Assembly (NCBI GenBank): GCA_003118195.1
Contig: BEXV01000041.1
Span: forward strand, 375,852-439,851
Direction of reading: 5' to 3'
Origin: Hemicentrotus pulcherrimus
Taxonomy: Eukaryota > Echinodermata > Echinoidea > Camarodonta > Strongylocentrotidae
Length of the DNA stretch: 64,000 nucleotides
Shown here: in pieces, positions 1 to 64,000 of the stretch
How the letters are laid out: the number at the start of each line of letters is the position of its first letter
How positions within the stretch are numbered: the stretch's first letter is position 1
The notes under the pieces: generated by a model
What the model saw: only the letters and a program-made list of their open reading frames with translations
The model's database searches: none
Told to the model about the DNA's origin: nothing
Translations under genes and position numbers: made by a program

Positions 1-246
1 CCCCCCCCCCCCTAAAAAAAATGCAGGTATTCCTGGCGGAGATTGTTATAACTTTATATCTTGATTAGATAAGCAAATTATGCAAATATATATATATATA
101 TATATATATTCAAACTATCATCTGATCAATTGTAAGAAAAGTTTTTATGATTGAATTTAGGATGGAGAATGTAAGCAGATAATTATATTCTTCTATATTT
201 TACTACCTTTTTCACTGAAAGTCTCTAATCCCCATTTGATTCTCAG

Positions 247-477
247 ACCAATCATATTCTCGAGGTTCTTCAGTTGGTACAAGCCAAGCGGCCATGGGTT
301 TCTGTTGAGATCAAGTACACTGGAGGCACAAAGAAACAAGTCAACTACTGGCTAAGCAGCCATCGCAGAAGGCGACTACGATGTCGCTGGTCTGAGCAGA
401 TCGGTCAGGGACTAGGGGAAAGAATGGTCCATGCATTTCATGCAGCCTTTGCAAGAAAGAAGCAGAGAGTCATATTG
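247..477 (+). CDS. GT fusion gene, first in-window exon (DUF2064 domain)
   Basis: Opens after a pyrimidine-rich acceptor ending in CTCAG and closes at TTG|GTAAGT, 77 codons, phase 0. It encodes the middle of the DUF2064 domain, including GQGLGERMVHAFHAAFA, the family's Q..G.LGERM segment. The usual N-terminal segment (an ARxPxPGxxKTRL-type motif) is absent, so at least one exon lies before position 1. Confidence 0.8.
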
Positions 478-3400
478 GTAAGTGTGCAGCCATCAAACCT
501 CTTGACCCAAGACCTAATACCTCTTATGTTGCTAAGTTTTTGAACAGAACTTTGTACACAAATATTTTTCATATGTAAAATTTTGACTCGCAATGTATGA
601 TTAAAGTGGGTATAAAATATAACCTGTGAGAAAAAACTTTGCAATGGGGGCTCGTGTTCTGTATAGAGACCATAAACAGCTACTTTTAGTCTTGGTGCAT
701 TGTTAAAAATTATAATTCTTGTGCAGAATTTGCCACCCAATTGGCATGTAAAGGGTTAAGATTTAATTGCCTACCTTGTATATCTTGTTCTGGTAATGAT
801 GGGGTTTACTACTCATTTTACCCAGTTGAGACAGTGATTTTGTTTTATGAGACCCTGTTCACAATCCCTCTTTCCAAGAAAAAGATATTCTAAACATTTT
901 TATTGATAAAACAGTAAGCAAACATTATTGTTACAGATTAATTATATACAAGAATTCATTTCCCCCCAAGTAAACATGATTTCTAGTAAGTTTTCATGAT
1001 TAATGTACTCACTTACTGCATGCTAAACTATTCAGAATTATTTTAAGCTACTTTCTCATCAAGCTCAGGTCTATTAGTAGAACTTCAGATAAACTTTTCA
1101 TCAAAAACTTGTCATATCTGATCCTTTTCAATCCGTCACAGATCGGGAGTGACATCCCAGCAATCGATGCTGATACCATCTGTTCTACCTTTGACAAGTT
1201 GTCCCTTGGATCGTGTAACATGATATTGGGAGCTGCTAAAGATGGGGGCTACTACCTAGTTGGGCTGAGTCAAAATGAGGGAGAAGAAACTATAGATCTT
1301 GGTGAGTAACATTTTATTGTATAACAATGAATTCTTAAAAATTATTTTTCTGTACCATTTTTCAATGTAAGCTGACAATCTACATGCTTGTGCAGTGTGA
1401 ATCCATTTTACAATTCACAATATTTTTAAATTTTCCCAATTTATGGACGATGTTCACTCAGCAAAAATGAAAGAAAGTAGACACTCTTTATTGTTCAGAA
1501 ATGTTATATTAACTATCAATTAAGTATACAGAATTATATATCAAATTTTTAATCACGAATACTCTACCAATATCACTTAAGATCAAGTCTTGAACTTTCT
1601 TGCTTGGATTAATAGGATGGGCACAATCATTTAACAACCAGAAGGTCCCATTAAGAGAATTGAGTGCCTGGGAAATTCAAGATACTCCTCTTTTCAAGTC
1701 AGTTGTAGTGACAACTTTGAGTGCTCTCTTGAGGAAATGGTGCCTGTTTATTTGATTCCAATTGTAACTCTGTATTCCAATACTGTGCTTTACTTTCACT
1801 GTGTTTGTCAGATAAGTATATTTCTTTTATCAGCCATCTTGTATTTTATCTGTTGCCTTCCCTGAGTGCCTGGGAAAGCTTACAAATTAACACATCATTT
1901 GTTTTAAGGGAAATACCATATTCATTTAGTGTCATCTTTCTTGCCCTTAGATCCTCTGTTTACCAGCTCAGATATAGAATGGGGTACAAGTAAAGTTCTA
2001 CAACAGCAAAAGAGAGTAGCACAACAACTGCAACTGAGACTAGAGATACTCCCCAGAATATTGCAAGATGTGGTAAGAAATGCCAGCATATTTTGAAGTG
2101 ATATATTGACTATGACCTGTATAACAATAGTAAATTATGAGTCTCTTGTCAGTTACCTGAATCTAATCTTGTGTGTAGACAGAATATGCTTATGTTTTTA
2201 TACATAGAATATTGCAACATCGTAATAGATCTATAGATATCTTTGTTATTCTAGTTTTGTCTTTAGATTTAAACAACATTTTTTCTTTGTATGACTATTT
2301 TGTAGGATACAGTACAAGATCTAGATGAAATTGAGAGGTCAACAGGGTATACTGTGGAACAAATTCGAGCACCATTCCTTTCCGTTATCATTCCTGTTTT
2401 TAACGAAGGTCTTTTTATACAACAGACACTCCAAAACGTCACAGAGGTTAGTCCATGTAGCATGTTTTATGTATATTTTTTTGGTAAAATACTGATAACG
2501 GTTATGTGAGATAAAGGTCATATATGCCAATAGATGTATGTTTATTCTGAGCAAAGTCTATTTACTTTGTAGTAGTGATTAAGATGGGTGATATGGGCTG
2601 CTTCCTTGTAGTTTTTATACATTTAGGAGGAGGCGGTCTAACAATATTTCCTTTTGATTTATAGATAATAATCTTGTCTTGAACGATCGACTATTAGAAC
2701 AAATTAGTGAATATACAAACAGTTTGTGTAAATATTTTTTATCTGCATGTGCAATTACCGCCAAGTTCATCAATATGCTTATTTGAAAAGAGGAGAAAAC
2801 AGAATACCCTTTGATCAATGTGAAGTTATTAAGATCAGCCAGTGTATGAAAAATGTAAGAAATGTGTATGATTTTTTTCAGTAAAGGTTTCCAAAGGAAA
2901 TTTTTAAAGCTTATTTCATGCATTTGTATAATGTTTGCGATAGTAGGAGGTTTCCTTTATTTTTTTCTTCCATGTACAGGAGTTGAATGATTGAAACTTT
3001 TGAATATGATATACACACTGTTTTGTGATATCTGTCTAGGAATATTATGATTTTCATTAGATCCTGAACATTAAATGACATTGATTTAAAAAAAAAAAAA
3101 CTCAATCGGAGCATATCTCTTTAAACTTGACTAGATGGGACAGTGCGATGGGTTAGGCAGGTAATAAAATGAAGGATATATTAATCTGTTTTTACTCCCT
3201 ATCCATTCAGCGATGTTCTTTTCCAAACTTTATGGAGATCATAATATGTGATGGAGGCAGTGAAGACAACACAAGGGAACTTGTCACAGAATTTGCAAAG
3301 AATAATGAAAGAGTCCCTATAAAACTTGTTACAGGGTTAAAAGGTAAGAAACTTAACGATGATAAAGATTGAAGGAGTCATTCATGTAGGTTGTAACATT

Positions 3401-6400
3401 GATATCAAAGATGTCAAAGCTAATAGTGTAATAGTTCTCAAGTAAATCATCTGCTTAAGATCTTGAAAACAGAATATTACACATAAATTTTCATTCAATC
3501 ATATAAAAGGTTTAACAGATATATTTAGAATATTTCAGATCTATAGATGGAAAGTTGTTTGGTTGATTATGTAAAGCATGTACGAGGATTCGTTGCATCC
3601 AAAGAGAAAGTACAACTAAAAGAGAGTAATTAATGGTCAATGTTAGTGAAAGAGTTAGATAAAATCAAAATGAATTAAGTTTGAAAATTTAAGAACTTCA
3701 AGGTAAACTCTTCTTTCGTTTGTTGCATGTCTACATAATAAAAATCTGTGACAGATAAAGGAAACTTCAGAAAGAAAATCAAATAGTAAATTTGTTCTTT
3801 AATAGATATGAATTTATTTTTGCACTTATTGGTAGAAAGTGAAATGATACGCTTTATTTTCTTTTGTCACTAGGTAGGGGTAGACAACTAAACAAAGGTG
3901 CCATGTATTCCAAAGGAGACAATCTTCTTTTCTTACATGCTGACACCAAGCTACCTCAAGGCTTTGATGCGTCGGTAGTTCTTACACTCTCCACTCCTGG
4001 GGTGAGTGCAGGGGCCTTTAAGTTTGGTCTGGACTTCAATCATTGTTCAGAGTCAGAGAGGTAAGAGCTTGTCATCAGGTTATTGCATTAAATGGGCGAT
4101 GTCATCAAAGTACCGTGTTGATTCTGCAACTCTTTTACTTTTTTGGCACCATGCTTTATTCTTGACAATGCAGTGACCCAAAATACTATTTACTTGATTA
4201 TTGCTGTTTTCCCCATATAAAGAATTGGAATAAAATCATTGAATTTCTTTCTTCTTTTTTTTGTTTTCCTACCTCAAAGTTTAAAAAACACCTATAAGAG
4301 AGAGATTGAAAAACTTGTGAAAAATTGTGCTGCTATTGGTGTTAAGTTTTCTTATGTTTTATATACATGGAGGAAGCTATTGGCTTTGATGTGTATTGTA
4401 GAGTTTTCAAGTAGCACATGATCATTTCATTCTATGTAGCATTGTGTAGCCCATTTGATATTTCTCATTGGAATCATTCATAATTAAAATACTCACATAA
4501 TCTTTTAAGCAAAAAACTAGATATACATTTTGTGTGAAACAGGTATTATTTGTAGCATGTTAAGGCTTGTTCATATGAATAAAAATGTGTCAGGTTTTTA
4601 AAGCATGCACACACAAAAAAAGGAACAAACTCCTGTTGGGAGATCAAATTATGTGATGAATACCTTTCAGCCAGTATTTCTTTTTTAACGGTGTAAGTGA
4701 TGAATTTATTCATATATTATTTTATCTCTGATCTTTACATTGTGCTGAGAATGCTTGGAAGTTCAAGTGTGACAATCACCAACACATGTTTTGCTATTGA
4801 TTTCCATTTCGCTATATTTTATTCAAAATATGGGCTTCAAATATTACTTCTACAAAGAGAAATAGTAGCTTCTGTAGTAGACTATTTGATGCACACATAC
4901 ATTGATCTCATAGAATTTTGGGCGCATGGAACACAAGTCCAACGGGGGTTCTGTGCATAGCCTTTTATATTATTCTTTATTTTCTTCATGCTCCTAAAGT
5001 GTTACCCGATAGAATTCTAGGAAAAAATTTAAGTTGATTTTATACATTCTAGTTACTGGTATACACAAATGTTTATTTCAGGTGATTGATACACTTTAAT
5101 GCAGATATAAGATGGGCTATTCAAATGATTGTATTTTTGCTCAGGTCTGAATTTGGATACTCCAAACTCTTTGCGTTTGAGATGGCGGTGTTGGAATGGG
5201 GAACCAACTGGAGGGCTAGCATCATGGGTATGTAATCCTTTCACTGCTCTTTGATCATTCTTATCACTTTGATATTATAATGCCCATTCTCGCTCACCAC
5301 TTTTGGTAGTTGAGAGGAAATTCTTCTCCCAACACAAAATAAATTTTACTTTTTACCTCTATTTACTTTCATTTTCCTTATTCCTTTCCAAAAGGATTTT
5401 TAACAGCATATCAAGTCTTTGTGCGAATTTCTCTTTATATGAATCTAGTATTTTCAGACACTAGCAAGGATAATTTTAATTGTTAATCTTAGTGCCCCAA
5501 AGTGGCATCAACTTTTTTTCCTCCAATTTCATAAAAATTCAACAGACCCTCCAAATGTAGGATTTCATACGTATCGTTATTGCGGTAGTAGGTTAATCCA
5601 TTCCAAAGTTCATGTTGTTAGAAAAACTTTACAAATGGGATACAATGCTTGAAATACAATGAACCATTTTAATACCTTTATGCAGAGCTTCCATATGGAG
5701 ACCAGGCCTTGTTCATGTCTAGGACCTTATTCAAAAGTGTTGCCATGTTTCCTGATTATTTAATCATGGAAGATTATGAAATGGTATGTATCCTTTTATT
5801 ATTATTATTGTCGATACCACAAGCTAGAATGAATGAGTAGGTGTACATTGTATGATATGATGAATGGAATAGTACAGAACCTTATAGGTGACTCAGTTTG
5901 TTTTATTACAACTCATATTTGGGCAAGTCCAGTGAACTTGGTATATAATCAGATCAATTATCATGTTTTTATGTTATTATGAGATTTTGTTTGACCCAAG
6001 CCCTAGTAAAGCTATTACCTTAATACAAGAATTGATTGTACTAAAATATTTAATGTACTATAGTATACAAATAACGCACGGCTCTGAGTGCATTCACGTT
6101 ACGCACAACAGGGTCAAGTGCGTTATTTGTTTTGTAAAATAGGCTCAGCGCGCGACGTGACACAAATATGACAGATAGGTCTAGATCTAGGTCTAATTAA
6201 GAGTTGGGCTAGACTCTATATCTAGATTCTAGACCTATGCAGGCTTGCTAGGTCTATAATAAATATCTACTTACCAAAATGTTCACGGGATCCCACTTGC
6301 CTTGAGTATATAAAATCCATAGAAAGACACTAAAACAGCTGAAAATGTCCTGAAATTCCTGGCTGCGATCATTATGAAATCCAAAAGTCAAAACAGGCCA

Positions 6401-9288
6401 AAAGTCAAAACAGGCAAAACAACGCATTTACAGATATTTACAGTGGAGTTAGTCCAGGTCTATACAATCAATTATAAATATTAACACTACATCCATGGAA
6501 ATGGAACACCTTCTGTACGCTCTGCTGCTGAATCTGGGAGGAACTAGACTTAAATTCGACAGATGTAGAATTATCGCCGGCGCCGTATGCTACGGTTTCT
6601 TGGCTCGAAGTAATACTGCTGAATGTAGAACTGATGATATTACAAGTAGGCCTAGACGAAGAAGGAACAGTAGAAGTTGAAGGCCTTTCAGCAGTAGTAG
6701 AAGAAGAAGGAGAAGAAGTATTAGACTCGGGTCCAGAGTAGAGATGTTTAGCGATCATGCCACTCATCTCCCTCTTTCTCACGTCGCTGGTCCGACTGTA
6801 GTGACGTAGGCTGGACTCACTTTTGTGTCCGCTTATCGCCATTATATCCCTGCCTTGAATACCCGCACTGTCGAGTGTGTTGATTGTAGTGGCTCTCAAC
6901 GAGTGGTTGGTGTAAGATTTGCTACATCCAACATTACGAGATATTGACTTGAGCTTGTTTCCGATGGTGTTTACTCCAAGTGGGCTGTTACAGTACCAAC
7001 TACTTCCATCCTCAGGAGCTGCTCGTTTGGGCCTCTGCCAGAGCCAGATGCAATTTGCGTTCAATCTGCTGACATAAGTCTGGAATGCTCTCAAGGGACA
7101 TGAAATACTATTCGGAATCTCATACATCCGGCCACTGTTTGACACTTCATCATGCCCTTCTCTGTTATTCTTGGTGAGACAGTCTTTCTTCTTCATGTAA
7201 GAAAGGCCAGTGTCGACGTCTGTCTCAATCGTGAAATCACCTGGCTTCATCTCACGAATGTTCTCCCTACCACGGTTACAGAAAAAGGTCATGATGTCGA
7301 CGAAAACCTTATTTTCTTATTTTGCAACCCTTTCGGTGTTGACATGTCAAGTTCCCCAGAGTTCTGCATTGTTTGCGTGTCCGTTGCGGTGATCATGGGT
7401 TTGTGTTCCACGAAACCCTTTCCTTGTTTCTTCAAACTCACCATTACGGCCTTAAACATGCGATTCGATTGAGGAAATTTCACATTGTCTGTAATATCCC
7501 AGTCGGAATTGTCCATATAATGTCGTTGAACTCTGTATCTAAGAGCCTGCATACTTCTTTTTTTGTAACTTGTCCCATCCTCTTTGCGAATCCCAGCGTA
7601 AAACTTGTTCAGAAAGCAATCAAGATCAGATGGAACGTCCAGTCCGGTCTCTAAATTTGTGTTCGTATAGGCTGCAAATCCTTGTAATTTGTCTCTAGCG
7701 AATTTCAAAGACTTCTTTGTGTTGCGACTATCCATCTGGCCCACCAGGTCAGCGAGTTCTTTGTCCATGGGGACATGAAATGACTTAGTAGTCGCCATTT
7801 TCGACAAACATTCCCAAATAGGCCTAGAAATCTAGATCTACGTAGGTCTAGAACGCTTTCAAATTAAGTTTATGAAAAATTTGTTTTCAAATCTCCCGCG
7901 CTTAAGCGCGCATAATGAAGTACGCGTACGCAGGAGTGTAAGAGCGCGCATTAAATATCCATGGTAATGTGCAATATAACTTTTTGTTGCGCTTTTTCTG
8001 CACTCATTTTGCAAAATCGTGCTTGCATCAAAAATTTCTACATGTCATGTGATGCGTATTGACCAATCACGATGCTTAAAATACTAGAGCCATTTTATAA
8101 TCAGTGATATTTGATAAAATGGGACTTGCCCATTTATAGTTTTATTTTGATAGTGTGGTAGTGGAACTCTATTTTCTCATTGTATGGATATTTTGTCCTT
8201 CAGTATAAAGGCCTTGTGGGATTTTTTTTTATCATTTTCAAAATTATAAGCATTACAAGATATGGCTTAATGAAATGCTAATGCTTTGCTGTAACATGTT
8301 AAGACACACAACAGCAAGATAATCAAGAACAGGTTTATTAATATATAAAGCAGTACAAGATATGGCTAAAATCTTAGTGTTCTGCATTAATATCTCAAAC
8401 ATGAAAGCAATGAAAAATGAAGAGAAAAAACAGGGCCCTGTTTCATAAAACTTGAAATTGATAACAAGGTACGAAGATTGTTGTAAGCTACTGAAATCCT
8501 TCCATTTGTTTGGCTATGAACAGATTAGTCATAGATCTGTGGCAGTTATTATTTTATGAAACAGAGACCAGTTGTTTCAAAGTTTGAAGCATTTTATGAT
8601 GTGGCTAAATGTTAAGTGTTGTGTATTTTCAGGTGTGGAAGCTTCAAGGAGAAGGTCATATACAGATAGTTGAAGGGAAGCAGGCCATCACGTCATCAAG
8701 AAGATGGGCAAAATATGGTTATCTTACAGTAAGTTGGCTATTGATTTGGGTCACATGCAGGGGTTATAATAGGGCTTCACATCGGGGGGCAGATATTTTG
8801 TCAAAGTATAGACCCATTTTTCACAATTTTCGGATGTTCGCCATGTAAACACCCAACATTTTTGGAAACTTTGAATAAACAGACTCATGTTTAGTGATAT
8901 TTTTGTTTAAAATAGGACACATGTTAAGGGATTTTTTTGTGAAAGAGCGACCCGTTAGAGCGGCACATCCCTGTGTGTCTTAATATGTGTGTAATGCTAC
9001 CAAATGAATGATAGGTATTAGAGCAGGAAAAATAGTTAAAATTTGAATATGAGACAGTGAACTGAGAATATAACATGCAGATACTATCCATTTAATTTTG
9101 AATTCATCTTTAATACAGTTTGTCCCTTTGCAAATATGTTCAAGTTATTTATAGCAATGTTCTCAAAATGGTTTTCATTACAGACAGTGATGTGGAACTA
9201 TGTGATCATTATTGCCTACCATATGGGAATCCACCCAAATGCTTTGGCTAGACTCTACTATGGAAGACAGCCTACTCATGCCAACTGA
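247..9288 (+). CDS. Two-domain glycosyltransferase: DUF2064/TIGR04282 domain fused to GT2/TIGR04283 domain (5' partial)
   Basis: Ten exons, all GT-AG and phase-consistent: 247-477, 1142-1301, 1951-2072, 2306-2446, 3211-3343, 3874-4060, 5145-5227, 5686-5783, 8633-8728, 9184-9288 (stop TGA 9286-9288). They give 451 residues; the N-terminus lies upstream of the window. Residues 1 to about 185 match DUF2064/TIGR04282, with LGERMVHAF, IGSDIP and AAKDGGYYLVGL motifs. Residues about 196-451 match a GT2 fold of the TIGR04283 type: LSVIIPVFNEG, CDGGSEDNT, GRGRQLNKGA, the DXD-like LHADTKLP, LPYGDQALF, MEDYEM and a hydrophobic C-terminal stretch. Known: in bacteria both families are separate or fused genes near radical SAM ArsS and are annotated as arsenosugar-biosynthesis glycosyltransferases. 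Inferred: a UDP-sugar-type transferase, cytosolic or membrane-attached; its substrate in an animal is unknown. Introns rule out a simple bacterial contaminant. Confidence 0.88.
1142..1301 (+). CDS. GT fusion gene exon 2 (DUF2064 core)
   Basis: Acceptor GTCACAG, donor CTTG|GTGAGT, 160 nt. Starts with IGSDIPAI (the GSDxP motif) and carries AAKDGGYYLVGL, the most diagnostic DUF2064 signature. Ends in phase 1. Confidence 0.88.
1951..2072 (+). CDS. GT fusion gene exon 3 (end of DUF2064 domain)
   Basis: Acceptor TTGCCCTTAG, donor GATGTG|GTAAGA. Encodes DPLFTSSDIEWGTSKVL and a Gln/Leu-rich helix ending RILQDV, matching the family's LF..I.W.T..VL region before its D.D...D close. Confidence 0.85.
2306..2446 (+). 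CDS. GT fusion gene exon 4 (domain junction)
   Basis: Acceptor TTTTGTAG, donor ACAGAG|GTTAGT, 47 codons, phase 0. Completes the first domain with DTVQDLDEIE, then a linker of about 10 residues, then the first strand of the GT2 fold, LSVIIPVFNEG. Both domains share this exon, so the fusion is real at the gene level. Confidence 0.88.
3211..3343 (+). CDS. GT fusion gene exon 5 (GT2 nucleotide-binding strand)
   Basis: Acceptor TCCATTCAG, donor AAAAG|GTAAGA. Encodes MEIIICDGGSEDNTREL, the GT2 second strand with its D-G-S-x-D-x-T motif, and ends in phase 1 within the GRGRQLN loop. Confidence 0.88.
3874..4060 (+). CDS. GT fusion gene exon 6 (catalytic core, LHADT)
   Basis: Acceptor TGTCACTAG, donor GAGAG|GTAAGA, 187 nt. 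Encodes GRGRQLNKGA (finished from exon 5) and LLFLHADTKLP, where HAD takes the place of the metal-binding DXD of GT2 enzymes, followed by GAFKFGLDF. These are the strongest TIGR04283-type signatures. Confidence 0.92.
5145..5227 (+). CDS. GT fusion gene exon 7
   Basis: Acceptor TTGCTCAG, donor CATGG|GTATGT, 83 nt. Encodes SEFGYSKLFAFEMAVLEWGT, a helical and partly hydrophobic segment between the LHADT and GDQ motifs. Phase agrees with both neighbours. Confidence 0.8.
5686..5783 (+). CDS. GT fusion gene exon 8 (PYGDQ / ED motif)
   Basis: Acceptor TTATGCAG, donor AAATG|GTATGT. Encodes ELPYGDQALFMSR and YLIMEDYEM. In TIGR04283-like GT2 proteins these are the acceptor-side GDQ loop and the ED catalytic-base motif. 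Confidence 0.9.
6067..6130. repeat. 13-bp inverted repeat at the 3' side of the Crypton-like element
   Basis: ACAAATAACGCAC at 6067-6079 is repeated exactly inverted as GTGCGTTATTTGT at 6118-6130, with a 38-bp centre. It lies just past the recombinase 3' end. It could be a recombinase binding site or a chance hairpin. Confidence 0.55.
6468..7807 (-). pseudogene. Crypton-type tyrosine recombinase (DUF3504-like), frameshifted
   Basis: Two overlapping reading frames, 7807-7289 and 7292-6468, make up one protein. The first has the DNA-binding-like N-terminal half: FARDKLQGFAAY, a short GTSYKKRSMQALRYRVQRH block, and DITDNVKFPQSNRMFKAV. The second has the catalytic half: GRENIREM (first Arg), HSLRATTIN (HxxR), GHKSESSLRHYSR (His and the nucleophile Tyr), then a Ser/Thr-rich tail. 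The frames separate at an exact 8-bp tandem duplication (7308-7315 and 7316-7323), so the present copy is broken although the visible catalytic residues remain. Domain assignment is from family knowledge of KIAA1958/ZMYM-like Crypton recombinases. Start choice between Met at 7807 and at 7798 is open. Confidence 0.82.
8434..8570. repeat. Short MITE-like inverted-repeat element
   Basis: CCTGTTTCATAAAA at 8437-8450 is mirrored by TTTTATGAAACAG at 8552-8564, bounding about 137 bp of non-coding sequence in the intron just upstream of GT exon 9. A similar internal sequence around 30030-30100 may be a decayed relative. Confidence 0.55.
8633..8728 (+). CDS. GT fusion gene exon 9
   Basis: Acceptor GTATTTTCAG, donor TTACA|GTAAGT, 32 codons, phase 0. 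Encodes a basic segment with AITSSRRWAKYGYLT, the typical post-ED region of GT2 proteins of this type (S.RRW...G). Confidence 0.88.
9184..9288 (+). CDS. GT fusion gene last coding exon
   Basis: Acceptor TCATTACAG. Encodes TVMWNYVIIIAYHMGIHPNA, a hydrophobic segment that could be one membrane helix or re-entrant stretch, then LARLYYGRQPTHAN and TGA at 9286-9288. TIGR04283 proteins end the same way, with N....A...G..P..LA.LY. Confidence 0.9.
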   Translation, partial: TVMWNYVIIIAYHMGIHPNALARLYYGRQPTHAN

Positions 9289-10310
9289 AATCATCATCGT
9301 CATCATCATCGTCATCATCATCGTCATCATCATCATCGTCATTACCAGCATCATCACCACCGTCATGTCTGCAACTCTGCATCCTATGTGTGTACAGGAG
9401 CAAGAGACAAGGACTATAAGAGGAGGTCCTATATGTTCGATTCTGTGAAGCATGGTGGAAGTAACGAAAGGTGTGCTATGGATACAAATTATGGATAGAG
9501 CTATAGTTGATTGATTTAATGTGACAAAATTGATGAGATAGTTGAAGAAATGAAAATAATTATTTATTTTTTGATTTTGATACGACAGCTGGAATATTTG
9601 GTTATGGATTTGAGGAAATTATGTTTGTAGGTTACGTTATATGCAAACTATTCAAATTTATCTTGATTTATTTGTTCATTTACTCATTCATTTCCAAATT
9701 ATTCACTCTTGCACGAATAATGATATGAAACACTTATTTATCATTTTTTGTTTTGTTTTATTAAATGATATGATCTACTCAACTTTTCATTAAGTCAATT
9801 TTGACACACAAATGTACAAAGGTATTGTACCAGCAACTCATGGTAATATTGTTAACTTTCTTATTGTTGCATTTGAAATTTGTGTATATTTTCATACTTT
9901 TCAGATGACATGAATATTAAATCCTAAATAAGTTTTTAAAAGTTAATATACTTAAACTATGTTTATCTTTTATGCTAGGCGTCATGTATAATGTTTATGT
10001 TACATTCTATATATGCCTATGGGTGTTAAACACACTACAAATGTATGAGCACATGCTCATTCTAGAGTCAGTATTTCAAAAATACATATAAATGAATTAA
10101 TGAAATATATATATAATGTAAGTATCTTTTGGAGCAGAAATTCCAAGTGTGCTGATTGATCATGTTGCAATGATTATTTATTAAGAATTTATCCGTAGTT
10201 GATTCAATTATACCCTGTCTACAAAAATAATTAATTTGATTTAAGTTTGTTTTTAGTATACTTTTTAGCATGTTTCTATTGGTTATAATAAATTTATCCG
10301 GTTGAAGAAA
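9289..10310 (+). other. Probable 3' UTR and downstream flank of the GT gene
   Basis: No coding signal. A CATCATCGT-type repeat (9291-9365) starts right after the stop codon. Possible poly(A) signals on this strand are ATTAAA at 9916-9921 and AATAAA at 10287-10292. Which one is used cannot be decided from sequence. Confidence 0.4.
9291..9365. repeat. ATC/GTC trinucleotide repeat
   Basis: About 75 bp of imperfect CATCATCGT units immediately 3' of the stop codon at 9286. Both strands read as low-complexity open frames, which explains the short spurious ORFs here. A similar tract lies at 43148-43204. Confidence 0.85.
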
Positions 10311-10680
10311 TAAGCGTATAATACCATGGAAGGGCAGTTTCTATCTACGCACATTATCCTGATAAAATATACCGCTTCGATCTAGTCAGAAAGAAGGCAG
10401 TGAAAAGGTCACTGCAAAGTATTGTGGGACTGCTAGGTCAACCTTGGATTGTAGTATTGCACGCATCGGGGTAAAATATTCCGATCACGTGATCACTCTG
10501 ATTTCCGTGTTTCTACTTATGTTATCTGGTTAGCAATTCCCCTGCATTATAATTTTGCCGGTGAACGCGTCACGCCTCTCCCAAGCATTATCCGGATAAT
10601 GCCGGATAAAGTCAGTTTCCAGTAGGAAAAATTTATCCCTTAGCGGACATTAAGCGGATAATGGCTTCTAATAAAAACAC
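10270..10680. repeat. Imperfect inverted-repeat element with TTATCCGG motifs
   Basis: The left edge, TGTTTCTATTGG followed by TTATCCGG, is mirrored at the right edge (TTATCCGC and TGTTTTTATTAG on the reverse strand). Multiple GGATAATG/CATTATCC motifs lie inside. It has the size and layout of a non-autonomous DNA transposon; the ends are approximate. Confidence 0.4.
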
Positions 10681-10812
10681 ACCGTTAGTTACTAATTTTT
10701 CTCATCATGTGCCCTGTTGCTTGCTTTCATTATTAATGATGTATTCAGTTTCCTAATAGGGAAACTTATTAAGTTTGACTTGAGTTTGATTATATTATGT
10801 TGCTGTATAATT

Positions 10813-11290
10813 ATGCCTCCGCTACAAAGTAGCCGGAGGCATTATGTTTTCTGGTTGTCCGTCGTACGTACGTACGTACGTCCCGTTCTTGTGATCGCGT
10901 TATCTCAAGAACCGATTGATGGATTCCTGCCAAACTTGGGTCATGTATGTATCTTACACAGCCCATGAGCTGATTATATTTTGGGGTCATTAGGTCGAAG
11001 GTCAAAGGTCATAGAGCTCATTAAATATCCAAAAATAGCTTGTGATCTTGTTATCTCAAGAACCGATTGATGGATTCCTGCCAAACTTAAGTCATGTATG
11101 TATCTTACACAGCTAATAAACTGATTAGATTTACGGGTCATCAGGTTAAAGGTCATGTGGCTCATTATGTATGCCTATAAATAGCTTGTGCATGCATTAT
11201 CATTAAAACCCTAAGATGGATTACAATCAAACTTGAATTTCAAAAATTATTTCTGTTTTGGTTTGTGAAATTGCTCTTTGGCGGAGGCAT
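10813..11290. mobile_element. Non-autonomous element with 10-bp terminal inverted repeat and internal 151-bp tandem repeat
   Basis: ATGCCTCCGC at 10813-10822 is matched by GCGGAGGCAT at 11281-11290. Another inverted copy at 10833-10842 makes a local hairpin at the left end. Inside, a unit beginning CTTGTGATC starts at 10888, again at 11039 (period 151 bp, few mismatches), and weakly at 11184. A short CGTA run (about 10862-10882) sits before the first unit. Confidence 0.6.
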
Positions 11291-11617
11291 CATTTTAGAC
11301 TGTACGCAGTCGAGGTTCCATCTAGTTTGATAATTATGATATGAAAATCAATAGGTGTGAACCAATAGTGCAATCTACAGAATGCAAGTACAGTGTACAT
11401 GTATACAGTGCAAGAATTGCTCAACTGATTCAAAACAAAGGTATTTTATATTGACCAATTTGTTTACTGGAAATCTCCCTTGGAAATACCTACTACAAGA
11501 TCCTCTGTAACAAAGACCATGAGACTACACAAACATATATGTATTATCTCATAACAACATCAAGACAGGATTAGAGATTATCTTACCTATATAAAGACTT
11601 CATGGATTTTCCCTGTA

Positions 11618-11808
11618 CAGTGAAACTTGCTTTAGTGACCACCTGTATAAAGGAACCTCGTGTCTATATACATCTACCGGTATTATTTCCCTTGAATAGT
11701 GTTTTTCATTGAAGCATGCACTACAGTAGCCTCTGCTTAAAGACCACTTCCCTATAAAAAACACTTTCCTTGTCTCCTTTAAGTGATCTTTATACAAAGG
11801 TTTCACTG
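11618..11808. repeat. Palindromic CAGTGAAAC element, copy 1
   Basis: Begins CAGTGAAACTTG and ends CAAAGGTTTCACTG, near-inverted ends around about 190 bp. Inside are GTGACCACCTGTATAAAG and AAAGACCACTTCCC motifs that recur in the copy at 32371-32473. Confidence 0.6.
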
Positions 11809-11829
11809 TATTTTGTTCAATTGTGTTCC

Positions 11830-14435
11830 ACCTTTGAGGTGTGAAGGAATCATATTGATTGATCCTTAGCAGGAAAATTGAAATTGATATCGAAGGAATA
11901 AAGAAGGAACCCTTCTGTTCCATTGCAGTGTATATATGAAGATTTTACTTGTTTTTACAGCACTGGCTGCTTGAATTTAGTAGAAACATGATATAAACTG
12001 TTTAGTGTGTGCATGATCATAAGTCACTATGTCTTACCATTACAACATAAGTATTACAACTCATTTTTAGAAAAATGAATATTTTACTTTGTCGATAAGA
12101 GTAACTTCTTTTCATGATAAATTCATGATATACTGAATACTGTCTGTATTTTAGGTCTAATCAAGAAAATTAGAATTTAGGAAAAAACTAATGTATTGTT
12201 TTTTTAAAGATATGTATGATATTTAGATTTGCAAGCTCTCAGACAATATGAGTTACAATCTGTTACATTCCTGTACAGTAAAAGCAGCTGCTTTGTGTTA
12301 CAAAGTGAGCAAGTCATGTGACTCAAGAAAGTTATCAGGTTTTTAAATTAGTGCTGCATGAGATTTTGCTCGTACTCTGTGTACTTTTGTCTAATACACA
12401 TGTTCAACTTTGCACTTGCCAAACATATCATGAAAATGAACACAAATGTATCTGGCTTTTACATTATATAGTCCGATTCAGTTTCCATGGTTCCATCTTA
12501 GAACACTACAGTGCAGCTGGGTGCCATCCAAGAGCTAAACAAGATACAATGTCTTACACAGTCAGAGAGGTGCATGGCCAACCCTGAATTAAAGCAGCAA
12601 TATTTGAACTATCCATGTTGAGCTGCCCCAATCGTTGTAGAGAAAGAATATTACTTTGATTACTATGTAATATTTAAAAATTATTTTCATGCCCTATGAT
12701 GCTATGCTTGTGCCTACTATTTTTAGATATCAAATAGTCTATGAATTAAATAAAGAACTCTAGAATAAAAATTACTTCGAAATATTATATGCAAACGTGT
12801 TGATTTACAATTGTCAAAATGATGAGAGATGAAAGAGATAAAAAGAGAGATAGTCATGAAAAAGAGCTAGCTATGAATACTGTCTGCTGGGAGCTAGAAA
12901 GGAATTACATTAAATCCCATCATATGCATGTAGAGCAAGGTAGCTTGGATTGTGAAAAGCAGTGGCTTGATAAGATGTGTCATTGTTGAAAACCAAGTAA
13001 ACTAAACTTGGTGTACTCGTAAATTAAAATCGCGCCCCTATCTGCGCATGCACACTGTTGTAACTGTAAAAGACTGTATTCTACAACTTTTATGCTAAGG
13101 CTGACTTATGTCTGAAAGTGTTGTATGATATGTCAAATACCACCATCACCAACAATGCCTTTACCATTCTTAAGCCATTACATTTTGCCAAGCTACCTGA
13201 AAGGTATTATGTCCCATTTGCAAGCCCCAAAAATGAAAAGGTTAAATTCCAACGGCATTTGAAAGATAATACTAATTTAGAACTTCCGCTTAAACGAAAG
13301 CGCTTGAAAATGGCTTTTAGTGGGAAATTAATCTTGAGTTGTCGAATCGACTTAAGTAATACGGTACTCTGATTTTCAGACCCTTTTACAGAATGGTTGT
13401 ACATTTTGTGCTGCACAAAGATTAAATCATTTTAATTTCGGCCATTACATTACAAGAAGTGGGATGTTGATGTAGACAAATGCTCATGTACCCTTTACAG
13501 CTCATTTCATGTATGTTATTACCAAAGAAAAAAAAAGAAGTAAATCCGTCACTCGATAGTGTCTGACAGTGAAGTCTAGAAGGTTAAGGGGTTTCCTTGC
13601 ATAATTTGAACACTAGGACACTGTTAATCTTTAAATTTCAAAGATAAAACATGCATGCCATATTCATAATTCCTGCAAAGTTCTATAGAATTTGGTATTG
13701 GCTGCAAAAAGTATCTTTAAAGTGCACCCATCACCCTAAAATACCCATTTTGCAAGTTTAAATGTACTCTCAGTTATTCAAAAACAAAAACTACTAGAGG
13801 CACCTGAGCGAACTCGCGTAAAATTTTTCTTATTTTCTTCATATTCTTTATCCATTAGCCTATAGATTGCAAAGTTATTCTTTTAAAGCTAAAGACTAGT
13901 TATGGTCATGAGATTGCATTGTAAAAGAAAAGTGAAATCGATCAGAAAAGGTTGATCATTTAGCATTTAAGTATTGGTGTGTACTGCAAGGATCTGGAAT
14001 CATCAAAATGATAAGAAATTTGGCCCAGTATTTGTAAAGTTACAAGCATGTTACACAGAAAGATGTATATGGGACTATACGCACACATGCGCGACACATG
14101 GTTTTGTCTCTCACAGACTGTGGATAAACAAATTTAGCAAATATATCAATTAGTAGTCGATTTCCCGGCAAATTAGTTATCATGTATTAATCATGATTGG
14201 TAATAAGAGCTTCCAGTTTCAGTTTTTGAAATTGGGGCGTTTCCAATACTCTTTACCTTTAAAGGTTGATTTGATACATTCTAGCTGTACACAAATATTT
14301 TTTTCAGTTAATCCATACAATTTTATGCCCTTTTTGCTCATGGCAGACAATATTACAGACAATAAGTAAATAATATTGAAATTGAAAAATGAAATTGATA
14401 ACACCACACATATGCACTCTCTACTGTACATTGGG
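11830..14435. other. Intergenic sequence, no gene recognised
   Basis: AT-rich and without coding signatures. The open frames at 12318-12587 and 13118-13372 have no domain-like motif, no splice context and biased low-complexity composition. Nothing structural stood out. Confidence 0.5.
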
Positions 14436-14461
14436 ACACACACACACACACACACACACAA
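14436..14461. repeat. (CA)n microsatellite
   Basis: Thirteen ACACAC dinucleotide units in the intergenic zone. Confidence 0.95.
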
Positions 14462-17400
14462 TCGTTGCAAACACCTTCAAAATTTCACTTGAACTTGTAT
14501 GGCCTCAATCGAAAGTGTGGATCAAACTTTTTTAAATCACTGAATTCATTTACATGTTTTTAACCTGTTAAGTCCTGAACACTTTCATTCTCATAGGGTT
14601 TGAATGGAAACCATCCAGTTTGTGTATGTGCAATGGTTTTATGTGTAAAAGATGATCTATATTGGTCTTTATACCACTGAACATACTCATGTTTCGATGT
14701 TAAGTTCTTTCACATGGCATTGAAACTGAAACAATCATTTCCTCTTACCAGTCCTCCATCTTCTCATTACGCATTTCTGAAGTGCACATCCATGGCATAC
14801 AATGAGCAGTAAATTCATGTAGCAACTTAACATTAGAGTCACACCAATTCATTATTTATATACTGTTCCATTTATTTCTCTGTGAAGCATATATAAAGAC
14901 AGCCACATCGTGCTAAAAAAATGACAATAATCACATACAATGAAGTTAGCAGCCCAATTCACATAATTTCATAGGGGCCAGTCATTTCCAATTTGCTTCT
15001 TTACATAATTTTGTCTAGCAAGATACATGTACAATGTAACTTTACAAAGCAACACTGTTATTTAAACATAAATGGCAAATTTCATCATCAAATACATTAT
15101 ACAATATTAGGTTTGAAGTATCTCTATACGTGTTACACATTGATAAGGCATTAACATCTCTTTTTGACACAATTCATTAAGTTACATTTCGAGTAGAATT
15201 CCTTCTCGTAAATAAATCGAGAGTCCTCATGATCATCACAACTTGATTTTCAAATACAATTCTAGTTTAGGAAATGGATGGACAAACAAAGAAACGTTCA
15301 ACAAAAATTCAGAGTTTCAACGTAGAAAATAATTCTTTCATGTGATCGCTTGGAGAATGCACTTGTCAAAGTTCATCTTTTGTCATTTGAAAAACAATAA
15401 ATAATGATTCAACAATTCAACAGTAAATGCCATTCATTGAAAATGGCATAGACAGTTATGATCCAAATTTGTAATTCCATCTTTCATTAGCAGGTGAAGT
15501 TTTCTCTACCCCCATCCACCTCCTCCACACTCCCTATAGTATTATCCATGGGTCATATCTGAGACACAAAATACCCAGTACATGTAAATGCATAGTCTTC
15601 CATTATTAAGTCTTACCTACAATTAATATTTTTGAATATTTTCTATAAAAAACAGCCTCTCTGTATATTGTAATGCCTTCAGAAAAATATGTAGGATCTA
15701 GTAAGTTATAACATGAAGATATGCCTCCCCCCCCCCGCCATTTGCACACATTGACTTGAACTATCAGTTGGAGTTGGGTTATCATCTGAAAGTAGCTAAA
15801 ATATCACCAGACTCCTCTAACCTGGCGACTCTTGGTTTTAAACTGTACAAGTATCTCTGTGGTGTGGCATCACAAATTCCACAATAAGATTACAAAACAA
15901 AACATCTCATCTTGTACAGCATATTATCTTCTCATGATTATCATACAAGCAGAGAGCATCATCGCATTGCAATGTCCTATACAGCAGTCCTACCAAGACT
16001 CAGCACAGAGGCTGCAGTCGAGGGATAAGGATGGCACAATTAAGTGAGCTACTGACATGGCATCATAGAAGCTAGCACACATATATAGAATATTATGGAA
16101 GCAATCTGGACAAATAAAGCCAAGCGAATCAACTTTGACTTAATATCTATCCAAAAATGGAGTATACAGATAGGAAATAGCTTTTGTTGAAGGGTTTACA
16201 ATTAAATGAGGAATGAATGACACTTTCGGTGGCCCGAAACTTGGTCTGCCTTGGCAAACAAATTTCCACTAGAAAATCTAAAATAAAAAGTAATGTTAAC
16301 TCTAAAGCCGCAGGAATGACAAAGAATGGTTAAGAAAATTACAAGTGGGCGCAAACAAGTATAAACACAATCGCCATAAAAACCACCAACGAAAGGAAAC
16401 AACGAAAACAAATTTCCCATACCGGTAGTTATTTTACCCTGTTAAACCAATGTAACAGCTCACAGAAAAATAAATAACCCTGGAATTTTTCAGTTGTCAT
16501 GATGCGATGCACTTTGAGGTTATACTATTAATCATACTTGTTTGACAGTAAATACCGGTACCTCATCTCTGAAACATTATTTCGTTACCAAAAATAAAAC
16601 TGTTAAACTAGTGTCTTGCTCTAAAGTTGAATTAGTGTTTGATAACTGTTCACAATGGGCATCCTCCAAAATAAACATGCCTTCAATTCTAAAGGCTGTA
16701 CATAATGATCAAAATGCTTTGCTTGACAATCAAACCTCTAGACTATTGACTTCTCTCAATCCTATAGGGTTACCGGTACTACAATAATAACCCAATTCTT
16801 GTAGGCAATGGCTATAGGCAGGAACAATTTCAATATCTTGCTCAACATTCATCTTTTGGTTGTCTATCAGGAGACAAGGGCAAGTGGACAGACGAAAGTG
16901 AAACAACTTTCTAATGATTGAACAGATAAATCATACAGGCAAGACAACAAAATCAGAGTCAGTACGATGAATAATGGTTTGATCACTATTATGCTTTGGT
17001 TTACAGTAGGACTATATAGTGAGTCTATTGTAAGAGTGTGGTATTAAACACAATCTAAAATGATCATAGCCCTATCTCTATACCAAGAGATGCCACTGAT
17101 CAGAATTTGAGTTTGGCATCAATCGCTATTCTACACATCATCAGTTGAGAATGAGAAGGGCCTAAATTTAAAGAAAACATTAGACTTAAGACCCTTCTCA
17201 TTCTCAACCGAGGACATGAGAAACTTTGTGATTGATTGGAGGACATGTGATCAATATGAATCAATCACAACTGATTTATAAGACAGGGCCCAGTATGTAA
17301 CACATGTAATCATACATGTATATATTATGGAATAGTGTTCTTTGCTCTTCATACTCACAACAGGCAAACTTAACTTGGAGTGAATAAATCCAACTAAACT

Positions 17401-18660
17401 CTGTTAATATCAATAAGTCAACATTGAGCTCAAGTTCATGTTTACACATAACCTCTTTGCACTAATAAGCATTTTCAAAACTGAAAGAAAAATTATACTA
17501 GATTGCATATATGCCTACATAGGAAAAATAAAATAAACCCAGTCTATGTTAATGATGATGTATCTGAATAAACAAAATAATCAAAACAACCCCTATCTGG
17601 ATCTAAGATAGATCAAATAAATAAATTACTAATTAATTAAGTGCAAACATAGGCAAGAACAAAGGCAAACAAACATGACACAATTTACCTTCAAACAAAA
17701 TTTGACGCAACATATAAGAGGTAAATTCATGGTGAATTAAAGTTAATGGTATGAAATGCACATCATACTGCAGAGCTGTTCTTAGAAATTACAAAGACTT
17801 AACGAGTAAGAAAGATATATTTAGCACCAATTCTTTAGATTTCCAATTAAACACTAAGCTTGGAGGTGGCATGGGTAATATATAAGAAAAACATAATTTA
17901 ACAATGAGCAGAATATTCTTTGCCGGGTATCTCATTACCAACTAGAAATGATTCGAAGCAGTCCCCTTTGTTAGTTCTACATGTACAAACAAAAATGTAT
18001 AATGTGAATGCAAACATTTCTTGAAAACAAATACCAGTTATTAGAACCCCATTTTAACATTTTAATTTAATCAGTCTACACAGATGTTTATCAATAATCA
18101 TGCAAGGAGATTCAATCAGTAAAATCAATCTATGACTCAGACTGATATCTCTCAAACAAAATTTGCCAAAAATTATATAGATTAGAAATCAAATGATTAT
18201 AATGAACACTTTATTGTGCTATAGGGAAAAAAAGCAGGAACCACTTCAAATATTCATCTCTGCGCTTTATCTTTGATGATTTAGTAAATGGAGTTCCCCT
18301 TTTGAAACTCCTTATATATGACGCACACAATCTGAGTTGATTTTCCTGTCCGGCTCTATTCCTATACAACTACAAGTACATCCTGTTAAACCACTACTAG
18401 TCTCTTCAAGAGACATCACATATGAAGCAAGCAATCCAGAACACATTGCTTAACCTAAATGCATTTACATCGACATCCAAGAATTTCATCATTTATACTT
18501 TCTATATTTTACATCCTGTATTTCTATACAAAAAGAATGAGCACTTTGTGGGAATGGTACATATTCACAGGCTGGGAAAAAGCATTGTCCAATATAGCAT
18601 AAAGCTTGCACAACACAAGTCAAATAAAAGTAATACTGTATATGACAAAGTAAGCGCCCC
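14462..18660. other. Long non-coding stretch 3' of the phosphatase gene
   Basis: No coding signal on either strand. It may include part of the phosphatase 3' UTR: a minus-strand AATAAA lies at 18210-18215 (TTTATT on +), about 1 kb past the stop. The only structure noted is the hairpin at 17144-17208. Confidence 0.4.
17144..17208. repeat. Perfect 17-bp inverted repeat
   Basis: GTTGAGAATGAGAAGGG at 17144-17160 and its exact reverse complement at 17192-17208, with a 31-bp loop. It could be an RNA hairpin if transcribed or the core of a small foldback element. Confidence 0.7.
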
Positions 18661-18691
18661 TTACTAGGAAATATCAACAAGGGTATGAAAC

Positions 18692-19015
18692 TGAGGACAT
18701 ACCCTACATACATACACCTATAAGATAAAGTAGCGAGGACATGACCTACACACACTGACCAGATACACACACCTAACAGATAAGTTACAGAGATGATTTC
18801 CTTTACACATCTCATGAATAGGATACTGGGGACATGTCCTACACACACTTTCAAGGCATACCTACCAGGTATGTTAACAAGAACATATCCTACAGAAACC
18901 TATTAGGTGAGCTATGGAGGACATACCCTAGACACGCGGTCCACATATCATACAGTGGACATACCTTGCAATCATTCTTTGTATATCTGGTGGAAGTGAG
19001 GACATATGCTACACA
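18692..19015. repeat. Degenerate GAGGACATACCCTACAC minisatellite in the presumed phosphatase 3' UTR
   Basis: Related words such as GAGGACATACCCTACATAC, GAGGACATGACCTACACAC and GGGGACATGTCCTACACAC recur near 18692, 18735, 18830, 18880, 18917, 18955 and 19000. Spacing is irregular, about 35-95 bp. It begins about 200 bp after the stop codon on the minus strand. Confidence 0.6.
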
Positions 19016-19216
19016 ATAGCCCCCTGCAGCAGGTGTGCCTTGAAGTTAACTGTTAACCTCACACTCGGTGATGTGCAAACGTTAACAATGGATTTCCCAT
19101 TTGGTCTAGGTGAAGCTTTGGCTATGATGAGAGGAATCAGAGACACCTCTCAAATGTTACAAGATTAAGTTGTCTGTTAAAAGTCTGCAGGAGCTGAAAG
19201 CCCTCTACAAGACGTT

Positions 19217-20197
19217 CTATGATGATTCTGCGTTTAAAGGTTCAGTCTCCTGCGCACTGTTTACAGATTCCTGGCTGTAGTAACTTTTCCGCTCGTGACA
19301 GAGTTTACCTATGACCTCTGATGGAAGGTCAAGTGGGGTCACCTCTCCATTGAGTTCAGAGATATTTGTGTCCATGTCTACATCCTGTGGCTCATCATAC
19401 ATGTCAATAGCACCATTCACATTCAAGTTTACCATCTCGCCGTTCATGTTCAAGTTGTCCAAATCCTCATTCAGTGTACACTCATTAGCAGGAATGTCAT
19501 CGTCTCCATCATCATCCTCTCCATCAACGTCCATACATTCCCTGTCATCGTCGCATAATTGAGAGACTGGCCTGTATGCGGCTTCCTTTGACTTTCGACC
19601 TGATGTCTTCTCTCCTGTCTCATCAATGTTTCCATTTGAGATGTCTCCTGATGAGACATGGATATCAGGTGAGACCACAGGATAACCTGAAGTCACTCCT
19701 GTCTCACCAATCAGTACAAACTCTTGATCACTCGTTGGTGAGTTTGGGGTGGAGTCCTTTGATCTTACATTGATCAGTTCATATACCTCTCCTAGGGATT
19801 CGCTCGGAGTGCGATCACCTGGCGTGGTGGCTATAGAGCTGCGTCTGGTTGTGGCGGGATTGGGTGGGTTTAGCGGCTTCCGCTTCTCCGACTTAGTCCG
19901 CCGATGCCAGAACTTGGAGGGTCTTGGGTGGCGCTGTGGGCCTGCACTTGACATGGTCTGACTACGAGTCCGATAAAAACCGTCACTGTCCAATGAGCTA
20001 TTCCGCACTGAATCGGACAGTCGCATGCTGCCTGGATCCACGTGTCCTGGGCTACGAAGGAAGTTCCACTCTCGTCCGTTGGGTGCGGTGGGTCCATCCA
20101 GGATTCCTCTTCGTGATCCCTGGCGTCTGAGACTCCTGATCTGAACCTCTGCAGAATGACAACTCTGGAGTGCCTTGAAGAGGTAGTAGTAGTCCTC
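19217..20197 (-). CDS. PTP exon 18: end of D2 and long acidic tail
   Basis: Acceptor GCTTGGCAG. Residues 611-622 ([12 protein letters not shown]) finish D2; 623-936 form a tail not found in vertebrate PTPRG or PTPRZ, which end soon after D2. The tail has a basic patch ([13 protein letters not shown], about 705-717), many Ser/Thr-Pro sites ([15 protein letters not shown]), a strongly acidic cluster (DDD to DDGDDD, about 826-844) and a near-repeat LNMNGEMVN / LNVNGAID. Stop TGA at 19217-19219. It looks disordered and phosphorylatable. No PDZ-ligand-like end (AESS). Confidence 0.82.
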   Translation of the reverse strand, partial: EDYYYLFKALQSCHSAEVQIRSLRRQGSRRGILDGPTAPNGREWNFLRSPGHVDPGSMRLSDSVRNSSLDSDGFYRTRSQTMSSAGPQRHPRPSKFWHRRTKSEKRKPLNPPNPATTRRSSIATTPGDRTPSESLGEVYELINVRSKDSTPNSPTSDQEFVLIGETGVTSGYPVVSPDIHVSSGDISNGNIDETGEKTSGRKSKEAAYRPVSQLCDDDRECMDVDGEDDDGDDDIPANECTLNEDLDNLNMNGEMVNLNVNGAIDMYDEPQDVDMDTNISELNGEVTPLDLPSEVIGKLCHERKSYYSQESVNSAQETEPLNAESS

Positions 20198-23100
20198 CTG
20201 CCAAGCAAAGCAATAGAATAATTGTTAAAGAAAGTGAATGAGACTGTATATTGCAATTGAGAACTAAAACTAAAAATAAGGTTTACCCTCTCTCCAGATA
20301 ATTATGATTTTTACAATAATATTGAAGTTCCTGAATTACAATAGCTGAATCAAAACAAACAAACGATCTAATTCATACTTAGGCAAATGAGACAAAAAGA
20401 GCAAAGAAACCACTTTCCCATATTTTCAAGTGAATTTGGTGTGTATTGTTCACTTCTCAACATGTTATACACAATACAAACCATACAAACTCATTAAAAC
20501 TTCTCTAGAAATATCCCGATAGCACATTTTCTGCCTACCCTAGATGTGATGAGGTTTGGTCTCTTTGCAGCATACAGCTTGACCGTTTTGTAGACGTCTA
20601 CTGCTTCTTCATGGACCATCTCTTGATGTAGCGTAGACAGAGCACAGAATGTCCCTGCCTGGCAACCTCCACTCCTGAAAAGAAAATGCAGAGATTAAAC
20701 TATGAGTTTAATATGTGTTTGATAGACTTATATCTTATGCCCTAACACCAAAATAAATTGAATAAGAACATTTTTTAAATTTTTTTTCAACCGTAAATTG
20801 ATCTAGGGCTGAGTAAATAAACCCCCCTTTCTTCACATTGGCAACATTGGGATTTTTCCTTCTGGAGAAGTTTTCCGATTAAAGTTATGTATCTGAAAAT
20901 AATACCTTTTTTACTGAATATCTTTAATTCTTCACTTTGGTAACAGAGGTAGTTTTCTTTAAATGTTTTTTTTTTTCCCTATTAAACTGTCATGTGTCTG
21001 AAAATAAGATATGTGGACAGTATATATCGTCGCTGTTTTCACGAAGTGACGGTAGTGAAAAAAAATTGCATTCACTTTGCATTACAATTTTCCTCACTAC
21101 CGTCACTTCGTGAAAACAAGGACGATATGTGGAAAAGGTAAAAAATGACCAAATTGCAGGGAAACTTAGTGCTCTGCAATTTTCAACATGTTGCTCATTT
21201 GAAAATACCAGGCTTGAAATGCCAAATCTACAGCATCTCGTTCTATCCTCAGGTAGCCATTAAGGGTTGTAGAGGTGATGTGGTCAAGTGGATAAGTCAC
21301 CGGACTGTGAACCATGGAGAACGGGTTTGGATCCATGCCATAGCACTAACATCCTTTGGAAACACATTAAAATACATTTACCACACTAAACCCAGGTGAA
21401 GTAAATGGATACCTGACAGGAATTAATTCCTTAAAATGCTAGAGCAGCTGTAATGGCAGCCATGACCCCTATACAAGAACCCACAATTTTTATCAATACC
21501 ATATCATTCCTTACCTATCATGGACTGTGATTGGTCCAACCGTTTCCTTGTTAGACCTCTCTAGGAACTCATTCCTCTTCTGCACTGCGTAGATCAGGTC
21601 AAAGGCCGTGTGAAGCGGAGAGCAACAGTCGGGCCAATAGCTACAGTGATATTGCCTCACATTAAGCTGGTCATCATCCTACAAACACAATGAAACAACA
21701 TTGATTACTTACTCCAAAGTGCATAAAAACAACCATAATTGTTTGATGACCATTGTATTGAGACACACTATTACTATCATTAGCAGCAGCAGCAGCAGCA
21801 ATATCAACTACAATTTCACACAAGAAGAATGAACGAACAAACAAAATTTATACACAGTCTAATTTTACATGATATGGTTGATGATGTGAACTTCAACAAT
21901 TTGGGGTTGTTGAAGTATATTTGTATGTTTGTGTCCAGTGTTTTGTATATTGTTATTGCATATAAAGGCTGTACATATTGAAATGAAAAGGGGACAAACA
22001 GGCTTCATTAAACTGCTAGAATCTTTCACAGAAGGAAGGAAACAGAATCTGGAGGAGACATACAATGAAAAACAATTTTCATTCCTTCATTGACCATACA
22101 TCAAATTCTTTCTTTTGAATGACCAGAGGAGTGTGGTTCAATACCTGTGATGAATGGACCAGGAACTCCCTTGTGATGAAGGACATATTAGAGTGTTCCT
22201 CTTCACACAGTGTGATGGTCAAAGCTCCAAGGGTCAAAGGTTCATCGACACTGGTCGGCCAGTAGATTGGTTCATCCTCCTACAAGTCAAAGAGTAACAA
22301 AGAAGAAGGAAAAAAAAAAAAAAAATCAAAATTCTGCGACAAGCTAATGGGAAAAATTAAAATATATACTGTATGTACATTGATGATCAAATACCTCTAT
22401 TAAAAAGCTACAGGAATAAAACTAGACTTCTGTGATGTTCTTCACAAGCTTTCACTGATACTGTAATGGGGAAATCAGGTATCTATATAAGTAGGTCCAT
22501 GACCTGTAACCTTCAATCCAATGAACCTAAAGTATCTTAATATCAGTTGATATACTTCATGATGCCTTTCTGTACCTAGCTTAATGTACTGTGATAACAG
22601 GATTATTATGCCAATGATGTAAATGTAAACAACACTTGGGCATAACAAAATTTAGCTCATTTTAGAGGCTAAATTACTATGATTATGTGTAGTAACCTCT
22701 GGGCATGTTTCATGACATGTCACCTTATTGTGAACAATTCAAAATTGCAGTGCTCAAGTGAGTCTTTGTGTAAGGTTATCCTAAAGTGGCTCCTTGTACA
22801 CAACTCATGTTATGGACATGTTTAAGTGCTCAAGATGGATAGTGTTTAAACTGGAGAATGAACGTAGACTGACTGATAGGTTCACTGATTCATTTCTTCC
22901 TTCATAAAAGATGATCAGAGGTTCTAACAACTGAACAATAACCTGAGTAACCTCTTCTACACACATGAATGGAACCTACGCCAGAGGACCACAACTCAAG
23001 CTTGTTGGCAACTACATAATAACCTATGCTGCTAGCCCACATTCTAATTCAAAGAATACTGTACATGGCAACCCACAGTAATCTATCTAATGACCTCATT

Positions 23101-26100
23101 TGGGTTCAGACAGAGGGGGAAAGGATACATCCAATTAGGTCACATGTCTAATATTAGTAGGGGTTAGTCAATCGAGACATAATCCCACCCAATATTGGTC
23201 ACTCTTAGGAATCCTTGACCAATTTTGATCATTGGTCAAGACTTTAGAGACATGTATTTATACCAAATCAAGCACTTAAGCACTTTTCTTCAAATCAATC
23301 AACAATCGTTGGGTTAACCGAGCAATCATCTTAATGACTAAGATCCTTGTTATTGATGGTTGCTCATCATTGCAATATCCTTTCAACCTCACCAAAAATA
23401 TCCACAGTAAGAGCAGTAAAACTTGTTGAGAATTTCATATCCTTGGAAAGCCTAGAGCTTATGTTCTCGATTCCTAATAAAACAAGTCAATGTTTCCCAG
23501 TAAAAAAGCTGGATTTGGAACAAGAGAGGATTAATCTCCTCTTTGATTGGAAATCTACAAAAAATCTGTATAACACATTTCTTTACATCAAATATAGTTC
23601 AGAACATTCTCTCTTAAATTCAAATCAATGTTCTAATGTATTCATGTGGGGGGGGGGGGGTCCAACACCATGCAGCAGTTGAAGCAGCAGAGTCTTGTAC
23701 ATAAAGTTTCATGCCCATTTGATATATCATTTACTGATGAGCTTTTTCTAAGCATATTCAGCCCTTTCACCATTTTTTTCCCTCAGCAGATGAAAAAAGA
23801 CACAAAAATGGCCAAATAAATTACAATGTACATAAAAGGTCTGTGTCAAATGAGCAAAAGATGACATTTCAGAAAGAAGCTGAGTTGCAATGAAGCTTTA
23901 TATTGAAAAAGGGGGGAAATCCATGAAACATAAACTTAAAGAAAGTCCAATACAACTTAGTATAAACATAATATTTGTAGGTCTGTGTCAAATAAGCAAG
24001 AGCATAGAGTCAACAAGGAAGAAGCTAGATGATGATGAAGCTGAAATTTTATGATTACAAAAAACCCATAAGATTAATACATATACCCAGTAATAAGTAT
24101 AATATAATAAACTTTTTCTGTAGGTCTGTGTCAAATTGGCATGAGCAGAGATTAAGAAAAAGGAAAGCTTTGTATGATGAAGGTTTTATAACCATGAAAT
24201 GCCTTGTTTACTTAAGTAATGATGAAACATATCAGCTAGCATTTCATTAAAGGCATGGTATGTTTTCAGTATGGTATTTTCAATTATTATAGGAGTTGGG
24301 CAGGGGTCTCACTGCCTTCAGATTGCTACATAACAATTTCATGTTTGCACTTTAGACTTATTAAAATGGAGCCAAATAGTATGTTAATACTGTCCATTTG
24401 AAGGTCAAGCACTTTCTTTGCTTTTCCTTAAAATCAAATTTATGTTCTTTCCATTAAAGATCAGAAAGTATGTTTGAATGCAACATGCCGACTCAAGTTT
24501 CTTTCATTATTTTGAAATCCAATGGTTCCAGAACCTTAGCAAAATCACTATACCATGCCTTTAAATATCAATATAGTCAAAACCCTCAATAGAAAGCCAC
24601 TCAAGGGAAATAAATAGCAAGACTTTCATAAAACTGAAGTCAATTACTATGTATCAAAACATGGGTTATGGGATATAACTCTGGACATTGTAAGAAAGAT
24701 CAATCAAATCAGTTGACAATTGTGTATCATGCCAGGCTATTGCTTGTATTTAAACATATTTCAATACTTATATCTATTCATATTTATCTTTTGAGGGGCC
24801 AGTGGGGAGACAAATGAAGTTGCTATATTTAATTTGTCTTTTAATAATAATAACAATAATAATAGTGGGTTCTTGTATAGCGCTCATGTCAGTCAGATTT
24901 GACCCTCCTGGCGCTCCCGATTATTACCCTGGCTTTAGCACGGCTGCCATAGGGCGCTCTAGCATTTCAAGGAATAAATTCCTACCAGGTAACCATTTTT
25001 GTTTTTTGTTTTTTTGCGTACCCATATTTTTTGTTCAGGTGTTTTTGGTTTCTTAATTTGTTTGTTTGTTTCTATAGTTTTTTGAAGGGAGAAAGGGAGA
25101 AGCAATACTGCCCCATCTCCTTTCGCCTAAGGTGGCCGTTGCCATGACAGGTTTGACTATACATCCATGCTTTTGTTTTCTTCTCAGCAACTGAAGATAA
25201 AGTTAAGGAAAGAGTTAGAAGCAGCGGATTGACACAAGACCTTCAACTGAACCTTCTGATCGTCCGTCAGGGTGACGATGGTGGTCGAGTTATGTTCCCA
25301 TAGCATCTTCCAGAAGTCTTCCATAGTCTCCGCTGAAGGGTACTGGGTCACGATGTACTCGTTCTGACGTCGGTAACCCTGTAAACATGAGGCAGTGACA
25401 CAGGGTTGTCAAAATGATAGGTATTCAATTGTTTAGCTTTCTTCAGTATAATTTTTTTTATTTTTAAGCACCCAACTTCATCCAATATTTTATGTATTGT
25501 TTGACCAATGTCTAATTTTTATAATAATAATAACGTAAAAAAAAACAAATACACAAACTAGGTGAACACATCCTAACAAGCCAAAAACCTGGCTTTTATT
25601 GTGTTCACCATTTTCCAATTATCCCCTCATGTTTTTAATGTAGCCTGTACCTATTTTCTCTTTGATTGCTATAGTTGTTTTGTTTTGTTTTCTTCTTAAC
25701 CGTTTGATTGAAATGTCATAATTTTATAATGTTTTTATTGCCTGTTGACTGTTTTTACACATTGTTTTAAATTAATGATGGAATTTGGAAATTAATGATT
25801 TTATTTTATTTTATTTGAATATTACAATGAAATTGTCCAAGTTTCTCCAATATAACAATGACATGGAATATCAATCATTTAAAAAGCACTAGACAATGTT
25901 TTTTAAAAACTTTTTCCAGATTGTATTACAAACAATGTTTAATAATAATAATAATGTATCTATATAGCGCATTTTACATACATGTTCACGTGTTCAAATG
26001 CGCTTTACAATTACATTAAAAGAAGAGGTGAGTTTTTTAGATTATTTTGTTGTTATTGTTACTCTAAGTTTCATTTTTTGATTTGTATGCAAAGCATTCA

Positions 26101-26263
26101 AAAAATAGATATCATACTAAGGGCTCATGCCTCTCATTCAAGCACTTAAAAGAGCTACAGGAAATATGACTTGAGTCTCCATTGATAATTGAAGTGTTTA
26201 AAGTACAATTACAGAGCAGAAAAAGAAAATAAGAGAGAAAGATAGAGTAACGGGTAGAAGGGA

Positions 26264-26295
<32 letters not shown>

Positions 26296-29200
26296 ATGGA
26301 GAGATGGACAAAGGGAAGGGATACGGAAAAAAGAAGGGATATCAAGAGCTAGAGAAAGAGAGGGAGACAGATAAACAGAGGGAGAGAAAAGAAGAAAGAA
26401 AAGAGGGCAGTCCTACATTTCACTTATTTCAGAGAGAGAGAGAATTGGAGAGAGGGAGAAAGAAAATGAAAGAATGAGAATGGGAGTAAAAGAAAGAGAG
26501 GCAGAGAGAGAGAGAGAGGGAGAGAATAAAAGTGAAGGAGGTCGGGAAGACAATACAAAATCCCTTCAAGTTTGAAGTCACCCTGTTTGGAACCAAAACA
26601 AGGAAGGAAGGGAGGCATAGTGTATATCATACCTGTAAGAATGAGGCATTGATATAGCCATCCACACCCGGTACTCCAGAGATAGGTACTCGACTTCTCT
26701 CAACTGTGTAAAGATAACAACAAAATAATAAAATAAGCATTTTTATTGCGTCACCAATCTAAGAACTCCATTCCAAGGCACATGAAAATTTGCCTTGGAA
26801 TTTCTTCGGAGAGCCAAAAAGGTGTTAGTAATATAAATCATGTTAAAGCCTCCCGATGTTGATCAGCAGACAATTTATAATACTTGTACAAATTATATTT
26901 AGGACTCGTAGATTAAGACGACTGCCTCTTGTTATAAGTGGAGCCACACCACACATCACGGAAACACTCTCAAAGCCTCTCAAAGGCAGAAAAAGGAATA
27001 AGCTCTGAGTCTGAGTCATGAATCAACACAAAGACACCATTTTTCAAGACTCCACAAACAATAACATTACTTGCCAATTCTAGATTTGTCTCTCAAGACA
27101 CTCATTTAGTGCCCCTATACAAGGCATATATGGTCGGTCACACAGTTTACCCATGCCGCAGCATTGTTTGACCTCTATAACACTTCCTCATGGTAGGTGA
27201 TCAGTGTCATGCAGGCACAGAAATGATTTTGATTGTGCTATGATGCGACTTACCTGGAATAAGCTCCATGTCTCTGTTCTTGTGTTTGCTCTGTCTTGCT
27301 TTGCTGAACTCATAATCTCTGGGCTTCATTTTCATAATCAGCTGCAAATAAATTAGTGAAGTCATAGAAATTGTTGAGTACTGATAGCATAAACAATTTC
27401 TGTCACAAATAATTAATTCAATAAAATGTCAAGTAAAATCAACTCTCAGATATTGTTGGATATTACTTTATGTGGGGAGAACAACTGCAAGGTATAAGTG
27501 AAGGAGAGACTCCTTTAAAAGAATCCTTCTTAAGTGGTTCAAAAATTATTAATATACAATCATATAAAATCTCAATAATTCTGCACAACTTCCTTTACAC
27601 AACATTTTGACTTTACTTAGTAACATAATGAAGGGAAATATGGCACACCATAGCTTCCAACTTTCAACAGAATATTGAGTCCAGTTTTCTAATCAGTACA
27701 AATCCCTCCTTTTTTTTTTTGGGGTTGTTGAAGGGACACATTTTTTCCCAAACATATGCAATAAATTATATTTAAAAATGGATTTCTCAACAAAAGAATC
27801 AACAACGAAAAAAAAAAATCAATATTTGCAGATGTCAGTTTGAGAACAGGACTACTTCTGAAATCTGGCATACATGAACTCATTGTCAAGGAAAGATGGA
27901 TTTCAAATAGATGAAATGAATTCCATTCTGTACTTCTATTCCAAATATCAACTACATATATTTCTGGAAAGTTGACAAAGTCACCAAACCCTCAAACTTA
28001 CATTGAACTGTTCGTCCAGAACGACCCTACCGACTTCATCAGGCATCGTCATTCTATCCACATAATGTCGGAGCTCTGTTGATTTCACCACTGTGTTACC
28101 TGCTCTCAACCACTCCAGTAAGACATCATGGATGAACACATATTGTTCCTGATCAGATAAAGAAGCAAAACAGCACAATGTTCAACACAACTGCAGAATA
28201 CTCCCATCACACAAGAAGCCCTCAACCTAACTTTATGGCCTAGCCCTGACCCTAATCTTAACCATGAACCAGACTCTAATTCAGACCCTGAACTTAACCC
28301 TCACTCTGTAGTTGTGGTGATACATGATGGAATATTCTGCAGTTAAGTCCAGCAGTTGCTTTCACTATGAACACTATGGACAAAGAAAGTGGACAAAATA
28401 TACAGTTCCTCATGTGGACAAAGGAACATCTCTCACTGTTATCATGTGAAAAGGTGAATATGCATGTGACACCTGTTCTACACGTTTTTAAATAATAGCT
28501 GTGAAGGGATGTTCCTTTGTCTACATGAGGAACTGTGTATTTTGTCCGCTTCCTTTGACAGTCATTTTCATAGTGTTTAAACTTATAAATGGATCCCTCA
28601 GAAAGGTTATTTGAGTTATGGGAACCATGGAATCATTCTTTATCTCATAAACAGGAGATGGCAATTACAGGACTGGCTTTCTGGCCATGGTTTTTTATTC
28701 TTTTTATTTCATGAATTTTTGAGGGCTTTCCTGAAATCATGTGAACCAAGCCTAAAGACACTTAAAAAATCTCTTATTCCATATCTACATGTAACATTTG
28801 ACAAAATATGTATTTCTAAAATCTGAAATCTAACTCATTCTTAGGCAAAAAAGAGAGGCAGATGATTTGTGGTACCCAATTAAGGTTCAATGAAAAGAAA
28901 TCCAATGACAAATTAACTCTTCAAACTGGGTTTGATCGACCAATGGATCAAACAGTGGACTCCAGGGTACATGTATAAGAATAATATATTCCAAACAATG
29001 TGGTAGACCAGGGTTTCGATCCATGGCGATTAAACAGATTTAACTGAAAGACAAACACAAAAGCTATTCCCTAAATTATCATTAGCACATAAAAAGGGCG
29101 CTTTCGTTGGACCTTATGTGCACCATCTCCCTTCACATACCTCTGTCTGCACCAGGTAGTTCCTTTGAGTTCTGATTCTCTTGAGGAATCCAAACACGTT

Positions 29201-30769
29201 CACCTTCTCCTCAGCTTGCATCTGTTTCAGCATGGTGTCAATCACAATGTAAGTGCCTGTCCTACCTACTCCAGCACTGGAAAGGGGGATGAGAAAGGGT
29301 TACAGTCTTGTCATGATAAAATGATGCATGATCATATGTTAATTATGTTTTATGACTAAATAACGACTAAAAGAACGATAAAGAAGAGATTAATAGTAAA
29401 TGGTGGGACTTTTTCAAAAAGCATCAAACAAGAAAAGGTTTATTGAAACATATTTGTGGCTTAAACCCAGTAAATAAGATCACAAATATGTTTCAATAAT
29501 TAAAATTTCTCCCAGGAAGCATTACATTTATATAAAGAAAAGGTTTATTTTGGGAAAATCTGTATTTGAAAAAGCTATTCATGAACACACAATGTATCTT
29601 GATTAATGTATCTTGATCCCGAGATCAAGATACATTAATCTTGATCTAGGGAGACACGAGAAGAATAGGAAGAAGAAGAACGCACAAACTTATCAAATAA
29701 ACATTAGTTTATGAAAGAAAATACTTATTTTACATAGCTGTTTCTTGAGGGAAACATGGGAAATTTGTGGTGTTGAAACAAAAAAGCTGGTTTAGACTCA
29801 ATATTGAGTTACTACTTTCCCTCATTAGACAGCAATTTCCATTTTGTGATACAAAATAAACAACTTTCTTTTACTGGTTCTTTGATTTACTTAATTAACA
29901 CTCTTTTTATTTGTTCTCTGATTTCCTCCTTATACTGAAAACAATTTTTTGGACCACAGCCTTGAGTCACCAACTCCATTGCAAGAACAAATCACAAAGA
30001 TTGATATTAGCTACAACAAATATTGCTTTTGACTAGCTGTGACTAAAATTGATCATAGAATTATGGCAGTTATTGATAATAAGTTGAATGAAATTGGGCC
30101 TATGTAGTGTGGTATGTGAACGCCTACCTGCAATGGACTATGATTGGGCCAGCATCTGTAGGGTTAGCAGCCGATGAGCGCTGGATGAAGGAGAGTACAG
30201 GGAGTGTGTAGGGTGGGACACCATGATCCGGCCAATCTGTGTAATGGAAGTGGTACACCCTTCTCTCAGGTACCTTACCATGCTAGGGAGTGAACACATT
30301 GAATGAAGAGAGGGTAAGAGTGGTGTACTATATGTTTTCATCACATAACATCAATTATTCATTATTACAACACATACAGAAAGGCTTAGAGCAAGAGAAT
30401 ATACAGTGTGCACTTACTAGTTCATAATTCATCTCACAATGGTTTAATAATTTCAGTATCAATTATTTACAAACTATCATTTACTGCATACATGTATCAA
30501 GCATGTACAGTGTAGTTACATACAAATGATTATGATCACAGTTTGAAGATGATACCTAACATATCATACAAATCGAGATTCATTGCAAATATAATTTACA
30601 TCATACTGTATGGACAGAACTATTAAACACTTCTGTATGGTAATTAACAATGTAATTAGTAATCTATAAAAACAAATCATTGACACCATGAAGTATGAAA
30701 CCACATCAATATCACATGACTATGATAAATGATAGGCCTACATGTATATGGAGAATAAGAGAGAGAGAA

Positions 30770-30818
<49 letters not shown>

Positions 30819-33800
30819 GAGAGAGAGGAAGATAGATAAAAATACAGTGATGATCAAAGTGGAAAAGGGGCATGTTGAATGAGGCAGCAGTATTAAGAAA
30901 TTGCATGAAGAATTCCATTAAGGTCAATGGTTAAATATCTTGAATACATGTACAATCAAGTGGATTACATATTCTAAATCATAAACAAAGAGTATAACTT
31001 TAATAATGTAAATATAAACTGAAATAACATAAGTGAATCAAATCTAAATCAAATATTGGACAAATTAGATATCCAGGATAGCAAAACACCATATCAAACA
31101 CGTCTGAACCAACAACAATAACAACACCACTGCACTAGCTTTCCTACACACAAACAGCCAAATCATGCATTTTCAAAACTTTCTACTGCAATATTTTAAT
31201 TACTTTTGTCAACAACAAAAAATTATATGAGAGTTTATCAACATGCATATCATAAAGATTGCCTTGCAATTTGAGGACAAAAGGCCTCATTTTCCCCATG
31301 AACAAAACAAAGTTGACATAAATTAATTTATGATCAACATAGGTTATATGAAGGGATCCCACATTACTACAAACACATAGACAGTCTGTAAAATGTCTAA
31401 TATCATGAAAGAACCATGCTAAATAGCCAGTCCCACAAGCTCACAAGGTTTGATACAGTACAAATAAGAAAACAACATGCACACTTTACCACATGTACAT
31501 ATTCATGTTGGGAATGGAGGGAAATTCAGGGTACACATTTCAAAGGGGAAGGTCCAAAAGGGTGTGAAGATCAGTGATAGTGGGAAGGGAACTGTGTACA
31601 TCTATATCTAAATTATTGTCATCTCTCTTTCAAAATACCAAAAAATAAGAATAAATGAATATATTATCTGGAATATATTTTCATTGCAGAAGTTGCTAAC
31701 CCCTCTACACATGTTTAGTTTTATGATTTTGGTAGCTAAGATGAAAGAAATCAAATGCCTTTTCTTTAAGATATGTATATGCAAACATATTTAAAATTGA
31801 GGTTAGGTTTATGCGAAAGTGTGATTTATTTGTAAAATTAAATTATATAAACTGAAATATAATTATTTTTTATTCTTTTAAAAGCCTAAATGAAAAGAAA
31901 AGAAAAAATCAAAATAAATTGAAATGATTATAAAATGAGAAGGCATCATTTGACATTACGTACAATCATCTGTAAAATCATGTCTTTAACTGTGTTTAGA
32001 AGAAAAATGGGTGTATACACAATAGAACGATGAAAAGAAACATGATAATAGAAATAAATTGGGTAGAAAAAGGCTACAATAAATACGCAGCAAAATATAA
32101 AATGAAAGAAAGATGGATATATAAATGGGTGTGCAAACAAAGAAAATGTGAGGAAAAAACAAAAGGACCTGAAACCTACTGCATAATTTTCTTGAGTCTT
32201 CATAATTTAACGAAGAAGAAGAGAGCAATTAAAAGAAAAAAAAAGGGAAAGATAAAGAGGACATGTTAATAAGAGATGACAAGAGAAGGGAACCATATAA
32301 AAATCATTTGAATATGGAAATAATTCCTGATGAGTAAAAAGAGGCCACAAGAAGGTCATTTTGGGAAGTACAGTGAAACCTGTTTTAGTGACCACCTGTT
32401 CATAAAGACCACCTGCCTATAGAGACCACCTTTCTTGTCACCCTTGAATGGTCTTTCTATACAGGTTTCACTGAAGCAACCTTTATAAGGATCATTAACT
32501 TTTGCATAAATCCTAGGGAGATATTAGGAAAACGTTTTGTAGACAAAAAACATCATGATGGTCAGCGAACAAATATAAAAGGCAATGAATTTCAAGATAC
32601 GTCGACCTTAGTCACATACACCATAAGTGAATTTTTGTGTAGATGTCTATCCATACCTACTAATCTTATTAGAAAATAAGTGAAGGTCTGGTACTAATCT
32701 TTTCTCAAACTAGTACGAATATCATCATTTAAAGGAAAGTTGTTTGTTGTTGTAATTTCATAGTCTTTCTTTGTTTCTGTGATTTATATTTTTAAAATAT
32801 CTTGTAAGCATTCATGAGAAACTACACTGTAGTAGTGAGGAATAATACAAAAGCTTTAAGTGTAAGAAAGGTTAGGAAACAGTTCAAAGGAGACTAACTG
32901 TAAAATCTCATTCATTCTTACATGGCTTTCGTATATGCCTCATTGATTACAAAGTTGTTCATTGTATTCTAGGAAACACTTCCCGGTATCATCTAATTCA
33001 GAGATAGATTACATACATTTACAACACTTTCTCTTTCTAAGATATCATAACAGAACAATCAAATATTAAAATAAATATTGGTAACTGACTTTGGACTAGC
33101 TCTTAATTAATCATTCATCAAGACTACCACACAGGACCAAGAGTATCATTAATCTACAAAGAGTTCACTAAAACATTGGGCAAGAAATGAACCAATAAGC
33201 TTTAACCTTTACTCACCCCCCTCAACAACAAAAAAGTCAAAATTAAAAACCAACCAATAAAAGAAAAGCTTCTAGACATGTACTATATATCCCTTCTTTA
33301 TCATATAATCAGCACAATAAAATAATAGCTGGATTAAACTGTTATTGTGAAGACCATGTGATTAATGCTCCAAAAAGAAGGGCCCCTAAATTCAGAGCAA
33401 CTGAATTACAGTAGTTGATTTTAAGTCCTCATTGAACAAGTCTGCACTGCCCACAATGATTAATAGGGAGGCCTCTGTTTCAAACAATTGTCTGCATGTG
33501 TAATACATGATACATTTGTTTAATTGTTGAACTTACATTGGCATTCAACAGACTTCAGACAATCACCAAAAAGCATTGTAGAGTTAGAGAGAATTAACTC
33601 AGCCAAACTCCAATAAATCAACCAAATGCAGAGATTATTTTTGCAATCAAGATTGTAAGACCAAAATGCCTGTTCATTGGACAATCAGAAGTAGTTTAAT
33701 ACAGATAATCTGCTATTAGTCATGATTAAGCATTCTTAACACTCAGAATTATAAGTCTAGTAATCTGATATTCCATATCATCCCAATATGCAATTATACA

Positions 33801-36800
33801 TTTTGTGATCTATTCTGTCATGGTTAATTTTGATTTAGGATCGATTTGATTTTGTTTTGATTTTGATTCTTACCTTTTTGTGCCGGTGTTTGAGAAGGAA
33901 TGTTCTAAGTGTGTAGCTGGCAAACTTCTCCTTTAATTCTAGAGTGACTTCTATCTCATTGTACCTCTCTGGAGTCCCCTTAGCGGGCCAGTAACGATCA
34001 CATTTCCTCTGTAAAATGAAAAATTAAAGAGGAAATGGGAATTATTGACCTAATATTGTGTAGACAATGATACACATAAATCTAATTAGTCGTGCATGAT
34101 CATCATTACTACTGGTCTAAATGTCAAAGTTGGAGGATCTTTTCTAGGCCTCTCCTTATTTCTGAATGGTAAATGTCAGATGTGTTCCCTGTTTTTAGGA
34201 AGCCATAAGTTTTAGGAAGCCATGCTTTCTTTATGATTTCACCCTTGATCTGCATCATATAATTACAAGTAATAATAAAAAAAGCTTTCGATAATGAAAG
34301 CTTGAATCTTAATTCTTCAATTTATTGTACATTTCAGAGAAAAATTAACATTTCATATTCTACTACCGGTAATTCAGTTGAACCTGGTGCTGGGACTATG
34401 TCAACTCTAACAATTGGAAAACTTAGACCTCACTCTACAACTATTCAATTTAATTTACAACTATTTAATTTAATTTAATTTAATTTATTTACAAAGAAGG
34501 CAAATGAGAGCAGACACAATCCTGCTTTTTCAAACATTTCACACTTCAGTAATTCAGTAATGCATTGCATTTATTGCTTGTAAATTTTAGCAAAGATTTC
34601 CTGAAAACAGCATTTACAAAATTTTTTCTACAGATTGAATTTACACAAATTCCTCCTAAACTACTCAACACAGTGTTGCAAAGCCCAAAATTCGCTGTAC
34701 ATAGAATTTGCAAGCTGCATCCCTTTACATGTGCTATTCATATAGGAGTGTGCCAAATCCAAAATTAGGTTGCTGTGAAATACAAGACGTTGACATACCC
34801 TTCCTCTTTCCTCCAGCTTTGTAATCATAACAATGACCACTGATTTCTGCTCCCATACCAGGCGCCAAAAGTCATCAAATGTAGTCTTCAGTGCACCTAG
34901 GATATTGGAAAAGTTTGCATTTGTGTTTGTAAGTACAAAACAATATTCATACACTCACATACATGTCCATTTTAAATAACAAATATATTATCATGAAAAA
35001 TCAAATCTCATGTGTATTACATGGAGGACATTTTCTCAGATGAAAAATAACTTATTGGTCTCTATCTTGCTCTCTAAACTGCAAGGACTCTTTCACCGAA
35101 TTGCAAATGAAATCTGAAATATTGATTTTTTTTTAAAAACAAATTTTTATATCATGTCATCACATCAAGCAAAATTTGAATGCAATATTGCATAAAAAGT
35201 AAAGTCTACATTTGGCTAAGTAATATCACATCAATGATCAAAAGTAATTTGACATAAATAGACATGTTTTAAAAAGAAATTGATATTCATAGGAAACGTA
35301 TTACACAGAGTACCATAAGGGTATTGGTCAAAACACAAACCTTGGGTAGCAATGTAGGCCTTTTGTCTGTTGAAGCCCTGCAAACAAGAATGGCAATACG
35401 AATCATGATTAGTCAGAGTACACTCAAAAGCCTTGCCTACAATCTATCAATGTATGGTTTACTATGAGTAGCAGCAGGGACTAGGCATAATAACATAAAT
35501 AAGTATATGAGCACTATAATTGTTATTATCCATACTTCTTCTCTAGTAAGATCATTCTCTGAAAATATGTATATGTTTCAAGAAAAACTTTGCAACACTT
35601 GGTAAACTATTACAGTCCTCTTAATTCTGGCTCATTAATATTCAAAGTCCCAAGTTTGACAATGGCTATGAGTCTTAGATAGCTACTCTTAGCGTTTGAG
35701 ATCACATTCAAGATGGTGTGTACAATCTGTATGTGAATGCTTGAATGATATTCTATTTTCCCATCCTGCACGTAGCCTAGCTGGCCTAGATTTGCAATAG
35801 GATAGGAGTCTGTAAGTCAGACAGAGTTGACTGATCACAGTCACTCCACCCAGTAATCGTGTCAAGGAAAGTAGCCCATTTTAACCCTAAATATTACATT
35901 ACAGGCAGACACACAGTTCACACAAGACCATCATAGTTTAGAAATAAGAATGTGAAACCCCCAAGTTATAAACAATGATCCACTAACCAGGACAAGGGTT
36001 CACATAGCAACTACTCAGTAAGTTTTAATCACACTACAAGCCATGAAGGCAGTCATTTTAATTACAAGCTAGCACGATCTTAAAGCTAATTGTGTCTGTA
36101 CAGCACATAACTTTAAGTGAGGACCCCCCCACTGCTTGTAGTTATTGCGCTAACCTTAAGATCACTTGTGGTTAATCACTTCAAGTAAACTTAAAGTGTT
36201 GCGACCATGAGTACATCCACACAGTCCTAATTAGAAGGTCACTTGAAAGTTATAAACCACCAGCCTAAACTTGAAAGTTAAATGGCTGCCGTGTGAACCT
36301 GACTATACATGTATTACATTCCCCTTAACACTTTGTCTTTAATACAAAAAGACCGCAAAAAGAGCTGCATGGTCAGAAATCCCTTCAGCTTTCGCATACA
36401 AAATGAAGCACAACGTACTTTTTGAAAACCGTAATTGCTTTGAGAGTTTCCCCTCTTTATTTATGTGACATTGTAGTATCAGTTTCAATATGTAATCAAA
36501 ACATAATAGAAAGCACTGTTGGTTTTGAATGTCAATTTTGAAGTATAACACATTGGTGTCAAAGTTTGCTTGCTTTAAACAAAAAAAGTGTTAATCAAAG
36601 GGGGGATGAAAGATGCAAGTAGAGAGAATGGGTAAAATGATTTGTATCTTCAATTCAATGGAACAGGACCATCTATTCTTACGAGAATATAATTCAATGA
36701 TTCCATTGATGATGTTGAGGATTGATATACAAACTCTTTCTGGTATACTTGAATCAGATTGAATACCTATGCATCCAACAATAATCAATAGCAATATCTT

Positions 36801-39800
36801 CAGCAGCATAATATAAACAAATGTGCTACACTTCACCCCCACAGAGAAAGACCTTGTCATCATCACCAATCAAACAAGACATCGGCTATAACGTGATGCT
36901 TACATCTATGTAATTTGCATTGATGTAGTCTGAGTTAGGAATGCCAGGGATAGGTTGCAAGGAAACACGAGACGAATCATCTGCAAGGAAAACAAAACAG
37001 AACATCTTTAAAGAACAAGGAAGATGTGTCATACTAGACAATGGATAGCTAGGGCAGACCTAATATAAATTCATAAAGAATTGAGCCTACAAGAGGATGT
37101 TTACAAGCAAAAACATACAAACTTATACCTTCCATAGATACAGAATATCACAGACTAGCATTGTATACGGAATAACATACCAAAAAACTACACTGTATAT
37201 ATATTATCATTCATAGTGTTAGAAAAATAGAAACACTAACCCTTCAATCGAAAGGATACTGAAGTATCAAACTTACAGGTTTGTAGGTGGGGTGAAATGA
37301 ATATGAGAAAAAGGGAAATTTAATCAAACAAGAGAACTTTAGAGAGTATCAACCTAGGATCATTGTAATATGATCATCTCAATACCCGATGCATACAGGA
37401 TTATTCTTCTTCTCCTTTGAGGCCAGAAATACAATCCTTGACATTTGCACAACCGTTAACCAATCACCTAATTCATTTTCTTTAACTTGACAAATACTAT
37501 TGAAATTCAGCTACTAGTTGTATGGACTCATGTACACCACATGAAGGGTTAATACATGTGTAGATGCTGCATACAAATACTAAGATAAATTTACTGATGA
37601 GATCATATATGTTGCACATATCATATTTTGAAAGCCAGAAGGGTGTTAACTCTGCCTCGCATGTGCATTGAGTTAATGCCCTTCTGGCTCTGAGCAAATG
37701 ACAATAAGTAAAATGTGTAATTTGAGCCTTTTTTTTTCATAAGAGAAGTACTTACATGCTACGATGTTGGTGTATCTGTTTTTAAGCTTGTTTTCAGGGT
37801 CTGAGCTGAATGTCGCAGGGAATGACGTAGGCACATGCTGAATCTCCTGTAAAATATAACAAAGCACAAAAAAAGAAACAAAAAAATGATTACCGGTATT
37901 GGCAATGTCATATATTTGTAAGACTGAATGGGATTACCTTCTAAAGAGAAAATTCTTCATTTTTTATCATTACCTTGGGAAAACTGGTTGCTTAAGCCTG
38001 ATGTTGAAAATGGATATAATTGCAAGGAATTCAACAGTTCTAGATCTTCTGGTATGAGAATGATGTTAATGACCTCTGACCCTCCTAAAGACAACCTCTC
38101 CTCCGTTCCATACCTTATCATTACTGTCAGAACACCTATTGTTCAGCCTGATCCTCCAGTATTACATAGTAACTTATGAACAACTCAAGGCACACCTCTC
38201 CTCTAGATATTATGATTGCAACAGGAAAACGGGTTGCTTTGGTCTGATACTCCAGCATGATAAGGACTGCTGACTCTCCCTAAAGACATACAGTGTACCT
38301 ATCAACGTCTATCAATATCATTCAAACACCATTTGCTTCAGTGTGATCTTCAAGCTAACAATGACCTCTGACCATTTAAAGGCACATCTCTCTCTTCCAG
38401 ATTGCATCATTACAATGAAATAATGGTTGGTTTAATCTAATAGTCTGGCACTATAATTTTCCCCTGACACCCCCCCCCCCCCCCCCCNNNNNNNNNNNNN
38501 NNNNNNNNNNNNNNNCACACACAAACAGACTCCTTGATTTTTAGTTTAATCATCTTGCATAATGATGATCATTGACCTCTTCTAGACACACCTGCCCTCC
38601 AGATCTTATCATTACCAAAGAAAAACCGGTTGCAAGTCCGAGTGTGACAACAACAGGGTCCTACACCCCCCTCTCTATGAACACGTAGAGGGTAAAGCTA
38701 CCAGGAACCTCCTAGATCACCCGCCAGGCTGATTGGAGGAGAAGGTTCTCTCTCACTACTCGTTACTTAGGAGGAAATTGAATGATCTTTTCTTGAAGGG
38801 ACCCTGGGAGAGAGAGAGTGAGGTTGTTCTAGATCATACAGGGCGGAACTTCAGACAAAGGGCTTGGCGATCTTATACACATGGTTTCATGTTCAGCTCT
38901 TGGAAAAGAGTGGGGTTATCATATCAGGTTCTAATTCATGCTGTTTCCACCTCTGTCTCTCCTGATGACCCTTTTGGCAATATGGTCAAACTGTAGTCAA
39001 TCTCCTATTACCTGGCAAAACAGGACATCTGTTTTGGATTTGTTATCATATGAAATGAAAAGAAGTGGTCAGAGATGCGTACAAGTCACAACAATACAAA
39101 TCTGCAGCATCATTGTGCCATTAGCACGCACCTTCATGAAAATCGATGGCTTTCTTCCACCTGAGAGGACACAGGTAGGACATGGGAAGTAGAGCTGAAG
39201 CTAGCCGGCATATCCAAGCGGGAGGGTGTGAGAGAGATTGAAAGGCTAAACCGGTTCCGAACCTACCGGCACTGAAGATCTCTCAAGAGTGATAATCCAC
39301 AATGTATCACAGTCGCCCGGCCACAGGCCAAGATCTAATCACCAACATAGAGTCACTCAAGTTTATTTCTCTAACCCATTTACCCTCAAAACTTTTGTAG
39401 GTTACAGGAACTTAGGTGTGAGACTAGAAACCCATATTAAATGCATTTTATCACCTGCCTTGATATCCTCTGTTTTATAGAGCCCAAATTGAGTCCTGAT
39501 GTGATTAAACCATTTGAGACAACCTGTTTCCTTGAATTAAAAAATTATGCCAATTTACTTCTGTGTCAATATCCTACATGCATGCATTCACCTCGATAAG
39601 TTTCTCATTTTTTTATAAAAATCCTGTGGAGTAGACCAAGCTGGCTGATATAATCATGTTACATTTTTCAGCTTAAAGTATTATCCATCATTATATATCC
39701 TGTTGAGTGTCTAAAAGTTATCATTACCTGTTTAGATCTAACATGAAGAATAAAAACACTCAGATAAATGTTTAAATATCAACAAACTACATGGGCTGTA

Positions 39801-42800
39801 TGAATATTTGATTGATTAAATAGGAGATCCTTTTATACACATCTAGTGCACTTCCCTTAGAATATCATATCTCCCCCCACAATCTTGCACAATGCCAGAG
39901 CTCAACTTGTCCTACTTCCAGAAAAAACACCATCACCATACACACAAACTAAACATTCCCCATGATCCTCTTCCTGCCCCCAAGATCTTGGACTCGCTTG
40001 TGCGTCATTCAGAAGTGGGTTACCATGACAACCTTTTCCCCTTCCCTCCCTCACCCTCCTCCGTGCCCTTCCTACTGTGATCATCAGATGGCTATCATGA
40101 GTATCACTATAGTCTGCTCTGTGTATTAAACCGATGGGCCTCGGTTAGAATGATGATAAGACTGCCCCGTACACCATATTGAGCCAGTATGTAGTCTCAC
40201 TTTTAATGTCAATCATGATCATCATTCATAGTTTTCTAAACTGGTCACAATTTTGCTCCTCACTAATTGTATCCATATCTGATTGGATGAAAAAAGCATA
40301 AAGACCGATGCACCTTGATGAGGATGATAAGAATGCCCTGATGCATGCATAGGGCCAGTTGTAGTTTCAGTTGAAATGTGAATCATTCTCATCAAACACT
40401 TTTTTTTTAACTGGTCACAGTTTTCCTCTTACTTGTGACTATATCTGGTTGAGTAAAGGAAGGACAAAGACTGTTGTGCCTCAGTGAGGTAGACTAGATT
40501 AATGCCCTGTCTACCATATTGGGCCGATTGTGGTCTCAGTTCTTATACACTCTCCCCTATCACTTGAGCTTCAAACCCATCAAAACTTTACCCTTCTTCC
40601 CCAACCCCAACAAAAATGGGGAAAAGAGACACGAAAATGAGGACAATTTCTGTTCTTCATTCCTAACTTAAACCTTTGACTACTGAATTTTGTCATTCCC
40701 ATACGCTTAATACAGGGACCATCCGGTTCCAGTAGACAATGGGTTAAAATGGGATTCACGGCCTAATAGAGCAGAAAATATTTCTCTAATCCCTAATCTC
40801 ATTTTCATCATCACTTTGTGTACACTTGTTTTATTGGAACAAAGAAAGCTTTAAAAATGTATACTCATTGTGAGTGCTCCCTGATCAATCTAATAGCGAG
40901 TCTAACATCCCACTTTGAACTGTCTTAGAGATGATAGACAGGTTCTAATTCCTCCAGAGAATGAAACAGACAGAGCAGACATCATTATAGTCACATCAAT
41001 GTTGGTAAAAATAGATAAATGTCTCATTCTTTCTCCCAAGGCCTAGGAGTCTGCAAGGGTTTCATGACTGGAAAAAATACCACAAGCAACAAACTCTTGC
41101 AAAGCCTTATAAAGGTATTACAAAAATTCCTCGCTCTAACTTTGATCCATACCCAATAAAATGCTTCTTCTCATTACTCATTACTGAAAAATGCTTATTA
41201 ATATGCATGCATGTGATGAACATGATGGAGTTTCCTGTCAAAAGTTTCCCCTACTTGTGGAGTATATCCTGGAAAATGCTTCCCTTTATTTAGAAACAAT
41301 GTGGTTGAGTAATTACCCCCTTCACACTTGCAGGTACATGGAACTGCCCATAGAGTACTTTTCCTGCAAACGACTCCAACATGCATAGATGCTTCATGTA
41401 CATGTATTTTTCTAGTTCCTATTGACCCTATGGAAGATACTACTTTATAAAACGGAGTCAATATATTCAGAAATGGGGAATGCACTTTAAACATTTCCCC
41501 AGTAAATTATGGGGAAGAAATCTTAAACTTTCAATTCACAAGGAATAAGAGAAACAAAATGGCTGTAATATTCAGCTTCTCAGAAAAAGAACAGCCAAAA
41601 ACACTTTTTAATTTCTTGTTTCTATTTGATAATAAATAATAATAATATTTAATTTTTATATAGCGCTTAATACAAATGTCTCTAAGCGCTTTACAAATAT
41701 ACTATTACCCCGGTCATTGGATTAAGTGCTTGCCCACACACATTACGTTAAACACACTTTTAGTTTAGCTTTAGTCTTTAGCCAACCCAAGCATATATAG
41801 TGTATGTATACATACAAACTAGCCTCACATGGTCTGCAAACTTCTGCCGAATCTCCAAATTGGCATCTTTGTGATGACCTCTTTGGTACTCCCTAGAGTG
41901 GTCTTTATATACAGGTTTCTCTGCATATAATGAAGACTTACCTCATATTCAGCTGCAAATCCTCCATCACTGTTGGCATGGCAAGCAATCACATGACTCT
42001 CAAATTTACTGATGTGAATGGCTGGCTCCTCAAGATCATCTTTAAAAAAAGATAGAATTTGAAAGAAAAACAATATAGAGAATGGTAAACAGATAAAAAG
42101 ATTACAATTGTACGTATCAAACTACTATAGATCAATTTCAACAAAATTATAAATTAATCCATTAATTGAATCTAACAAATCTATTTATCAATTTCGTTAA
42201 CTAGCAGCTCTTATTAATGTATGAATAAATCTATTTCTACTTAATGTGGCATGGATTTATCAGTGTATGTACATTTTAATATTAATAATCATCAAAAGTC
42301 AATTAGCCATTGTTTCTGAGTCTTTTATTGCTATAAATTGTGTGCACATCTCATATCTTCAAACTGCGTTCAGACAAATGTAATCATTGCATATTTAATG
42401 TATTATCTAATGACACAACAAAACAATAACTTGATGAAAAATTGGCCATTTTCCAAACTTTGCATAATAAAAAGCACCATTATCAAGTACAGCTCTTCAT
42501 ACTGTATATCCTGCTCGGTAATTACTCTCATATCTCTGTATTGCATCGTTCCTAATGACTCGCTGTATATCATTAAGTGGAGTAGTATTGACAATTAGTT
42601 GTGTTCCCTCTATAATCAAACAGCATTAACTACCAACAAGGACACTTTATAATAATTAAAAAAAGATAATTCTATGTTAATCGAACTCAAGACTGAGACT
42701 CTAAGGCATTGATTGGCAAAAAATGCTATAAAACAAGACACTTTCACTCATATGAAATATATACAATATATTCATGAGTTTCTATTTTGCATTAGGTCCT

Positions 42801-45800
42801 TAATTGACATGAAATTTGTCTGTTACATATTGCAAAAGTTTCATGTTGCAAAGGATCTGGCTTTATAGTGAAAATCTGCAACACTCACAGTATTTTAGTT
42901 CTGACAAAGAAGACAGAAAGCAGGGAAATAAAAAGTGAAATAACAAAATTGGGTAGGGTATTTCAATTAAATGAATACAACATCGAAACACGATTAGCTA
43001 AAAATAGCAACTGATCTTAATTATGTGTAGGGTGATGCCACAAGTAACCTAAAAGAAATATTGCAACAGAAACCTACAAAGAATGGATAGCATGATACTC
43101 TATATGGCTGGTCTATGTATCGCAACATTTTGAAACTCCTATAATCATCTTCATCATCATTGTCATTATCATCGTCATCATCATTATCAACACCATCATC
43201 ATTAACACATGTAATATAATTATTGGTAGAAGTATTTTATCATGTCTGGAACCTACAAGAGGAAAACTAAACCTAAAATTTTCTTTAAATGTGATGAATA
43301 AAGAACATCACATTTCAAAAGTGATGCAGATATTAAGACCTGTCATATCAGCCCATTGATAATCCCTTGATTGGTATACTTTATTAAAACTATAGGTCTA
43401 TAAATGGTCTACGACGCTACTCTGACTTTATATTGCAAACAAGTAGGGTAAGCTTGATAAATAGAAATACACTTCATCGTCTAAAATTCAACTTTAATGA
43501 AGGCTCTTCAGTGATGGCTGTAATTGATCATATTTCTTAGAGCTCTCAATCTTAGATGAAAATCTGAAGTCAAGTGATTGAAATCTCTATCCTCAAAAAC
43601 TAAAGGTCATGATGGGAGGAATGAAAGAGGGGAAAAGAAAGATGAGGAAAAGAAAAAGGAAGGGGGAAAAGGAAGGGGGAAAGAGGAAAGAGGAAATAGA
43701 ATGGGTAGAAGAGAAGGTAAGATAGTTGAGGAAAGAAAGATGAGAAGTAAAGGGAGGAGAAAAAAGAAGAGAAAAAAAAGAGGAAAAAAGGAATAACAAT
43801 TAAATCGAAGGAAAGAAAGAAGATGGAAAAAGAGAGAGAAGGTTACAAGATGGAATCAGGTAGGAGTGAGGTGAGGAGATTGAGGGAAACAGGAGTGAAG
43901 ACGGGAAGAAAAGAAGTCATGAGGTTTATAAGGAAGGAACATGAAGACAATGGGGACTAGGTCCCACAGAGACTTGAGAGGATGGGGAGCATAGAAACAA
44001 TTAAAGACTGTGTGGGATGTATTTGGCCAGGAGAATGGGGCAGTAAACAGGGGGCAATTAGGAGTGAGCAAACCTTGTATAGACATGTAAGCAGGGGATT
44101 TATTGTGAATAAACCAAAGGATGCGTCTATTTCTGCTCTTTAAAGGTCATAAAATGCAGGTTTTAAAAAATGTGATACAACCCATGAGGGATGAACCTGC
44201 AGATGTTAGACAGATGTACTTCTTTTAATGAATGGATAATGGATCATACAAATACAATTACGGAAAAGAGTATAGTAAATAAATAAAAAGTGCATAACTA
44301 ATATAATAGAATACAAAAGAAGGATCACCTGAAATAGTTGGAAGTTGAGTTTAGTTTAATATGGCAAAAATGCTATTGGGATAAATCAAACAAACATTGA
44401 AAAATACATTTGGGCTAGGAGCAAGTTTAGGACTGCATGGGTCAAGAACATCTTGGGAAATCTTTTTTTTTTTTTAAATTATTTAAAATTTAAAAAAATT
44501 CTTACTATTAAAGTTGTATACTATTTATAAGTGTATTGTTTGTGTGATACTGATATCTGGGGGAAGCGTTATGTTATCATGACTCAGTAACTGTTAAGAT
44601 TAATTATTGTTATCTTTCTTCGTGCTATTTTCCCTGGTTATGATCTTCATTATAAACTTAACATATATAATATGACTGGCTCCTCATGTAGCACCCCAAC
44701 TAAACACTGATCATGCTCGATGCCCTTCAATATCATCCAGGTTTAAGCTGGGCTACAGGTTTCTGTGCCTGTAGCCAGCATTTGAGGAATTCCTACCTAA
44801 TATTCTGAATTATTCTGTATACCTGGGTAGAGAGTGGCAAATGTGCAATAATGTCTTGCCAAAGGAAATTAGAACCATGCCAGAGCTTAAAGTTACAGTT
44901 GTAACTATGTTTAAAATGACTGAATGTGTCTGATACAAACATGAAAGAAACCCTTACCAAAGTGCTTATTTCATATACAGCACTGAATAGAAGTTATGGA
45001 TCTAGAAGTTAGATTAGGTAAGTTAAAGGCAGATAGAAAATGATACTTTTTGCAATTAAATAAAATAATGTTACACAAATATTGAGTAAAAATGTCCTGC
45101 AGATCTATCTAGGGTCTACGATGGAGCGTAGTTAGCAAATCTAAGACTTAGGAGAAGGAAAATAAGGAGAAAAGAATTGGAAGCTGGGAAGAAAAGAGAG
45201 GAGACGGGATTGTTCTACCCTCTTGTGGGGATGTGGTCAAATGACTCATGATCAGCAGTGCAGGATACCGTTAAGCAGTTTGAGATGATCATCAACAGGC
45301 CCCCATCAAATCATAAAAGTGGGACTGAAGCAGAAAAAATGTTCCAAGGATAATACACTGAAAACATTAATGTGATGGCTGATAACCTCATGACAATAAA
45401 GTGTCATCTTCTTCTTTATCATTTCAATATAGAAATGTCCTATTTCTAAGAGCGCTGGCCTACATTCTTTGGAACATAAATGCAACTTACAAAAATTGAA
45501 GCTAAAATGGCTTTCGTAAAGATCTAACTATAATTTAAACAAAATGCATACAAAACATTTGATTGATATCTTATAACTTGCTTTCATTTTAACTTTATTT
45601 TCATCTTTCATTACCGGTATGCTGATGTTAAAATAAAAATGAGAAGGTAAATTACAGAAAATACATTGTTTTCCCCATTGCAATAGAATTCTTCTTCATG
45701 TGTAATGAAGCCGAGATTGAAAAGAGAGACAATTAATGTTTTCATTAATGTTCAATCATTGAATCACATCTTTTTTACTAAAAAACTCTTTTTAACATAG

Positions 45801-48800
45801 ACAATGACCATTTAAAAAATGAGAAAACAATATGAAAATGTTTTGCTAATAGATTTTTTACATATCATGATAATTGAAAGCCTTCAGCTGTCATTTGGCC
45901 ATTTTGAAGACTGAGGACGAAGAGATATTATGATTCAGGATTTTGAAATCTTCTTCACCTTTCATGAGTTTATTATTGAATGACAAGGGAATATGACCAC
46001 AGGTGAGCATTAATGAGGGACATCCTAACTATCATGTTGAGAGCTAAGATCCGTTGTTCAACTAGCTTCATGCACTTATGGATGTAACCAAATATTGCTG
46101 ACAAGATTAAAAGTTTGTCATTTAAATGAAATTTGCAAATAATAAAATAAAAGCAAGTAGATGCCACTTATGCCCTGAAAGTCAGAAATTAGAAGGACAA
46201 AATCAATAATTACAGGCTACAAAAACATCAAAGTCTAACAGGTAAATAGTGAACATTTACAAATAAAATCTAGGGAGGGGGAGGGGTCAATTGAAAATAC
46301 CAACTGACATATAGCTTCATTCGTGATATATTGCTGTGTGATGATGTTAAAATTTAGAATGTGGAATAACTAACTCAAACATTTCTTTGTAAATTTTATA
46401 AAATTCTACAATGTCACCCACCTGGAAATAACCAAAACAAGGTATTTTGTCATAATTATAAAAGTTGGTTCAACATCAAAATTCTAACATATGCATCATA
46501 AAAGTTCATGTACTCTCACAAATGATATTCAGGAATGGTTTTAACTTTCATATTCTAGATCATATTATTTCCATACTTAGAGCAATCATGCCAACGTTAT
46601 ACTTGTTCTGTAGCCATTTACACTTTCTTTCCTGAAATTCTTTCAGCATTCAGCCATCAATAACAAAACCAAGCTTTTTTACCTGGTACTATTCAATGCA
46701 TCATTATATTAAGGGCTTGCTCACATAAGTACCAGCTACATTTCAAGGAAACCCGTTATATAAATACGTGAAAACATGTGTGGATGTCTTTTGACAGAAC
46801 AGCCTCATACTTTATCACGCTGCTACAATATATTCTCTCAAGAATATCAATTTTTTCCTGCTTTATTTAAATGGTCTCAACTAAAGATGAGCCAATTATC
46901 AGTGCTTTCAAAGTTTTACTCCACATTCTTGTGAAATACCAAATTTTTAAATAATTTGAATTACTACAAAGCAAGGGCAAACGGTATTACGGGTATACAA
47001 ACGGGTTCAAGAATGTAGGCAATCTAATTGGTCAAATGACACCATGTGACCAAGCATCATTCCTTCCTACCATGCCTACTGTGCAAAAAAAGTCCCTTCA
47101 AAAATTGGTAACCCACGGCTATAGAGTGATAATGCAACGCTGAGATGAGCATATGCATATTTTTAGCACATACAAAATTAAGGTGAAATGAAATGCACAT
47201 GGTTTCAAATGGCAAGGATATTTAAGTAATATTGACTGCCTTCTGGGCAATACGACATATATCGCCCGAACCGAAGGTGAGGGTGATATATGACAAGTTG
47301 TATTGCCCTGAATTAGGCAGTCAATATTACTATTATTAACCACATCAGACATCTAGAGCAAACAAGAAACTCTTACTATCTTATACTCTTATATTATGTA
47401 GGCTAAAAAGGGTTTCCTAGCATTAGAAGTTGCAAAAACATTGTCGAACCAGCACTGTGCATCCAGTGTTTGACTAGCCTACCTGATAGGCGTTGGGCTT
47501 TATGGCAAATATTATATACTGATCGCGTTATGGAGACTGACATCGGCGTGGGCGTCAGCCCGAGCGCCTACCATCACTGGTCAACTCATCATTATTCATA
47601 TTATGTGTATCGTATGTGTGACGGGCATATTCTCATGCATGATTCATAAGACTAGCCTTATTTGGTGATCGATCACTTTGATTCAACCAATCAAATGTCA
47701 TCTCCAGTTTCCTCATCGCTCATTGGCCTATTTTGGTCCATGCAACATAAATATTCATGTAAGAGCTTTGCAGGGGGTTCGTAGATTTTCTACAAACGAA
47801 ATAATGAACATGAAAGAAAATAAAACTTTTTGCATGCACAAGTGAGGATAGGTGCTCGGGCTGACGCCAGCGCCAATGTCAGTCTCAATAACGCGATTAG
47901 TATACTCGTAAAGCCCGACGCATATCGGATAGGCTAGTGTTTGACGGATTTTGGATATACACTGCAAACAGTGTGCCTAGGGTGTGATTGTTACGTCACA
48001 ATAAAGTTCGTGCAAAGTGCACATTTTCTTGTACGCGATGCACGATGTAAATTACAGTAGCTGATGCGTAAATTACAGTAGCTGGTGCGCGATGTAAATT
48101 ACAGCTGACTCTATATTATTGCTCACTAGTTTAACACGCATTTTGCCATTGACTTTTCTGAGCGGGCTAAAATATTTGCTCATTGGTTTACTGTATAACC
48201 TTACTGACCAGCAAATTACACACAATATCCCGTTGACTTTTTTAGATCGGGCTAAATATTTGTTCATTGGTATACTTTGTAACCGTATTGACTGGCAAAC
48301 TACACACAAAATCCCATTGACTTTTCTGAGCGGTCAATAATATTGTAGTTTTGTTGGCTTATCCATATCAAACCTTGAGGGCAATAACATTTAAAAATTG
48401 CCCTGCTCAGATGTTTGATACGGTTAATAATGAAAAATATCGCAATATATCCTGCTTGCTATTTTCTGGGAATTTTCCCATTTACAATTGCATAATTTTA
48501 GAAACATCGACACAGCCAATGACAAGCAGTTTCACTTCTAAATGCAATGTATTTTCACGGAACAAATGTAACTCATATCCTCCAAAAACAGTTGTTCCAC
48601 TTTCGATACCTAACTCTAAATTGATTACAGACTCAAACCCTTCACCCAACACTATCCCTTAATCTAACCCTAAACTGAAGCATAACCAAATCCTAAACCC
48701 AAGCCTAACCTAAACCTAACTTCAAACATAACTACATCCTGAACCCTAAAGTCACACTGACCACGAAAAAGCCCTTGGAGCATATATATCAAAGTAACAC

Positions 48801-50432
48801 TAGAACTGTAGGATCCATAAATTAAAATGATTAGGTTCAGAAGCCACAAGTGGAACTAGCAGTGTCTACTCAAGCTGCTCCTGTCTGAAAGATTCCAAAA
48901 ATTGATTTGTGGATGAAATTTATAGATCACACAACTAGAAACTGAAGTTTTACAGTGTCGTAATCCGTTGACCAAATGCAAGAGCGTACTTTCTGAAAGT
49001 GGTAAGTCCATGGTATGTTGTTATTTGGTGTCCAATACATTACCAAGTATTATGAACATAATTGACAACAAAAATATCACTTTCCTTGATACTTAGTGCT
49101 ATCCAAGCTCTAGTATGGACTGCAAATTAATATAATCATCCGATTTACTCAATCTTAGAAGTGGTCGGTAACACAGGGGATAAACCTACTTGGAATTGCC
49201 AAATAAAATATTACAGGGTATGAAAACTTGGCTCAATGATGTAAATATGCTTACCTGGCCTGCAGAATGTTGGCGCCATACCGTTCCCGTGCTTCTCGAA
49301 AGACATACGATCCTTCTTCCGCATCCTGGAGACAAACAAAAAAGAAAAGAATTCCATGATAGATCAAGAATAATGAAAATAAATTGCATTGTAATAAGAA
49401 AATCATGCCTTTTAAGACAGGACTAGCAAGATGATGATGTGTATAATGCTTCCATTAGGATATTAAAATCTTGCCTTGTACAGAACATGGCAAGAAAACG
49501 TATATCACAAAAAATCACCAACGTTAGAAATGCGACATAGGTGTATGTACCGAAGAGCTGCTCTTATCTTAGAGTTCATATTGGCATAATCCAGTTGGGG
49601 GTATCTGTTCACTGATGGGCACTACTACTGTTGCCATCATTCCATTCTCCACAAAATCCCATAGTAATGTCTTCATGCCTTCACGATGGTCTTTTTTGCT
49701 GCATGTAACTGCAAATTTGCAAAACTTAGAATGGAGATCCTAAGGACGCGCACTTGTATTTTACGACTGATTTTGTACTTTGGATATATTCAGAGATGTA
49801 CTGGTACCCAGAAGAATAATTCTAAAGGAATAGATTAGCCGCATGCAAGGTACTGAATGGATAGCAGGTTCAGTGAAATAACTACACTCTCTATCTATCA
49901 GTCAATTAATCTCTCTCTCTCTCTCTCTCTCTCCTCCCTTCTCTCTCTCTCTCTCTCCATCCTAAATTCTTGTTTCATCACTTTCTGAATTATTAAAAAT
50001 CTCTCTACAATAGTGTACTCTTTTCACAACTCATAATTCTCTGTCATAAGAGAAGAATCAAATCCATGTCTGTTTCACAAGCATGTAAATGTAGAATGAA
50101 AAAAATTTAAACAGACCTAATACTAGCAAGGTACATATAGGTAAAACATCCTCACAATGGTACTCACAGGTCTAAAGCAGAAGAGTGTTGATATTTTTGA
50201 CAACACAAGGTAAAGAATATGTTCACAAATTACAGCACAGAGTAACACAGGACAGAGTACCACAATTCCTTTACAAATTCCACAAGAGGGCATTCAAAAT
50301 TGTAAATGTTGCGAGCAATGCAAATAGTCCCACCTATATCAGCCTTATGGTATTTAAAATGATTGTTAAGCCAATTTATCACTTTTAAAAGCTAACTATA
50401 GTTTCTTTCTTGTCTCCTTAAAATAGCTTTCC

Positions 50433-50485
<53 letters not shown>

Positions 50486-53400
50486 CTATTTAAACTGAGT
50501 GTTTAATTAAAACACAGGGAAGTCCAAACTTTTGAAATAGAGTATGGTACTCCCTGGAAACTGTTCATGACAGCATTATGTTTGTATTGGTCCAGTTTCT
50601 ATTTAAAAGAAAGGCAATGAGTTTGCAAATCATTTCATGAGAAAGATAACAACGGACTGGTTTCTTGGCAAACTGCTTCAGTAACTCTGAAATGGGTGAT
50701 TGCTATATATATATGTATGTTTTCCTTTTAATTTGACAATACATATAAGGCTATGAGGTTTCTGTTTCATCAGAAACACACAATCATTACATCTCTATAA
50801 TGGAGAGCAACAAAACTAAACTAATTTACAAGAATCAATCAGAAAAATCTAAATTTGAACAATCAGCCTGGCAAGAAAATGTGAATTTGTACTGTCCTTT
50901 GAAGGAATCAAAGAGACGGGTCATTCAAAATCACTAACCCTCATAGATCATTTCACATTTTGTTCTAAAAAGTGATGCAATTTTTGATTTTTGCTGTATA
51001 GCTTCTATGTATCATAATGCTCTCATTGTACTCTGAAAATAATTTTCAATACACCCTTCGTTCCTATTCACCTCAGTCTACAGTAATTAAAGCTGTATAA
51101 TCACTGGTAGCTTCTTCCTTTAATACAAGCATAGCTAGCTATTCAATGTTTTCTTAGCAATCCAGGGAGAGGCCAACAACTCAAGGGACTCCAATATGTT
51201 GAAAAGGTAACAGAGGCATGTGTGAATACCCCCAAAATATTCACTCTTTCAATTAAAAATTTAAAAATAAAGCAATAATATGGAGCCTTGGACTAACAAT
51301 GAATTTATACATAAATATCTTATTCAAGTTTTTTATGCATTGAAAAGTCTGATGTGATTTTGATTACCAGGTTCATCATTCCATAATAATTCAATTTTAA
51401 CTTATTATTACCTGATTACCCGAGGAAGTTTTAATAATTGACTGCGTGGACATCTACCAGCAAGAAACTTTTTCGCCCCTATTCTTCCTAATCATATTAC
51501 CAGCCAACTTGAAAGTTTTCACATGCCTTCCACATTAATTCTCCCAGCACCCTCAAAAGATAACATTCTGCAGGGAAAATACATTCAGAATTAGATAGGG
51601 AACTCTATCAATTCTCTTTCAAGACAAGATGACGTCCATGCACATCAAACTTGTTACATCTGCTCTTGGTTTCTGCAGCCTACTTTATCTCATCACCCCA
51701 GAAAATAGACGAGGGAATAGGAGGCTTGAAAATCAAACAATTTACCTAAGAGTTAAGAGTGTTCCAATTACAACTACTCCTCATCTTGGGACTAAGTCTG
51801 GGCTATTTTAAGAAGTGCCTCATTTTAGGTTGATTAATGGTAAAAGAGAGGGAGCTGTGAGCAACAGAGTGAAGAGGGTGAGTTCTCCAAGATGCAGGGA
51901 GAGAACAGTGAGACTGGAAATAGACAGAGGGGATTGACAAAGGTTTGACCTCACTAAAGTCAGGTGGAGGATACTGGTCACTTCTCATGAGAATGAATCA
52001 TCTTAATCCATATAATACCCATATACACTCTCAATATTGAATAATGGCATCCCATTTTTCAATACAGTCAAAGGTGCTCACATAGACAGCTCAAATGTAC
52101 TGAAAAGCTAGGTGACCTTGATAAAGGCCTACCGTAAATCTCCGTGTATAAGACGCACTTTTTTTACCGTCGGGAAAATTCAAAAGTCGGGGTGCGTCGT
52201 ATACACAGGTACAGAATATTTTGAGTCCTCAAAATGCANNNNNNNNNNNNNNNNNNNNNNNNNNNNNNNNNNNNNNNNNNNNNNNNNNNNNNNNNNNNNN
52301 NNNNNNNNNNNNNNNNNNNNNNNNNNNNNNNNNNNNNNNNNNNNNNNNNNNNNNNNNNNNNNNNNNNNNNNNNNNNNNNNNNNNNNNNNNNNNNNNNNNN
52401 NNNNNNNNNNNNNNNNNNNNNNNNNNNNNNNNNNNNNNNNNNNNNNNNNNNNNNNNNNNNNNNNNNNNNNNNNNNNNNNNNNNNNNNNNNNNNNNNNNNN
52501 NNNNNNNNNNNNNNNNNNNNNNNNNNNNNNNNNNNNNNNNNNNNNNNNNNNNNNNNNNNNNNNNNNNNNNNNNNNNNNNNNNNNNNNNNNNNNNNNNNNN
52601 NNNNNNNNNNNNNNNNNNNNNNNNNNNNNNNNNNNNNNNNNNNNNNNNNNNNNNNNNNNNNNNNNNNNNNNNNNNNNNNNNNNNNNNNNNNNNNNNNNNN
52701 NNNNNNNNNNNNNNNNNNNNNNNNNNNNNNNNNNNNNNNNNNNNNNNNNNNNNNNNNNNNNNNNNNNNNNNNNNNNNNNNNNNNNNNNNNNNNNNNNNNN
52801 NNNNNNNNNNNNNNNNNNNNNNNNTCTTTTTTTTTTTTTGAATCTCAAAAGTCGGGGTGCGTCTTATACACGGGTGCGTCTTATACACGGAGATTTACGG
52901 TAAATGTTTGTTTTGTACAGGTTTCAATAAAAATTATTTAAAAAAGTGGTCCTCTGTAGTATGTACTTGATACAGAAATTTTCACTGCACTTCATTCTCA
53001 TATCAAAAATTGAATCCATTCAGTTCTAAATCTTAATATTAAAAAATTACTTCAATTTGATATTAGCTTTTCAACTATCATAAAAGTGCACTTGACCTGT
53101 TATAGATATATTACTTTGAGATAATGATTTAAAAAGATTAGTTCCCAAAGTTCTCCAAAATAAAACCAAAAATGATAGACATCCAATTATGATAACCAAA
53201 AATACTTCACTCATAGTCATACTCTTAAATGAGCACATTTTGGACATAACTATCAGCATCTGTAAGATAAAGTACAAGACCGCACGCACGTCCCCAACGA
53301 AAAGCTAAATGACCTGTCCTGACACCAATTTATTGAACCCGAAACCATAACAGTTGTTCTATCTGACATTAATCATGCAATATCTATCAAGAAGCCCTCG

Positions 53401-56400
53401 ACACAAGTGCAGCACACGTACCACATGACTCTGCACTAGCTTCATACAGGACGATGCATGGTTCTTTAATTTATCATTGGTGTTCTAAGTCAACCTAACA
53501 GCTGCAAGCATTACTGGACGTACAAATCATAGTGACATCATCCTGGCTTTCTGATCAATAATGGATCTTCTCCTTACATTAAGGAGACATATGATGAGTT
53601 TGGTAGATGATAGAACTTGGGCTTAAAGGAACAATCATTGCTTGCCTTTGGTTCTATGACTGACATATTCTCCTTTGATACTAACCAATTTCCCAACTTC
53701 AGTACTTGTGAAACACTTAACCTAACCTGTACACGTACACTAACCCTAAATCTACGGTAATCTAAAACCCAATTGCAACCCTAATTCTGATCCTATACCT
53801 TTAATGAACTCGAGTCCAAAACACATGTGGCGAAGAAAAGGTTGGGGCACCCTAACAGACACTCCTTTAGATTCACTTCTCAAAACCATTGTGGCTTCTT
53901 GGAAATACCTTTGAAACATGTGTTATAGCATTATTCCAGGAACTAAAACAAATTTTGGGTGTTAGATTCTGATTTCTGTATACTCTAATAATTACCTATT
54001 GTTTTACATGACCTTCATTTGAAAAAGAGTTTATCAAAGTAACAGAATATATTCATTAACACTGTAATGATGCATTTACCTTATCCCTTTTGAGCTAAGA
54101 GGGAATAAATTAAAAAAAATACAAATTTATCAAATTTGAACAAAGCATGCAGAAACATTCTGTCACTTGGCCAAAAATGTGCCTTCCGTTGCCTATTTTT
54201 GGATCGAAAATGTGCCACTTTAAGGACTGTTTTCTGCTCCCACCGTGACATCACCCAAAGGAGTTTGTTGGTTAGATATCAGCATGTACATCCAACCCAA
54301 TCTGGCATGTTGTATCATTGCATGAAAGTAAATGTTACACTGGGTGATCAGACATGGAAGACTTTGATTGAAAGTGAGGAGAGATAAAAAAAAAGCAATT
54401 TCAGCGGGAAAGCACTTATTAACAGAGATGACATAGAGGAACTGATATAGCGCCTGCTCATAGTCACAATGGAGTTAAACTCATTGATGCCCTTTCTGGC
54501 TATCAACTAACAAATACAATACCAATATGTATCTTCTTCTATAAAAAGACAGGGTAGTCCACATAATTATACTTCATTTTAAACAAGAACCAGCAGAAAG
54601 GGTGAGATGAGAGCAGAATTGAAAGGACTCACAGAGGATAGAAGAAGGAATGTGAGAAATAATAATTCAATACAAATTGAATATTTTCAACTTTTCTTTC
54701 TTAGAGAATCGTCAAGTGAAGAATCATCTATCACATACAATTTTCATGACGCAAGTTTTCAATCATAATTGTACAATGCCTTTTTATTGCTGTCCACCTT
54801 CACATACACATATAAAGCATGTACTGGTTAATAATTTTTAATTAATAATTTGTGAACTCATTTACAATTTAAAGAAGGGGAAAAAAATGTTTCCCCAATA
54901 AAATATGGAAAAAATATGGGCTTGTACACAGACCACCTGAGGCATTGAAAGGGCTAAACATCCCAGTACCAGTAAATGTACAGAAAAAAGATATTGAACA
55001 TGAGGCCCTTTGGAACAAACCTTCCACTGGTTGGAGCTGGTTTGATCTCCTGCCCCCATATATGCAGGATGTGATCATAATGGATCTAATCATACCTGTC
55101 CTTGTGAGCTAGTTCTGACAGAGAGACAGCAACACAGCTAGGCCAGTCATCACTAGCTCAACTTGTCAAAATATTGTAACCGTAGAGACTTGCCCATGCA
55201 TAAGATGTTCGCGAATTGGCAAGTGGGTAAGATTAGAAAGTTTCAAGCTGTGAAATAAGTGATTCATAACTGACACAACAAAATCTTTGCCAAATCGCGA
55301 AAGTTTTACAAAGAATCATCCAAAGAATCAAAGTTTTCACTCTTGTGAACAAAAATTAGTTATGTATTGGTGTCAGCTAGGTACCTTGCTAATTCTGATC
55401 AGAGGAAATTAGTTTGATCACAACTAGCTCAAGCTAATGTATGATGCAGACAGTGGGCTATTTCACCCTTGCCCTTGAAAGAATGGCTCAAGCTATAATC
55501 CTATGCAAAACAGGGTTTAATTGTTAGCGAAATAACATGCTATTTGGTCATATAGGTAGCTCATTCACACTCAGTCTATGATATGCTCTGAAAGCTTGAG
55601 GATATTCTTCCAAGGAAGCAGAGACTGCTTGACTCGGGCTAATGGAAACAGGACAATCCAAACTTGAGATTAAGCATGGATTGGTTTACTATCTCAAGCT
55701 CCAGTTCAGGCTAATGGGGATGTACCTTGATTCACCATGAACTTTGGACAAAAGAAGGACATCCTGTTGACCTCCCTACCTGTATACCTTACATGGAATC
55801 TGATGCCCGTACCAACGTATCCAAAAAGAATGTTCCAGGAAATGCAATGACGTTAATATAGCATTGATTTACAATGTTCTAGGACACTGCCAACATATAT
55901 AAATATCCAGACTTTACCAAAGGGACACATCCCTATTTTCTAGATGAAAAATAATGCTACTTCCTGCATTAATCTTTGAATTTTAGATTGAAATGTTATA
56001 AAAAAATTGAATGTAGCATGTTCCCATGGACATTTTTATGCATAGTTGTCATCCTATGCTATACAACCCTAAATCCAAATAAAGAAAACAGTGATTTATA
56101 ATCAATCAACCGTCTTCATGTGAAAAGGTTTGTGATATGTTGAGAGCCAGCAGAATATTAAGGCTATGAAAAATGATACCTTTTGGGATTTCAGCTGACA
56201 ATGTCATATTATATTCATTCACCTAATTCTTCATGACTATAATATGAAGAAATAAAAATGAATTGGAAAAGAGAGGGTTTGATAAGGCATACAGGCACCT
56301 TTCATTTCTAGTCTGCTAAGATCCAAAAAGACATGCACTATCCAAGATGACGTTGACTACCGACCTTCTGGCTCTCAGCAGATAATATGATATTAAATGT

Positions 56401-59400
56401 CTAGTCATCTACACTTAACCTTTGACTGCTGTATATGAAAACAGGCAGTTTAGAATAAACGAGAGGAAATAGGCCCTACTTTTACAATGTTACATAACCA
56501 ATTTCTTTTTAGTCATCTTAGGGTGCGTTCATGCTTGTTTTTTGAGGTAGAATGAGCGATCGTAAATGCTCATCGTAATCGCAGTCCCACAGTGAACTGT
56601 TTATGCTCACTTCTCTGGCTCCTCCAGGTAATTCTCCTTGGGTGGTCTGCAGCTGGATTCGCAAACCTGCAGTGTGCATGCTACGTAGACCCACTAGAGG
56701 TCAGTGCGTTACTGCGTTGACCCCATTTAAACGCGTTTACAAATCGTAAACGCACCTTTTTGTGAGTTTACAATTGGCGATTGTGATCGCCGTTTTTCGG
56801 TGATTCTACAAAAGTGAGAAAGGACGCAACCGTGTTTTGAACTAAACACGTATACGATGCCTGATTCTGGCCAGAAAAAGTTGAGCATGAACACGCCCTA
56901 AGAGCAAGAATGGTATCCAGTTATTCACTTTGTGCATAATGATAGGAATTCTCAACATTCTTGCCCTTAGTCGATGATGTGATACATGTATTACATAAAT
57001 ATATACACTACATTATAGATGCCCTTGGTTTTGATAAGATGGGGTGGTGTACCTTTAAATGGTTTGCATAAACTTTTTTTGTTTCCAGGGCAGGTGATTC
57101 ACAATGTATCTTGAGGTTACTGATTTAGCTCACTGAAAAGGGAAGAATATAATAACAGCATAAAGCATGACCTGAGTCACTTTGTTTTTGCGGTGTTGAA
57201 ATTTCCAAAGGATGGATAGAGAGTAACAGCAAAGGCTTCTAATTCTTTAGGGTAAAGAGATATTATCGGTCATGAGGTTACGGAACTATTTTAGGGTTAC
57301 TTTGCCCTCTAATCATAGAGCCTTGGGTTATTGCATCCAGAGACTCTCTGATTCTCTATGTATTGAGGGAAAATGAGTGTCTGATTGAATCAATTGAAGA
57401 GGAAACAGGCCCTAGGATGAAAACTGAAAGACGTTCATTTTCTTCACTTTACAAAGGTCCCTCTACTCTGTTTCAAAGGCACTATATCACTCGTTCTTTC
57501 TGTAATCAACCTGGTCCAAGTTATTTTTTAAATCAATTTGATAGTTGAATGACCCTTGATTCTTTTTTATGCAAATTCTATTCATAATGTACCATGTTAT
57601 AATTAGGCATAAGAGACAATTCTTTATATGATTTGTCTAATACGTTCCGAATTCCTTTGCACTTTCCAACATAGAGATTACACACTGTTTACCACAGTGA
57701 AGACATCACATGGATCCAAACACTTTGTATAACATTCAAAGGTAAAAATATCGATGCAACTTCCCTCCTATATGTATTACTCATTCTCAAAATGTCATCA
57801 TTTAGATTACTTGTGTATCCCTATGGTTATAGTGGACTTTCTCATAATGCTTTTGTCGGGTCCAACCAAAGGAAATGCTTCTCAAGTCAGACATTGACCC
57901 TTGCCATTTATACATGTACGTCACTCCCCATCCCTAAACATGTTCTAGAAATACATGCACTTCTTCTACATACAAAGAAGGCAAGACTGATTGAAACCCA
58001 CTCTATTAAAACCCAAACCTCAATACCAATTAGTTCCTTTATGAAAGGGATTTTAACCAATAGTTTCCCTCCCAGAAACCCCTTTCACACAACCACTGGA
58101 CTTCCTGAAACAATTATTGTCAAATCAGATCTGATCAGGCACCCATCTTGATTTTTATCTTCATCCGTTATCAAGCAATAATGACCGTCAAATCAGATCT
58201 GATCGGGCAGCCATCTTTATTTTTATCTTCTTCCATTATCAAGGAATAATTAATGTCAAATCGGATCTAATTGGGCAGCCATTTTGATTTGATTTTCTTC
58301 CCTTCTAACTCTTTAATATCAAGGAACAATTACTGTCAATTCAGATCTGATCAGGCGGCCATCTTGATTTTGATGGCAGTGATAGCAATCAGAGTGAAAG
58401 GGAAACATTGTGCATGCATAGATGAGATCTCACTAGGAACATCCTTCTGTTCATCATGTGAGTCACACTTTAGATTTGAGCCCACCTTTGTGGATTGCTT
58501 AAACCAGGACACTTTTTGAGTCATTTTGGTTCATTCTGAAGAATATATTTTAAAGGCTCTCTTACACAATGTACTTGTTTTTTGTTTGTTTTTTTTTATT
58601 TTTTATTTTTTTTTTGGAGGGGGGGGGGNAGTGCAGTTTCCTATAATCCTTTCTTTGTTGTTGAAAATACGAAATATCAGGGAGGATTATCACAAGGTGT
58701 GTAAATTGTTATTTCATTTACATTGTTTCTTTGCCCACTAAACTAATGCAGGTAGACTAAGAGCGCTTTGACTTTTCTAAATTGTCAAGTTTTAAAAGTG
58801 TTCTTTTTGTTATTTTGGATAATATTTCAAATGGCATTCATTTCTCTTGGTGATCTTGAAACAGAATAGATTGATTTTGCCTCCTTGCGTGCCCCATCCT
58901 CTACATAACTAGTACCCGCAATCTTAAGTGTCAAGGGTTGAAATGTCAAGAAACCACGTGTCTTTTCTTAAGCATACTAAATTAGGCAGCCTTGAAAAGG
59001 GGCCCATAATTATGAGTCTTCTTCTTCTTTCATTATCTTACAGAAACCACAATTCTCAAAACTTTGAAAGGTCTAGGACTGTTCTTTGTCACTATTTGCC
59101 AGTGTATTTGTCTTAGTATAGTTACTTCTATAAAGATTCTCTTACTCAAAATCTCAGTGCCCTTTAAAATAAACCAAATGGCATTTCATATCTTGGTATT
59201 AATCATTCCAGTTATCTAAATAAGGTTCTGGTTCAAAAGACCAAGCAGAGAAAAAAAGGAAACTACAAAATAAATGATCCATGACCTTGTGTTCATAATC
59301 CTAATGACTCAAGGTAAGACCCCTTCTAGTAATCTCTACAAGCAAGAACAATGATGATGATTAAGACAAATTTATTAAGTGCATAAAAAGTTGATGGAAA

Positions 59401-62400
59401 AAAGTTTATAAGTACTAGTTTAATAAGGTAAATGCAACAAAAACTGAAGTGATATTGATAAGAACGATACAAAGAAGACTAAGACTACAAACACAGGCAT
59501 GAAAATTATGCAACTTGGTTAAAACCCGTTATGAATTACACATAAGAAATTCTCACGGATGTTTCCTGAAACACCTGTAACTACATGTAACAATACAATG
59601 TAATAGGTGATATGAGAATCTCAAGCCAAAAATAGACAAATGGTAGAAATATAACTAAAATGGCACAAACAGAAGCTCCTCCAATCAATATGTAAGACTT
59701 ACCTTTTCTTACAATGGAACTAGATAATGATATCAAACTCAAGCTGAGTTAAGATCAATTGACAGAGCAATCACAACTCTTGCCCTGCAAAACTTTTTAT
59801 GAATGCAGAAATTCAAATCGGCAGTACATTGATGATCTACCTCTATTTTACACTCACCAACACCATACTCCCCATAACGCCAGCATATGTACTGACGAGA
59901 ATTCCTCAATGATATTTGGTACATTGATATCCATTTTTAGTTTCTTGAAGGGATTCTTCAGGGTAACTGCCCACTTTCCAATCGGCATGGTGACTGTTGA
60001 TGCTTAGAGTATCCAACAAAAAAAGACCAATGCGATCACAAATATCCTCTTTGATCCGGCTTGATTTTAGCTCAATATATGTAGGATGGTAGCAGAAAGT
60101 CCAGAAACCATGACAAAAATCCTTAGAATGATAAGACAAGAAGATCCTGGAGGATGATAGGTAACAAACCAATGACCAAATCAGTACAGTTCTGGTCAGC
60201 CAATTTCTCCAAATCTTGAAGGTGATGGTTTAATGCAGTTCTTTGTTCCCTCAACCCCTATGATCTTTGCACAACACCTGATAACTTGCAGATCTTGACA
60301 GAGAAGATTGGAACCTAACATCAAAGGGTGGTTTTCTTCCACAGAAGCTGCTTGTCTAATTTCCTTTCAATGTCCAACAAGTGTTCAGGTTGAAAGTGAA
60401 TCAGTACTCCCAACAAATCCTGATTCCTTTCTTCTATGAATATCAATCCATTTAGAGATTATCCTTCTCATATGTAATTAGGACAGGTAGATGATTGAGC
60501 CAACAGGACTCCACTGGCGATCCGGCACAGAGCTAGTCTTATCCTCCTCAATCACGGCGTTGCATCAACTCATCAAACACAAGCAGCCTGACAGGTTGCA
60601 GGTTTGATACGAATTGAAAGTGCAGCCTTCTTCAAAACATAGACATGGCTCTCATAGAATCTGTCCTCACCAGAACCCAACGTCCTTCACATAAAACATC
60701 AATAAGAGGGCATGGGGAGGATCCACCCGGGACCTTCGTAATGGGACTGGTCGACGACGACTCGTTTCTACAGGAGTTTCCAACAGTTGGATAGCCAGAG
60801 GTGGCATGACATCAATTTTGGCCTTGCTTGAGTTTCCTCAAAACAACTTCATTTCCCTTCTGTAACCTATTTTTGGTCCTTCCCTATGCGCATCTCAAAC
60901 CTTCTCCATGTTCCCCAGCCAATACTGCCTGTCATGGGTTGCTCTCCCTCAGCATTTTCATGAGTCGAGTGAGCATAGCTCTGACAAAGCGCTACTTGGC
61001 ATCCAAGACTATACACTCTGGCACACGCAGACACAATAGTGTGCAAAATTGGGCTAGAGCTCGTCACTGTCATTTAGACAGCGTATTTCGAGGGGAAGGG
61101 AGTAATTTACTACCCGTTTGTGAATCGCCTTCAAAATAAGGATTCTATTTCTATATCCCAGAGAGGGGGCGCAAGAGCATTTCTTGATAAGTCATATCCA
61201 TGAGCCACAGTGACCTTATACACAGTATAATGCAGCCTATAAATTAATATGAACGCATTATTGTTGGTGTATGAGATATATTTGTCCTTTTCTACTCTTT
61301 AAAGAAACCTCACTAAACCTCACTATCAGTGATGACATTTAGATCTAAATCATCCATATACGAGGATTTCTGATCAGTCTGCTTTGCAAGTCTAAAGAGG
61401 AAAAAATTGATTACAATTAAATAACTCAAAACTGTCATTTGAACAGCAAATTCTTACCTCAAGCTCTCAATTGGTAGAAACAGTGCTAAGTTCTCTCTGG
61501 TCAACATGCATTACTAAACATACAAACTGCTTTCCTCAAACTAATTAGTGATTTATATCTAATAAACAAGTGTTGATCTCCTGTTAAATCATCACCTCTT
61601 TTAAGAACAGTGTTCCAGTATGTCTCTTGCAAAGTTATAAATCAGAAATATGAATGACTTCAATGCTGTAACATTTTACTGATCTTTGGAAATAAACGAG
61701 ACTACCTATCTTAATATATGGAGGTGTTTCCTAGAAAGATCATATTATAACCTGCACACTGAAGAAGAAAAAAATCATCACAACTAAATTTTGTGGTTTT
61801 ATTTCATTTTTCCTTTCAAATGAGATCCATTATCTCATTATACCTGATACACAGGACATAGCTAATCCTCAATTATTGGTCAAATGAATAGCCCGACCCT
61901 CCATTACTGGCAAACTTATTCCCCACTTCCATGTGACGAATCCATATTAAGTTAATAAACCCAATTTATTTTCCTTTTTTTACCCAAGCTGAGGGGATTT
62001 CCATAGGGATGTAACAACAGCAGTAAAGCACAGAGCAATCTTACCTATATCCTGCTTTCTTTTTGAAAATATATTATGTTTCAATATCATCACTCTTATA
62101 TTATGTTTCAATATCATCACTCTTTTTGAGATGACGTAGATTAATGTTTGGCTTTTTCCTCAAGAAGGTTGGAAGTCAAGGGTTGAGAGCAAGAAGGATG
62201 TTCATTTTATAGTTTAACATGGTGTTAAAGCTCTTTTTGCTATCAACACACATGTTGAAGGTGTAATGCCAACACAGTCTGACTTTGAAAAGAGATGCAG
62301 ATATGGACATTTCAACAATCAAAATCGGGAAAAGGTAATAATTTCAAATGTCCATAAAAAAAGTTTGTACCATCAGAAACGAAATAAATTGTAAAAGACA

Positions 62401-63781
62401 GCAATTTATAGCAGACACTTAGATAAGATACTGAATACCTTCATATGAAAGTAAGGCTCTATCTCATTTGTATCACAAACTTTTCATAAATCATATGACA
62501 CATGAAATCCATCATCTTTCAAAGTTTCCATTTTTGTAAATCCATTGTTATCCCACTTCAAATAAGTACTACTATATCAAATAAATTGTGGTGTATAATC
62601 ATTTCTGTTACAGACAAGACTCATAAAGTGGAGAAAAAGTCAATCTACTGATGACGGCCATTCACTGGGTCTATTTCCTTATTGTAAACCAGTCATAAGA
62701 CAAGTATTCTTGACCTTATCATATCAAGTTCTCACCATGCTGGATAACTGCAGGAAATAGATTTTACGACAACTCTGTAGTTACCTGAGTGATGATGGTG
62801 TCACATCATGGGTCCTAGCATGGACCTAATGGATCACGTATCAAAATAGAATTAATGACTCTGTGTGTAATAAGAACAAGTACTAAAGGATCTACAGGTG
62901 AAAATAATGCCCTTTAGCTTGGGTCATAGTCCAGGGGGTGTTTCACAAAGATCCTAAGTAGAACTTAACTCTAAGTTAGAATTAAATGTTATGGAGAGCC
63001 ATCTGTAGCCTTAAAATAAAATATATTCAGAAGTGAAAATTAAAATATTTTAGACTTTTTATAAATTCCACATCAAGAACATGAAATCTCCTTGATTATA
63101 GAAAATATGGAAGACTAGAATCAACATTTTATGCCTTTTAAAATAACTTTTACAAAATGGTTTCATAGATGCTAACAGCTTGCCATAATTTTTAAGTCCA
63201 ACTTAGAGATAAGTTCAACTTAAGATCTTTGTGAAACACCCCCCTGGTCTTCTATCTGCCTTTCTATTAGGGTTCCTACACTTCTATGAAAAATAAATTC
63301 CATGACTTTTCCATATTGATCAATTATTTTTCATCTCAAAATAAAATGGTAAGCACTAACGTTTCTTTTATACAGTATTCATGCATTTTTCCTATTTTTC
63401 CAATGATTTTCCAGGAATTAAAATATGTTTTTCAAATTTCCATGAGATGTTTCCATGTATTCCAAAAATGCAAGAACCATGTTCTCTATCAATGATCCAC
63501 TTTCCTTTATACTAGATTGCCCATTACGCAATAGGCTATAAACTCTGTTTAGAACATCAGGCAAACTCTTATTGCTTTTTTTACAAGATCATGGCATTTG
63601 ACTATCAACTTGAGGAATCCCAAACTATTTACAAATGGGCAAAAAGGACACATGCCAAAGACCTTTCATGTCATTTATACACATGGGTAAGATACAGGTA
63701 CAAGCATGTACTTTACCTGGTTGGTAATTCACGCAACAATTCCGTTCCTCGGCGGACAACATTCTCAAGCTTGGAGAACAT
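19217..63781 (-). CDS. Tandem-domain protein tyrosine phosphatase, R5 (PTPRG/PTPRZ-like)
   Basis: Eighteen exons, 5' to 3': 63781-63717, 49325-49255, 42039-41942, 37846-37756, 36980-36904, 35377-35341, 34896-34799, 34008-33874, 30282-30128, 29276-29141, 28148-28002, 27341-27254, 26703-26633, 25378-25253, 22279-22145, 21678-21515, 20674-20539, 20197-19217. All phases agree; total 2811 nt, 936 residues. D1 (about 55-345) has KNRY, DYINANY, WPD (D243) and [10 protein letters not shown] (C275, R281), so it should remove phosphate from phosphotyrosine. D2 (about 375-622) keeps WPD but reads [11 protein letters not shown]564 for Cys and Q570 for Arg, hence inactive, as in PTPRG/PTPRZ where VHD is also seen. 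A 314-residue tail follows. No signal peptide, carbonic-anhydrase or FN3 domain is seen in the window, so the first exon defines either a cytosolic isoform or an incomplete model. Confidence 0.87.
20539..20674 (-). CDS. PTP exon 17: degenerate D2 P-loop
   Basis: Acceptor CTTTTCAG, donor AGG|GTAGGC. Encodes [26 protein letters not shown] and [11 protein letters not shown]. The sequence after D564 lacks the P-loop Arg (Q570 instead); the following helices match D2 of R5-type RPTPs. Confidence 0.9.
21024..21128. repeat. 105-bp foldback element
   Basis: A perfect 24-bp inverted pair (21034-21057 and 21095-21118) with imperfect extensions reaching ATATCGTC / GACGATAT, around a short AT-rich loop. 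It lies in a PTP intron. GATATGTGGA occurs on both sides (from 21008 and from 21124), possibly a duplicated target. Confidence 0.65.
21270..21492 (+). mobile_element. tRNA-derived SINE
   Basis: Pol III A box TGGTCAAGTGG at 21281-21291 and B box GGTTTGGATCC at 21324-21334, 33 bp apart as in a tRNA. The tRNA-like head is followed by a unique body and a 3' part (AATTCCTTAAAATGCTAGAGC ending CTATACAAGAACCCAC) that is shared with an inverted copy at 24842-24996. Confidence 0.7.
21515..21678 (-). CDS. PTP exon 16: D2 WPD loop and VHD
   Basis: Acceptor TTTGTAG, donor GATAG|GTAAGG. Encodes [20 protein letters not shown] and ends GPITVHD, where D564 replaces the catalytic Cys. WPD is intact. Confidence 0.92.
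22145..22279 (-). CDS. PTP exon 15: D2
   Basis: Acceptor ACTTGTAG, donor TCACAG|GTATTG, 45 codons. Encodes [20 protein letters not shown] and [11 protein letters not shown], matching the YWP block of D2. Confidence 0.9.
22280..25252. other. PTP intron between exons 14 and 15
   Basis: About 3 kb without coding signal. Holds a 13-G run near 23648, a reverse-oriented SINE fragment (24842-24996) and AT-rich filler. The GTCTGTGTCAAA word recurs near 23842, 23982 and 24124, the trace of an old repeat with about 140-bp spacing. Confidence 0.5.
24842..24996 (-). mobile_element. 5'-truncated SINE copy, reverse orientation
   Basis: Read on the minus strand it contains AGGAATTTATTCCTTGAAAT, GCTAGAGCGCCC, GGCAGCC and CTATACAAGAACCCAC, then an AATAATAATA-type tail. 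This is the same 3' body as the SINE at 21270-21492, without the tRNA head. Confidence 0.65.
25253..25378 (-). CDS. PTP exon 14: D2
   Basis: Acceptor GTTTACAG. Encodes [20 protein letters not shown] and [20 protein letters not shown]. The chosen donor (AAG|GTTCAG) is weak. An alternative 12 nt further (exon ending at 25241, AAG|GTCTTG) keeps the frame and would add VQLK. Confidence 0.85.
25937..26013. repeat. TATATAGCGC repeat with AAT-rich lead
   Basis: AATAATAATAATAATG, then ATATAGCGCATTTTAC and AAATGCGCTTTACAA: an inverted GCGC pair. The same arrangement occurs at 41630-41703. Likely tails of a dispersed retroposon family. Confidence 0.5.
26218..26570. repeat. Polypurine (GA-rich) tract
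   Basis: About 350 bp of mainly A/G with pure (GA)n at 26264-26288, just 3' (in transcript sense) of PTP exon 13. The minus-strand open frames here encode only Ser/Leu low complexity. Confidence 0.85.
26633..26703 (-). CDS. PTP exon 13: D2
   Basis: Acceptor GTTGACAC..CACAG, donor TTACAG|GTATGA, 71 nt. Encodes [20 protein letters not shown] and SFLQ, the D2 counterpart of the D1 SRV..P..DYINAN block. Confidence 0.88.
27254..27341 (-). CDS. PTP exon 12: D1-D2 junction
   Basis: Acceptor TTATTTGCAG, donor ATTCCAG|GTAAGT. Encodes [20 protein letters not shown] and NRDMELIP, the start of D2. The HKNRD segment stands where D1 has KNRYTN. Confidence 0.85.
28002..28148 (-). CDS. PTP exon 11: end of D1
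   Basis: Acceptor CTGATCAG, donor TTCAAT|GTAAGT, 49 codons. Encodes [19 protein letters not shown], the last helix of D1, then a linker [15 protein letters not shown] toward D2. Confidence 0.92.
28230..28315. repeat. Degenerate CCCTAA-like sequence
   Basis: Successive variants such as CCTAACTTTA, CCCTGACCCTAATCTTAACC and GACCCTGAACTTAACCC. Similar stretches are at 48655-48760 and 53715-53790, all with CCCTAA on the + strand. Confidence 0.5.
28363..28575. mobile_element. 213-bp MITE-like inverted-repeat element
   Basis: Ends CACTATGAACACTATGG / CATAGTG. A 40-bp inner arm (28391-28430) pairs with 28508-28547 with only two mismatches, around a short unique centre. Lies in the PTP intron just upstream, in transcript sense, of exon 11. 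Confidence 0.75.
29141..29276 (-). CDS. PTP exon 10: D1 P-loop Arg
   Basis: Acceptor CCTTTCCAG, donor CAGAG|GTATGT. Continues HCS with [16 protein letters not shown] (R281 binds phosphate), then [14 protein letters not shown], the D1 Q-loop region. All expected catalytic residues are present. Confidence 0.95.
29601..29640. repeat. Near-perfect palindrome, 18-bp arms
   Basis: GATTAATGTATCTTGATC (29601-29618), 4-nt loop, exact reverse complement at 29623-29640. The motif GTATCTTGAT is also directly repeated just before it (from 29594). A cruciform candidate or foldback remnant in a PTP intron. Confidence 0.75.
30128..30282 (-). CDS. PTP exon 9: D1 WPD loop and catalytic Cys
   Basis: Acceptor TCCCTAG, donor TTGCAG|GTAGGC. 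Encodes [20 protein letters not shown] (D243 is the general acid) and ends GPIIVHC (C275 nucleophile), the Ser being completed by exon 10. Confidence 0.95.
30752..30835. repeat. (GA)n microsatellite
   Basis: Nearly pure GAGAGA run in the PTP intron between exons 8 and 9. Confidence 0.95.
30836..33873. other. PTP intron sequence between exons 8 and 9
   Basis: About 3 kb of AT-rich intron. Apart from the palindromic element at 32371-32473 I see no coding or RNA feature. Confidence 0.5.
32371..32473. mobile_element. Palindromic CAGTGAAACCTGT element, copy 2
   Basis: Perfect 13-bp terminal inverted repeats CAGTGAAACCTGT / ACAGGTTTCACTG. The 77-bp centre holds three GACCACC words (GTGACCACCTG, AAGACCACCTG, GAGACCACCTT) and a reverse GGTCTTT near the end, so the whole unit folds back. 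Related pieces: 11618-11808 and 41891-41932. Confidence 0.7.
33874..34008 (-). CDS. PTP exon 8: D1
   Basis: Acceptor ATTTTACAG, donor AAAAAG|GTAAGA, 45 codons. Encodes [20 protein letters not shown], the KC..YWP block of D1. Confidence 0.95.
34799..34896 (-). CDS. PTP exon 7: D1
   Basis: Acceptor TATCCTAG, donor GGAAGG|GTATGT. Encodes [20 protein letters not shown] and ITKLEERGR, the DFWRMVWEQ..IVMLT block of RPTP D1. Confidence 0.95.
35341..35377 (-). CDS. PTP exon 6: D1 micro-exon
   Basis: Only 37 nt: acceptor TTTGCAG, donor CCAAG|GTTTGT. Encodes [12 protein letters not shown], the G....K.YIATQGP motif, completed by exon 7. The conserved motif and matching phases make it secure despite its size. 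Confidence 0.92.
35378..36903. other. PTP intron between exons 5 and 6
   Basis: About 1.5 kb, no coding or RNA feature recognised. Open frames on the minus strand at 36339-36551 and 36591-36869 lack any family motif. Confidence 0.5.
36904..36980 (-). CDS. PTP exon 5: D1
   Basis: Acceptor CCTTGCAG, donor TAGAT|GTAAGC. Encodes [20 protein letters not shown] then ANYID, the D.SRV.L and DYINANY substrate-loop motifs. Confidence 0.95.
37634..37688. repeat. Short hairpin repeat GCCAGAAGGG
   Basis: GCCAGAAGGGTGTTAACTC and GAGTTAATGCCCTTCTGGC are inverted with two mismatches across a 17-nt loop. Related single arms appear near 54472-54506 and 56366-56380. Confidence 0.6.
37756..37846 (-). CDS. PTP exon 4: start of D1 (KNRY)
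   Basis: Acceptor ATTTTACAG, donor AGCAT|GTAAGT. Encodes [20 protein letters not shown] and [16 protein letters not shown] is the phosphotyrosine-recognition loop of PTP domains. Confidence 0.94.
37963..38660. repeat. Degenerate tandem repeat in a PTP intron, interrupted by a gap
   Basis: A module resembling TTATCATTACC, GGAAAACTGGTTGCTT and GCCTGAT recurs near 37963, 38113, 38208, 38312, 38402 and 38607, often preceded by GACCTCTGACC or CCTCTAGAT words. Spacing is 90-200 bp with heavy divergence. The run of C (38470-38487) and the unknown bases at 38488-38515 interrupt it. Confidence 0.45.
38488..38515. other. Assembly gap
   Basis: 28 unknown bases after an 18-C homopolymer (38470-38487); followed by CACACAC. 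Confidence 0.99.
38661..40130. other. PTP intron sequence, no gene recognised
   Basis: Contains slightly GC-richer stretches (about 38690-39000 and 39180-39280), perhaps a decayed element. No frame longer than 90 codons and no recognisable domain. Confidence 0.4.
40131..40540. repeat. Tandem repeat, about 170-bp unit, roughly 2.5 copies
   Basis: CCGATGGGCCTCGGTTAGAA (40131), CCGATGCACCTTGATGAGGA (40305) and CTGTTGTGCCTCAGTGAGGT (40471) begin successive units. Each continues with AATGCCC or ACTGCCC, ATTGGGCC-like and TCTCA.TT words. Periods are 174 and 166 bp. Confidence 0.6.
41630..41703. repeat. TATATAGCGC repeat, second copy
   Basis: AATAATAATAATATTTAATT, then TATATAGCGCTTAATAC and TCTAAGCGCTTTACAAA. 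Same layout as 25937-26013. Confidence 0.5.
41942..42039 (-). CDS. PTP exon 3: membrane-proximal start of D1
   Basis: Acceptor TTTTTTTAAAG, donor TATGAG|GTAAGT. Encodes [17 protein letters not shown] then [12 protein letters not shown], the wedge-helix region before D1 (F..H......GF..E.E), with the PDD..E..I form seen in PTPRG-type proteins. Confidence 0.9.
42100..47220. other. PTP intron 2, proximal part
   Basis: No coding signal. Contains a CATCATC/GTCATC tract (43148-43204) and a polypurine tract (43612-43796); otherwise AT-rich filler. Confidence 0.5.
43612..43796. repeat. Polypurine tract, about 185 bp
   Basis: Almost uninterrupted A/G on the + strand (GGGAGGAATG to AAAAAAGGAATAA). The Lys/Glu/Gly-rich frame on + and the Phe/Ser-rich frame on - are artefacts of this composition. 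Confidence 0.85.
47225..47331. repeat. 107-bp foldback with 16-bp perfect arms
   Basis: AGTAATATTGACTGCC (47225-47240) and its exact reverse complement (47316-47331). A second inner pair, GGGCAATAC / GTATTGCCC, extends the stem. Lies in PTP intron 2. Confidence 0.7.
47476..47936. mobile_element. 461-bp MULE-like MITE with long TIRs and 9-bp target duplication
   Basis: Arms of about 100 bp, TAGCCTACC...GTCAGCCCGAGCGCCTA, pair with the reverse of the right end at roughly 80% by eye; the best block is ATCGCGTTAT.GAGACTGACAT. GTGTTTGAC flanks both ends exactly (47467-47475 and 47937-47945). Long TIRs with 9-bp duplication are the Mutator pattern. No transposase inside. Confidence 0.8.
48146..48340. 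repeat. 84-bp tandem repeat, about 2.3 copies
   Basis: Units start CCATTGACTTTTCTGAGCGG at 48146, CCGTTGACTTTTTTAGATCG at 48230 and CCATTGACTTTTCTGAGCGG at 48314. Two full copies with roughly 15% difference. A shorter duplication GATG(C)GTAAATTACAGTAGCT lies just before (48040-48105). Confidence 0.8.
48655..48760. repeat. Degenerate CCCTAA-like sequence
   Basis: Runs of TCTAACCCTAAACTG, AAATCCTAAACCCAAGCCT and AACCTAAACCTAAC. Not a clean telomere array; see also 28230-28315 and 53715-53790. Confidence 0.5.
49255..49325 (-). CDS. PTP exon 2: juxtamembrane segment
   Basis: Acceptor GTCTCCAG, donor GCCAG|GTAAGC, 71 nt. Encodes [20 protein letters not shown] then CRP, a short basic stretch typical of sequence just inside the membrane. 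Its phases fit both exon 3 (giving PDDLEEP) and the distant exon 1. Confidence 0.75.
49911..49958. repeat. (CT)n microsatellite
   Basis: CTCTCT run with one CCTCCCTT interruption; a second, longer run lies at 50431-50487. Confidence 0.95.
50431..50487. repeat. (CT)n microsatellite
   Basis: CTCTCTCT run with short interruptions in PTP intron 1. Confidence 0.95.
52130..52902. mobile_element. DNA-transposon-like element with 29-bp perfect TIRs (centre unsequenced)
   Basis: 52130-52158 (TACCGTAAATCTCCGTGTAT, then AAGACGCAC) is exactly inverted at 52874-52902. Both arms also carry CAAAAGTCGGGGTGCGTC in direct orientation, and GTGCGTCTTATACACGG is doubled at the right end. Possible TA at each border. 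The centre is a 586-base gap, so coding content and true length are unknown. Confidence 0.75.
52239..52824. other. Assembly gap
   Basis: 586 unknown bases inside the inverted-repeat element. All long open frames reported through it are artefacts. Confidence 0.99.
52903..56516. other. PTP intron 1, middle part
   Basis: No exon recognised. A fragment resembling the CAGTGAAACCTGT family (GTACAGGTTTCAATAA, about 52915-52930) adjoins the TIR element. CCCTAA-like sequence lies at 53715-53790. Confidence 0.45.
56517..56902. mobile_element. 386-bp MITE-like element
   Basis: CTTAGGGTGCGTTCATGCT at 56517-56535 and AGCATGAACACGCCCTAAG at 56884-56902, inverted with two mismatches. The interior is GC-richer than its surroundings (for example ACTGCGTTGACC, AAACGCGTTTACAAATCG). 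No coding capacity. Confidence 0.75.
58119..58375. repeat. 68-bp tandem repeat, four copies
   Basis: GTCAAATCAGATCTGATCAG starts units at 58119, 58187, 58255 and 58335 (variants). Two periods are exactly 68 bp; the last is 80 because of an insertion. Each unit has GGCAGCCATCTT and TTATCAAG.AATAAT words and the palindrome CAGATCTG. Confidence 0.85.
58376..62933. other. PTP intron 1, distal part
   Basis: No secure exon. A GC-richer island at about 60480-61100 includes a minus-strand ATG frame (60808-60738) discussed as a possible alternative first exon. A poly-T/poly-G run with one unknown base (58629) lies at 58580-58630. Confidence 0.4.
62934..63243. mobile_element. 310-bp MITE with 20-bp TIRs
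   Basis: GGGGGTGTTTCACAAAGATC (62934-62953) and its exact reverse complement (63224-63243). Subterminal ACTTAACTCTAAGTTAGA and TCCAACTTAGAGATAAGTTC segments are also partly inverted. No coding capacity. Confidence 0.8.
63717..63781 (-). CDS. PTP exon 1: translation start (cytosolic-type)
   Basis: ATG at 63781-63779 opens [20 protein letters not shown], ending ACCAG|GTAAAG in phase 2, exactly what exon 2 needs. The frame continues upstream of the ATG about 20 codons to an in-frame TGA, so this exon supplies the start and some 5' UTR. The N-terminus is amphipathic, not a signal peptide. It could instead belong to another gene; only phase and a good donor link it to the phosphatase across 14.4 kb. 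Confidence 0.5.
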
Positions 63782-64000
63782 TGTCAAAATCCTGGGATCT
63801 ACAAAGCTCTCGTTCCAATTCCCCCTCCTATATTCTCCTGGTATTCAATCCAAGACTGATATACAGCACAGCAACAAAGCTATGTCCGATCTGTCAGCTG
63901 CACTCGAGATATGTACATTGTCCGGCAGTAATGCCTCTGCAGCACTTAACGGCGATATCCTATATCACATACCAGCACTTTGAAGGAGACCATACAAGAA

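Follow-up and report, generated by a model that had tools for sequence, protein, structure and literature searches.

Arsenosugar formation is usually regarded as belonging to algae and microbes. A gene near the start of a 64,000-nucleotide window from the sea urchin Hemicentrotus pulcherrimus (contig BEXV01000041.1, positions 375,852 to 439,851) raises the question whether a marine animal can carry out this chemistry itself. The original prediction held that the gene fuses two bacterial-type transferase domains named after arsenosugar biosynthesis into one polypeptide; were the host a marine animal, which a sea urchin is, an enzyme of its own acting on arsenosugar-like compounds would be unexpected. 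The source of the organic arsenic in seafood is still described as an open question in the literature cited in part below. If marine invertebrates make arsenosugars, the usual view needs revision, and the question becomes testable through two named genes in sea urchins.

The gene was rebuilt from splice sites and reading frame as ten exons separated by nine GT-AG introns (window 247-9288, forward strand; Table 1). The joined frame contains a single stop, at its end, while the other two frames contain 22 and 30; the product is 451 aa in one open frame, in agreement with the single spliced gene of nine introns and 451 residues that had been proposed. The 5' end is missing. Contig positions 357853-375851, which adjoin the window upstream and make up 18 of the 20 kb examined there, read N, and comparison with a full-length relative (P0001, 521 aa, 96% identical) puts the absent N-terminal part at an estimated ~70 residues. 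The domain limits, at residues 177 and 196, both fall within exon 4, which thus spans the domain junction as predicted. The FLHADT sequence of exon 6 is presumably a DXD-type motif.

Table 1. Exons of the fusion gene, in window coordinates
Feature	Position	Strand	Content	Basis
Exon 1 (in window)	247..477	+	residues 1-77; DUF2064 domain, 5' side truncated	frame, splice sites, TIGR04282 match from residue 16
Exon 2	1142..1301	+	DUF2064 core; motifs IGSDIP and AAKDGGYYLVGL	
Exon 3	1951..2072	+	C-terminal part of DUF2064	
Exon 4	2306..2446	+	residues 172-218; junction of the two domains, then the first part of GT2	
Exon 5	3211..3343	+	GT2 domain; motif CDGGS	
Exon 6	3874..4060	+	GT2 domain; motif FLHADT	
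Exon 7	5145..5227	+	GT2 domain	
Exon 8	5686..5783	+	GT2 domain; motifs LPYGDQALF and IMEDYEM	
Exon 9	8633..8728	+	GT2 domain; motif SSRRW	
Exon 10	9184..9288	+	C-terminus, stop codon included	

The protein carries a DUF2064/TIGR04282 domain followed by a GT2/TIGR04283 domain, and both family assignments are supported, the one to TIGR04282 by way of a full-length relative. The window copy scores 194.6 bits with the NCBIfam model TIGR04283 (cut-off 182; residues 196-442, profile 1-221 of 221). With TIGR04282 it scores 110.4 bits against a cut-off of 134 (residues 16-177, profile 45-189 of 189); this shortfall is attributed to the 5' truncation, because the full-length P0001 passes with both models (159.2 bits for TIGR04282 and 197.1 for TIGR04283). 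The Pfam models DUF2064 (77.9 bits) and Glycos_transf_2 (71.5 bits) also exceed their cut-offs. All other NCBIfam GT2 models reach at most 53.2 bits, far below their own cut-offs, so that unrelated GT2 families are not favored. The protein falls outside the CofC family (TIGR03552, 20.1 bits, far below the cut-off of 105). CofC-type nucleotidyltransferases, 2i5e and 7p97 (3-phospho-D-glycerate guanylyltransferase), nevertheless count among the nearest known systems. So does a solved DUF2064-type structure, 3cgx from Desulfovibrio desulfuricans, a stand-alone protein, unlike the urchin fusion, that is labelled only a putative nucleotide-diphospho-sugar transferase. A search of the urchin genome with the TIGR04283 profile matched only exons 6 and 8 of the fusion gene.

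In bacteria the two transferase families accompany ArsS (TIGR04167, arsenosugar biosynthesis radical SAM (seleno)protein), an enzyme that adenosylates arsenic, as established in bacteria according to the literature cited in part. The suggested check for an ArsS-like gene in the same genome gave a positive answer: joined exons on another contig (C422) score 348.1 bits, above the equivalog cut-off of 300. The gene differs from its bacterial counterparts in being eukaryotic and spliced, with at least six exons, each below the cut-off on its own. The product carries CxxxCxxC, LDLTGGAPEL and the C-terminal HCFGCTAGSGSSCQG. ArsS and the fusion gene are both named in at least 22 animal species among the best 120 matches. 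Within the same matches, 11 of the 33 animals with the fusion lack a named ArsS and seven of the 29 species with ArsS lack a named fusion, absences that lists of this size test weakly. The presence of both genes in one animal genome means that some marine invertebrates may build arsenosugars themselves, not only eat them.

Probably the fusion gene encodes a bifunctional enzyme of an animal arsenosugar pathway that works with the ArsS encoded elsewhere in the genome. On the best reading its product would be anchored in the membrane, combine nucleotidyltransferase and glycosyltransferase functions, and follow ArsS in an inherited pathway. ArsS would adenosylate dimethylated arsenic supplied by AS3MT or the diet, and a nucleoside phosphorylase would free adenine to leave dimethylarsinoyl-ribose-1-phosphate. 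The DUF2064 domain, with its predicted CofC-like nucleotidyltransferase fold, would activate this compound with a nucleotide, and the C-terminal domain, a predicted GT-A glycosyltransferase, would pass the activated group to glycerol or a glycerol lipid. Anchoring would be provided by an N-terminal helix present in full-length relatives: most of those from animals start with a hydrophobic stretch (modelled as a helix at residues 4-32 in P0001), which by eye is absent from seven of the eight bacterial rows of alignment A1. Three results weigh against this main reading: the search for ArsM/AS3MT described below found none in the urchin assembly, the two genes sit on separate contigs in the urchin, and the literature search brought up no assay of either transferase family.

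A different reading, which we consider unlikely, is one of salvage: the enzymes would recover or modify arsenic nucleosides and arsenosugars obtained from food or symbionts, with no synthesis from inorganic arsenic. Many of the named holders of the genes are algal grazers or plankton filterers, which counts in its favor. So does the outcome of the other suggested check, for an ArsM-like gene: ArsM/AS3MT was not found in the urchin assembly with three family models (NF008823, NF040538 and NF038099) and one motif in an exon-wise search of a gapped assembly that makes for a weak test. NF040538, NF038099 and the motif gave zero matches, and the single NF008823 match (40.8 bits) reads as a generic methyltransferase. 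A TIGR04169 match of 30.1 bits (cut-off 120) lies in a frame that appears AhpD/CMD-like and was not counted as a member. Against salvage stands ArsS, which itself adenosylates arsenic: salvage by itself gives little reason to retain such an enzyme. Moreover, Strongylocentrotus purpuratus appears in the numbered species list of a 2017 AS3MT paper.

That ArsS and the fusion protein might use another substrate in animals, such as a different nucleotide sugar or metalloid, so that the arsenic name would not be transferable, seems improbable. The arsenic label of TIGR04282 and TIGR04283 is a family name, and the link is drawn from that NCBIfam naming together with co-occurrence with ArsS, the latter for TIGR04283 only. 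In cyanobacteria all 82 ArsS-bearing genomes also have TIGR04283, which occurs in 85 of 194 genomes (raw counts of genomes sharing ancestry, with TIGR04283 counted alone, fused or unfused); it lies within an open frame of at least 400 aa in only nine of the 85. A non-cyanobacterial set gave an ArsS match in only seven of 14 genomes, several of them fragmentary. The bacterial and cyanobacterial TIGR04282-TIGR04283 fusions, some named 'rSAM/selenodomain-associated transferase 2 / 1', have the same domains in the same order and a common set of invariant motifs, but presumed bacterial fusions are only 34-39% identical to the urchin protein across most of its length. Speaking for arsenic, ArsS scores 348-412 bits in the five animal sequences scanned, all above the equivalog cut-off, and the two genes accompany each other in the species counted above. 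The literature search, with most subscription journals outside it, turned up no assay of TIGR04282 or TIGR04283 and no paper whose title deals with animal ArsS or with these two families in animals (background literature, cited in part: PMC3473315, PMC7539508, PMC13188914, PMC5398495, PMC5552862, PMC12608789, PMC4284695, PMC8552651, PMC12159101, PMC9312934). New here are the ArsS gene of the urchin, the species with both genes, and the cyanobacterial co-occurrence count.

Named homologues of the fusion protein were found in at least 33 invertebrate animals (32 species and one hybrid) among the best 120 matches. The tree included 34 of the listed unnamed presumed bacterial matches and left out the named animal rows P0012, P0013, P0015 and P0035, which are isoforms or nearly identical copies, as well as P0245 (Patella vulgata; without DUF2064 in precomputed domains); P0001 and P0020 were counted as animal by similarity. 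It separates the animals, together with two unidentified rows, from the presumed bacterial fusions of the same kind with full support and is broadly in line with animal phylogeny, which fits vertical inheritance of the animal gene. Bacterial contamination or recent transfer, which the shared domain order might suggest, is contradicted by this tree and the spread of homologues, and by the introns that split both the fusion gene, unlike its bacterial counterparts, and ArsS; it was rejected on introns and tree as having scarcely any probability. An ordinary animal glycosyltransferase, as the GT2 fold of the C-domain and the 'DPM1' label on two Branchiostoma lanceolatum entries might imply, is equally far-fetched given the TIGR04283 and other GT2 scores, and the non-animal proteins retrieved are fusions of the TIGR04282-04283 type.

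The animal ArsS proteins have a further feature. Among the matches listed (P0133 and P0204 were left out of the row set), 20 of the 30 named animal entries stop exactly at the position that may hold selenocysteine in bacterial ArsS (GxxU), and animal ArsS may thus be an unrecognized selenoprotein. A search of the main text of a 2012 metazoan survey for words starting with 'arsen' returned none. We give an even chance to a broader scheme, in which an endogenous pathway of ArsS and the fused nucleotidyltransferase-glycosyltransferase in many invertebrates would descend from at least the bilaterian ancestor and be lost or unseen in vertebrates and insects, and ArsS would carry selenocysteine in a C-terminal GSSU in most lineages outside the echinoderms. 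If this is true, a single animal enzyme would link arsenic metabolism with that of selenium, and the animal selenoproteome would gain an extra family. Cysteine takes the place of selenocysteine in the seven named echinoderm entries whose sequence extends to the C-terminus, as it does in the urchin copy.

The fusion gene consists of ten exons joined through nine GT-AG introns into a single 451-residue open frame with a terminal stop, as the original prediction of one spliced gene for both domains had it; exon 4, as also predicted, carries the domain junction. GC content is 43.5% in exons versus 34.2% in introns. The window begins inside the gene, directly downstream of an 18-kb N run (an assembly gap or withheld sequence), and the encoded protein consists of DUF2064/TIGR04282, with its first part absent, and, C-terminal to it, a complete TIGR04283 GT2 domain. 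The predicted family membership was supported directly for TIGR04283, which scored above the curated NCBIfam cut-off. TIGR04282 fell below its cut-off in the 5'-incomplete window copy, from which profile positions 1-44 are absent, but P0001, a full-length relative 96% identical to the window protein, exceeds both cut-offs. P0001 is a 521-aa frame whose longest listed contig is 1747 bases; since the last 451 codons alone take up 9 kb in the window, a sequence of this length could not hold the unspliced gene, and P0001 is probably the product of a spliced transcript from a close relative.

Coordinates of the fusion gene, the urchin ArsS matches and accompanying features
Feature	Location	Strand	Remark
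Fusion gene	window 247-9288	+	
Recombinase-like element	window 6468-7831	-	two overlapping open frames within intron 8, resembling a tyrosine-recombinase element
Trinucleotide repeat	window 9289-9360		long ATC-type run immediately 3' of the fusion gene stop codon
ArsS (TIGR04167) matches	C422:19450-27897	-	six, exon-sized, on one contig
L097	G000:C967:25427-25567		urchin open frame with weak TIGR04169 similarity

The first intron-8 frame resembles Phage_integrase, at 26.2 bits where the cut-off is 27.1, and DUF3504, at 22.5 where it is 29.7, and so falls short of both; such matches are also a feature of Crypton-type transposons. This element may account for the 2.8-kb length and raised GC of intron 8.

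Among the matches listed, the closest named relatives of the fusion protein are from Lytechinus variegatus (86%) and then Diadema (74%). Together with the ArsS similarity given below, this identifies the host as a sea urchin, probably close to Strongylocentrotus. Homologues are named in at least 33 animals (32 species and one Branchiostoma hybrid), each list holding the best 120 of several thousand matches. The holders include echinoderms (sea urchins, crinoids, sea stars, one brittle star, one sea cucumber), hemichordates and amphioxus, and among protostomes molluscs, nemerteans, one brachiopod, one annelid (Owenia) and one priapulid; the Patella vulgata homologue has no DUF2064 among its precomputed domains. 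In a quick tree of 71 rows, the 35 animal rows are grouped apart from 34 presumed bacterial, mostly unnamed TIGR04282-04283 fusions (SH-aLRT 100); two unidentified rows, P0034 and P0036, fall on the animal side. Sea stars, crinoids, sea urchins, hemichordates and amphioxus form separate groups and molluscs join other protostomes, with several forks unresolved. This pattern fits a single old entry from bacteria followed by vertical descent.

The search for ArsS- and ArsM-like genes in the same genome was positive for ArsS, the arsenosugar biosynthesis radical SAM (seleno)protein. On C422, another contig of the assembly, the matches account for TIGR04167 profile positions 2-193 plus 212-302 (E 0.06 for the weakest); their translation includes CNQACNHC as radical-SAM motif, LDLTGGAPEL, which is encoded across a splice site, and HCFGCTAGSGSSCQGATV at the C-terminus. 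One short exon is missing, and an assembly stretch of N and poly-G adjoins. The joined exons (310 residues) reach 348.1 bits, where the cut-off is 300; over 55% of the query, a Strongylocentrotus purpuratus entry shares 96% identity with this ArsS. ArsM/AS3MT was not found in the urchin assembly using three family models and one motif; S. purpuratus stands in the numbered species list of a 2017 AS3MT paper. L097 scores 30.1 bits (cut-off 120) with TIGR04169, an arsenosugar-associated peroxidase-like family.

Among the matches listed, at least 30 animal ArsS entries are named, representing 29 species, among them the calcareous sponge Sycon and the copepod Oithona, and at least 22 animal species have both ArsS and the fusion protein. 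Vertebrates, insects, nematodes and tunicates are not named among the listed ArsS or fusion matches, a weak indication that they lack these genes. In a 64-row ArsS tree, a branch with support 88 separates the 29 animal rows from the others; cryptophyte and other algal rows adjoin the animals, and the 12 bacterial rows lie outside, several with long branches. Searches of an open-licence collection of literature found no titles on ArsS or TIGR04282/04283 transferases in animals; such papers may exist.

Eighty prokaryotic TIGR04283 loci were sampled, of which 39 are non-cyanobacterial according to their record titles; many have flanks that end at contig edges and shorten the view of neighbours. 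Twelve of the 80, all non-cyanobacterial, have ArsS no more than 8 kb away. For four recurrent neighbour clusters, one representative was scored against NCBIfam: an ArsM-like methyltransferase (7/80; highest-scoring model under its cut-off), a TIGR04169 protein (5/80; above cut-off), an FAD oxidoreductase of the MerA/lipoamide-dehydrogenase group (30/80; every model below cut-off) and a membrane protein without NCBIfam match (25/80), which we take to be TVP38/TMEM64-like. The last two are possible further pathway partners. From the 68 loci without adjacent ArsS, 34 genomes were examined; 25 have an ArsS match (24 above cut-off), namely 18 of 20 cyanobacterial versus 7 of 14 others. In an even sample of 194 cyanobacterial genomes, counting TIGR04283 fused or stand-alone, ArsS occurs in 82, TIGR04283 in 85 (84 above cut-off) and both in 82 (Fisher p 7e-52, kinship ignored); none has ArsS without TIGR04283. 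TIGR04283 lies in an open frame of at least 400 aa in 9 of the 85. Among 14 named control genomes, 13 carry neither ArsS nor TIGR04283; the exception, Synechococcus elongatus, carries the pair.

The Sec motif of TIGR04167 is GxxU in a table of a 2026 review. Six of the 12 bacterial ArsS frames from TIGR04283 loci end at the equivalent of the animal GSS, and in all six the next codon is TGA, then QG or GG; the other six have Cys there. One in-frame TGA is present in 5 of the 25 ArsS matches from the 34 genomes. Twenty of 30 named animal ArsS entries end exactly at GSS, one residue short of the Cys position, and P0204 ends earlier. Among the best 120 ArsS relatives (P0121-P0240), 46 end exactly at the bacterial selenocysteine position. 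Judged from sequence, animal and algal ArsS with such ends are candidate selenoproteins annotated as stopping at UGA, and ArsS is possibly an animal selenoprotein. A term search did not find "arsen" in the main texts of papers on the metazoan (2012) and algal (2020) selenoproteomes. Cys occupies this C-terminal position in seven entries from echinoderms and two from Priapulus, and as TGC in the urchin ArsS.
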